43,691 bases of DNA from Betaproteobacteria bacterium (GTDB lineage Bacteria > Pseudomonadota > Gammaproteobacteria > Burkholderiales > SHXO01), in the NCBI GenBank assembly GCA_009693245.1, contig SHXO01000014.1:1-43691 (forward strand), read 5' to 3'. The stretch's first letter is position 1; the number at the start of each line of letters is the position of its first letter. The notes beneath the pieces are model-generated. The model did not search any database. It was not told the origin of the DNA and was given only the letters and a program-made list of their open reading frames with translations. Shown here piece by piece: positions 1-43,691 of the stretch. Both the position numbers and the translations under genes were made by a program.

Positions 1-60
1 TACATCGAAGAATCCAGGCTGCTTGGGTTTGGGTTGCTTCCTGCGTTTGTCTTTCTTCAT
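1..60 (-). CDS. Start of a short basic protein, cut by the window edge
   Basis: Reading leftwards from position 60, an ATG opens a lysine/arginine/proline-rich frame (begins MKKDKRRKQPKPKQPGFFDV) that runs off the window. A GAGG sequence lies about 5 to 8 bases before the ATG. An in-frame GTG lies five codons upstream. I do not recognise the family. It would be divergent from coxB, with a shared 142-base spacer. Only 20 codons are visible, so this is a tentative call. Confidence 0.35.
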   Translation of the reverse strand, partial: MKKDKRRKQPKPKQPGFFDV

Positions 61-202
61 CGGCCTCGGGATCACTTTGCGCTTCGAGCCTTTTTATCAC
101 ATCGATTCCATACACACTACTCTAGAATGCTGAATTATTAGAGGTGCCCTTAAGCAGCAACTCAAGAATTAACGGTAGATCGGTCAATACGTCGGGGAGA
201 TC

Positions 203-1276
203 ATGACTAGAACACAACGCATGGCGGCGGGCCTTGCCCTGTCCTTTGTCGGCACTAGCGCCTGGGCGGAGTACAAGCTGGGATTACAGGCGCCGCAGTC
301 TGAATTAGCGCAATCCGTCTATGATCTGCACACCATCATCACTTGGATTTGTGTCTGGATTTTTGCCGGCGTGTTCGGTTTCATGCTGGTGTCCCTCATC
401 AAGCACCGCAAATCCGTGGGACATCAGGCAGAGCAGTTCCACGAGCACGCCGTCGTCGAGATACTGTGGACGGTCATTCCCGTAATCATTCTAGTTGCGA
501 TGGCGTTTCCCGCAACCAAAGCATTGCTGCACCAGCGCGATACTTCCTCACCCGACATCTCGGTGAAAGTCACCGGCTACCAATGGAAGTGGCATTACGA
601 TTATCTGCAAGATGGTGTGAGTTTCTATAGCAATCTGGCTACACCAAGGGATCAGATCGAAGGCAAGGCCTCCAAGGGAGAGCACTACCTTTTGGAAGTG
701 GACAACCCCATGGTGGTCCCCATCGGTAAAAAGATCCGCGTGCTCTTGACCGCGGCCGATGTGCTCCATGCTTGGTATCTTCCCGCCTTCGCCGCTAAAC
801 AGGATGCGATACCTGGTTTCATCAAGGACTTGTGGTTCAAACCCACTGCCACGGGAACCTTTCGCGGCCAATGCGCGGAGCTTTGCGGTAAAGAACATGG
901 CTTCATGCCCATCGTGGTCAAGGTGGTAACCGAAGACGAATACAAGCAGTGGCTAGCCGGCCAACGGGCGAAACAACCGGCCACCGCTGAGCCTCCCGCC
1001 CCAAAGGTCCCCGCCGCGCCAGCCGCGGCAGCATCAATCGGTGGTAAGGCCACCTACGAGAAGACTTGCCAGATGTGTCATCAGCCTGGTCTCATGAACG
1101 CACCTAAGTTTGGTGACAAGGCCGCTTGGGGCCCGCGGGCCGCCCAGGGTCAAGACACGCTCTACGAACACGCGATCAAAGGCTTCAAGACCATGCCACC
1201 CAAAGGGGGTGCGATGGATACGCCAGACGCGGACGCCAAGGCTGCGGTGGACTACATGGTCGAAGCGGCGAAGTAA
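203..1276 (+). CDS. coxB: Cytochrome c oxidase subunit II with C-terminal cytochrome c domain (orphaned)
   Basis: Subunit II takes electrons from cytochrome c through the binuclear CuA centre and passes them to subunit I at the inner membrane. The 357-residue product has a signal peptide (about 1-22, cleavage after TSAWA), two membrane helices (about 45-68 and 87-108) and a cupredoxin domain. That domain has the full CuA set: His189, Cys224, Cys228, His232 and Met235. After an Ala/Pro linker a class I cytochrome c domain follows, with CQMCH at 289-293 and probable axial Met331 in the KTMPPKG motif. The start ATG is preceded by GGGGAGATC. All key residues are present, so the gene looks intact. 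The subunit I gene that should follow is missing: 40 bases later comes a SURF1 gene lacking its 5' part. It may therefore be a relic or serve another complex. Confidence 0.95.
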   Translation: MTRTQRMAAGLALSFVGTSAWAEYKLGLQAPQSELAQSVYDLHTIITWICVWIFAGVFGFMLVSLIKHRKSVGHQAEQFHEHAVVEILWTVIPVIILVAMAFPATKALLHQRDTSSPDISVKVTGYQWKWHYDYLQDGVSFYSNLATPRDQIEGKASKGEHYLLEVDNPMVVPIGKKIRVLLTAADVLHAWYLPAFAAKQDAIPGFIKDLWFKPTATGTFRGQCAELCGKEHGFMPIVVKVVTEDEYKQWLAGQRAKQPATAEPPAPKVPAAPAAAASIGGKATYEKTCQMCHQPGLMNAPKFGDKAAWGPRAAQGQDTLYEHAIKGFKTMPPKGGAMDTPDADAKAAVDYMVEAAK

Positions 1277-1315
1277 TCATCCCCGTCATCGAGAAAAAAT
1301 CTAGGAGAGTGTAGA

Positions 1316-1798
1316 TGGAAGCTGCTCGCGACCCACACCATCTTCCTCGACAACCGCGTTCGAAACGGTGTGGCGGGATTCGAAGTGATTACGCCTCTGG
1401 CATTGACGGACAAAAAGGCGGTGGCAATCAATCGTGGTTGGATGGCGGCGCCGCCGGATCGATCGATCCTTCCCAATACGGACACTCCATTGGACGTAGT
1501 TAAGGTGATCGGCGTCGTACTGCCGCCCTCCACCCTATTCCTGGAGCTGTCTCGGGACACCATCGCCGGACGGGTATGGCAGAACTTGGATCTAGACCAG
1601 TACGCCCGGCACACAGGTCTTGAACTTGTGCCGGTGGTGATACAACTCGACAACGACCTGTCCGATGGGCTCAGCCGGCAATGGCCTCGCCCGGATTTTG
1701 GAGCCGGCAAACATCGCGCCTACGCCTTGCAGTGGTACAGCATGAGTGTGGCCATCTTTCTTCTCTATCTATTGCTCAATGTCCGGCGCACAACGTAG
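1316..1798 (+). pseudogene. SURF1 family oxidase assembly protein, N-terminal part missing
   Basis: SURF1/Shy1 helps build haem-copper oxidase by handling haem a insertion into subunit I. The frame shows the typical SURF1 core: THTIFLDNRVRNG, then GFEVITPLAL and NRGWM. It ends with the C-terminal membrane helix (WYSMSVAIFLLYLLLNVRR). About 160 codons are homologous, against the usual 230-250 or so. The N-terminal helix and first periplasmic segment are missing. The frame is open back to 1277, but no ATG lies in it; the first usable start is GTG 1370, inside the conserved core. A good ribosome site (AGGAG at 1303-1307) sits before an ATG at 1315 that is out of frame with SURF1. I read it as a gene truncated by the deletion that also removed coxA, ctaG and coxC. 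It could still yield a short product from GTG 1370. Confidence 0.8.
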
Positions 1799-2345
1799 CG
1801 GCAAATCTATTCTCATTCTGCTCGGCGTTATCGCCGTACTTCCTATTGTGGGATCCTACCTCCTGTATTCGTTCTGGAAGCCCGCCCCATTCGTCAATTA
1901 CGGCGAACTGGTTGTACCCGAGGTGGTCATCACTCCCGCGCCAGACGACGCCATGAGCCAGACACTGAAGGAAGTCTCTGGAAAATGGGTGCTTGCCATG
2001 GCGGACTCGGGCTCGTGCGGGGAGTTTTGCCAGAAAAAGCTCTACTACCTCCGCCAGATCCGGCTGACCCAGGGCAAATACATGGGGCGGATAGAGCGCC
2101 TATGGATCATCACCGATGAGGTGAGGCCCAATGAATCCGTGCTGAAGGACTTTCAAGGTACCCGAGTCGTTTCCGCGCGTGGAAGTGCATGGGTCGGACG
2201 GATCCCGGTAAAAACCTCGCTCACCGATCATCTGCTCATCATCGATCCGCTTGGAAACGTGATCCTGCGCTATCCTCGCGACCTCGATCCCTCGGCGATG
2301 AAAAAAGATCTGCAACGGCTGTTACGAGCCTCTCGCGTTGGGTGA
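1779..2345 (+). CDS. Membrane-anchored SCO-like protein of the cox operon
   Basis: This 189-residue protein has one N-terminal membrane helix (about 10-30). Its periplasmic domain carries a CxxxC pair (Cys80 and Cys84, in SGSCGEFCQKKL), the spacing of the copper site in SCO1/SenC proteins. The C-terminal part (DHLLIIDPLGNVILRYPRD) matches a thioredoxin-fold strand pattern. Small proteins of this kind often sit between SURF1 and ctaA in betaproteobacterial cox operons. The ATG at 1779 is preferred; it overlaps the end of the SURF1 remnant by 20 bases, a normal operon overlap, and a GTG at 1746 would place extra residues before the helix. A redox or copper-transfer role in CuA assembly is inference. 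The expected next gene, ctaA, is absent. Confidence 0.7.
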   Translation: MSGAQRSGKSILILLGVIAVLPIVGSYLLYSFWKPAPFVNYGELVVPEVVITPAPDDAMSQTLKEVSGKWVLAMADSGSCGEFCQKKLYYLRQIRLTQGKYMGRIERLWIITDEVRPNESVLKDFQGTRVVSARGSAWVGRIPVKTSLTDHLLIIDPLGNVILRYPRDLDPSAMKKDLQRLLRASRVG

Positions 2346-2393
2346 GTGATTTTTGCGGCGGGATGATAAACTTCGTGCCGCTTTCCGACAGCG

Positions 2394-3305
2394 ATGATTC
2401 CAATGACCACCGGTACCACCACCTCCGCGCCGCTTCGTCTTAGGCTTCAGCAGTTCTTCGCGCTTACCAAGCCGCGGGTCGTATCGCTGATCGTGTTCAC
2501 CGCGGTGATTGGGATGTTCCTGGCCGCGCCCGGATGGGTACCGCTGCAATCGCTCTTCTTCGCGACGCTGGGCATCGCGCTGATCGCAGGGGCCGCGGCC
2601 GCTATCAATTGCCTGGTCGAGCAGAAGATCGACGCGCTGATGGCACGCACACGCGGGCGTCCCTTGCCCATGGGACAGGTCTCCGCGGCAGAGACGCTGT
2701 GGCTCGCTGGTATGCTCGGCGGTGCCGGGCTTTTCGTGCTCTATGTCTTGGTGAACCCGCTCACCATGTGGCTCACGCTGGGGACCTTTGTGGGCTACGC
2801 CGTCATCTACACGGTGATTCTCAAACCTCTGACGCCGCAAAACATCGTAATCGGTGGGGCTTCGGGTGCCATGCCGCCGGTTCTGGGCTGGACGGCGGTG
2901 ACCGGCGAGATATCCTCCGACGCACTACTGCTGTTTCTAATCATCTTCGCTTGGACTCCGCCGCATTTCTGGTCCCTGGCGCTTTACCGGACCAAGGATT
3001 ATGCCCGTGCCGGTGTGCCAATGCTGCCGGTCACTCACGGAGCGAAATACACTCGGCTGCACGTGCTGCTATACACTATCGTACTGCTGGTGGTGTCCAT
3101 TTTCCCTTTTCTAAGCCGGATGAGCGGCTTAATCTATCTAGCCTGCGCGCTGTTCCTCGGCGGATGGTTTCTGGCCTACGCAGTGCGTATGTATGTAGGT
3201 TACTCAGATGACCTGGCCAAGCGCACCTTTCGCTACTCGATCGTCTACCTCTTCGCACTATTTGCTGCATTGTTGATCGACCACTATTGGAAGATCCTGC
3301 TCTGA
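2394..3305 (+). CDS. ctaB: Protohaem IX farnesyltransferase (haem O synthase)
   Basis: CtaB/COX10 attaches a farnesyl group to haem B, giving haem O, the precursor of haem A. It belongs to the UbiA prenyltransferase family. The 303-residue product has about nine membrane helices. It shows both Asp-rich sites: [20 protein letters not shown] (residues 72-91, prenyl diphosphate and Mg binding) and [16 protein letters not shown] around residue 200. The 48 bases before it hold no remnant of ctaA. The gene ends in codons for W-K-I-L-L, a tail found again before SCO1 at 10677-10694. Being intact beside the lost ctaA, it may supply haem O to the second oxidase. Two ATGs (2394 and 2403) are possible starts. 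Confidence 0.95.
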
Positions 3306-3316
3306 GATCGCGGCGA

Positions 3317-3350
3317 CGACTTCCCCGCCGTGGCTCTGGCGGGGCGGTCG
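3317..3350. terminator. Possible bidirectional terminator hairpin between ctaB and the DUF1269-like gene
   Basis: Between two converging genes, CCCCGCC (3323-3329) pairs with GGCGGGG (3338-3344) across an 8-base loop, and outer CGAC/GTCG bases can extend the stem. There is no clear T run on either side, so this is a weak candidate for intrinsic termination. Confidence 0.4.
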
Positions 3351-3377
3351 TGGCATCATTTAGGGATGGAACGCGAA

Positions 3378-3890
3378 CTAGGGGAACGCCGGTATGCTGG
3401 ACTCGACCCCATCGTCTTTGTCTTCCGGGTGGCGGTCGTGCAATAGCGTCTGAATCTCCTTGACACGCCGAAAAGGCACATCGACCATCATCAAGTATCG
3501 CCCTTCGTCGATATCCTTGCTGAAGACGAGCAACTTAGTATTGGGTACGCTTGCCGCGGCCATGCTCGACGCCCAAGTCCCGAACAACGCACCACCCGGG
3601 ACCGTGATGAGGATGGTGACGAGCTGCAATTGGACGCCTAAGAGAGGCACGAATACGAGAACCGCGCCCAAAACCAATCCGCAGGCGCCTCCGATAACAA
3701 GGCCCAGTTCAGCACCATGGACCAAATCGGTCTTTTGCAGGACATTGGCCTCGTGCAATCCCTCCATGGGGGCACCGCGTCTTGCCAGGACATGGATGTG
3801 ACCTTCGTAGATGCGGGCGAGCAGGAGATCGTTCATGGTCTGTTGTGCCGCCTTCAGATCAGGGCATATCACGTATAGTCTGCGTCGCAT
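3378..3890 (-). CDS. DUF1269-like membrane protein
   Basis: This 170-residue protein starts MRRRLYVICPDL. It has a soluble N-terminal segment (about 1-65), a glycine-rich hydrophobic middle with two helices (about 67-120, including LGLVIGGACGLVLGAVLVFV) and a C-terminal soluble tail (LLVFSKDIDEGRYLMMVDVP). This layout is that of the DUF1269/general-stress membrane proteins, whose function is not established. The start at 3890 is chosen because AGAGGA lies about 8 bases before it; a longer frame to 3956 has no such site. It stands alone, convergent with ctaB and divergent from the MFS gene. The tail is acidic (HPEDKDDGVE). Family assignment is moderately sure, role unknown. Confidence 0.7.
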   Translation of the reverse strand: MRRRLYVICPDLKAAQQTMNDLLLARIYEGHIHVLARRGAPMEGLHEANVLQKTDLVHGAELGLVIGGACGLVLGAVLVFVPLLGVQLQLVTILITVPGGALFGTWASSMAAASVPNTKLLVFSKDIDEGRYLMMVDVPFRRVKEIQTLLHDRHPEDKDDGVESSIPAFP

Positions 3891-4075
3891 GGCAATATCC
3901 TCTCGGTCAAGACCACGGGATATAAAGGCCGATGCATTGAAACGCATGGCCGGCACATCGAAACAACTCTATTATGGGCCTTGTACCGGTTCTGTAGGGT
4001 CAAATCAACTCCCCCAGGCTGGCTGCGGCGGGTTTGCCCTTCTCCTTTATCCGGTTTTCTTACCCGATACCACCG

Positions 4076-5284
4076 ATGAGCTCAACTGCCCGCTGGCGCA
4101 CGCCGAACCTTGTGCTGATTTGCGGCGCGATGATTCTCGTGCTGAGCCTGGGCATTCGCCTGAGTTACAGTATGTTCGCGCAACCGATGAGCGTCGATTT
4201 TGCGTGGGGGCGCGGTAATTTCACCTTCGCATTGGCGCTGTCGAATGTGATCTGGGGACTGGCGCAGCCGTTTTTCGGCGCGTGGGCGGACAGGAAAGGC
4301 GCCGGGCGCGTAGTCGCGGTGTCCGGTTTGCTATTCGCCGGAGGTCTTGCTCTGATGACACTGGCTACGACCCCTTTGATGCTGTACGTCAGCTCCGGGC
4401 TGATGGTGGGTCTAGGGCTCGGTGGGGTGACTTTCGCCGTCATCCTCGGCGCGGTGGGCCGCGCGTTTCCGCCGGAGCGGCGCAGCCTCGCACTCGGCAT
4501 TGCATCCTCAGGGGGGGCGTTCGGACAATTCCTGATGCTGCCGTTCGGGCAGATCCTGATTTCGGCAGTGGGATGGCAGAGCGCGCTGCTGGTGCTGGCC
4601 GGAACTGTCCTGGCGAGTGTTCCGCTTGCTGCGGCGATGGTGGAGCGGCAGCGTCCCCTGCACGCGGATGCCACCCCGCCATCGCTGCGTGAAACGCTTC
4701 GCGTGGCCTGCGCTCACACCGGATTCCGCTATCTGACGGCCGGCTTTTTCGTGTGCGGCTTCCAGGTGGCGTTCATCTTGGGGCAACTGCCCGCGTATTT
4801 ATTGGACGTGAAGATGGCCCCCATGGTAGGGGTGAGCGCGTTGGCGCTGACCGGCTTGTTCAACATCGCGGGCCCCATTGTTTCCGGCTATCTGGGTGGG
4901 CGCCTAAGCAAGAAGTATCTGCTGTCGGGCATCTATATTCTGCGTGCATTGATCGTCACGATGTTTCTGGGAATTCCGGTTTCACCGCTGACGGCCTGTG
5001 TGTTCGCCGCAGCCACCGGTTTCCTCTGGCTGAGCACCGTGCCGCTCACCTGCGGCCTGGTCGTGCAGATCTTCGGCGTGCGTTTCGTGTCGGCGCTATT
5101 CGGCGTCGTTTTCCTCAGCTATCAGCTCGGTAATATTGTCGGCATGTGGCTGGCAGGGCATTACTTGGAACCCGGCGGTTCGTACGATCTTGTGTGGTTA
5201 GGCGGCATCGCCTCGGGGGTGATCGCAGCCATGCTCAATGTACTCATTGACGAACGGCCCCTCCAGGGCGCGGAGATGCGGTGA
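4076..5284 (+). CDS. Major facilitator superfamily transporter
   Basis: The 402-residue product has twelve predicted membrane helices in two halves, with the MFS loop motif GAWADRKGAGR after helix 2. The stretch LGLGGVTFAVILGAVGRAFPPERR resembles oxalate/formate antiporter-like (OxlT) and monocarboxylate-type members. The substrate cannot be told from sequence. ATG 4076 is chosen; an upstream frame to 4034 adds a non-hydrophobic leader and has no better ribosome site. The stop codon overlaps the start of a 51-codon ORF (TGATG). It is not obviously linked to the oxidase genes downstream, which have their own promoter candidate. Confidence 0.9.
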   Translation: MSSTARWRTPNLVLICGAMILVLSLGIRLSYSMFAQPMSVDFAWGRGNFTFALALSNVIWGLAQPFFGAWADRKGAGRVVAVSGLLFAGGLALMTLATTPLMLYVSSGLMVGLGLGGVTFAVILGAVGRAFPPERRSLALGIASSGGAFGQFLMLPFGQILISAVGWQSALLVLAGTVLASVPLAAAMVERQRPLHADATPPSLRETLRVACAHTGFRYLTAGFFVCGFQVAFILGQLPAYLLDVKMAPMVGVSALALTGLFNIAGPIVSGYLGGRLSKKYLLSGIYILRALIVTMFLGIPVSPLTACVFAAATGFLWLSTVPLTCGLVVQIFGVRFVSALFGVVFLSYQLGNIVGMWLAGHYLEPGGSYDLVWLGGIASGVIAAMLNVLIDERPLQGAEMR

Positions 5285-5439
5285 TGGTTCCGGACTGGCG
5301 TGCCGTGCTTCGGTGGGCCGCGCTCGCGACCATGTGCCTAGTGCTCGCGATACTCGCTTTACGCGGGTACTATTCCACGCTGGTGCTAATCGACTTCGCC
5401 AACATAAGGCTTTGCACTCTCGCGGCGGCTGCGGCTTGA
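5284..5439 (+). CDS. Small putative membrane protein
   Basis: A 51-codon frame starts at the ATG that overlaps the MFS stop codon. It encodes one hydrophobic helix (about residues 9-27, WAALATMCLVLAILAL) followed by LVLIDFANIRL and an alanine tail. I do not recognise it. Translational coupling to the transporter and the helix support it being real, but the size and the lack of a known family leave it uncertain. It could be a decayed remnant. Confidence 0.35.
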   Translation: MVPDWRAVLRWAALATMCLVLAILALRGYYSTLVLIDFANIRLCTLAAAAA

Positions 5440-5473
5440 GGCTCTCGAAGCGCAAGTGGTAGGTAAGTAAGCC

Positions 5474-5503
5474 TTGAAGAATGTGTGCGGGTCGGTGTAT
5501 TAT
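5474..5503 (+). promoter_or_regulatory. Candidate sigma-70 promoter for the alternative oxidase operon
   Basis: TTGAAG (5474-5479) and TATTAT (5498-5503) are separated by 18 bases, a fair match to the vegetative promoter consensus. It lies 76 bases before the subunit II start. In the leader the sequence CAACGGAGG occurs twice (5544-5552 and 5563-5571); the second copy is the ribosome site for the ATG at 5580. Confidence 0.5.
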
Positions 5504-5579
5504 CGTTTTCGGACGATGCTTCGTGCGGTTCATCCCATCTTGCCAACGGAGGTCCGTCCAATCAACGGAGGCCATAGCT

Positions 5580-6932
5580 ATGATATTAGCAGTCGTGTTG
5601 GTGTTATTGATCCTTGGCTCCGTCCTGTTTCACTTCCTGAGCCCGTGGTATTTCACGCCGAATGCTTCCAATTGGGGCACGATCGATGACACGGTAAGCA
5701 TCACGTTTTGGGTCACGGGAGCCGTCTTTGTCGCCATCAATTTGTTCATGGCCTATGCCGTGATGAGATACCGAAACCGCAAGGGAAATAAGGCGCACTA
5801 CGAACCCGAAAACAAAAAGCTGGAGGTTTGGCTTACCGTGGTAACCGCCGTGGGGGTCGCTGCGATGCTGGCCCCCGGCCTGTTTGTGTGGGCGAAATTC
5901 GTCGAGGTGCCGCAAGACGCGGCGGTGTTCGAGGCGGTGGGCAAGCAGTGGCACTGGAGCTATCGCTTTCCCGGGACCGACGGCGTGATGGGCACCGTGA
6001 ATGCTCGGTACGTCAGCGATAAGAACCCGTTTGGAATGAATCCTGACGATCCCAAGGGCCGCGACGATGTCTTGATCTCAAGCCCGGAAGTGCATCTGCC
6101 CCTCGGCAAGCCGGTCAAGGCGCTGCTCCGCTCTTTGGATGTGTTGCACAACTTCGCGGTAGCACAGTTCCGGGTCAAGATGGATCTGGTGCCCGGACTG
6201 GTCACCTACATCTGGTTCACCCCCACCCGAGCCGGGACATACGACGTTCTGTGCGAAGAATTATGCGGCATCGCCCATTTCACCATGCGTGGCAAGGTCG
6301 TGGTGGAAGAAAATCGCGAGTTTCAGGCGTGGTTAAGTAACTATCCGACATTCGCGCAATCCTTGGCCCAGGTGCCGGGCGATGCTGCTGCAGGGCAGCC
6401 ACTGTTCGCAGTGTGTGCTGCCTGTCACGGCATGCAAGGGGAGGGTAACGTTGCGTTGAATGCGCCGAAGTTGAGCGGGCAAGGAGACTGGTATCTGAAA
6501 CGGCAATTGAAGTATTTCAAGAACGGTGCCCGGGGTACACACGACAGGGATGTTTATGGTAAGCAGATGGCGCCGATGGCTGCGACGCTGGTGGACGCGG
6601 CTGCCATAGATAACGTGGTCGCTTATATCCAGACGTTGCCCGATAAACCTTCCCCCCCCACGTTGAACGAGAATGCCGCCATGGGCCAAAAGATCTATGC
6701 GACCTGCGCCGCCTGTCATGGTGCCCAGGGGCGGGGTGTACAGTCAATGAATGCCCCCCGGCTTGCCGGTATGAGTGATTGGTATTTGGTCACTCAGTTG
6801 AAGAACTACAAGCAGCGTATACGGGGCGCCCATCCAAACGATATGTACGGTACGCAGATGGTATCCATGGCAACGATTCTGGCCGATGACCAGGCAACCA
6901 AAGACCTAGTTACCTACATCAATACCTTTTGA
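5580..6932 (+). CDS. coxB: Cytochrome oxidase subunit II with two cytochrome c domains
   Basis: This second, distinct subunit II (450 residues) heads a full oxidase operon. It has an N-terminal helix (about 1-20) and two further helices (about 40-63 and 82-104). The CuA domain has His190, Cys225, Cys229, His233 and Met236. Two tandem cytochrome c domains follow, with CAACH at 279-283 and 376-380, each with a YGxQM motif as likely axial Met site (YGKQM and YGTQM). Most caa3-type subunits II carry one haem c; two is less usual. ATG 5580 is chosen because GGAGG precedes it by 8 bases; a longer frame to 5481 has a cysteine/arginine-rich leader unlike the family. The operon order (II, I, III, III, IV) resembles the coxMNOP type of alternative oxidase. 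Confidence 0.93.
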   Translation: MILAVVLVLLILGSVLFHFLSPWYFTPNASNWGTIDDTVSITFWVTGAVFVAINLFMAYAVMRYRNRKGNKAHYEPENKKLEVWLTVVTAVGVAAMLAPGLFVWAKFVEVPQDAAVFEAVGKQWHWSYRFPGTDGVMGTVNARYVSDKNPFGMNPDDPKGRDDVLISSPEVHLPLGKPVKALLRSLDVLHNFAVAQFRVKMDLVPGLVTYIWFTPTRAGTYDVLCEELCGIAHFTMRGKVVVEENREFQAWLSNYPTFAQSLAQVPGDAAAGQPLFAVCAACHGMQGEGNVALNAPKLSGQGDWYLKRQLKYFKNGARGTHDRDVYGKQMAPMAATLVDAAAIDNVVAYIQTLPDKPSPPTLNENAAMGQKIYATCAACHGAQGRGVQSMNAPRLAGMSDWYLVTQLKNYKQRIRGAHPNDMYGTQMVSMATILADDQATKDLVTYINTF

Positions 6933-6984
6933 TAAAACTCACGCGAATCGAGCATCATCAAGAAATAGCGAAGAGGAGACATGA

Positions 6985-8832
6985 ATGACCTATGTTGCGC
7001 ATGACGAATCGGCATTCGTCCCACCCGCCGAAGTCGAAGAGATGGAACTCTACCATCCGAAAACTTTCATCGGGAAATACATCTGGAGCCAAGACGCCAA
7101 GGTCATCGCCATCCAGTACTCGATCACCGCCATTGGGGTGGGTTTGGTGGCTTTGGTATTGTCGGGATTGATGCGGCTGCAACTGGGATTCCCGCACACC
7201 TTTTCCTTTATCACACCAGGCAACTACCTTCAGTTTGTCACCATGCACGGCATGATCATGGTGATTTACCTGCTCACCGCGCTGTTCTTGGGGGGGTTCG
7301 GTAATTACCTCATCCCATTGATGGTCGGGGCCCGGGATATGGTTTTCCCATACGTAAACATGCTGAGTTACTGGGTCTATCTGTTCGCCGTGCTGTTACT
7401 GGTGGCGAGCTTCTTCGTGCCGGGCGGTCCCACGGGCGCCGGTTGGACCCTGTACCCGCCTCAGGCCATCCTAGAGGGCACTCCGGGGGCGACTTGGGGA
7501 ATTATCCTGATGCTCGTATCGCTCATATTCTTCATCATCGGATTCACCATGGGCGGTTTGAACTACGTGGTGACCGTGTTGCAGGCGCGCACGCGCGGAA
7601 TGACAATGATGCGTTTGCCCTTGACGATATGGGGCATTTTCATGGCCACCGTGCTGGCGATGCTGGCGTTTCCGGCCTTGTTCGTGAGCGCCATCATGAT
7701 GATTTTGGACATGGTGCTGGGCACGAGTTTCTTCATGCCCGCAATCATTTCGAAGGGACAGCTCCTCGAGTTTAAAGGCGGCAGTCCGGTGTTGTTCCAA
7801 CATCTGTTCTGGTTTTTTGGCCATCCGGAGGTCTACATCGTCGCGCTACCCGCGTTCGGCATCGTCTCCGACCTGCTCAGTGTTCATGCGAGAAAGAACA
7901 TCTTCGGCTATCGCATGATGGTCTGGGCGATTCTGATCATCGGCGGCCTGAGTTTTGTCGTGTGGGCGCACCACATGTACGTGAGCGGGATGAACCCGTA
8001 TTTCGGTTTCTTTTTCGCCACGACCACGCTGATCATTGCCGTCCCCACGGCCATCAAGGTCTACAACTGGGTGCTGACATTGTGGCGCGGCAATATCCAC
8101 TTCACGGTGCCCATGTTGTTCGCCATTGGATTCATCTTTACCTTTATCAATGGCGGGATCACGGGGCTTTTCCTGGGTAACGTGACCGTGGACCTCCCGC
8201 TTTCCGACACGATGTTCGTGGTCGCCCATTTTCATATGGTCATGGCGGTCTCGCCTATCCTGGTGGTGTTCGGAGCGATCTACCACTGGTATCCCAAAAT
8301 CACCGGGCGAATGCTGGACAATACTCTGGGAAAATTCCATTTCTGGGTCACGTTTCTTGGAACCTACGCCATTTACTATCCCATGCATTACTTGGGCTTC
8401 TTGGGCGTGCCCCGGCGCTACTACGCCGTCGAGAACATCGACTTCATCCCGCAGTCGGCGCACTCCTTGAACGCCGCTATCACCATCGCGGCGTTGATCA
8501 CGGGCGCCGTGCAACTGGTGTTCTTGTATAACCTGATCTGGAGTTATTTCAAGGGCAAGCCATCGGGTGGCAACCCATGGGGCGCGACCACGCTTGAATG
8601 GCAAACGCCCGATACCCCGCCCAAGCATGGCAACTTTGGCGCGGCGCTACCGGCGGTCTATCGCTGGGCATACGACTATAGCGTACCGGGTGCCGAGAAG
8701 GACTTCATCCCGCAAAACCAGCCGCCAGGTCAGAAGACCAAAGGCATCGAGGATGCCCCTGATGCGAGCGAGCTTGGTCCACAAGGGCTCACCGCCTCGG
8801 ACGTCCAGAAACCACCCGGCGGACACTCGTGA
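6985..8832 (+). CDS. coxA: Haem-copper oxidase subunit I
   Basis: Subunit I holds the low-spin haem and the haem-CuB centre where oxygen is reduced with proton pumping. The 615-residue protein has all key ligands: His88 (low-spin haem, HGMIM), His280 and Tyr284 (GHPEVY), His329-His330 (HHMY), His415 (high-spin haem) and His417 (low-spin haem) in HFHMV. Glu282 of GHPEVY suggests an A-family enzyme. It differs from classical aa3 subunits: GARDMVFPYVN instead of the usual GAPDMAFPRLN, an insert (AIISKGQLLEFKGG) before the GHPEVY helix, and a hydrophilic tail after residue 520. ATG 6985 is preceded by AGGAGA. It overlaps the next gene by 4 bases. Haem type (A, O or B) cannot be read from the sequence. 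Confidence 0.95.
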   Translation: MTYVAHDESAFVPPAEVEEMELYHPKTFIGKYIWSQDAKVIAIQYSITAIGVGLVALVLSGLMRLQLGFPHTFSFITPGNYLQFVTMHGMIMVIYLLTALFLGGFGNYLIPLMVGARDMVFPYVNMLSYWVYLFAVLLLVASFFVPGGPTGAGWTLYPPQAILEGTPGATWGIILMLVSLIFFIIGFTMGGLNYVVTVLQARTRGMTMMRLPLTIWGIFMATVLAMLAFPALFVSAIMMILDMVLGTSFFMPAIISKGQLLEFKGGSPVLFQHLFWFFGHPEVYIVALPAFGIVSDLLSVHARKNIFGYRMMVWAILIIGGLSFVVWAHHMYVSGMNPYFGFFFATTTLIIAVPTAIKVYNWVLTLWRGNIHFTVPMLFAIGFIFTFINGGITGLFLGNVTVDLPLSDTMFVVAHFHMVMAVSPILVVFGAIYHWYPKITGRMLDNTLGKFHFWVTFLGTYAIYYPMHYLGFLGVPRRYYAVENIDFIPQSAHSLNAAITIAALITGAVQLVFLYNLIWSYFKGKPSGGNPWGATTLEWQTPDTPPKHGNFGAALPAVYRWAYDYSVPGAEKDFIPQNQPPGQKTKGIEDAPDASELGPQGLTASDVQKPPGGHS

Positions 8833-9500
8833 CGATCTCCTTGGTGGTTTTGGCCGCTATTATGGCCATAGTGGTAGGGTGGCTATGGCGGCAAACGCTC
8901 GACGTCAAGCCCTGGATCGCGCAAGGCACGATGGAAAACGCCCGGGGTGAAAGTGCATTCTCCATCCCCTCCGTGAAGCTTGGTCTTGGTGTATTTCTGA
9001 CGGTCGCCACGTCTTTGTTCGCGCTGCTCATCAGCGCCTATTTCATGAGAAGCATGAGCGGGGACTGGATTCCCTTGGCCGTCCCGAGAGTACTGTGGCT
9101 TAATACAGCAGTGCTGATCCTTAGCAGTGCCGCCATGCATTGGACATGGGTGGCCGCCCGGCGGGGACGGATGGATGGCGTAAAAAACGGCCTGACTGCC
9201 GCGGGGCTTTTCACCTTTACTTTTCTGGCCGGACAGCTCTGGGCGTGGCAACAGCTAAACGCCCCGAGTGACGTTGTATTGGCGAATCCAGCCAATGCAT
9301 TCTTCTATCTTCTCACCGCGTTGCATGGCGCGCACCTGTTGGGCGGCCTGTGGGTCTGGGGCACGACCACCGCAAAAGTATGGTTTGGCGTTGAGGCCGG
9401 CAAAGTGCGCCTGAGCGTGGAATTGTGCGCGGTGTACTGGCACTTTCTGCTCTTGGTCTGGCTAGTTCTGCTCGCTCTGCTGTTGCATAAGTCTACATAA
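8829..9500 (+). CDS. Cytochrome oxidase subunit III family protein (first copy)
   Basis: The 223-residue product of the COX3 superfamily starts at a GTG overlapping the subunit I stop codon (GTGA), showing translational coupling. A first short helix (about 4-20) is followed by five helices; diagnostic stretches are GQLWAWQQL, FFYLLTALHGAHLLGGLWVW and YWHFLLLVWLVLLALL. The VKPWIAQGTM stretch before the second helix replaces the usual N-terminal helices. It probably packs beside subunit I and stabilises proton uptake. A second subunit III gene follows 16 bases later, so the two may form a pair (CoxO/CoxP-like) rather than alternatives. Confidence 0.85.
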   Translation: MTISLVVLAAIMAIVVGWLWRQTLDVKPWIAQGTMENARGESAFSIPSVKLGLGVFLTVATSLFALLISAYFMRSMSGDWIPLAVPRVLWLNTAVLILSSAAMHWTWVAARRGRMDGVKNGLTAAGLFTFTFLAGQLWAWQQLNAPSDVVLANPANAFFYLLTALHGAHLLGGLWVWGTTTAKVWFGVEAGKVRLSVELCAVYWHFLLLVWLVLLALLLHKST

Positions 9501-9516
9501 GGGGGGATTAAAGCAT

Positions 9517-10239
9517 ATGTCGCAACCCGCGCTGACGAGAGGGGCGGAAGTTCTGCCGCTATCTGAAGGCTTGCAAGGCGTCGTCGCCGACTGGTCTTCG
9601 GACCAGCGGGCATTCAAGGGCGTACCCTGGGGCAAGGCCATGATGTGGATCTTTCTCCTGAGCGATACCTTCATCTTCAGCTGTTTCTTGATTTCGTACA
9701 TGACGGTACGAATGTCCACCACGGAGCCTTGGCCCAACCCCAGCGAGGTTTTTGCGCTGACACTCTTTGGCAACAAAATCCCCCTCATCCTGATCGCCAT
9801 CATGACCTTTGTCTTGATCAGCAGTAGCGGGACGATGGCCATGGCCGTCAAATTCGGGTATGAAAAAAATAAAAAGGTGACCTTTATCTTGTTGCTGATC
9901 ACCGCGGCTCTGGGTGCCACCTTCGTCGGCATGCAAGCCTTCGAGTGGACCAAGTTGATCATGGAAGGGGCGCGTCCGTGGGGCAACCCCTGGGGCGCGG
10001 CCCAGTTTGGCTCGGCGTTTTTCATGATCACGGGTTTCCACGGCACTCACGTGTCCATCGGCGTGATTTTCCTGATCATCGTGGCGATCAAGGTATTGCG
10101 AGGAGATTTGGATCGCCAGCGGCCAGGCTTTTTGACGGGTAGGAAGGGAAACTATGAGATCGTCGAAACCATGGGTCTGTATTGGCACTTCGTCGATCTG
10201 GTGTGGGTATTCATCTTTGCATTTTTCTATCTTTGGTAG
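9517..10239 (+). CDS. coxC: Cytochrome oxidase subunit III family protein (second copy)
   Basis: This 240-residue protein is a fuller subunit III, with a soluble N-terminal leader (1-35) and five helices. Typical motifs are WIFLLSDTFIFSCFLISYM, GMQAFEWTKLI (carrying the conserved acidic residue) and GFHGTHVSIGVIFLI, ending in YWHFVDLVWVFIFAFFYLW. The motif set fits COX3 of the quinol/cytochrome oxidase and NorE group. The start is ATG 9517; a purine-rich AAGGGGGGATTAAAG stretch before it gives a strong ribosome site. It sits between the first subunit III gene and the small subunit IV, in the same operon. Confidence 0.9.
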   Translation: MSQPALTRGAEVLPLSEGLQGVVADWSSDQRAFKGVPWGKAMMWIFLLSDTFIFSCFLISYMTVRMSTTEPWPNPSEVFALTLFGNKIPLILIAIMTFVLISSSGTMAMAVKFGYEKNKKVTFILLLITAALGATFVGMQAFEWTKLIMEGARPWGNPWGAAQFGSAFFMITGFHGTHVSIGVIFLIIVAIKVLRGDLDRQRPGFLTGRKGNYEIVETMGLYWHFVDLVWVFIFAFFYLW

Positions 10240-10247
10240 GGGAGATC

Positions 10248-10595
10248 ATGGAGCACGCGGAAGGACAACAGCAAGTACACGAGAAAGGGCAGCAGCATCC
10301 GATTGGCATTTATCTCAAGATCTGGGGCCTGCTGTTCGTTCTCAGCACCGCGTCGTATCTGGTCGACTACTTCCACGTTCAGGGCTACCTCAGGTGGTTT
10401 CTGATCATCGTGTTCATGTTGCTGAAAGCAGGGCTGATCGTTGCGTTCTTCATGCATATGATCTGGGAGCGCTTGGCCTTGATGTATGCCATCTTGGTCC
10501 CGCCGCTGTTGTTGATGGTACTTTTGGGCATCGGGGCGTTTGAAGCAGACTATACGTTCTTTACACGAGGTACGTTCTTCGGACACACGCCCTGA
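10248..10595 (+). CDS. Cytochrome oxidase subunit IV (COX4_pro/CyoD-like)
   Basis: The 115-residue protein has a hydrophilic histidine/glutamine-rich head (EHAEGQQQVHEKGQQHPIG) and three membrane helices. FLIIVFMLLKAGLIVAFFMHM is the signature of the prokaryotic COX4/CyoD family: the Lys and the FMHM end are conserved. ATG 10248 is chosen because GGGGAG lies just before it and the family starts there. Its role is likely structural assembly of the oxidase. It is the last structural gene of the operon, 53 bases before the SCO1 frame. Confidence 0.88.
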   Translation: MEHAEGQQQVHEKGQQHPIGIYLKIWGLLFVLSTASYLVDYFHVQGYLRWFLIIVFMLLKAGLIVAFFMHMIWERLALMYAILVPPLLLMVLLGIGAFEADYTFFTRGTFFGHTP

Positions 10596-10648
10596 GCCAG
10601 GCTCGGTGATCGCCAGGTTGCCCGCGTGTCAGTGAGTCCGCCAGCGGA

Positions 10649-11278
10649 GTGCACAGCGCCGACCGGCGAACACGACTGGGAGATCCTGCTCTGAGACCCT
10701 TCGCCGCATTGGTGCTGTGTTTGGTAGTCCTCACGAGTTGTGACATTCGCCCAAAGGCGAGTTTCAATGCCACCGATATCACCGGAGCGGAGTTTGGCCG
10801 CGAGTTTGCCTTGGTCGACCACAATGGCACGGCACGCCGTTTGGCCGACTTCAAGGGCAAGGTGGTTGTCATGTTCTTTGGTTTTACCCATTGCCCGGAT
10901 GTGTGTCCAACGACTTTGGCACAGATGGCCAAGGTGATGACGCAACTAGGCGAGAATTCCGCGAGCCGGGTTCAGGTATTGTTTGTTACCGTGGATCCCG
11001 AAAGGGACACTCAGGACGTGTTGAAGAACTACATCACCGCCTTTAACCCCAATTTTCTCGGCCTCAGGGGCGATCAGGATGCCCTTTCGCGCACGGCGAA
11101 GGAGTTCAAACTGGTGATCATGAAGAACGCCGAGACCTCTCCGGGCAACTACAGCGTCGATCACTCAACCCAGACCTTCGTCTACGATAGGCAGAATCGG
11201 TTGCGCCTGTTCGTGACCCACGGGCAGATCGAGGAAGCGCTGGCGCACGATATTGACCTGCTACTAAAGCAAGACTGA
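10649..11278 (+). CDS. SCO1/SenC copper chaperone lipoprotein
   Basis: SCO1/SenC proteins deliver copper to or reduce the CuA site of subunit II in the periplasm. The thioredoxin-like domain shows the copper ligands Cys82, Cys86 (HCPDVCPTT) and His172 (YSVDHSTQ), counting from GTG 10649. A lipobox (LVVLTSC, Cys31) makes it a lipoprotein. The GTG start has no proper ribosome site, since GCGGA directly abuts it. In frame at 10691 is a CTG with GGGAG 8 bases upstream; starting there gives a standard signal sequence (LRPFAALVLCLVVLTSC). That CTG overlaps a stop codon that ends a ctaB-like tail (W-E-I-L-L). The real start may therefore be CTG 10691, giving 195 residues. Confidence 0.9.
   Translation: MHSADRRTRLGDPALRPFAALVLCLVVLTSCDIRPKASFNATDITGAEFGREFALVDHNGTARRLADFKGKVVVMFFGFTHCPDVCPTTLAQMAKVMTQLGENSASRVQVLFVTVDPERDTQDVLKNYITAFNPNFLGLRGDQDALSRTAKEFKLVIMKNAETSPGNYSVDHSTQTFVYDRQNRLRLFVTHGQIEEALAHDIDLLLKQD
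10668..10694 (+). pseudogene. Possible last codons of a lost ctaB-like gene
   Basis: Codons for E-H-D-W-E-I-L-L-stop lie here. The intact ctaB ends D-H-Y-W-K-I-L-L-stop (3279-3305). The two share an exact run of 16 bases (AGATCCTGCTCTGAGA; 3292-3307 and 10681-10696). Similarity stops upstream of 10668. ctaB normally precedes SCO1, and this stub directly precedes SCO1. A 16-base match alone could occur by chance in 43 kb; frame and position are what make it suggestive. Confidence 0.4.
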
Positions 11279-11325
11279 AACGCCGCAATCGCCGCGACGT
11301 AGTGTTAGCGCGGTTGACGGACGCT

Positions 11326-12183
11326 CTACCAGGCTGCGGGGATCAGCGCTCGCATCTTCTTCATAGCCTGCTGCTCGATTTGGCGAATGCGTTCCGCCGA
11401 CACGCCGAATTCACCGGCCAAGTCATGCAGTGTCGCGGCCTCGTCCTCTGTTAACCAACGCGCCTCGATAATGCGGCGGCTTCGGCGGTCCAAACTACCG
11501 AGGGCGCGCTCGAGACCTTTGGCTTTAAGTCTCTCCGCTTGGTCATACTCGAGTATGCGGCCAGGTTCATCGTCCTGGTTCGACAGATAGGCGATGGGGC
11601 TGTAGGCATCGTCTTCGTCATTCGCAGGCTCTAGCGGGACATCTTGGCCGCCCAGCCTAGTTTCCATCTCCACGACGTCAGAGCTTCGCACGTTGAGTTG
11701 CTTGGCCATGTCGTCGGCTTCGACCCGGCTTAGGGTGCCCGAACTCTTTTTCATGCTGCGCAGGTTGAAGAACAGTTTGCGCTGCGCTTTCGTGGTGGCA
11801 ATCTTGACGATGCGCCAGTTGCGCAGAATGTGCTCGTGGATCTCGGCGCGAATCCAGTGTACGGCGAACGAAACGAGGCGCACGCCCCGGTCGGGATCGA
11901 AGCGCTTCACGGCCTTCATCAAGCCGACGCTCCCTTCCTGGATCAAGTCGGAGTGGGGCAGCCCATAGCCCAGATATCCCCTCGCGATGGACACTACCAA
12001 GCGCAGGTGAGATAAAACCAACTGGCGCGCGGCTTCCAGATCGCCTTCTGCCTTGAATTGGCGAGCAAGCCGGGACTCTTCTTCCTCACTCAAGAGCGGG
12101 AATCGGTTGACGGCCTGGATGTATGCGTCCAGGCTTCCAAGACTGGCGGGTATCGGAAACGCTGCGGATAACGCATTGTTCAT
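11326..12183 (-). CDS. rpoH: RNA polymerase heat-shock sigma factor (sigma-32)
   Basis: RpoH directs RNA polymerase to heat-shock promoters. The 285-residue product has sigma region 2 (DLIQEGSVGLMKAVKRFDPDRG, then VSFAVHWIRAEIHEHILRNW), directly followed by the RpoH box (QRKLFFNLR, about 132-140) that separates it from other sigma-70 members. Region 4 has a helix-turn-helix (LAGEFGVSAERIRQIEQQAM). ATG 12183 has a perfect AAGGAGG 8 bases upstream; a longer frame to 12216 crosses a CIRCE operator and is rejected. A CIRCE site 26 bases before the start suggests HrcA repression. It lies 76 bases downstream of ftsX, as in many Proteobacteria. Confidence 0.96.
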   Translation of the reverse strand: MNNALSAAFPIPASLGSLDAYIQAVNRFPLLSEEEESRLARQFKAEGDLEAARQLVLSHLRLVVSIARGYLGYGLPHSDLIQEGSVGLMKAVKRFDPDRGVRLVSFAVHWIRAEIHEHILRNWRIVKIATTKAQRKLFFNLRSMKKSSGTLSRVEADDMAKQLNVRSSDVVEMETRLGGQDVPLEPANDEDDAYSPIAYLSNQDDEPGRILEYDQAERLKAKGLERALGSLDRRSRRIIEARWLTEDEAATLHDLAGEFGVSAERIRQIEQQAMKKMRALIPAAW

Positions 12184-12209
12184 AGGGTAATTTCCTCCTT
12201 GGGGCAATA

Positions 12210-12236
12210 TTAGCACTCGCGCCGTTAGAGTGCCAA
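12210..12236 (-). promoter_or_regulatory. CIRCE element (HrcA operator) in the rpoH leader
   Basis: The sequence TTAGCACTC, nine bases, then GAGTGCCAA matches the CIRCE consensus (TTAGCACTC-N9-GAGTGCTAA) at 17 of 18 arm positions. It lies between ftsX and the rpoH ribosome site. HrcA binding here would couple the two classical heat-shock systems. The hrcA gene is not in this window. Confidence 0.88.
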
Positions 12237-12259
12237 TACCAAAGAAGTTTCCCGCCTAT

Positions 12260-13165
12260 TTAATATTCCAGGCGCCAAAGATGGCGGCTAACGGAGAGCC
12301 AAGCGCCCAGCAAGCCAAGTAGGCTCGCGGCCACCAGCAAGCTCCCGGCGTCCCAAACGCTTAGACCCTTGAGCTGAAACTGCCCGCTGTAAAACACCGC
12401 CAGATCGCTGAGATGGTAGTTAAGCCACGCCGCGATGAGTAATACCAATAAGCAGGCGACGACCGCCCCCGCAAGTCCTTGCACTGCTCCCGCATAGAGG
12501 AAGGGCCGGAGAATGTATCCGTGGGTAGCGCCGATGAGCCGGGTGACCTCGATTTCCTCTTGCCGGGTTAGAATTTGCAGGCGAATCGTATTGAAGGTGA
12601 CGGCGATCACCGCTCCGCTCAATAGCAGCGCCAGCACGGCCACCAGCGCCTTGCCCACGCGCAACACAGCATAGAGCTTCCTCGCCCATTCGGCGTCGGC
12701 CTGAACGTGCTGGACCTTTGGCCATGCGCTCACCGCCAGCCGTATGCGTTCCAGCGTCTTTGGATTGTGGTCCTTGGCGGTGATCACGAAGGCGTCGGGC
12801 AGGGGGTTTTCGCCCAACTCTCCCAGCACATCCCCCAAATTGCTGCCCGCCTTGAGTTCCTCCAAGGCCTTATCCTTGGGAACAAAGTGAAAGGAGCCGG
12901 CATCGCCTAGCTTCTCCAACGCCTGGTTGGTCTTCGCAACATCACTCTGGGCCGCGTCCATGGCCATGAAAACGCTGAGTTGGGGTTCGCGTGACATTTG
13001 CCGCGACGTGCCTTGAAGGTTATCCAGGATCACATAGAGCACGGCGGGAAGGCTCAGAGCGATGCCGATCACCGACGCATTGAGAATCGCGACGACAGGA
13101 CGAGTGCGGAAGCGGGATAGCACTTCGCGAAAAGACGTGAGTTGCTGGTTGGCCCACGGCTTCAA
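12260..13165 (-). CDS. ftsX: Cell division ABC transporter permease FtsX
   Basis: FtsX forms with FtsE an inner-membrane complex that controls peptidoglycan hydrolases at the division site. The 301-residue protein has a cytoplasmic N-terminus, a first helix (about 25-48), a periplasmic domain (about 50-170) and three C-terminal helices (about 172-195, 222-247 and 270-290). VTRLIGATHGYILRPFLYAG is the conserved FtsX coupling region. Its ATG overlaps the ftsE stop by 4 bases, so the pair is translationally coupled. Length is near the family norm. Nothing unusual is seen. Confidence 0.95.
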   Translation of the reverse strand: MKPWANQQLTSFREVLSRFRTRPVVAILNASVIGIALSLPAVLYVILDNLQGTSRQMSREPQLSVFMAMDAAQSDVAKTNQALEKLGDAGSFHFVPKDKALEELKAGSNLGDVLGELGENPLPDAFVITAKDHNPKTLERIRLAVSAWPKVQHVQADAEWARKLYAVLRVGKALVAVLALLLSGAVIAVTFNTIRLQILTRQEEIEVTRLIGATHGYILRPFLYAGAVQGLAGAVVACLLVLLIAAWLNYHLSDLAVFYSGQFQLKGLSVWDAGSLLVAASLLGLLGAWLSVSRHLWRLEY

Positions 13166-13815
13166 GCGCTCACCCGCCCTTCTTGTAGGGATAGCACGCG
13201 TCCTTGAAGCCGCGCTGTCACCTCGGGATCATGGGTGGCCACCACGCAGGTGACCCCGCTCGAGTTGAAAACGCGTAGCAATTCGGCGATTTCAATCGCG
13301 TAGGCGGGATCCAGATTTGCCGTGGGCTCGTCGGCGAGCAGCACCCTGGGGTTGTGGACGATCGCCCGCGCAATGCACAGCCGCTGCTTCTCTCCGCCAG
13401 ACAACGTTACGGGGAGCGAGCTCTGTCTGGCCAATAGACCAACACGCTCGAGAGCGGCACGGGCTCTTCGAAGACTTTCGCTGCGCGCGACGCCTAGAAT
13501 ATCCAGAGGGAGGGTTGTATTGTCCAGCGCCGAGCGGTCATAGAGTAATTTATGGTCTTGAAACACTAGGCCGAAATGACGGCGGAAAAAAGGGACCGAT
13601 CCGCGCCGCAATGCGCCGACATTCTGGCCATTCATCATGATGGTGCCCGAAGAGGGCCGCTCGATGGCTGCCATCAATTTCAGCACGGTGGTCTTGCCAG
13701 CCCCCGAATGCCCGATGAGCACCAGCATTTCTCCGCTCGCCACCGAGAAGGATGCACCGGCGAGGGCGGTGTGCCCGCCTGGATAGCGCTTGGTGACCTG
13801 CTCGAAGTTAATCAC
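13162..13815 (-). CDS. ftsE: Cell division ATP-binding protein FtsE
   Basis: The ABC ATPase partner of FtsX has 217 residues. Walker A is GHSGAGKTT (35-43), the ABC signature is LSGGEKQR (about 138-145), Walker B is VLLADEPT (about 157-164) and the switch His lies in VVATHDPEV. ATP hydrolysis is thought to drive FtsX conformational change rather than transport. It lies 19 bases downstream of ftsY in the order ftsY-ftsE-ftsX-rpoH. Confidence 0.96.
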   Translation of the reverse strand: MINFEQVTKRYPGGHTALAGASFSVASGEMLVLIGHSGAGKTTVLKLMAAIERPSSGTIMMNGQNVGALRRGSVPFFRRHFGLVFQDHKLLYDRSALDNTTLPLDILGVARSESLRRARAALERVGLLARQSSLPVTLSGGEKQRLCIARAIVHNPRVLLADEPTANLDPAYAIEIAELLRVFNSSGVTCVVATHDPEVTARLQGRVLSLQEGRVSA

Positions 13816-13834
13816 GCCATGCTCACATTCTTAT

Positions 13835-14791
13835 TTAGTCGAACAGGGCGTCCACATAATCCTTGGCGTTGAAGGGGCGAAGATCGTCGATGTCCTCGCC
13901 CACCCCCACGAATCGAAGCGGTATGGGCTTGTGGCGCGCGATACCGGCGATGGCGCCACCCTTCGCCGTACCGTCCAGCTTCGTCAGCACCAAACCCGTA
14001 AGCCCGAGGGCATCGTCAAAGGCCTTTACTTGCGCCACCGCATTTTGCCCCGTGTTAGCGTCGAGCACGAGCAGCACTTCGTGGGGTGCATCGGGTATCA
14101 CTTTGGTGACGACGCGCTTCACCTTCTTCAACTCGTCCATCAAGTGCAATTGAGTGGGCAAACGCCCCGCGGTATCCGCCAGCACGATGTCGGTCCCCTT
14201 GGCGATGGCCGACTGGAGGGTATCGAAGATCACCGCCGCCGGGTCACCGTCTTGTTGGCTTATGACGGTGATCTGGTTGCGCTCGCCCCAGGCGCGCAAT
14301 TGCTCCACCGCGGCGGCGCGAAAGGTATCTCCCGCGGCCAGCATGATGGACTTGCCTTGGCCGCGAAAATACCACGCCAGCTTACCGATGGACGTGGTTT
14401 TACCGGCTCCGTTCACGCCAGCCACTAAAATGACAAAGGGCTTTTTTGGGGGAATCACAAGAGCTTGAGACAACGGAGACAGTAGTTCCAAAAGGCATTC
14501 CTTGAGAAACCTCTTCACTTCGCTGGGTTGCGTGACGCGTTCGCGCGCTACTCGTTGCTTGAGTTGCGCGAGCAGATATTCGGTCGGCGCGACACCGATA
14601 TCGCAGCCGATGAGGATGGTCTCCAGCTCTTCGTAGAGCGCGTCGCCGATCTTGGCGTGGCGGCCGAGCAATTGCCCGAGCTGGCTACCCAGTTTGTCGC
14701 GCGTTTGCGAGAGACCTGCCTTGAGGCGGGTGAGCCAACCCGCGGGGTTCTCTCCCGCGGGTTGTTTGTTAGACTTCAGAAAACCAAGCAT
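13835..14791 (-). CDS. ftsY: Signal recognition particle receptor FtsY
   Basis: FtsY is the SRP receptor GTPase that docks ribosomes to the membrane. The 318-residue protein has the N domain (about 20-115) and G domain with G1 GVNGAGKTT (125-133), DTAGRLPT and TKLDGTAKGG. It lacks the long acidic N-terminal A domain of the E. coli protein, a common short form. Its start codon directly abuts a possible start of the divergent M16 peptidase gene, leaving almost no intergenic space, so its promoter must lie within the neighbour's coding region. Confidence 0.95.
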   Translation of the reverse strand: MLGFLKSNKQPAGENPAGWLTRLKAGLSQTRDKLGSQLGQLLGRHAKIGDALYEELETILIGCDIGVAPTEYLLAQLKQRVARERVTQPSEVKRFLKECLLELLSPLSQALVIPPKKPFVILVAGVNGAGKTTSIGKLAWYFRGQGKSIMLAAGDTFRAAAVEQLRAWGERNQITVISQQDGDPAAVIFDTLQSAIAKGTDIVLADTAGRLPTQLHLMDELKKVKRVVTKVIPDAPHEVLLVLDANTGQNAVAQVKAFDDALGLTGLVLTKLDGTAKGGAIAGIARHKPIPLRFVGVGEDIDDLRPFNAKDYVDALFD

Positions 14792-14803
14792 ATGGACGCC
14801 ACA

Positions 14804-16189
14804 ATGTCGCGGGTGCGAATTCTATCTTACCGGTATTGGCGGTTAGCACTATTCGCCAATGCCGCGCTTTTCCTTGGCGCGGCCGGCGCAAATCCTCTGG
14901 ATCGTACCCTTTCCAATGGCATGAAGGTCATCGTCAAGGAGGATCATCGCGCGCCCGTGGTGGTCTCCATGGTTTGGTACCGCGCCGGTAGCATCGACGA
15001 AGTCAATGGCAAGACCGGTGTCGCGCATGTGCTCGAGCACATGATGTTCAAGGGCACGAAGGAGGTGCCTCCCGGAGAATTCTCGCGCCAAGTGGCACGC
15101 GCGGGCGGGCGTGACAACGCTTTCACCAGCCGGGATCACACTGCTTACTTTCAGCAGTTGCAAAAGTCGCAGTTGCCACTCGCATTGAAATTGGAGGCCG
15201 ACCGCATGGCTAACCTGGTGCTCTCCGACGAGGAATTCGCAAAGGAGATCCGGGTGGTGATGGAAGAGCGCAGGCTGCGCACGGACGACCAACCGCAAGC
15301 GCGCTTGTTCGAGCAAATCATGGCGGCGGTTTATGTGGCCCATCCCTACCGCACCCCCATCATCGGATGGATGAACGACCTGGAAAATATGACGGCCGAG
15401 GACGCGCGCGAGTGGTACCGGCGCTGGTATGCGCCCAACAATGCGGTTCTGGTCGTAGTGGGAGATGTCAAAACCGAGGAAGTATTCACGCTCGCGCAAG
15501 AAAAATTCGGTGGCATCGCGCGACGCCCGCTAGCCGCCCGTAAACCCCAGAAAGAGCCTGCGCAAATTGGCACCCGGCGCATTACCGTGAAAGTTCCCGC
15601 TGAGTTGCCCCGGTTGGTCATGGCCTATCAAGCGCCTTCGCTGCGCGACGTCAAACAGGACTGGGAGCCCTACGCGCTCGCCGTTCTCTCGGGCGTGTTG
15701 GACGGGCACGATGCGGCGCGCTTGGAAAAGAATCTCGTGCGGGAGACGAAAGCCGCGCTTTCAGCCGGCGCATCGTACAACGGGGTCAATCGCGGAGAAG
15801 CGCTTTTTTTCCTGGACGGGACGCCCGCGCCCGGGAAGTCTGTCCTAACCCTTGAAGCCGCGCTAAGAGAAGAAATCCGAAAAATCGCCGAGGACGGTGT
15901 CAGCGAACAAGAATTAAAACGCGTCAAGGCGCAAGTCGTGGCGAGCCAAGTCTATCAATTGGACTCCATGTTTAACCAGGCGCGCTTGATGGGCGCCTTG
16001 GAAATATCCGAATTGCCCTACGACTCCGCGCGCGAGCAAGGCGAAAGACTTCTCGCCATCACCAGCGCGCAAGTAAGCGCCGTCGCGAAGAAATACCTCA
16101 CCGATGACAATCTCACGGTGGCGGTGCTGGACCCGCTGCCCGTGCAAGATCGTAAACCCGCCGCGGTACCGCCTTCCCTGCGGCACTAA
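14804..16189 (+). CDS. M16 family zinc metallopeptidase (catalytic member of a pair)
   Basis: The 461-residue protein has a signal-like N-terminus (hydrophobic stretch about 12-29) and the inverted zinc motif HxxEH (His75, Glu78, His79 in HVLEHMMFKG), with the distal glutamate near residue 154 (VVMEERRLR). It then has the second M16 half. It should be an active periplasmic peptidase of the pitrilysin/processing-peptidase class; the substrate is unknown. Two starts are possible, ATG 14792 and ATG 14804; the second has GGA about 9 bases upstream. It is followed after 13 bases by a homologue without the zinc motif. Such paired genes next to ftsY and rsmD are common in betaproteobacteria. Confidence 0.92.
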   Translation: MSRVRILSYRYWRLALFANAALFLGAAGANPLDRTLSNGMKVIVKEDHRAPVVVSMVWYRAGSIDEVNGKTGVAHVLEHMMFKGTKEVPPGEFSRQVARAGGRDNAFTSRDHTAYFQQLQKSQLPLALKLEADRMANLVLSDEEFAKEIRVVMEERRLRTDDQPQARLFEQIMAAVYVAHPYRTPIIGWMNDLENMTAEDAREWYRRWYAPNNAVLVVVGDVKTEEVFTLAQEKFGGIARRPLAARKPQKEPAQIGTRRITVKVPAELPRLVMAYQAPSLRDVKQDWEPYALAVLSGVLDGHDAARLEKNLVRETKAALSAGASYNGVNRGEALFFLDGTPAPGKSVLTLEAALREEIRKIAEDGVSEQELKRVKAQVVASQVYQLDSMFNQARLMGALEISELPYDSAREQGERLLAITSAQVSAVAKKYLTDDNLTVAVLDPLPVQDRKPAAVPPSLRH

Positions 16190-16202
16190 GTAAGGACCTC
16201 GC

Positions 16203-17487
16203 ATGCGACTGCTCTTGATTTTTCTCGCATGGGCGTGGGCTGGTCTCGCAACGGCCGCCTTGCCCATTCAACATTGGAAGACGAGCACCGGCGCACGCGT
16301 GTACTTCGTCGAGAGCCACGAACTTCCCATGCTCGACGTGAGTGCCGAGTTTCCCGCGGGTTCCAGCCAGGACACGGAGAAGAAATCCGGGTTGGCGGCC
16401 ATGACCTTGCGCATGATGCGCCTGGGTGTTCAAGGTTTGGATGAGAACGCGATTTCCGAACAACTCGCGGACGTGGGCGCCGCGCTCGGAATGAGCTTCG
16501 ACGTGGACCGGGCCGGCTATTCGCTACGGACCCTAAGCAAGAAGGAATTTCGCGATGCGGCGCTCGCCATCATGACCAAGGTGCTGAGCGAACCCACCTT
16601 CCCGGAGGCAGCGCTCGCACGCGAGGTGCAGCACTCCATATCGGAAATGAAGGAGTCCGAGATCAAGCCTGAAACCGTTGCCGCGCGCGCCTTCTCCAAG
16701 ATGGTGTTCGCCGGCCACCCCTACCAACTGCGAGCGGGCGGCGAAGCCGGTACGCTTTCAACGCTGACGCGAGCGGACTTGGCGGAGTTCCATGCGAAAC
16801 ATTTCAACACGTCTGGTGCCGTGGTCGCGTTGATGGGCGACGTCACGCGCACGGAAGCCGCTCTCATCGCCGAACAACTGACGGCCGGATTGGCGCGCGG
16901 AAACAAGCCGGCGCCCATTCCCCCGGTGAACATGATCCTCAGGGGCGAAGAGCGGTTCATCAGTCACCCATCCGCCCAAGCTCACATCCTAACCGGCGGG
17001 CCGGGCGTGAAACGAGGAGACCCCGATTATTTTCCGCTGCTGGTGGGCAATTACATTTTTGGGGGCGGGGGTTTCAACTCGCGCTTGACCCTGGAGGTGC
17101 GCGAAAAGCGCGGCCTGACTTACAGTGTCTATAGTGCCTTTTCGCCATACCGCGAGGCGGGGGCCTTTCAGATTGGACTGCAAACGCGGCGTGACCAGGC
17201 CAAGCAAGCCTTGCAAGTGGTGCGCGATACCCTGAAGACCTTCGTGACCGATGGGCCCACGGCCGCCGAGCTGGAAGGGGCAAAGCAGAATTTGATTGGC
17301 GGATTTCCCTTGCGTATCGATACCAGCCGAAAAATTCTGGAGTACCTCGCGGTGATCGGTTTCTACGATTTGCCCTTGGATTATCTGGAGCTATTCCCAG
17401 AGCGGATCGCGCAAGTGACGCTCCCGAAAATCAAGGAGGTCTTCGCCAGAAGGGTGGATCCCTCGCGTTTGGCGACCGTGGTCGTCG

Positions 17488-17504
<17 letters not shown>
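16203..17504 (+). CDS. M16 family protein without zinc motif (partner subunit)
   Basis: The 433-residue protein has a clear signal peptide (about 1-18, cleaved after AGLATA) and two M16-like halves. At the place of HxxEH it reads SGLAAMTLRMMRLG, so the zinc ligands are gone. The R/Y motif of the C-terminal half (REKRGLTYSVYSAFSPY) is kept, as in non-catalytic partners of two-gene M16 systems. It likely forms a heterodimer with the preceding protein, by analogy with mitochondrial processing peptidase. The end overlaps rsmD by 17 bases. Confidence 0.9.
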
Positions 17505-19581
<2,077 letters not shown>

Positions 19582-19582
<1 letters not shown>

Positions 19583-20451
19583 TATTTCTTCTCGGTGCCG
19601 GCGCCAGGGGGCGCGGGTTCGGGCTTGGGTTCGAGTAATCGCTTGCCGGCTTCAGTGGAGTATTGAAATTGCAGCTTCTCGTCCGTGCGGGCGAGGATCA
19701 GGTCCGGTTCCTTCTGCAGCACTTCCAGGGCCAGCGTTTTACCACTGGCCAGTTTGACTCGTATCTGCTCGATGCCTGGTTTTCCCGAGTAGGGTTGTGT
19801 GAACAGGCTTGAGGATAACCGCCAGTCATCCGTCCACCGGTTCAAATCATCCTGGCTCAATTCGCCTTGCTTGGACTCGCGCCGTATCACTACCCACTTG
19901 CCGTCTTTTTGTTCGGCTGCGATGGCGCTCAATTCGAAGGCCACGGGCTTTTCACCCTCGGCGAAAAGGCTGTGGGTGAGCAGGCGGTCGGGTTTGCTGG
20001 GAATTTGCTGCGCGTAGTAGGATGGGATCAAGTACACGCTGCCTTTGCTCAATACGTATTGGTCCTGTGTGAGGGAGTTGGTGGTGCCGAAACTGAGCGC
20101 GTGCTCGCCGAAGCGCAGCGTGGTGGCCGGCTTATCCAAATCGAAGCGCGCCAGGTCGCTGGCTTCCAGCTTCTCCTTGCTCTTCACCGAAAGGATGTCC
20201 AGCATGCGGTTGACTTGGCTCGCGTCCGCGCGCGCGGTCATGGGCGAGGTGAGAGACCACAGGTTATCTTTTTTCACCAACTCCATCGTGTTGCCAGCCC
20301 GCTCTATCACGAGTTTCTGTATCTGGGCTGGGCTAAGAGAGGCTATCGCGTGTTGTACCGGCTCCTTGGTCCCTGGTTTGAAGTAGGCGTAAAGTCCCAG
20401 GCCGGCGAGGACCACCAACAACGCGATGTTGAGCCACCAGCCTTTACGCAT
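19582..20451 (-). CDS. DUF4340 domain protein of a Gld-type ABC cluster
   Basis: The 289-residue protein has one N-terminal membrane helix (about 6-24, WLNIALLVVLAGLGLYAYF) and a large periplasmic part with segments typical of DUF4340 (LTSPMTARADASQVNRMLDIL and KPATTLRFG). A proline-rich tail (EPKPEPAPPGAGTEKK) ends it. DUF4340 genes usually accompany GldA/GldF/GldG-like ABC genes, as here, where the GldG-like gene ends 8 bases upstream. The function is not known; a periplasmic component of the same transporter is inferred. Confidence 0.85.
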
Positions 20452-20459
20452 CGTTCTTC

Positions 20460-21815
20460 CTATGCCTTACGCCGCCGCCACCAGATCATGCCACCGGCCG
20501 CGAGAAACGACACGGGGATGAAGACGAGAAAACTCAAACCCAGAAATCCCAGCTGCGTCTGATTCATGGAAAGTTGGCTATCCACTTTTTCGCGAGGTTG
20601 AACCGTGATGAGGCCTTCGTCGTCCGTGAGCCAGTTGAGCATGTTGATGCCAAGATCGAGATTGCCTCCCGAACCGAGATAGATGTTCGCCAGGAAGTGC
20701 CCCGTTCCCACTACAACCACCCTTTGCTTTTTCTCCTTGACGTTACGCTCCAAGGCGCCAGCGATCACGATTGGCCCGTGTACATCGCGCTTCTCGTCGA
20801 AGGTGTAGGCCTTGCTCTGCGTGTTGCTTTCGAGCCAACCCCTCGGCGAAACCTCCACCAGCGGTGAAAAACGCCAAGTCTTATCCTCGGCATTGGTGGC
20901 GATGGCGCGCGCGAAAGGAAAGGCGCTATTTAATTGGAAGTTGGTGGTGATCGCATGCATCCCATAGTTCGACGAGATGGACACCGTCGGTTGAATGCGC
21001 AGCGCCGCGGCATCGGGGTCGACGACGATACCTGGCGTAAGGTTCAAGCTCAACAGGTCCGCGATGGGTTGCAGCCCGTGTAGAGGCTCTTGGTCGAGGA
21101 GCCACAGTAGCGCGCCGCCTTTTTCCAGATAGCGCTGTAATTTCTCCACTTCTCCGGCGAGATATTCCACTTGCGGTTGCGTGATCACTAGAACGGCGGC
21201 GTTATCGGGAACCTCGGGCGCGATCGCAAGATTGACGCTGTTGACCCGAAAACCCTTATTGCCGATTTGGCGGCCGAACTCGCCCAGATCGTGGTTGGCC
21301 TGGCCGTTTAGTTTGCGCTCGCCGTGGCCGTCGACGAACATCACCAAGCGCTCCTTGTTGCGCACCAGGCGCATGAGGACGTTGGCCATCTCGCTTTCGG
21401 TGAAGTTGGTCAAGTGCTGGCGGCGTTTCTCGTATTCGATGACGAGTTCACCGTTGCTGCGCACCCCCGCCTCGGCGGTTTCCTTGGGTTGTTCGCGCGG
21501 ATCGACGAAACTCAACACGATGCCGGGCTTGATGCGCTGGTAGGCCGCGATGAATTCCTTGATCTGCCGCTGCAAATCTCCCAGCGCGGCATCCTGGGGC
21601 GTGGCATAGGCGGTGACCTGGATGGCGCCTTTGATTTTTTTCAAGACATCCACGGTGGGTTGGGTCAGCGAGTTGCGTTTATTCTGCGTGATATCCCACT
21701 CGATCTTGCTGTCCTTGAGCACATAGACCACCAGCACGGCGATGGCGATGGCGAGCACGGCAAAGGAGCTGTTCTGTAGTAGCGACTGAAGCCGTAATTT
21801 TTTGTTCGCCTTCAT
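20460..21815 (-). CDS. GldG-like ABC transporter auxiliary protein
   Basis: This 451-residue protein has an N-terminal helix (about 17-32), a long periplasmic domain of the ABC_transp_aux/GldG type, and a C-terminal helix (about 422-444) ending in WWRRRKA. Motifs include KRNSLTQPTVDVLKKI, VTAYATPQDA and the Rossmann-like VLVITQPQVEYLAGEVEKLQ and LLWLLDQEP. Its ATG overlaps the stop of the permease gene by 4 bases. In Bacteroidetes GldG belongs to gliding motility; in Proteobacteria such sets are uncharacterised. I assign the family, not the role. Confidence 0.87.
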   Translation of the reverse strand: MKANKKLRLQSLLQNSSFAVLAIAIAVLVVYVLKDSKIEWDITQNKRNSLTQPTVDVLKKIKGAIQVTAYATPQDAALGDLQRQIKEFIAAYQRIKPGIVLSFVDPREQPKETAEAGVRSNGELVIEYEKRRQHLTNFTESEMANVLMRLVRNKERLVMFVDGHGERKLNGQANHDLGEFGRQIGNKGFRVNSVNLAIAPEVPDNAAVLVITQPQVEYLAGEVEKLQRYLEKGGALLWLLDQEPLHGLQPIADLLSLNLTPGIVVDPDAAALRIQPTVSISSNYGMHAITTNFQLNSAFPFARAIATNAEDKTWRFSPLVEVSPRGWLESNTQSKAYTFDEKRDVHGPIVIAGALERNVKEKKQRVVVVGTGHFLANIYLGSGGNLDLGINMLNWLTDDEGLITVQPREKVDSQLSMNQTQLGFLGLSFLVFIPVSFLAAGGMIWWRRRKA

Positions 21816-22555
21816 GCGCGCACCCGGTCGCCTTCCAGGCGGCGCACCGCCAGCCCCGTGAACAATAGCACCAGCACCACGTAATAGGCCGCATCGGCCA
21901 AGGACAACACGCCCTTGGCGAAACTCTCGAAATGGCGTACCAGTGAAAGCATGTGCATCGCGCTATCCGGATCGGAGGTGCCGATGTTGATCAACCACAG
22001 GAGCAATAGCACGGCATAGGTTCCCACCGCGGCGACAATGGGTTGTGCCGTGAGAGACGATAGGTACAAGCCTATGGCCGCGAACGTGGCGCACAGGAGC
22101 AGCAGCCCCATGGTATTGGCGGCCAGCATGCCGGTATCGATTTTTCCACCGGTCAACAATGCCACACCCATCAACGCGATCAATCCCACGGGAATGGCCA
22201 GGAAGGCGAAAAGGGCCGCGAGCTTTGCCACCACGATCTGCGTAATGGACACGGGCGCGGAGATCAGGAAGACCAAGGTTTGATTGCGCCGCTCTTCGGC
22301 GATCAAGCGCATGGACAGCAGCGGCACCACCATCAACATGAATATGGCGGCGGTGCCGAACACCGGCGTGATGACCCACTCGGTGATGCCGGGAGCGCCC
22401 GGGTTGGCGGCGATTTGCATCTGAACATCCAAGTAGGATTGCAGCCTGGACAGGAAAATCCAGGCGCATACCAGCTGTAAAAATGCGAGCACCACCCACG
22501 CCAAGGGCGAGGAGAACAGGATGCGCAATTCCTTGGCGGCGATAGTTCGGATCAT
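21812..22555 (-). CDS. ABC transporter permease (GldF/ABC-2 type)
   Basis: The 247-residue protein has six predicted membrane helices and the ABC-2 permease pattern. LRILFSSPLAWVVLAFLQLV begins it, and RLIAEERRNQTLVFLISAPVS is the characteristic cytoplasmic coupling segment after helix 2. It shares 4-base start/stop overlaps with the ATPase gene upstream and the GldG-like gene downstream. The substrate cannot be inferred. Confidence 0.9.
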   Translation of the reverse strand: MIRTIAAKELRILFSSPLAWVVLAFLQLVCAWIFLSRLQSYLDVQMQIAANPGAPGITEWVITPVFGTAAIFMLMVVPLLSMRLIAEERRNQTLVFLISAPVSITQIVVAKLAALFAFLAIPVGLIALMGVALLTGGKIDTGMLAANTMGLLLLCATFAAIGLYLSSLTAQPIVAAVGTYAVLLLLWLINIGTSDPDSAMHMLSLVRHFESFAKGVLSLADAAYYVVLVLLFTGLAVRRLEGDRVRA

Positions 22556-23520
22556 GCGGCCCCCTTGGCCAGCGGCGCGGGCTCATCGCCCTGCGTCAGT
22601 TGCGCGAAAACGTCCTCCAAGGAGGCTTCCTCGCCCGCCAAATGGAAAAGCCCCCAATTGCCCTCCACCGCTGCGCGCACCAGCGCGTCGGTGGGGTCCT
22701 GGTGGTCCGCGTGAAACACCCGCAATAATCCGTCACGCCCCGGTTCCACCGCCGTGACCCCAGGCAGCGCCTTGATGTTGTCCATGGAAGGGGAATGTCG
22801 CAGGCCAAGGCGAATGGTCTGAGCCTTGCGCGAGCGCTTCAGGGCCTCGATGCTGTCGTTGTAGACGATAGTGCCCTGATACATGATTTGCACGCGATCG
22901 CATATGGCCTCCACCTCGGGCAGGATGTGCGTGGAGAGGATGACGCTGTGCTTGCCTCCCAGTTCGCGAATGAATTCCCGGATGTCGCGAATTTGATTGG
23001 GGTCCAATCCCACGGTGGGCTCATCCAGTATCACCACGTCCGGGGAATGGATGATGGCCTGCGCGATGCCCACGCGTTGCTGGTAACCCTTGGAAAGGGT
23101 CCCGATCACCCGCCCTCCGGCGTCCCACAACCCGCACTTGCGTTTGGCGTTGGCCACCGCCTCGGTGGCCTGCTGCTTGGGAACGCGGTGCAGCCGGGCG
23201 GCCAGGCGCAAGAACTCGTCCACGGTGAGTTCGCGATACAAGGGAGGCGATTCGGGCAGATAGCCGATACGAGTTTTCGCTTGCGTGGGATGTTCCAGCA
23301 GATCCACGCCGCAAATGCTGACGCTGCCCGTGGTGGGGGCGAGATTCCCCGTGAGCATTTGCATCGTGGTGGTCTTACCAGCGCCGTTGGGGCCGAGTAG
23401 GCCTAATACTTCGCCACGGCGCAATTCGACATTGACGTCCCGCACGGCGCGCTTATCCCCGTAGTTGCGGGACAGATCCTGGGCGGATACCGTTACTTCA
23501 GATTGGTTGGATTCGCTCAT
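22552..23520 (-). CDS. ABC transporter ATPase (GldA-like)
   Basis: The 322-residue ATPase has Walker A GPNGAGKTT (43-51), ABC signature LSKGYQQRVG, Walker B VVILDEPTVGLDP and switch His in STHILPEVEAICDR. A C-terminal extension of about 90 residues (VTAVEPGRDGLLRVFH and EASLEDVFAQLTQGD) is typical of ABC-2 export ATPases. ATG 23520 is chosen because the family begins near SEVTVSAQDLSRNYG; a longer frame to 23583 has no support. It heads a four-gene unit (ATPase, permease, GldG-like, DUF4340) plus mutM. Confidence 0.9.
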   Translation of the reverse strand: MSESNQSEVTVSAQDLSRNYGDKRAVRDVNVELRRGEVLGLLGPNGAGKTTTMQMLTGNLAPTTGSVSICGVDLLEHPTQAKTRIGYLPESPPLYRELTVDEFLRLAARLHRVPKQQATEAVANAKRKCGLWDAGGRVIGTLSKGYQQRVGIAQAIIHSPDVVILDEPTVGLDPNQIRDIREFIRELGGKHSVILSTHILPEVEAICDRVQIMYQGTIVYNDSIEALKRSRKAQTIRLGLRHSPSMDNIKALPGVTAVEPGRDGLLRVFHADHQDPTDALVRAAVEGNWGLFHLAGEEASLEDVFAQLTQGDEPAPLAKGAA

Positions 23521-23774
23521 GTAGGAATGCAAATGGAATAACTGGACGCCAAGTGAAGCACGAGTTAACCACGATTGATCCACGTTGGGTTAGCATGGGC
23601 AGGTAACTTGCTCCTGGTTTTTCCCGAGTGGCTTGAGGCGGGCCGCAAATATACCTAAACTGGAGCCCATATTGAAAGACGTTCGCGCTTGGGCTTACCC
23701 GTCGCGACCCAGTTACAAACCCCAGCGCGGCAGCCCGGTAACGAGTTGAGCGCCCAGTAAGTAAGGATTTTGCC
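23521..23774. other. Divergent intergenic region, no gene seen
   Basis: These 254 bases separate the divergent ABC operon and the TPR gene and must carry both promoters. I see no convincing -35/-10 pair, no RNA gene and no clear inverted repeat. AAGGA (23765-23769) is the TPR ribosome site. Confidence 0.5.
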
Positions 23775-25607
23775 ATGCCCATGCCGCAGGGTTCGGTTTT
23801 TATCTCCGTAGTTTATTTGCTGGTGTTCGGGGGCTGCGCGCAGTCCGGCACGGCTGTAAGGCCCGCTTCGAACTCTGTCCATCTTGCTTTCTCGGACGTG
23901 CTTTTGAGCCAGCTGAGCGATCCAGCCGAGGACAACGCCAGTGAAGGGATCACTCCCGGTGGCGATGAGCGCGCCCAGGGCGCCGCGGAGGAAGCTGTTC
24001 CGCGCGGCTCGCTTCCCCAGCGAGCTCTCGACCAGGAAATCCTCTACAAGTTCCTGTTGAGCGAAATCGCGGGCCAGCGCGGTAACGCCCAACTTGCCGC
24101 CCAGGGTTACTACGATCTTGCCAAGAGCACGCGCGATCCGCGCTTGGCGAAGCGGGCCGCGGAAGCGGCGTCCCACGCCAAGATGAATGCCCTTGCGCTG
24201 GATGCGGCATTGCTTTGGTACGACACGGACAAGGGCAATAAGCAGGCGCAACAAGCCCTCGCCAATGCCTTTGTATCGGCCAACAAGCTCCAGGAAGCCA
24301 AACCCCATCTTCAGCAACTCATCGCCAAGGAAAGTAATCCCGTGCAGGCGCTCTTGCAGCTCAACAACCTGCTGTCGCGCCACCAGGATAAGAATGCTGT
24401 ACTCACCTTGGTGAGGGACGTGGCGAAGTCCTACCCCAAAGCCCCCGAGGCTCATTTCGCCGTCGCGCAGGCCGCGGTGGGTGCGAGCAAGTTCGATGTG
24501 GCGTCCGCGGAAATCAAGGAGGCACTCAAGCTCAAACCCGATTGGGAGGCCGCGCATCTTTTCAACGCCCAATTGATCCAGCAAAGCGAATCGCCCGCGA
24601 AGGCCCAGGAATATTTGCGCGGCGTCGTGGAGCAATACCCCAAAGCCAAGGATCTGCGGCTGGCATACGCGCGCGCGCTGGTGAACGGCAAGCAGTTGCC
24701 CGCCGCGAAAGCTCAGTACGAGAAATTACTGGAAGAATTACCCAATCACGCGGATTTGGTGGTGACCACCGGTCTCATCAGCTTGCAGCTCAACGATTTT
24801 CCCTCGGCGGAACGCTATCTCAAGCGCGCACTCGACCTGAATTACAAGGATCCCGAAGCCATCAAGTTCTATCTCGGGCAGACCTTCGAGGAGCAAAAAC
24901 GGACCGGCGAGGCCATGAAGTGGTATCAGTCCGTGGAAGGCGGCGAACAATACGTTTCCGCGCACACGCGCTATGCTTTTTTTCTTGCCAAGCAAAACAA
25001 ATTGAGCGAAGCGCGCCAGCACCTGAAACAAGTGCGCGCGGAGGACGAGGAGCAGAGGATTCAACTCACGCAAGCCGAAGCTCATATATTGCGCGAGGCC
25101 AAATCTTTCCAGGAATCCTACGATCTGCTCAAGAAAGCGCTCGAAGGAAAGCCTGACCACCTCTATTTGCTCTACGATCTCGCCATGGTGGCGGAGCGCT
25201 TGCAGAAGATCGACGTGCTGGAATCGAGCCTCCGGCGCGTGATCCAGCTCAAACCCGACCACGCCCAAGCCTACAACGCCCTGGGTTACACGCTGGCCGA
25301 TCGCAACGAACGCTTGCCCGAAGCCAAGCAGTACGTCGAGAAGGCATTGAAGCTCTCCCCTGGGGACGCCTTCATTCTCGACAGTCTAGGTTGGGTGCAC
25401 TACCGCATGGGCAATCACAAGGAAGGCTTGGAGTATTTGCAGCAGGCCTTCGCCCAGCGCCAGGATCCAGAGATAGCGGCGCACCTGGGGGAAGTTCTTT
25501 GGAAGAATGGCCGCCAGGCGGACGCGGAGAAAATTTGGCGCGATTCCCTCAAGGAGCATCCCGAGAACGATGTGCTGGTGGACACCGTCAAGCGCTTCCT
25601 GCGCTGA
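23775..25607 (+). CDS. Tetratricopeptide repeat protein, probable lipoprotein
   Basis: The 610-residue protein has an N-terminal hydrophobic stretch ending in a possible lipobox (LLVFGGC, Cys21; Phe at -3 is not ideal), then a low-complexity segment and at least ten TPR units (for example EAHFAVAQAAVGASKFDVAS and AYNALGYTLADRNERLPEA). Proteins of this type precede lolB in many betaproteobacteria, and the genes lie 15 bases apart here. TPR arrays are protein-protein scaffolds, and an outer-membrane location beside LolB is inferred. ATG 23775 has AAGGA 5 bases upstream of it. Confidence 0.85.
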   Translation: MPMPQGSVFISVVYLLVFGGCAQSGTAVRPASNSVHLAFSDVLLSQLSDPAEDNASEGITPGGDERAQGAAEEAVPRGSLPQRALDQEILYKFLLSEIAGQRGNAQLAAQGYYDLAKSTRDPRLAKRAAEAASHAKMNALALDAALLWYDTDKGNKQAQQALANAFVSANKLQEAKPHLQQLIAKESNPVQALLQLNNLLSRHQDKNAVLTLVRDVAKSYPKAPEAHFAVAQAAVGASKFDVASAEIKEALKLKPDWEAAHLFNAQLIQQSESPAKAQEYLRGVVEQYPKAKDLRLAYARALVNGKQLPAAKAQYEKLLEELPNHADLVVTTGLISLQLNDFPSAERYLKRALDLNYKDPEAIKFYLGQTFEEQKRTGEAMKWYQSVEGGEQYVSAHTRYAFFLAKQNKLSEARQHLKQVRAEDEEQRIQLTQAEAHILREAKSFQESYDLLKKALEGKPDHLYLLYDLAMVAERLQKIDVLESSLRRVIQLKPDHAQAYNALGYTLADRNERLPEAKQYVEKALKLSPGDAFILDSLGWVHYRMGNHKEGLEYLQQAFAQRQDPEIAAHLGEVLWKNGRQADAEKIWRDSLKEHPENDVLVDTVKRFLR

Positions 25608-25622
25608 GTTCCGGCGCGGAGA

Positions 25623-26216
25623 GTGCGTTCCTGCTTGGTAGGTCTTGTCGCGGCGTTGGTGCTCACAGGGTGCGCGAGTAGCGCCAAGCGAGACCTCGCG
25701 CCAGCTGACCCAGCGGCCATTGAAAGTTTCGAGCTCAGCGGCCGGGTGAGCGTCAAGGTCAAGGCGGAGAATAAGGGTTATCCGGGAAAGATACGCTGGC
25801 AGCACCAAGGTGCGATGGAGGATCTATGGATCTATACGCCTCTCGGTAATCTCGTGGCCCATCTGGAGCAAGACGAGAACACTGCGGCGATCACCACGGC
25901 GGAAGGGGAGGAATACCGCGCCGGCACCCTGGCTTTTCTCGCGCGCGATGTCCTGGGCTACGATCTGCCCATCGATGCCTTGCAATACTGGGTCCGCGGC
26001 CTAGAGTGGCCAAAGGGCCGCACGAGCCGCGTGGTGAAAGATGACAAAGGGCGCTTGGCCGTGCTGGCACAGGACCACTGGGAAGTGTCCTATCAAGCGT
26101 GGGGCGATCACGATGGGTTACCCTCGAAAATGATCGTGGAAAACGAAGAGATGAAGCTAAGCCTGGTCATAGACCAGTGGCGGTTGCGCGATCTGGGCGA
26201 AGGGGAGAGCAAATAG
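25623..26216 (+). CDS. lolB: Outer-membrane lipoprotein receptor LolB
   Basis: LolB accepts lipoproteins from LolA and inserts them in the outer membrane. The 197-residue product has a short signal with lipobox LVLTGC (Cys17) and LolB segments FELSGRVSVKVKAENKGYPG and DLWIYTPLGNLVAHLEQDE. PIDALQYWVRGL is the conserved family loop. It begins with GTG 25623, preceded by GGCGCGGAGA. Its end overlaps the probable start of ispE, so the two are coupled, as is common in Proteobacteria. Confidence 0.92.
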   Translation: MRSCLVGLVAALVLTGCASSAKRDLAPADPAAIESFELSGRVSVKVKAENKGYPGKIRWQHQGAMEDLWIYTPLGNLVAHLEQDENTAAITTAEGEEYRAGTLAFLARDVLGYDLPIDALQYWVRGLEWPKGRTSRVVKDDKGRLAVLAQDHWEVSYQAWGDHDGLPSKMIVENEEMKLSLVIDQWRLRDLGEGESK

Positions 26217-27091
26217 CCGCATTTGCGGGGTGCACGCTGAGAATTCCTGCCCCGGCCAAACTCAATTTGTTCCTGCATGTCACCGGCCGCCGCCCGGACG
26301 GCTACCATCTGCTCCATACCCTCTTCCGCTTTATCGAGTATGGCGATGAGTTGTCCCTCACCCTGCGCCCGGATGGGCAGGTGAGCCGTGGCGAGGGGCC
26401 TCGAGAGGTGGCGCCGGAACAAGATCTCAGTGTGCGGGCTGCCCGGTTGTTGCAGGCCGAAACCGGCTGCAAACTCGGGGTGGATCTGCGAATCGTCAAA
26501 CGCATTCCCATGGGCGGCGGGTTGGGAGGAGGGAGTTCGGATGCCGCTAGTGTGCTAGTGGGATTGAACAGGCTCTGGGGGCTTGGGCTTTCCCGGCCAG
26601 CGCTCATGGTCTTGGGCGCTAAACTGGGCGCGGATGTTCCGGTTTTCGTGTTTGGGCGAAGCGCTTTTGCGCAAGGGGTCGGCGATGAGTTATCCGCTAT
26701 TCGCATCGCGCCCGCCTGGTACGTGGTGCTAACTCCAAGCATCCATGTGGCCACGACAGCGGTTTTCGCTGAGCCGAAATTGACACGAAATTCGAATCCC
26801 CTCAGAATACCCGCCTTTTTTGCAGGGCAAGGACGTAACGACCTTGAGGCCGTCGTCCGGGAGCGCCACGTGGAAGTAGACCGGTGCCTGCGCTGGTTGG
26901 CCGAACAAGGGCCTGCAACCATGAGCGGTTCCGGGGCCTGTGTGTTCCGTGCGGTGGATTCAGAGGCGCAAGCGCGGGCAATTCTCGCGAGGCTTCCAGA
27001 AAACATGGCCGGGTTCGTGGCGCGCGGGTTGGATCAACATCCCCTGTACCATTGGCTTAACCATGGGCTTGGCGCGGGGTCCGAGAAATAA
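26177..27091 (+). CDS. ispE: 4-diphosphocytidyl-2-C-methyl-D-erythritol kinase
   Basis: IspE phosphorylates CDP-methylerythritol in the non-mevalonate isoprenoid pathway. GHMP-kinase motifs are clear: the N-terminal PAPAKLNLFLHVTGRRPDGYH, the ATP loop MGGGLGGGSSDAAS and the C-terminal GSGACVF. The start is unclear. Homology begins near 26237 (LRIPAPAKL), where no ATG, GTG or TTG is in frame. The nearest in-frame candidates are GTG 26177, inside lolB, and non-standard ATA 26213 (after AAGGGGAG) or CTG 26237. I give the GTG. It precedes tRNA-Gln and prs in the usual order. Confidence 0.93.
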   Translation: MAVARSGRRGEQIAAFAGCTLRIPAPAKLNLFLHVTGRRPDGYHLLHTLFRFIEYGDELSLTLRPDGQVSRGEGPREVAPEQDLSVRAARLLQAETGCKLGVDLRIVKRIPMGGGLGGGSSDAASVLVGLNRLWGLGLSRPALMVLGAKLGADVPVFVFGRSAFAQGVGDELSAIRIAPAWYVVLTPSIHVATTAVFAEPKLTRNSNPLRIPAFFAGQGRNDLEAVVRERHVEVDRCLRWLAEQGPATMSGSGACVFRAVDSEAQARAILARLPENMAGFVARGLDQHPLYHWLNHGLGAGSEK

Positions 27092-27098
27092 AGTCTGT

Positions 27099-27173
27099 TG
27101 GGGAGTCGCCAAGTGGTAAGGCAGCGGATTTTGATTCCGCCATTCGTAGGTTCGATCCCTACCTCCCCAGCCA
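27099..27173 (+). tRNA. tRNA-Gln (anticodon TTG)
   Basis: A full cloverleaf can be drawn: acceptor TGGGGAG pairs with CTCCCCA, the anticodon stem GCGGA/TCCGC closes loop TTTTGAT with anticodon TTG, and the T arm is GTAGG-TTCGATC-CCTAC. The CCA end is encoded (27171-27173). It lies 7 bases after ispE, its usual place in this class. Confidence 0.96.
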
Positions 27174-27182
27174 ATCAACGGC

Positions 27183-27239
27183 AGGATTTAGGAGCTGGGG
27201 TGCATTTCCCCAGATCCTAGATCCTAGCTCCTAGCTCCT
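27183..27239. repeat. Intergenic palindrome of 7-nt units (element 1, TAGGATC type)
   Basis: An 18-base left arm (27183-27200) pairs at 16 of 18 positions with 27208-27225 around a 7-base loop. The right side continues as heptamers: GATCCTA twice, then GCTCCTA and GCTCCT. It fills the tRNA-Gln to prs spacer. The hairpin may also end transcription, but no T run follows. Confidence 0.8.
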
Positions 27240-27252
27240 CGAATTCGATCCC

Positions 27253-28203
27253 ATGGCCTACGATAGTTTGATGGTATTCACCGGCAACGCCAATCCGCGC
27301 TTGGCGGAAGACGTGTGCCGCCATCTCAATATTCATCTTGGGCGCGCCACGGTCGGTAAGTTCAGCGACGGCGAGGTCATGGTGGAACTCCTCGAGAATG
27401 TTCGGGGCAAGGACGTTTTCGTGTTGCAGTCCACCTGCATGCCCACCAACGACAACCTCATGGAAGTCGTGCTCATGGCCGACGCGCTCAAGCGCTCCTC
27501 GGCGGGGCGTATCACCGCGGCGGTTCCCTATTTCGGTTATTCGCGCCAGGACCGGCGGCCGCGCTCGGCGCGGGTGGCCATCAGCGCCAAGGTGGTGGCG
27601 AACATGTTTCAAGCCGTGGGTGTGGACCGCTTGCTGACGGTGGACCTGCACGCGGACCAAATCCAGGGTTTCTTCGATATTCCCGTGGACAATATCTACG
27701 CCGCGCCTATCCTGCTGGGAGATATCTGGAAGCACGGGCACCAGAATTTGGTGGTGGTGTCGCCGGACGTGGGTGGCGTGGTGCGAGCCCGCGCCCTGGC
27801 CAAGAGGCTGGAAGCCGATCTCGCCATCATCGACAAACGGCGCCCACGCCCCAATGTCGCCACGGTGATGAATATCATCGGCGACGTGGCGGGACGCACT
27901 TGCATCATCATGGACGACATGGTCGATACGGCGAACACCCTATGCGAGGGTGCCTCGGCCTTGAAGGAGAAAGGCGCTGAGAAGGTGATGGCGTACTGCA
28001 CACACGCGATACTTTCCGGCAACGCGGTGCAACGAATCCGCGGCTCGGCGCTGGACGAAGTGGTGGTGACGGATACCATTCCCCTGCGCGAGGAGGCGAG
28101 GCAATGCGGGCGTATCCGCCAATTGAATATCGGAGAGTTGCTCGCCGAGACCATGTTGCGTATCAGCAACGAGGATTCGGTGAGTTCGCTCTTCATGGAG
28201 TAG
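27253..28203 (+). CDS. prs: Ribose-phosphate pyrophosphokinase
   Basis: Prs makes PRPP from ribose-5-phosphate and ATP for nucleotide, His and Trp synthesis. The 316-residue protein has the class I features: [17 protein letters not shown] at the N-terminus, FSDGEVMVE, the ATP loop [15 protein letters not shown], and the PRPP-binding loop [18 protein letters not shown]. Length is the family norm. The ribosome site is weak (the heptamer repeat ends 14 bases before the ATG). It sits in the conserved order ispE-tRNA-prs-rplY-pth-ychF. Confidence 0.97.
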
Positions 28204-28210
28204 CCAAGGG

Positions 28211-28284
28211 CGTGAGACGTGAGACGTGAAGTGCGATGGGAGCAGCAGTTCCTCTCACGCTTCACGTCTCAAGCTTCACGCTTC
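28211..28284. repeat. Intergenic palindrome of 7-nt units (element 2, GTGAGAC type)
   Basis: Left arm heptamers are GTGAGAC, GTGAGAC, GTGAAGT (from 28212). The right arm (28252-28284) carries the inverse series, with CTCTCAC, GCTTCAC, GTCTCAA, GCTTCAC. The arms can fold into one long imperfect hairpin. It lies between prs and rplY. Confidence 0.8.
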
Positions 28285-28335
28285 GTCGTCAACCCGTTAT
28301 CTGGTCGCGGATAACGTCACTAGGAGTAAGAAGTC

Positions 28336-29049
28336 ATGTCAATCGAAGTTAATGCAAGTCCGCGTTCGGCACAGGGCAGAGGTGCGAGCCGCCGCCTGCG
28401 CCACGGCGGCAAGGTACCCGGAATACTCTATGGTGGCGGGCAGGATGCGGCAAGCATCGAAGTGGATCACAAGGACTTGCTGGCCAAGCTCAAGTTGGAG
28501 GCTTTTCACGCGTCCATCTTGAATCTCAACATGGGCAGCGAAAAAATGCAGGTGTTGCTGCGCGATTACCAGATGCATCCTTTCCGGATGGAAGTGGTGC
28601 ACGTGGATTTTCAGCGCGTTGCGAAGGACCGCAAGATCCACATGCGCGTACCCCTGCACTTCGTGAACGAGGAGATCGCGCCCGGCTTCAAGACGGGTGG
28701 TGGCGTTGTCCAGCACGTCATGTCGCAACTTGACGTGATCTGCCTGCCCGCGGATCTGCCCGAGTACATCGAGGTCGATCTCTCCACCTTGCAGATCGGC
28801 CACTCCATCCACTTGGCGCAGTTGAAGCTGCCTAAGGGTGTGGAATCCACCCAGTTGCGTTCGGGAGACGATGCGGTCGTCGCGACCATTCCAGTGCCAA
28901 GGGCAGAAGCCGTGGTGGTGGAAGAAGTGGCTCCGGCTGCCGCCGCCGCTGCCGCTCCGGCTGCCGCCGCCGCGCCCGCCGCGGGTTCGGCGAAAGCACC
29001 CGCCGCCGCGAAGGCACCTGCCGCCGCGAAGGGCGGAGACAAGAAGTAA
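28336..29049 (+). CDS. rplY: 50S ribosomal protein L25/general stress protein Ctc
   Basis: L25 binds 5S rRNA in the large subunit. The 237-residue protein has the N-terminal L25 domain (about 1-95; RGKGASRR-like start, then GKVPGILYGGG and LLRDYQMHPFRMEVVHVDFQ) and the C-terminal TL5/CTC domain (about 100-190). A low-complexity Ala/Pro/Lys tail (about 195-237) ends it, with KAPAAA repeats. The tail is common in Betaproteobacteria. TAGGAG precedes the ATG. A strong terminator follows. Confidence 0.96.
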   Translation: MSIEVNASPRSAQGRGASRRLRHGGKVPGILYGGGQDAASIEVDHKDLLAKLKLEAFHASILNLNMGSEKMQVLLRDYQMHPFRMEVVHVDFQRVAKDRKIHMRVPLHFVNEEIAPGFKTGGGVVQHVMSQLDVICLPADLPEYIEVDLSTLQIGHSIHLAQLKLPKGVESTQLRSGDDAVVATIPVPRAEAVVVEEVAPAAAAAAAPAAAAAPAAGSAKAPAAAKAPAAAKGGDKK

Positions 29050-29068
29050 ATTTATCCTTTGGAACCAG

Positions 29069-29104
29069 GGCCCGCCTGGTGAAGACCAGGCGGGCCTTTT
29101 TGTT
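29069..29104 (+). terminator. Rho-independent terminator after rplY
   Basis: A perfect 12-base stem (GGCCCGCCTGGT pairing with ACCAGGCGGGCC) closes a GAAG loop and is followed by TTTTTGTTT. It is the clearest intrinsic terminator in the window and lies 20 bases after the rplY stop. It separates prs-rplY from pth-ychF. Confidence 0.95.
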
Positions 29105-29128
29105 TGAACTTTTCAAGAGATCACTAGG

Positions 29129-29692
29129 ATGCGGCTCGTGGTAGGGTTGGGCAATCCGGGACGGCAATACGAGCGCACCCGCCACAACGCCGGGTTTTGG
29201 TGGGTGGAACGTCTCGCCCAGATGGCCAAGGTGGAACTGCGTCCGGAGCGCAAGTTCAGCGGCTACGTGGGGCGCATCCCATCGCCCTGCGAGTGTTGGC
29301 TCCTGCTCCCCCAAACGTATATGAATGCCAGCGGGCAGGCGGTTGAAGCGCTTGCCAATTTCTACAAGATTGCCCCGGAGGAAATCCTGGTGGTGCATGA
29401 CGAACTCGATTTGGTTCCAGGTGCCGCCAAGCTCAAGCACGGCGGCGGGGCAGCGGGACATAATGGATTGAAAGACATAGCGGCGAAATTGGGACAGAGC
29501 TTCTGGCGCCTGCGCTTAGGCATCGGGCATCCCGGTCAAAGGGATGTGGTGGTGGATTACGTGCTGCACCCCCCTAGCCAAGAAGACGCGGAGCTGATCT
29601 CCCAGGCCGTGGACCGCAGCCTGAAAGTTTGGCCCTTTATCCACGTGGGTGAGATGGAGAAGGCGATGCATGCATTGCACACCAAGGGGTGA
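29129..29692 (+). CDS. pth: Peptidyl-tRNA hydrolase
   Basis: Pth frees tRNA from dropped peptidyl-tRNAs. The 187-residue protein has the motif GLGNPGRQYERTRHNAGF with Asn9 and the catalytic His19, PQTYMNASGQAV, and VVHDELDLVPG with the conserved Asp. GGGAAGHNGLKDI completes the active site region. Its stop codon is the first part of a heptamer repeat element. ACTAGG precedes the ATG closely. Confidence 0.96.
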   Translation: MRLVVGLGNPGRQYERTRHNAGFWWVERLAQMAKVELRPERKFSGYVGRIPSPCECWLLLPQTYMNASGQAVEALANFYKIAPEEILVVHDELDLVPGAAKLKHGGGAAGHNGLKDIAAKLGQSFWRLRLGIGHPGQRDVVVDYVLHPPSQEDAELISQAVDRSLKVWPFIHVGEMEKAMHALHTKG

Positions 29693-29751
29693 GGCGTGAG
29701 GCGTGAAGGGTGGGGGCCTAACGCTTCACCTCTCACGCTTCACCCTTCACG
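29689..29751. repeat. Intergenic palindrome of 7-nt units (element 3, GTGAGGC type) overlapping the pth stop
   Basis: Left arm: GTGAGGC, GTGAGGC, GTGAAGG. Right arm (29722-29751): the inverse series GCTTCACC, TCTCACG, CTTCACC, CTTCACG. The pth TGA stop (29690-29692) lies inside the first unit. Like elements 1 and 2 it can form one long hairpin. Confidence 0.8.
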
Positions 29752-29760
29752 GAACTCACT

Positions 29761-30849
29761 ATGAAATGCGGAATCGTCGGCCTGCCTAACGTAGGCAAAT
29801 CCACCTTGTTCAACGCGCTTACCAAGGCAGGTATCGCGGCGGAGAACTACCCCTTTTGCACCATCGAACCCAACGTCGGGATTGTGGAGGTGCCCGATGC
29901 CAGGCTGGCGGCTCTCGCGGCCATCGCCAAGCCGCGGAAGGTCGTCCCTGCCATCGTGGAGTTCGTCGACATTGCGGGCCTGGTCGCCGGGGCCTCCAAA
30001 GGCGAGGGCCTGGGAAATCAATTTCTCGCCAATATCCGGGAGACCGATGCGATCGCCCACGTGGTGCGATGTTTCGAGGATGCCAATGTCGTCCATGTCG
30101 CAGGCAAGGTCAATCCCGTCTCGGACATCGAAACCACCAACACCGAACTGGCGCTCGCGGACCTGGCTACCGTGGAAAAGCAATTACTGAAGTACGGCAA
30201 GGCCGCCAAAGCCGGCGGAGATAAGGAAGCTCAGCGCCTGGTCGCCGTACTGGAAAAGGTGCTGGTGGCCTTGAACGCGGGGCAGCCCGCTCATTCCCTG
30301 GATTTGTATCCCGAAGAGCGGCACGTGCTCAAGCCCATGTTCCTCCTTACCATGAAGCCCACCATGTACGTGGCCAATGTCGCCGAGGGCGGGTTCACCA
30401 ATAACCCCATGCTCCGCCAAGTGGAGGAGTACGCCGCCAAGGAAAAGGCCCCGGTCGTGGCCATCAGTGCGTCGCTGGAAGCGCAGATCGCCGATCTGAG
30501 CGACGAGGACAAGCAAGTGTTTCTCTCCGATGCGGGTCTTCAAGAGCCTGGATTGAATCGCCTCGTGCGCGCCGCTTATCAATTGCTAGGCCTTCAGACC
30601 TACTTCACGGCCGGGCCCAAGGAAGTGCGCGCCTGGACCATCCACACGGGCGATACAGCCCCGAAAGCGGCCGCCGTGATTCACACGGACTTCGAGAAGG
30701 GCTTTATCCGCGCCGAAGTGATCGCTTACAACGACTATGTGAACCTGAAGGGCGAACAAGGCGCCAAGGAGGCAGGAAAGATGCGCCTCGAAGGCAAGGA
30801 ATATGTCGTGCGCGACGGCGACGTCATGCATTTCCGCTTCAACGTCTAA
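29761..30849 (+). CDS. ychF: Ribosome-binding ATPase YchF
   Basis: YchF (OLA1 family) is a ribosome-associated P-loop protein that prefers ATP over GTP. The 362-residue protein has G1 GLPNVGKST (near residue 6-14), the [10 protein letters not shown] switch, [16 protein letters not shown] and the NVAE motif (YVANVAEGG) in place of NKxD, which fits ATP use. A C-terminal TGS-like domain ([13 protein letters not shown] to VMHFRFNV) ends it. Length is the family norm. The integrase insertion follows 169 bases later. Confidence 0.97.
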
Positions 30850-30975
30850 ATGCGTTTTCATGTCATGAGCTATCCTAGAGGATCCGGTGTATTAAAAAAT
30901 ATCAAGTATTAACAAATATATAGTAGTTCATTGGCATTCGCTTATTTCCGTTGCAAGCCGAAAGTAATGCGGGTA

Positions 30976-31038
30976 TCGTTGAGGGTACTGAATCAGGATA
31001 CCAACGGAGATACCCGCAATGGCCCTCACTGATACCCT
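30976..31038 (+). promoter_or_regulatory. Repeated GATACC-type sites before and over the integrase start
   Basis: GCGGGTATC (about 30969-30977) and GATACCCGC (about 31010-31018) are perfect inverse copies flanking the spacer. Between and after them lie GGGTACTGA, GGATACCAACGG and, inside the gene, GATACCCTC. Five related hexamers in about 70 bases suggest an autoregulatory operator or integrase arm-binding sites. Coordinates are approximate by a few bases. Confidence 0.5.
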
Positions 31039-32239
31039 CATTCGCAATGCCAAGCCCATAGCGAAACCCGTAAAGCTGGCCGACGGCAGCGGGCTGCACC
31101 TAGAGCTGCGACCGACCGGCAGCAAGCTATGGCGCTACCGCTTCCGGCTGCACGGCAAGGAAAACGTTTTCGCATTGGGCGAATATCCAGCGCTCTCACT
31201 TGCCGATGCTCGGCAGGCTCGGAATGATGCCAAGAGCCTAGTTAAGCAGGGCATCAATCCGGCAGATCAACGCAAGCTAGACCGTCTCCAGGCAACTCAC
31301 GCTTCGCGGGAAACCTTTGAAGCGGTGGCGAAGGAATGGGCCGAAAACCGAGCCGTTGAATCCAAATGGTCGGACTCCTACCGGCAAGGCGTGAACCGGG
31401 TACTTGAGGGTGATTTAATCCCCGCACTCGGGAGCCTGCCCATGCGTCAAATCAAAGCGGCACATCTGCTGGCGGCGCTTAGGGGTATCGAAAAGCGGGG
31501 CGCTCGCACGGTTGCGGCTAAGGCTCGCTTCCTTTCCTCCGAGATTTGGCGCTATGCGGTGGCGACCCTGCGCGCCGATAGCGATCTGGCGGCGTCATTA
31601 CGCGGTGCAGTGCGGATGCCAGAGCATGAGCATCATCCTTCCCTCAAGCGCGACGAAATACCCGCATTCCTTGCGGCGCTAAACAACTATTCTGGCCGGA
31701 AAGAAACAGCGACTGCACTTAAGTTGCTGCTCCTGCTTTTTCCGCGTCCAGGCGAATTGCTCGGGGCCGCTTGGGCTGAATTTGATTTAGATGCGGCGCT
31801 TTGGCGGATACCGGCGGAGCGTATGAAAATGGGCGAAGAGCATTTAATCCCGCTGCCGACCCAGGCTGTCGATTTGTTGCGAGGGCTCAAGTTTCTGACT
31901 GGCGACTATCCTTACCTATTCCCGCACCGCGATCACCGATTAAAGCCAATGACCGATGCCGCTTTGCGGCAAGCCCTCCGTGTCTTGGGCTACTCGCGCA
32001 AGTTGACCCCGCACGGATTCCGGGGGACGGCAAGCACCGCGTTAAACGAATTAGGTTACCGGGGCGACTGGATAGAAAAACAATTAGCGCATGAGGAAAG
32101 CAAGCGGAGCCGCGCTTCGTATAACCATGCCATATATCTCGAAGATCGGCGGAATATGCTTCAAGGGTGGGCTGACCTGATAGACGAAATGTCCGATCCG
32201 AATAGCAAAGTGACGCCGATCAAGCGGGCGGCGGCGTGA
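31019..32239 (+). CDS. Tyrosine recombinase/integrase, P4 type
   Basis: The 406-residue protein is an intact phage/island integrase. It has the N-terminal DUF4102-type arm domain (LADGSGLHLELRPTGSKLWR, LGEYPALSLADARQAR), a core-binding domain (about 100-190) and the catalytic domain with Arg243 (FPRPGELLG), His332-Arg335 (HGFR), His358 (LAHEE) and nucleophile Tyr368 (SYNHAIY). P4-type integrases usually insert at tRNA genes, but here no tRNA is adjacent. It lies between ychF and a truncated yjgR-like gene. Only a small lipoprotein gene accompanies it, so this is a minimal or decayed island. Confidence 0.93.
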   Translation: MALTDTLIRNAKPIAKPVKLADGSGLHLELRPTGSKLWRYRFRLHGKENVFALGEYPALSLADARQARNDAKSLVKQGINPADQRKLDRLQATHASRETFEAVAKEWAENRAVESKWSDSYRQGVNRVLEGDLIPALGSLPMRQIKAAHLLAALRGIEKRGARTVAAKARFLSSEIWRYAVATLRADSDLAASLRGAVRMPEHEHHPSLKRDEIPAFLAALNNYSGRKETATALKLLLLLFPRPGELLGAAWAEFDLDAALWRIPAERMKMGEEHLIPLPTQAVDLLRGLKFLTGDYPYLFPHRDHRLKPMTDAALRQALRVLGYSRKLTPHGFRGTASTALNELGYRGDWIEKQLAHEESKRSRASYNHAIYLEDRRNMLQGWADLIDEMSDPNSKVTPIKRAAA

Positions 32240-32258
32240 AATGTAAAAGGGGGACGCG

Positions 32259-32474
32259 ATGAGAATCATTAGGTTGATTACTTACGCGGGGATTGTGTTT
32301 AGTGTTGCAGGGTGCGATGGATTGGATAGTGACTTTTATCCTTACCGGATGAACGGCCTGAATGCATACGCTTACAACTTGGATTCCGGCGAATCCTTCT
32401 TTGCTGGGTTTATTGAGGCAAATTACTTCAAGCGCGAAGCGGCATTAGTGCAGTGCGCCGATGCTGCTTCCTGA
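32259..32474 (+). CDS. Small hypothetical lipoprotein
   Basis: The 71-residue product has a signal with lipobox FSVAGC (Cys19), then a tyrosine/aspartate-rich short mature part with one further cysteine near the end. AAGGGGGACGCG precedes the ATG, a good ribosome site. I do not recognise a family. It follows the integrase by 19 bases and was probably carried with it. Its AT content is higher than the neighbouring core genes. Confidence 0.55.
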   Translation: MRIIRLITYAGIVFSVAGCDGLDSDFYPYRMNGLNAYAYNLDSGESFFAGFIEANYFKREAALVQCADAAS

Positions 32475-32685
32475 AAGGCGCGGCAATTGCACATGCAAAA
32501 ATGGGGTTATGTTTGCTGTACGGCTACCAGTGAAGAAAGCTGCGTGACGAAAGTAAAATAGGCATTGTTGTAAATGTCGCAGATTGCTGTCGGAAAAGGG
32601 TGGTCTTCCCGTGACTGGAGTCCCAAGGTACTCGGCCTTCGCGTCCGTGATATAGCCCTCGCGTACGCGTTATGGCGTTTTAACT

Positions 32686-32809
32686 GAATTTGCAAGGTCA
32701 CGGTCTTACCCGTCCCTGTCGCGCCCGTGATCAGCCCGTGGCGGTTGGCGAGGGCGGGGAGCAAGGCGATTTCTTCAGGGCTTTTCGCGACGACTAATGG
32801 AGCGGCCAT
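32686..32809 (-). pseudogene. N-terminal stump of a YjgR-like (DUF853/HerA-type) ATPase gene
   Basis: The first 41 or so codons match the start of the DUF853 ATPases: [20 protein letters not shown] followed by [16 protein letters not shown], with an intact Walker A loop. After LQ the similarity stops and the frame runs on as unrelated residues to a stop at 32507. Full-length members have close to 500 residues. The rest was lost, probably with the integrase insertion. The start codon and the original divergent layout with yebC are still present. Confidence 0.75.
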
Positions 32810-32938
32810 GATCGGTTCCGGGCGAGATTACGAGAATTACGAGGAGGCCCTATGCTACACTTTTCGCCATCGAGACTCGGTCTTCAACCCTTTCTCCAAC
32901 CCTCAACACCGTGGCAATAATTGCCACCACTGGACGTC
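32810..32938. promoter_or_regulatory. Divergent yjgR/yebC spacer with a 17-bp perfect palindrome
   Basis: GTGGCAAT, one base, ATTGCCAC (32911-32927) is a perfect inverted repeat 11 bases before the yebC ATG. TTACGA and TATGCT separated by 17 bases (about 32826-32854) are a weak promoter candidate. The palindrome could be an operator or a small leader hairpin. Confidence 0.5.
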
Positions 32939-33664
32939 ATGGCAGGTCATAGCAAGTGGGCAAACATCAAGCATAGAAAGGCCGCGGCCGACGCAAAACG
33001 CGGCAAAGTCTTTACCAAGCTCATCAAGGAAATCACCGTTGCGGCCCGCGTGGGCGGTCCCGATCCAGGCATGAATCCGCGATTGCGCTTGGCGGTGGAC
33101 AAGGCCTACGAATCCAACATGCCCAAGGATAACGTCGAGCGCGCCATCAAACGCGGAAGCGGTGAATTGGAAGGCGTGAATTACGAAGAGGTCCGCTACG
33201 AAGGTTACGGCATCTCTGGGGCCGCCGTGATCGTGGATTGCCTTACCGACAATCGTACGCGTACCGTGGCCGATGTGCGCCATGCCTTTAGCAAGCACGG
33301 AGGCAATCTAGGTACGGATGGTTCCGTGGCGTTCTTGTTCAAGCATTGCGGCCAGATCGTATTCGCGCCTGGGACGAGCGAGGACAAGGTGATGGAGGCG
33401 GCCATCGACGCGGGCGGAGAAGACGTGCTCACGCACGAGGATGGCAGCATTGAAGTGGTGACTGGCCCGCAGGATTTTCTTCGCGTCAAGGAAGGCTTGA
33501 GCAAGGGAGGTCTCAAGGCCGGTCTCGCGGAAATAGTCATGAAACCCTTGAACGAGAGCGTGCTCTCCGGCGAAGACGCCGCCAAGATGCAGAAATTGCT
33601 GGATGCCTTGGACGCGCTCGACGACGTGCAAGATGTCTACACCACCGCCGTCCTGGACAACTGA
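32939..33664 (+). CDS. yebC: YebC/TACO1 family protein
   Basis: The family comprises transcription-regulator annotated proteins, with some members shown to aid translation of difficult peptide stretches. The 241-residue protein begins [23 protein letters not shown], the family hallmark. It contains [40 protein letters not shown] and [11 protein letters not shown] 32939 is used; the frame extends six codons further without family similarity. It is directly before ruvC, the standard yebC-ruvCAB order. Confidence 0.95.
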
Positions 33665-33670
33665 TAGCGC

Positions 33671-34213
33671 GTGACAGCGGCCGCGCAAAGCGTTCGAATT
33701 CTTGGAATCGACCCTGGGCTGCGTGTGACGGGCTATGGCGCCATCACGCGCGCGGGCCAGAAGGTTAGCTACCTCACCAGTGGTGTTATTCGCACACCGG
33801 AAAAAGGCACGCTGCCCGAGCGCCTCGGCGCCATATTGAGCGGGCTGGGCGAAATCATGGATGGATGGCAGCCCGAGCAGGTCGCGGTGGAAAAAGTGTT
33901 CGTCAACGTCAATCCCCAATCCACGCTTTTGCTTGGGCAGGCACGCGGGGCCGCCATCTGTGCCGCCGTGGCGCGCAAGTTACCGGTCTCCGAATACACC
34001 GCGTTGCAAGTGAAACAAGCGGTCGTCGGTAATGGTCATGCGGCCAAGGAGCAGGTGCAGGAGATGGTGCGCCGTCTACTCGTGCTGTCCAAGAATCCCA
34101 GCGCCGATGCGGCCGATGCGCTGGCGTGCGCCATTTGCCATGCCCATGGCGGCCTGGGTCTTGGGCGCTTGGGCACGGCGGGATTTCGCATGCGCAATGG
34201 CAGGCTCCTATGA
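33671..34213 (+). CDS. ruvC: Holliday junction endonuclease RuvC
   Basis: RuvC resolves Holliday junctions by paired cuts. The 180-residue protein has [13 protein letters not shown] with the first catalytic Asp, [23 protein letters not shown] with the catalytic Glu, and [16 protein letters not shown] with the C-terminal acidic pair. It starts with GTG 33671, 7 bases after yebC. Its stop overlaps the ruvA ATG (ATGA). No LexA box was seen before it. Confidence 0.96.
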
Positions 34214-34791
34214 TCGGGCGCCTGGCGGGAACCCTCGTCGGCAAGCAGCCCCCCACGGTGGTGATCGACGTTCAAGGCGTGGGCTATGAGGTGGATGTGC
34301 CCATGAGCACCTTTTACCAATTGCCGGCTAACGGCGCGAACGTCACCTTGCGGATCCAGATGATCGTGCGGGAGGACGCCCATCTGCTTTATGGCTTCGC
34401 CAGCGAAGGCGAGCGCCAGGCGTTTCGCCAACTCCTTAAGGTGAGCGGGATTGGACCGCGCACCGCATTGTCCGTGCTCTCGGGGATGACCGTGGACGAG
34501 CTTTATCGAACCATTGCGGCGCAAGAGACCGCGCGCTTGACCCGCGTCCCCGGTATCGGGCGCAAGACAGCCGAACGATTGCTGCTCGAACTCAAGGATA
34601 AGCTTGCCCCCGTGGCCGGTTCCCACGAAACTGGCACGCAAGCGTCGGCGCGCGGCGATGCCTTGAACGCGCTGGTGTCGCTGGGTTACAACGAGCGCGA
34701 GGCCGCCGCCGCGTTGGCGAAGGTGGATAGTGCATTACCGGCGGGAGACGCCATTCGCCAAGCATTGAGGCAACTATCGAAGGTACTATGA
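34210..34791 (+). CDS. ruvA: Holliday junction DNA helicase subunit RuvA
   Basis: RuvA binds the four-way junction and loads RuvB. The 193-residue protein starts [20 protein letters not shown] (OB fold). It has the two helix-hairpin-helix motifs ([19 protein letters not shown] and [17 protein letters not shown]) and the C-terminal domain III ([19 protein letters not shown]). ATG 34210 is coupled to the ruvC stop. It is not directly followed by ruvB: an unknown gene intervenes. Confidence 0.96.
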
Positions 34792-34795
34792 TTTC

Positions 34796-34815
34796 CTTGG
34801 CCGCCGGCGGCCAAG
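34796..34815. repeat. Perfect 20-bp palindrome after ruvA
   Basis: CTTGGCCGCCGGCGGCCAAG is its own reverse complement and starts 4 bases after the ruvA stop. It could form a GC-rich hairpin or extend as a cruciform. No T run follows, so simple intrinsic termination is doubtful. Confidence 0.7.
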
Positions 34816-34881
34816 AACGAATGATGTAGAGATTGGATAGACCGCATCGCGATGTGACACGTTAAAGAACAGGAGGGAAAA

Positions 34882-35658
34882 GTGGGTAGGGCAAACGCAG
34901 GATGGCGGGTGGCAATGGTCATCGCCGGCATCGTTCTAACGGCGGCGGCAGGCGCTCAGGGCAAGCAAGAAAAAATCGAGCAACTGATCAACATGCACGA
35001 TCTGAAGACGACCGTGGCCATCGGCAATTATTTTCTGAAACAAGAGAGTTTGAACGCGGCCCGAACCCAGTTGTACCGTCTTGGCCAAGAACAAAAGCTC
35101 GGCAAGGATTGGGGTCCCAATGACCCGCAATGGAAGCAAGCCGAGGAAGCCATGGTCAAGGTCATGATGCGCGACGCGCAACGCGATTTTGCGAGCTTAG
35201 AATGGCTGTTGCCCGAGTGGCGGGAATTGTCCAACAAGGAATTTGACGAGACGGAATTGGATACGCTGAAAGCGCATTTCGCCACGGAGGTAGGCCGCAA
35301 GCAATTGCAGATCACGGATCATGGCGTGGCTTTTCATGTGATGGCCGCGCTGACCCTCGGCGGGCGTATGCAAGGCATGGTGCCAGGCGCGGAAGCGGAG
35401 CGGCGTGAGATGCAAACACTCTACGACCAGGAAGACCGGGAAATGCGCTTCGACATCAACGAGAATCCGGAGAGTGTTCGCTTCGCCATGTCGCCGGTTG
35501 GAAAAAAATACTTCGTCAACGCAGTGCTCAAGGTAACGGGCCGCATCAGCCAGCGGCTTTATCGAACGGTGGGAGAAATGCCCAAACGTGCCGAAGCCGC
35601 CTTGCCCGAGGCGGCTCCGGCGCTCGATGCGTTTCGCGCGCGCTCCCGCCAAGGATAG
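34882..35658 (+). CDS. Unknown exported protein between ruvA and ruvB
   Basis: The 258-residue protein has a signal peptide (hydrophobic about 9-23, cleaved after AAAGA) and a helical, charged mature part with no cysteine pair or transmembrane segment. It starts with GTG 34882, preceded by AGGAGGG, a strong ribosome site. I recognise no family with confidence; IEQLINMHDLKTTV recalls the start of DUF2059-type periplasmic proteins, but this is only a hint. It ends 15 bases before ruvB, so ruvB probably depends on the same transcript. Codon use looks like that of the neighbours. Confidence 0.75.
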   Translation: MGRANAGWRVAMVIAGIVLTAAAGAQGKQEKIEQLINMHDLKTTVAIGNYFLKQESLNAARTQLYRLGQEQKLGKDWGPNDPQWKQAEEAMVKVMMRDAQRDFASLEWLLPEWRELSNKEFDETELDTLKAHFATEVGRKQLQITDHGVAFHVMAALTLGGRMQGMVPGAEAERREMQTLYDQEDREMRFDINENPESVRFAMSPVGKKYFVNAVLKVTGRISQRLYRTVGEMPKRAEAALPEAAPALDAFRARSRQG

Positions 35659-35673
35659 GGCCCGCGCGGACCC

Positions 35674-36714
35674 ATGACCGCGATCGAGACGGACCGCCTT
35701 GTGGCGCCGGACACCATGCCTCAAGAGGAGGCGGTGGAGCGTGCGCTGCGGCCCAAGGCGTTACAGGAATATGTCGGGCAGGAGAAGATCCGCTCGCAAC
35801 TTTCCATCTTCATAGAAGCGGCGCGTAACAGGAAGGAATCGCTGGATCACGTGCTGCTGTTCGGTCCGCCAGGATTGGGCAAAACCACGCTTGCCCACAT
35901 TATCGCCAGGGAAATGGGCGTGAACTTGCGCCAAACGTCGGGACCGGTGCTCGAGCGCGCGGGAGATTTGGCGGCATTGCTGACCAATCTCGAGCCCAAT
36001 GACGTCTTGTTCATCGACGAGATCCACCGGCTAAGTCCGGTGGTGGAAGAGATTCTCTATCCCGCGCTCGAGGATTTTCAGATCGACATCATGATCGGCG
36101 AGGGGCCCGCGGCGAGGTCGCTGAAATTGGACCTGCCCCCTTTCACCTTGGTGGGGGCGACCACGCGCGCTGGAATGCTGACCAATCCGCTACGGGACCG
36201 CTTCGGCATCGTGTCGCGCCTGGAGTTTTATACGGCCGCGGAGCTTACCCGCATCGTGGAGCGTTCCGCCGGATTGCTGGGCGTGCGCATAGAGCGGGAA
36301 GGCGCGGAGGAAATCGCCAACCGCTCCCGCGGGACCCCGCGCATTTCCAACCGCTTGCTGCGGCGCGTGCGGGATTTTGCCGAGGTCAAGGCACAAGGCG
36401 TGGTGACGCGAGAGGTGGCGAACAGCGCGCTGTCGATGCTGGACGTGGATCCCATAGGGCTCGACGTGATGGACCGAAAGCTGTTATTGGCGGTATTGGA
36501 GAAATTCAGTGGCGGACCCGTGGGCCTCGATAATCTTGCCTCGGCCATCGGCGAGGAATCGGACACCATCGAAGACGTTCTGGAACCCTATCTCATCCAG
36601 CAAGGGTATTTGCAACGCACGCCTAGGGGAAGGATCGCGACTTTGGCGACTTACCGGCACTTCGGGCTCACCGTTCCCAGCCAGTCTCTCCAACCCGGCT
36701 TATGGGGAAGGTAG
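35674..36714 (+). CDS. ruvB: Holliday junction branch-migration helicase RuvB
   Basis: RuvB is the AAA+ motor of branch migration. The 346-residue protein has Walker [10 protein letters not shown] (64-72), Walker [10 protein letters not shown], sensor 1 LVGATTRAG with the arginine-finger region LRDRFG, and the C-terminal winged helix ([14 protein letters not shown]). [15 protein letters not shown] is the conserved N-terminus. ATG 35674 is used. It precedes the Tol-Pal genes by 67 bases. Confidence 0.96.
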
Positions 36715-36781
36715 CCTATCTAATGGCCTGCCGCCGCATTATGACGATGGAATCGGGTTTATCTCTTGCTTGTAACTTAGT

Positions 36782-37225
36782 TTGACAAGTTTCCGAGACT
36801 CCCCCAGATTCGTTCTTCCAGTGAGGGTGTATTTCCAGGACACCGATGCGGGGGGCGTGGTATTCCACGCTACATACTTGAACTTTTTAGAGCGCGCGAG
36901 AACTGAGTGGTTGCGCAGTCTGGGGATCGCATTGGGCGCGCTGGCCGCTGGCGAACAGATGTTGTTCATCGTACGCAGGTTGCAGGTGGATTTTAGAAAG
37001 CCCGCCAAGCTCGACGATCTACTGCAAGTCGGTGCCAAGCTCGCCAATCTTGGACGTGCCCAGATCACGCTGAAACAGCAGGTGGCTAGAAACGATGAAC
37101 TATTATTGGACGCACAGGTAAATCTCGCTTGCGTGAGCCCTGGGGATTGGCGCCCAGTACCATTGCCCGAAACGATTCGAAATCAACTCGGCCCACCGCA
37201 AGGCCGGCATAAGGAAAAAAAGTGA
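36782..37225 (+). CDS. ybgC: Tol-Pal associated acyl-CoA thioesterase
   Basis: YbgC is a hotdog-fold thioesterase of the 4-hydroxybenzoyl-CoA type. The 147-residue protein has the motif YFQDTDAGGVVFHATYLNFLERARTEWL with the catalytic Asp (DTD) and the nearby His. The only starts are TTG 36782, GTG 36821 and GTG 36827; none has a strong ribosome site, and I give the longest. It overlaps tolQ by 4 bases (GTGA) and opens the tol-pal operon. Confidence 0.93.
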   Translation: MTSFRDSPRFVLPVRVYFQDTDAGGVVFHATYLNFLERARTEWLRSLGIALGALAAGEQMLFIVRRLQVDFRKPAKLDDLLQVGAKLANLGRAQITLKQQVARNDELLLDAQVNLACVSPGDWRPVPLPETIRNQLGPPQGRHKEKK

Positions 37226-37908
37226 ACGTCACCCAAGATCTCTCGGTCATCACGCTGGTCGCAAACGCCAGCTTGCTGGTGAAATTGATCATGGGCATCC
37301 TGCTTTGTCTTTCGGTGCTCTCTTGGTGGTTTATCTTCCGCAAGTGGTTGGTGTTGCGCGACGCGGACAAAAAGGCGGATGACTTCGAGCGCACGTTTTG
37401 GAGCGGCCCGGATCTAAACGCCCTCTACCAATCGGTGGTGAGCGCGCGCCGTGCCTCGGGCACCATGGAGCGCGTGTTCGAGTCGGGTTTCAAAGAGTTC
37501 GTCAAACTCAAGCGGCAAACGGGGCTCACCGTTTCGGTGGTGATGGACGGTACCCGCCGGGCCATGCGTGCCACCTACCAGCGCGAAATGGACCGCCTGG
37601 AGGCGCATCTCGCGTTTTTGGCGACGGTGGGAGCGGTGAGCCCATATGTGGGCCTGCTCGGAACGGTGTGGGGCATCATGAATGCGTTTCGCGGACTCGC
37701 GAACGTGGAGCGCGCCACGCTGGCCAACGTGGCACCAGGAATCGCCGAAGCCTTGATTGCGACCGCCATAGGATTATTCGCCGCCATTCCCGCGGTGATC
37801 GCCTTCAATTACTACTCCCGCCACATCGAGCGGCTATCCACGCGTTTCGATAGTTTCATGGAGGAGTTTTCCAACATATTGCAACGCCAGGGAAGCGGCG
37901 GAAGTTAG
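37222..37908 (+). CDS. tolQ: Tol-Pal system protein TolQ
   Basis: TolQ is the inner-membrane proton-channel subunit that works with TolR to energise TolA. The 228-residue protein has three membrane helices (about 17-36, 136-158 and 172-195). The conserved segment AHLAFLATVGAVSPYVGLLGTVWGIM contains the TolQ/ExbB signature. The GTG start follows AAGGAAAAAAA and overlaps the ybgC stop. Confidence 0.96.
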   Translation: MNVTQDLSVITLVANASLLVKLIMGILLCLSVLSWWFIFRKWLVLRDADKKADDFERTFWSGPDLNALYQSVVSARRASGTMERVFESGFKEFVKLKRQTGLTVSVVMDGTRRAMRATYQREMDRLEAHLAFLATVGAVSPYVGLLGTVWGIMNAFRGLANVERATLANVAPGIAEALIATAIGLFAAIPAVIAFNYYSRHIERLSTRFDSFMEEFSNILQRQGSGGS

Positions 37909-37912
37909 AGAC

Positions 37913-38341
37913 ATGGCAGCCTACGGCAAGCGCGGGGGATCGAACCGGCTCATGAGCCAGATCAACGTCGTGCCATATATCGACGTGATGCTGGTCTTGC
38001 TGGTGATTTTCATGGTGACCGCGCCTCTTATCAGCACCAGTTACGTAGATTTGCCGCAAATCTCCAAGTCCAACGCTCCGCCCGCGGTGCCTATCGAGGT
38101 GGTCATCAAGGCCGACGGCAAGCTCTACATGCGCGACAAGGACAAGGGCGCCGAGAAGCCCATTACGCTGGATGGATTGCTGGCAAGCATCAAAGAGAAA
38201 CAAACTCGCAATCCCGACCAGCCTGTCGTCATCGCCGCCGATCAAAGCGTGCTCTACGGCAAGGTGTTGGAAGTGATGGACGCATTGCAGCGTAACCACG
38301 TGAAGAAAGTCGGCCTACTTGCGAAACCGAGGCCAAGCTAA
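37913..38341 (+). CDS. tolR: Tol-Pal system protein TolR
   Basis: The 142-residue protein has a short cytoplasmic head (SQINVVPYIDVMLVLLVIFM) with the essential membrane Asp (about residue 23 in YIDVMLVL), one helix, and a periplasmic domain with PVVIAADQSVLYGKVLEVMD. This is the ExbD/TolR family. It starts 4 bases after tolQ and its stop overlaps tolA by one base. Nothing unusual. Confidence 0.95.
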   Translation: MAAYGKRGGSNRLMSQINVVPYIDVMLVLLVIFMVTAPLISTSYVDLPQISKSNAPPAVPIEVVIKADGKLYMRDKDKGAEKPITLDGLLASIKEKQTRNPDQPVVIAADQSVLYGKVLEVMDALQRNHVKKVGLLAKPRPS

Positions 38342-39165
38342 TGCAAGCGGGCCATCCCGAACCGGGGCGAATACCCTCCGGATTGCTTGCCGTCGGAGTT
38401 CACCTCGCATTCTTCGCCTTGATATTTTTTGGGGTGAGTTGGCAAACCAGGATTGTCGAACCCATCGTCGTGGACATGTGGGAAGAGCTTCCGAGCGAGA
38501 AACCCGCGCCAGTGGTGGCGCCACCCCCAGCCCCCAAACCCCCGCCCAAGGTTGAGGTGAAGCCGCCCCCGCCTCCCAAACCGGAGACGCCGAGCAAGGC
38601 GGACATCGAACTCAAGGCTAAACAAGAACTCGAGCGCAAACGCAAGAAGGAAGAGGCAGACCAAAAGAAACAAGAGGAGGAGAAAAAGAAAGAGGAGCTT
38701 CGCAAGAAAGAGGAAGAGCGCATCGAGGAAAAGAAACGCGCCGACGAGGAGCGCAAGCTTGAACAAGAAGCACGCAGGCGCGAGGATGCGCTGTTGGAGC
38801 AAAAGACCAAGGAAGACGAAAAGAAAAGGAAAGACTATGAATTGCGGCGCAAGCGCGACGCGGAACAAGCCTCCGCGCAGATCCGGCTACTGGAAGAGCA
38901 TATCGGGCGAATTCGCGCCAAGATCCAAAGCAAGGTTAACCTGCCTCCCGGACTCGCCGGTAATCCGGAAGCACACTATAGCGTGACCCTTTTGCCTGGC
39001 GGTGACGTGTTGGAGATAAGGCTGGTAAAGTCCAGTGGTGTCGCGGCCTACGATCTCGCCGTCGAGCGGGCTATCAAGGCCTCCGAACCGCTGCCGGTGC
39101 CAAGCCAGCCCGAATTGTTCCAACAGCTACGAGTCATCAATCTAAAATTCCGGCCGTTAGAATAG
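38341..39165 (+). CDS. tolA: Tol-Pal system protein TolA
   Basis: TolA spans the periplasm between TolQR and TolB/Pal. The 274-residue protein has an N-terminal membrane helix (about 16-35), a proline segment (VAPPPAPKPPPKVEVKPPPP), and a long Lys/Glu-rich helical rod (about 90-185). A short C-terminal globular domain binds partners (NPEAHYSVTLLPGGDVLEIRLVKSSG). It is shorter than the E. coli protein, as usual for this class. Confidence 0.94.
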   Translation: MQAGHPEPGRIPSGLLAVGVHLAFFALIFFGVSWQTRIVEPIVVDMWEELPSEKPAPVVAPPPAPKPPPKVEVKPPPPPKPETPSKADIELKAKQELERKRKKEEADQKKQEEEKKKEELRKKEEERIEEKKRADEERKLEQEARRREDALLEQKTKEDEKKRKDYELRRKRDAEQASAQIRLLEEHIGRIRAKIQSKVNLPPGLAGNPEAHYSVTLLPGGDVLEIRLVKSSGVAAYDLAVERAIKASEPLPVPSQPELFQQLRVINLKFRPLE

Positions 39166-39263
39166 GTCGGCGTTATCCGCATGGTTAGCTCCTAACGCAT
39201 GAAAGGTTTGGTAACGAGTGCGATACGTGACCATCTACCCGATAGGTTCTATAATTTAGGCTA

Positions 39264-40610
39264 ATGCCAATGTCCTTTCGATCTCGCCTCATCCCAGCGG
39301 CTCCGCGGCCGGCCGCCGGCCATTCGTGGGGAATGTTGCTGCCGGTGCTGGTGGCGCTCGCGTTCTTGGCCGTGCGACCCGCTTCGGCGCAGCTCACCAT
39401 TGAGATTATCGGCGGCGGGCAAGCCAAGCTGCCCGTAACCGTGTTGCCTTTCGCGGGCGAGGAGCTCTTTCAACACCGTATCAATGAGATCGTGTCGGCG
39501 GACTTGCTGCGCAGCGGATTGTTCAAGCTCGGCGCCCCCGGGGACGCAAGGCCCTTCCCGGCGGAGCCGGCCGAAGTGAAATTCGGCTATTGGCGCGACA
39601 AGGGCGATCAGACCTTGGTCATTGGGAAAGTCAGTCAGCGCCCCGACGGGCGGCTCGAAGTGCGGTTTCGCCTGATGGACGTCACCAAGCAAGCGCAACT
39701 GGCTGGCTATTCCTACGCCGTGACCGTTCAGCAATTGCGTGCCACGGCGCACAAGATCGCTGACGTCATTTACGAGAAGCTTACCGGTGAACCTGGAATA
39801 TTCGGCACTCGCATCGCCTACGTTGCCAAGACCAGCACGCGTTTCGAATTGCACGTGGCCGACGCGGATGGCTTCAATTCGCAGTTCATATTGGCGCACA
39901 AGGAACCCATCATGTCGCCGGCTTGGTCGCCCGACGGTTCGCAAATCGCCTATGTATCTTTCGATCGCCGAAAATCCATCGTTTTCTTGCACAACCTGAA
40001 AGATGGTTCGCGGCGTATATTGGCGAATTTCGAGGGCAGCAATAGCGCGCCGGCCTGGCATCCCGATGGCAAGCGCTTGGCCATCGCACTTTCGCGCGAT
40101 GGTTCGGGGCAGATTTATATAGTTAATGCCGACGGTTCGGGATTGCAGCGTCTTACCCACAGCAATTCCATCGACACGGAACCGAGCTTCGCGCCAGACG
40201 GGAAGTCGCTGTTATTTACTTCGGACCGCGGCGGTAGCCCGCAAATCTACCGAATGTCCGTGAGCGGCGGCGAAGCCGAGCGCATGACCTTCGATGGTAG
40301 CTATAACGTGACACCGCGCTACAGCCCGGACGGGAAATCTTTTGTGTACGTGCAACGCAATGGCGGCCGCTACAACGTCGCCATCATGGATCTTGCTAGC
40401 CGGCAAAGCCTGGCGATCACCGACAACCCCTTGGACGAATCCCCGAGTTTCGCGCCTAACGGAAAACTCGTTTTGTACTCGTCGGTAGGCAAGGGCCGCA
40501 GCACTCTTGCCGCCGTTTCAAGCGATGGAAGGATCAAGCAGCGCTACACGGCCCAGGCACAGGATGTCCGAGAGCCGGCGTGGGGACCGATTCTGGCGGA
40601 TCGTCAATAG
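39264..40610 (+). CDS. tolB: Tol-Pal system beta-propeller protein TolB
   Basis: TolB is a periplasmic protein that competes with peptidoglycan for Pal. The 448-residue protein has a signal region (hydrophobic about 24-41, cleaved after RPASA), the TolB N-terminal domain (LTIEIIGGGQAKLPVTVLPF) and a WD40-like beta-propeller with repeated SPDG/APDGK turns. Three ATGs (39264, 39270, 39333) could be starts; 39264 gives a long basic leader, and 39333 would give a compact signal peptide but with GGGGA too close. The 98-base spacer before it is larger than the others in the operon. Confidence 0.95.
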   Translation: MPMSFRSRLIPAAPRPAAGHSWGMLLPVLVALAFLAVRPASAQLTIEIIGGGQAKLPVTVLPFAGEELFQHRINEIVSADLLRSGLFKLGAPGDARPFPAEPAEVKFGYWRDKGDQTLVIGKVSQRPDGRLEVRFRLMDVTKQAQLAGYSYAVTVQQLRATAHKIADVIYEKLTGEPGIFGTRIAYVAKTSTRFELHVADADGFNSQFILAHKEPIMSPAWSPDGSQIAYVSFDRRKSIVFLHNLKDGSRRILANFEGSNSAPAWHPDGKRLAIALSRDGSGQIYIVNADGSGLQRLTHSNSIDTEPSFAPDGKSLLFTSDRGGSPQIYRMSVSGGEAERMTFDGSYNVTPRYSPDGKSFVYVQRNGGRYNVAIMDLASRQSLAITDNPLDESPSFAPNGKLVLYSSVGKGRSTLAAVSSDGRIKQRYTAQAQDVREPAWGPILADRQ

Positions 40611-40635
40611 GCAATCATCGATAGGGAGTTATTTA

Positions 40636-41325
40636 ATGAATAAAGTGTGGGTAGGATTTGCCGCCGCGTTGTTGCTTACCGCGTGCGGAGGAAAGGGTTT
40701 CCTGGGTGGTAATCAAGCAGCCGTCGAGCAGCGCGACTTGTTCGAGAAGAAGGAGGCGGAGAAGAAACAATCTCAATCGGCCGAGCAGCAGGCCAAGGAA
40801 AAGCAAGTGGCCGAGGAGCAGGCGCGCTTGAGGGCGCTGGCGGCGCAGCAAGCGCAACAGAACGGCGGCTCGCCAGGGACAGCCGATCAGGGCGAGCAAC
40901 CGGTGGTGGCTCCGCTTCCACCCACTTCGCTTACGGAACAATCGTTGAAGGATTCCTCCGCGGCGATGAACGACCCGGGCAATCCGCTTTCCAAGCGCAG
41001 TGTTTATTTTGGCTACGATAGCGTGAGCGTGGAGTCGGAATACTCCCACATCGTGGAAGCGCACGCCAAGTTCCTTCTCGATCATCCGCAGGTAAAAGTA
41101 CGCCTGGAAGGAAATTGCGACGTGCGAGGCAGCCGCGAGTACAACCTGGCCTTGGGCCAGAAACGCTCCGATTCCGTTAAACGCGCCTTCGCGCTACTGG
41201 GCGTGCCTGCCGCGCAATTGGAAAGTGTGAGTTTCGGCGAGGAAAAACCACGCATGCAGGGCGATACGGAAGAGGCGCACCAAGAGAACCGGCGTGTGGA
41301 CATCGTCTACGACATGCCCAAGTAA
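40636..41325 (+). CDS. pal: Peptidoglycan-associated lipoprotein Pal with coiled-coil insert
   Basis: Pal anchors the outer membrane to peptidoglycan. The 229-residue protein has a signal with lipobox LLLTAC (Cys17) and the C-terminal OmpA-like domain (about 117-229; VYFGYDSVSVESEYSHIVEA, then GSREYNLALGQKRSDSV). Between them lies a Glu/Lys/Gln/Ala-rich helical stretch (about 29-75), making the protein clearly longer than the usual 165-180 residues. In the peptidoglycan-binding motif the usual GNTDERG reads GNCDVRG (Cys161), keeping Asp162 and Arg164. ATG 40636 has GGGAG 9 bases upstream. Confidence 0.94.
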   Translation: MNKVWVGFAAALLLTACGGKGFLGGNQAAVEQRDLFEKKEAEKKQSQSAEQQAKEKQVAEEQARLRALAAQQAQQNGGSPGTADQGEQPVVAPLPPTSLTEQSLKDSSAAMNDPGNPLSKRSVYFGYDSVSVESEYSHIVEAHAKFLLDHPQVKVRLEGNCDVRGSREYNLALGQKRSDSVKRAFALLGVPAAQLESVSFGEEKPRMQGDTEEAHQENRRVDIVYDMPK

Positions 41326-41336
41326 AGGCCAAGCCC

Positions 41337-42185
41337 ATGGGAGTTCAGCGCACAGCCTGTGCTCTTTGCATCGCTTCTCTACTTTGGGCGAGTGCGCCTG
41401 TGTTGGGAGAGGAATCCATCCTGCTGGCGCAGGCGGACATTGTGCGCGGTGACAAGAACCGCGGCGTGATCGAGCTGATGAACCAGATGGAAGCCCTTAG
41501 CGCGGACGTCAATCGCATGCGTGGCCAGATCGAGGTGCTCAGCAACGCCATCGAGGGCGCGCAGAAACGCCAGAAGGACATGTACCTGGATTTGGACAGC
41601 CGCATGCGGCGTTTCGAACAGGACGCTTCTCCGGAGAACCAAGCCAAGCGTGAGAAGCATCTTTCCGATTTGGAGGCGCGCATCAAGCGCTTGGAGCAAG
41701 AGGCTAACGCGGATACGGCGAAGCGAGACAAGCAGATCGGAGATTTCGAAGCGCGCATCCGCAAGCTGGAACAGCAGGCCGTTGGTACGGCTTCCGCGGC
41801 AGCGGCGCAAGACGTGGTTCGCCGCGCTTACGATGGCGCCATGAATAACTACAAGATGGGCGATTATCAGGGGGCCGTGTCGGCGTTCGATGCGTTCATC
41901 AAGCGTTATCCCACCGATGCCATGGCCGCCAATGCCAAGTATTGGATCGGGGATTCCTATTTCAATCTGCACGATTTCCGGGCGGCCGTAGGAGCGCAAC
42001 AGGTCTTGATAAAAACTTATCCGGAGAGCTCCAAAATCCCGGATGCCATGCTGAATTTGGGAAGCGCTTACGCCGCGCTGAACGAAACGTCGTCCGCACG
42101 CAGCACTCTCGAAGATCTCATCGCGAAGTACCCCTCTTCCGAAGCCGCAGATAAAGCGCGCCAGCGACTATCGCGGCTGAAGTAG
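41337..42185 (+). CDS. cpoB: Cell division coordinator CpoB (YbgF)
   Basis: CpoB links Tol-Pal with peptidoglycan synthesis during constriction. The 282-residue protein has a signal peptide (about 1-23), an N-terminal coiled coil and C-terminal TPR repeats (about 160-280; VRRAYDGAMNNYKMGDYQGA and ISSYFNLHDFRAA-like units). The coiled coil is extended by related segments DLDSRMRRFEQDA, DLEARIKRLEQEA and DFEARIRKLEQQA. It closes the tol-pal operon, 11 bases after pal. Confidence 0.93.
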   Translation: MGVQRTACALCIASLLWASAPVLGEESILLAQADIVRGDKNRGVIELMNQMEALSADVNRMRGQIEVLSNAIEGAQKRQKDMYLDLDSRMRRFEQDASPENQAKREKHLSDLEARIKRLEQEANADTAKRDKQIGDFEARIRKLEQQAVGTASAAAAQDVVRRAYDGAMNNYKMGDYQGAVSAFDAFIKRYPTDAMAANAKYWIGDSYFNLHDFRAAVGAQQVLIKTYPESSKIPDAMLNLGSAYAALNETSSARSTLEDLIAKYPSSEAADKARQRLSRLK

Positions 42186-42250
42186 CGAATGCCTCTTGGG
42201 TGCGCGAGCGCCGGCGGCTAGAATAGAGCGCCATTTTCGCGCAAGCCGCC

Positions 42251-43366
42251 ATGGACGATCCCCTCCAGCTAGCCGTGCTCGTCGCCTGGGCTTCCTTTGC
42301 CCTCGCCTTTTTGTTTGGGGTGATTGCTAACCGCACCCACTTTTGCACCATGGGCGCCGTGTCCGACGTCATCAACATCGGAGACTGGTCGCGCATGCGC
42401 ATGTGGTTGCTGGCCATCGCGGTGGCCATGGTATGCACCAATGGGTTAGTGCTGGCGGGTATCTTGGACTTATCCAAATCCTTCTATACCGGCGAGCGCT
42501 TCCTATGGCTTTCCCATATCGCGGGCGGTGCACTCTTCGGCGTAGGTATGACCATCGCGTCGGGATGCGGGTCCAGGAACTTGATCCGCCTAGGTGGCGG
42601 TAATTTGAAATCGCTGATCGTGTTGGTGTGTATAGGCATCTCCGCCTACATGACCTTGAAGGGATTGTTTGCCTTGGCGCGGGTGAACCTGCTGGACTCC
42701 GTGGCGCTGCATCTACAGGGCGGGCAGGATTTGCCCAATGTACTCGTGCGCCACATTGGAACTGGCACATCCGTGGCGCGCATTGCATGCACCGCTGTGA
42801 TCGCCACTTGTATCGCAATCTTCGTTTTTGCCGATGCGGGATTTCGCCGCAACCGAGAATATGTGACCGCCGGGCTTCTCATCGGAGTGATTGTCGCGGG
42901 TGGCTGGTATGTCACCGGCCGCATCGGTTATCTGGCGGAAGACCCCAACACCTTGAGCGAGGCTTTCGTTGGCACGAACTCCAAGCGCCCCGAGTCCTTC
43001 ACCTTCGTGGGGCCCGTCGGGTACTCCCTGGAGTTGCTTATGTTATGGACGGATACTTCCCTGAAGGTCACCTTCGGTATCGCCGCGGTGCTGGGATTGT
43101 TTGCCGGGGCCCTCGTCTATTCCCTTGCAAGCAGGAGCTTTCGTTGGGAAGGATTCACGACAGCCGCTGACTTGCGAAATCACATCATGGGAGGCGTGCT
43201 CATGGGATTCGGGGGAGTGACGGCGCTGGGGTGCAGCGTTGGCCAAGGAATCACCGGGCTATCGACCCTCGCCTTGGGTTCATTCCTCACTTTCATTTCC
43301 ATCGTCCTGGGCAGCGCCTTGACCATGAAATGGCTCTATTGGCGCACGCAACGCGGTGGTATCTGA
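42251..43366 (+). CDS. YeeE/YedE family membrane transporter
   Basis: The 371-residue protein (DUF395/COG2391) has about ten membrane helices. It shows the family's paired cysteine motifs: NRTHFCTMGAVSDV near residue 30, ASGCGSRNLIRLG near residue 110 and LGCSVGQGITGLSTLALGSF near residue 325. Members related to TsuA take up thiosulfate through such cysteines, so a sulfur-compound importer is likely but not certain. ATG 42251 follows a TAGAAT box 30 bases upstream. It stands alone between cpoB and tRNA-Lys. Confidence 0.88.
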   Translation: MDDPLQLAVLVAWASFALAFLFGVIANRTHFCTMGAVSDVINIGDWSRMRMWLLAIAVAMVCTNGLVLAGILDLSKSFYTGERFLWLSHIAGGALFGVGMTIASGCGSRNLIRLGGGNLKSLIVLVCIGISAYMTLKGLFALARVNLLDSVALHLQGGQDLPNVLVRHIGTGTSVARIACTAVIATCIAIFVFADAGFRRNREYVTAGLLIGVIVAGGWYVTGRIGYLAEDPNTLSEAFVGTNSKRPESFTFVGPVGYSLELLMLWTDTSLKVTFGIAAVLGLFAGALVYSLASRSFRWEGFTTAADLRNHIMGGVLMGFGGVTALGCSVGQGITGLSTLALGSFLTFISIVLGSALTMKWLYWRTQRGGI

Positions 43367-43407
43367 ATTCCCAGTACTACTTAAGTTCCTATTTCACTGC
43401 CTGAAGT

Positions 43408-43436
43408 TTGACACCCCCTAGGGGCATAAGTAGAAT
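43408..43436 (+). promoter_or_regulatory. Near-consensus sigma-70 promoter of tRNA-Lys
   Basis: TTGACA (43408-43413) and TAGAAT (43431-43436) are separated by exactly 17 bases. The spacer contains CCCCTAGGGG, a 10-base palindrome, and the tRNA begins 11 bases after the -10 box. The GC-rich stretch after the -10 box fits stringent control of a stable RNA. Confidence 0.85.
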
Positions 43437-43447
43437 TCCGGCCCTTT

Positions 43448-43523
43448 GGGTGGTTAGCTCAGCTGGTAGAGCAGCGGACTTTTAATCCGTTGGTCGCGAG
43501 TTCGAATCTCGCACCGCCTACCA
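43448..43523 (+). tRNA. tRNA-Lys (anticodon TTT)
   Basis: Acceptor GGGTGGT pairs with ACCGCCT (with G-T pairs), the D arm is GCTCAGCTGGTAGAGC, the anticodon stem GCGGA/TCCGT closes loop CTTTTAA with anticodon TTT, and the T arm is GCGAG-TTCGAAT-CTCGC. CCA is encoded at 43521-43523. Its 3' end is a classical target for P4-type integrases. Confidence 0.96.
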
Positions 43524-43568
43524 AATGAAACAATGGCTTGTATATAGGCATGTCATTTTTTATTTCTT

Positions 43569-43590
43569 CTGGGGTTACGCTGGGGTTACG
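43569..43590. repeat. Tandem 11-bp repeat downstream of tRNA-Lys
   Basis: CTGGGGTTACG occurs twice in direct succession, 46 bases after the tRNA. Together with AT-rich flanks it resembles the arm-site region at the end of an integrated island. No gene is visible from 43524 to the window end. Confidence 0.5.
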
Positions 43591-43691
43591 TTCCCCTTTC
43601 GCGCCGCACCCTTAATCCGCACAATATTGAGTGACTGCAAGCCAGGATGGAACCGCTGGCAATTGCGGAAGGTGACTTAACTACCTACCGC

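Follow-up and report, generated by a model that had tools for sequence, protein, structure and literature searches.

Three intergenic hairpins in a 43,691-nucleotide contig of a betaproteobacterial genome (SHXO01000014.1; the whole stretch is called the window here) are probably non-autonomous, ORF-less forms related to a small mobile element of bacteria that ends in tandem arrays and carries a PF05635 gene, a reading to which we give a probability of roughly 0.77. A full copy begins with a purine-rich array of 7-9-nt repeats. Next comes a gene of ~110-130 codons that encodes a four-helix-bundle protein of the PF05635 family (S23, the 23S rRNA intervening-sequence protein), and the copy closes with a pyrimidine-rich array whose unit is usually that of the left array. 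Arrays of this kind are also the ends of PF05635-carrying elements outside the window, beyond the view of the first-pass annotation of this DNA. The literature searched contained no description of such an array-ended PF05635 element.

The three window hairpins, to which no strand was assigned, share one layout: a purine-rich array, a loop and a pyrimidine-rich array, that is, convergent heptamers. Element 1 (27183-27239) occupies the spacer between tRNA-Gln (TTG; 27099-27173, plus strand) and prs (27253-28203, plus strand). Its purine arm of TAGGAGC type (27183-27199) is followed by a 9-nt loop and by a pyrimidine arm (27209-27239) of TAGGATC/TAGGAGC type on the other strand. Element 2 (28210-28281) separates prs from rplY (bL25/Ctc; 28336-29049, plus strand), with GTGAGAC and GTGAAGT in the purine arm (28210-28241) and, on the other strand, GTGAAGC, GTGAGAG and related units in the pyrimidine arm (28250-28281). 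Element 3 (29685-29751) lies between pth (29129-29692, plus strand) and ychF (29761-30849, plus strand); its purine arm (29685-29711) consists of GTGAGGC and GTGAAGG and its pyrimidine arm (29721-29751) of GTGAAGC, GTGAGAG and GTGAAGG on the other strand. The inverted arms of element 3 span 29687-29711 and 29721-29745, the pyrimidine side continuing to 29751, and the TGA stop codon of pth (29690-29692, plus strand) falls inside the first GTGAGGC unit.

The first-pass annotation had placed inverted heptamer arrays in these three spacers, and all three were found there. Of the shared palindromic 7-nt plan that it described, the convergent arrangement and the period stood, period 7 being called at every element by Tandem Repeats Finder as an independent check; the palindromes are imperfect, with arms that form a mosaic of related heptamers. 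The rplY/pth spacer, which had been read as carrying a normal terminator, does contain an intrinsic-terminator-like hairpin with a T-run (29067-29098, plus strand). This was the sole terminator-like site in 27000-29900 and is outside the family.

A genome scan for more inverted arrays, which the first-pass annotation had suggested, returned many copies: 40 elements in 1.43 Mb of the source genome, with periods of 7-9 and several unrelated units. Fifteen were of GTGA type, 11 of GGGAGG type and seven of CACAGAG type, and the purine-rich array came first in 40/40 (31 and 9 in two scans). The first scan, of 436 kb, gave 18 period-7 arrays compared with 0 in a Markov control; exact inverted partners were present for six arrays at period 7, five at period 14 and one at period 8, and for 0 at the remaining periods between 4 and 21. 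Over 829 kb, a strong inverted partner accompanied 25/65 period-7 arrays, compared with 0/24 in an order-2 Markov control, and also 9/24 period-8 and 5/84 period-9 arrays; the simple-repeat filter was mechanical and let through some GC-rich coding arrays. When base pairing was ignored, adjacent period-7 arrays ran purine-then-pyrimidine 22 times and in reverse twice, and both reversed pairs fell between consecutive elements within the rRNA operon. An early guess at a common CCT+N4 unit was abandoned after other genomes were examined.

Loops among 31 elements included one related pair only (in L171, 72% identity), which disfavours transposition of whole ORF-less hairpins. No credible PF05635 remnant was present in the loops of the ORF-less hairpins of this genome, and together the two observations weaken the case for common descent of the window hairpins with the full copies.

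PF05635 genes ("four helix bundle" or 23S-rRNA-intervening-sequence proteins) were found enclosed by such arrays. Across 10 genomes, arrays were present on both flanks in 21/28 hits, all 21 purine-left and pyrimidine-right; two of these rows (L301 and L302) are parts of one gene, so that the 21 rows represent 20 elements, and a hit whose lone left array lies within coding sequence (L298) was left out of the count. In the remaining seven an array went undetected on at least one flank, and in four of these a degenerate partner was visible by eye. In the source genome 3/3 PF05635 genes were array-flanked, compared with 3/1095 other genes tested (Fisher 9e-8). The PF05635 genes lie on contigs C1, C7 and C17, with none on the window contig (C14), where loops of 9-25 nt leave no PF05635 gene between the arrays; as relatives of the full element, the window hairpins can therefore be non-autonomous ones at most. 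The three copies use GTGA, GGGAGG and AGGACAG units, all of which recur in ORF-less hairpins of the same genome; no PF05635 copy there uses the units CACAGAG, ACGCAAAG, TAGGA or ACACGGAA. In a different genome (G039, L047/L185), a full copy occupies the spacer between pth and ychF.

Co-occurrence was also seen in a one-phylum sample of 200 genomes, where PF05635 was present in 16/21 genomes with a four-unit GTGA array and in 21/179 without one (Fisher 9e-10, uncorrected for relatedness). The array and PF05635 samples were taken as identical because both searches returned the same genome handles. Five of the 21 GTGA-array genomes gave no PF05635 hit, and the 21 genomes that had PF05635 but lacked a GTGA array were classed by the GTGA unit only. 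A backward-read control pattern matched in 12/200 genomes, seven of them GTGA-array genomes, and these matches reflect either chance or arrays built from a different unit. Elements were present and PF05635 absent in two genomes (G050 and G063). Beyond the source genome, its relatives and cyanobacterial plasmids, single full copies were found in Azospirillum and, less cleanly, in Gemmatirosa; the PF05635 protein of locus L167 was not matched in phages.

We tie the window hairpins to the full elements because they agree in layout and polarity, in part use unit classes that the full copies of the same genome also use, and include one spacer that is occupied by a full copy elsewhere. Insertion was directly visible in cyanobacterial plasmids. 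Sixteen of 23 matching plasmid records were taken, and in 12 of them the PF05635 gene lay between purine-left and pyrimidine-right arrays; exceptions to the polarity rule were L306 and L307, with AGCTAAA-type units, and L316, with pyrimidine arrays on both sides. The copy at L310 had one additional array. Two Nostoc plasmids were reciprocally filled and empty at two sites. A third site lacked the element in Tolypothrix, N. carneum and an Aulosira plasmid; it carried the complete element in Trichormus and Scytonema, and in Nostoc C052 a copy truncated after ~38 codons (compared by blastx). A 5-bp target-site duplication, GTAAT, flanked one site and was clear at that site only; TAATG/TTATG flanks (four of five matching) were present at another, and other sites were unreadable. 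Since plasmid sites were seen empty, filled and truncated, the array-gene-array unit evidently inserts. The first-pass annotation had proposed that the hairpins form a family that is mobile or is being actively generated, and the further copies and the changed units in relatives support this; insertion was seen only for the full-length plasmid relatives, and for the three window elements it is a probable reading.

Relatives showed no element, an element with a different unit or a decayed element at the window spacers; element-free versions are known from distant relatives only. The sites are therefore not identical, slowly evolving sequence in relatives, one outcome that the first-pass annotation had set against its family; the other, a lack of additional copies in the genome, was likewise not observed. 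At the pth/ychF site, four congeners had three unit types. Within one genus, the heptamer at orthologous sites was replaced in concert, and a gap-free example near bioD retained array length and register. Units are thus replaced in concert between species, with site, period and polarity kept.

Concerted change at constant length and register is typical of slippage and conversion. It would fit an origin of local tandem repeats de novo in each spacer, by slippage and fold-back template switching, with PF05635 as a passenger favouring such sites; unrelated loops and symmetric mismatches also agree with this. It would not lead one to expect, however, that a few unit classes recur across many loci of one genome (15, 11 and 7 of 40), that purine-first polarity is so strong, that filled and empty sites are clean with the gene included, or that PF05635 is associated with the arrays at all. 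We consider such an origin unlikely, and it is the alternative that survives best.

Mirror order of variant units between the arms was not found in a heptamer permutation test. Permuted heptamers scored at least as high as observed in 85/1000 cases for the source genome (25 elements, 16 informative) and in 287/1000 for other genomes (15 elements, 10 informative, most double-named duplicates having been removed), and mirror copying of the arms was rejected. Similarity within and between arms was set aside because the pairs had been picked by similarity. Variant order that is independent in the two arms, together with array pairs of mixed unit (L154 9827-9925 and L250 5358-5454), would suit a telomerase-like mechanism in which heptamers are added at each 3' end of a break before the ends are joined. 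This mechanism predicts the observed 5'-purine...pyrimidine-3' polarity, as in head-to-head telomere fusions, and has a precedent in DRT10, a bacterial reverse transcriptase system reported to make tandem-repeat DNA from an RNA template (PMC12632851). It leaves the PF05635 gene between the arrays unexplained, however, and a search for PF00078 reverse transcriptases, as distinct from DRT10 itself, gave no hit in the source genome or in the carriers G060, G062, G063, G119, G185 and G246, and gave hits in other carriers. Terminal addition is very unlikely on this evidence.

Elements sit between neighbouring operon genes, such as trpB/trpA, carA/carB and nuo genes (identified from translations), and were absent from divergent spacers (0/39 vs 167/871). 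REP sequences are likewise intergenic palindromes near gene ends that are absent from divergent spacers, and the source genome has one Y1_Tnp gene, which together would be in keeping with small REP/BIME-like extragenic palindromes spread by a Y1 (RAYT) transposase. However, the 12-kb stretch holding the Y1_Tnp gene contained no convergent array pair, no Y1 transposase was found linked to the elements, and two genomes with arrays (G029 and G039) gave no Y1_Tnp hit. REPs also have a conserved palindrome with a 5' tetranucleotide, whereas the palindromes here have no common fixed sequence and their units differ wholesale. Spread by RAYT is highly unlikely.

RNA folding, a check that had also been suggested at first pass, gave z-scores of -4.2, -6.6 and -6.9 for the three window elements. 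None of the three had a terminator-like T-run in a scan of 27000-29900, sense-strand mismatches were about equally G-U (21) and A-C (23), and the palindrome itself showed no sign of selection. Functional RNA hairpins, whether terminators or mRNA stabilisers, maintained by selection would account for the very stable predicted folds and are nonetheless extremely improbable given the missing T-runs, the mismatch counts, the placement between operon neighbours and the wholesale change of unit between congeners.

Under the preferred reading, that of an array-ended mobile element, the window hairpins would descend from full elements or be mobilised by them. The PF05635 protein, whose part in movement we infer along with the mode of movement, may bind the arrays or hairpins and recruit host enzymes, as the matched families include no transposase or nuclease. 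Once placed, arrays would turn over through slippage and conversion, and elements would persist mostly just behind stop codons, where they presumably do least harm. MITEs are short non-autonomous elements with inverted ends that are related to longer coding copies, and the window elements resemble them in being short, non-autonomous and bounded by inverted ends. Unlike MITEs or classical transposons, they have no fixed sequence at their ends, and no transposase is recognised in the long copy.

The 23S rRNA intervening sequence (IVS) with its S23/IVP ORF (PF05635 / TIGR02436) has the same protein family and inverted ends. One copy in the source genome (L019 10303-10765) is itself an IVS, located within 23S rRNA with AGGACAG arrays at both ends. 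In contrast, the window elements lie between protein or tRNA genes and the plasmid copies, where annotated, between protein genes; the ends of the proposed element are tandem arrays of many different units, and ORF-less copies are abundant in the source genome. The Coxiella IVS contains tandem GACAGAT heptamers in strain-variable number, and its description refers to older proposals of a mobile element or of what is left of a transposon; the array plan does not appear in the portions of that description drawn on here (PMC4990558).

The window elements also have the traits of heptameric SSRs, being tandem heptamers, intergenic and arranged in convergent pairs. The SSRs GGGAATC of Xanthomonas and GGGGAYT of Nostoc are mainly intergenic; two Xanthomonas genomes, with 186 and 183 GGGAATC arrays, contain 70 and 75 inverted pairs in convergent orientation. 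These SSRs were described as one unit type per genome and read as G-quadruplex repeats at conserved locations, and the sections of that paper used here link no gene to them (Rehm et al. 2015, PMC4692102). TAACTGA heptamers form intergenic arrays in Beggiatoaceae and cyanobacteria, scattered over distant phyla, and differ in being mostly direct repeats of a single unit, for which translational regulation was proposed (PMC4679880). The IVS protein weakly matched the model for the DGR accessory protein Avd (NF033474, E 1.7e-5, below the model cut-off); a DGR couples a reverse transcriptase to template and variable repeats, and the source genome (G000) gave no PF00078 hit.

A wider proposal, for which we hold the odds to be even, is that bacterial arrays of heptamers, octamers and nonamers are the ends or remains of one class of mobile element. 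These would include the cyanobacterial intergenic heptamer arrays, which we take to be those named STRR, Xanthomonas GGGAATC, proteobacterial GTGANNN and the IVS stems. The sole gene of the class would encode a four-helix-bundle protein that resembles Avd and has no known catalytic domain; its ends would be recognised by period and purine/pyrimidine polarity instead of sequence, and the unit could drift or be replaced in concert with mobility kept. Tandem heptamers, reported for decades with no accepted origin, and the 23S IVS with S23, called selfish with its mode of moving unknown, would then have one common, testable explanation, and DNA would be marked for mobility in a new way, through ends set by period and strand composition instead of sequence. 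Stop codons, operon spacers, an rRNA gene and apparently some coding sequences are all touched by the elements, which thereby shape the genomes that carry them. The cyanobacterial plasmids, in which sites occur filled, empty and truncated, are ready study material. Among solved structures, the one nearest to the IVS protein is XCC0516 (2gsc), presumably, going by its name, a Xanthomonas campestris protein.

The three hairpins of the window may be gene-less relatives of a mobile element that ends in heptamer arrays and carries a gene of family PF05635, the S23 or 23S rRNA intervening-sequence (IVS) protein. The first-pass annotation had described heptamer arrays in the tRNA-Gln/prs, prs/rplY and pth/ychF spacers, and all three were present (27183-27239, 28210-28281 and 29685-29751) within the gene order lolB, ispE, tRNA-Gln, prs, rplY, pth, ychF. 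Each element runs from a purine-rich heptamer array through a short loop to a pyrimidine-rich array. The arms are mosaics, and purine-strand units of the prs/rplY element include GTGAGAC, GTGAAGT, GTGAAGC and GTGAGAG. The rplY/pth spacer, said to have a normal terminator, indeed held an ordinary terminator-like hairpin. Shortly after ychF, AT-rich tandem repeats (30889-30925) lie ahead of a phage-type tyrosine integrase gene (PF13356, PF22022, PF00589; 31019-32239).

A family of hairpin repeats had also been proposed, and scanning the same genome for further inverted arrays revealed 40 elements in 1.43 Mb. Within 436 kb there were 18 period-7 arrays compared with 0 in a Markov control, and exact inverted partners were seen at periods 7 (n=6), 14 (n=5) and 8 (n=1) but at no other period from 4 to 21. 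Over 829 kb, a strong inverted partner accompanied 25 of 65 period-7 arrays, compared with 0 of 24 arrays of an order-2 control. With periods 7, 8 and 9 pooled, 1.22 Mb yielded 31 elements; another 0.20 Mb, picked mostly for matches to a GTGA pattern, added 9.

The 40 elements fell into unit classes GTGA (15), GGGAGG (11), CACAGAG (7), ACGCAAAG (3), TAGGA (2), AGGACAG (1) and ACACGGAA (1). Periods 8 and 9 came from the CACAGAG units (fetched loci L011 6522, L021 3578, L138 4855, L159 12406, L171 7217, L141 2871 and L142 14172), the ACGCAAAG units (L142 6143, L152 4853 and L164 9989) and the ACACGGAA unit (L147 10338), with the array plan unchanged and outer flanks partly conserved (e.g. ACC/GGT). 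This genome showed no PF05635 copy with units of these three classes. Among the 31 elements, loop homology was confined to one pair about 1 kb apart (L171 14289-14449 and 15378-15540), whose loops are 72% identical (102 nt). Three convergent pairs have two arms of unlike unit (L154 9827-9925, L250 5358-5454 and L159 about 6000-6100).

The purine arm leads in 40/40 elements. When period-7 arrays up to 150 nt apart were paired with complementarity ignored, the genome gave 22 purine-pyrimidine, 2 pyrimidine-purine and 1 purine-purine neighbours, both pyrimidine-purine pairs being junctions of successive elements in the rRNA operon. Loci from other genomes gave 12 purine-pyrimidine, 0 pyrimidine-purine, 0 purine-purine and 1 pyrimidine-pyrimidine. 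For genomic context, genes were called with our own hexamer model (1226 in the first 1.22 Mb). Thirty-nine elements lay in spacers and one within a called ORF; none occupied a divergent spacer, compared with 167 of 871 background spacers of at least 20 nt (Fisher, p = 0.0005). Between co-directional genes, the array started at -8 to +9 nt from the stop codon in 22 of 26 period-7 elements. Elements also separate trpB/trpA, carA/carB and nuo operon genes, named from reading translations without a database. Arrays apparently inside or at the margin of protein genes were noted at L148 3224-3254 (aceE-like frame) and L136 2545-2596 (uvrA-like frame), both judged from sequence reading, as well as at L178 13836-13867 and at L007 9238-9271, the last being the right end of a PF05635 copy.

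Selection on RNA pairing would be expected to leave an excess of G-U over A-C on the sense strand, which was not seen (21 vs 23). Mirror order of variants, expected if the arms were mirror copies, was also lacking: the observed score was reached in 85 and 287 of 1000 permutations. This result holds for the element set and not for each element, because variants were in register in some single elements (L146, L260). Across the set, the hairpin as such shows no sign of selection.

The link to PF05635 came from the rRNA operon of the same genome, where the 23S match spans 3339 nt against a 2925-position model. The IVS insert (L019 10303-10765, contig 7) has AGGACAG arrays at its bounds and, between them, a gene for a PF05635 protein (E 1.2e-28). 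In the same operon, an AGGACAG hairpin (12316-12397) and another array (12483-12500) flank a tRNA. A tblastn search with this protein through the sequences fetched by then turned up another three distinct genes, all enclosed by convergent arrays: L167 with GGGAGG units, L007 with GTGA units and one in-frame stop, and L185 (also fetched as L047) with GTTGAGA units. A profile run against 20 genomes chosen by hand returned 28 matches, spread over 10 genomes. Of these matches, 21 had detected arrays on either side, every time with the purine array on the left and the pyrimidine array on the right; periods were 7, 8 or 9, with about 20 units. Among the seven other matches, four (L290, L292, L295, L299) showed one array and a degenerate partner, and L298 and L283 looked degenerate. 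The remaining match, sub-threshold and immediately ahead of a reverse transcriptase (genome G019, contig 28, 15846-16136 and 16483-17121; L284), had no detected arrays beside it and is probably a DGR Avd gene. Matches occurred in 10 of 12 array genomes (9 above cut-off) and in 0 of 8 without arrays in the part examined, several of the 8 having been judged from a 20-kb stretch or the GTGA pattern alone.

In the window's genome, 6 of 1098 testable genes had convergent arrays no more than 200 nt away on either side: 3/3 PF05635 genes compared with 3/1095 others (Fisher, p = 9e-8). A four-copy, unit-free GTGA pattern, which detects a single unit class, matched this genome 35 times, compared with 0 for a backward-read control. 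Across the phylum it was present in 21 of 200 genomes; the control matched 12 of 200, seven of these with GTGA arrays. PF05635 occurred in 37 of 200 genomes (34 above cut-off), namely in 16/21 GTGA-array genomes compared with 21/179 others (Fisher, p = 9e-10), or 15/21 compared with 19/179 above cut-off alone (p = 4e-9); these p-values ignore kinship and overstate independence, because several genomes belong to one genus.

The PF05635 protein may act on the arrays, in which case the window hairpins would be non-autonomous relatives. Gene-less convergent arrays far outnumber full copies in this genome, with 40 in the 1.43 Mb examined compared with 3 PF05635 matches in the whole genome. Agreement of unit class is partial: the GTGA type has a PF05635 copy in this genome and the TAGGA type does not. 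The protein would be expected to bind and recruit rather than catalyse, because no catalytic domain was among the families matched, one copy weakly matches the DGR Avd model, and 2gsc and 2rld are the relatives of solved structure. Heptamer repeats (PMC4679880, PMC4692102) and IVS heptamers (PMC4990558) have been reported previously. We rate the array-gene-array element as new, since the parts of the open-licence literature consulted yielded no description of such a unit, or one uniting the two kinds of heptamer; annotators or subscription papers may already mention it.

Identical, slowly evolving sequence in relatives had been named as evidence against the proposed family; instead, the spacers were empty, decayed or held other units. 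Searching 60 genomes, including that of the window, for pth matched 58 and gave 30 loci (its own and 29 others), in which ychF did not always follow pth. The pth/ychF spacer held heptamer hairpins in L032 and L049, an array with a weak partner in L036, a degenerate one in L041 and a full PF05635 copy in L047 (genome G039). A GGAACCTCTGATTAAGTC-containing repeat, seen twice, adjoins this copy (L185 about 5835-5960). The two same-genus genomes with a pth locus found (L026, L027) had short spacers and no element. In one genus all four species carried a pth/ychF element, with both arms changed between three unit types: GTGATTA/G in G026, GTGAACA/C in G061 and GTGAGGG/A in G062 and G060. Since G026, G060 and G061 share 88-91% pth identity with one another and 71-72% with G062, the unit does not track descent. 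In the tRNA-Gln/prs spacer, G062 and G060 had CTAGAGA arrays and G026 and G061 arrays that appeared decayed by eye. A prs/rplY element was present in 0/4 of these species; elements with different units occupied that spacer in G050 and G063. Near bioD (identified by reading), G061 and G026 aligned without gaps, with four TCACCAG compared with four TCACCCC. Arrays change unit in concert, and at this site entire arrays swap unit with length and register retained.

The L167 protein matched 23 plasmid records, chiefly Nostocales, and no phage records. Sixteen of the 23 were fetched; 12 of these followed the purine-left, pyrimidine-right plan, one (Gemmatirosa, L310) with an additional pyrimidine array in between. 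Only the right array was detected in L318, L316 had a pyrimidine array on either side, and L306 and L307 (AGCTAAA units) broke the polarity rule. Plasmids of Nostoc C052 (L311) and Nostoc ATCC 53789 (L313) share genes A-B-C, near-identical around the junctions. The element lies between A and B in L311 (AGGAGTC arrays), inserted within A's stop codon, and between B and C in L313 (AGGGGAA arrays), at their overlapping stop/start; the site filled in one plasmid is empty in the other. At a third site, Trichormus and Scytonema carry an element, and Tolypothrix PCC 7601, N. carneum and an Aulosira plasmid have none. Flank identity between Trichormus and the three empty records is 96-99%, and GTAAT flanks the insert on both sides. 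At this site Nostoc C052 pC052_E retains the left array plus 38 codons of the gene (blastx 1e-19). At two more sites relatives lacked the element and the junctions had diverged. The filled, empty and shortened sites therefore show that full-length copies insert and that truncated forms arise; the array-gene-array unit inserts near gene ends. PF05635-type genes were also noted in CRISPR operons on plasmids of Pseudanabaena (L307), Anabaena sp. 90 (L309) and Picosynechococcus (L314), flanked either by cas6 and cas4 or by cas10 and a cmr3-family gene.
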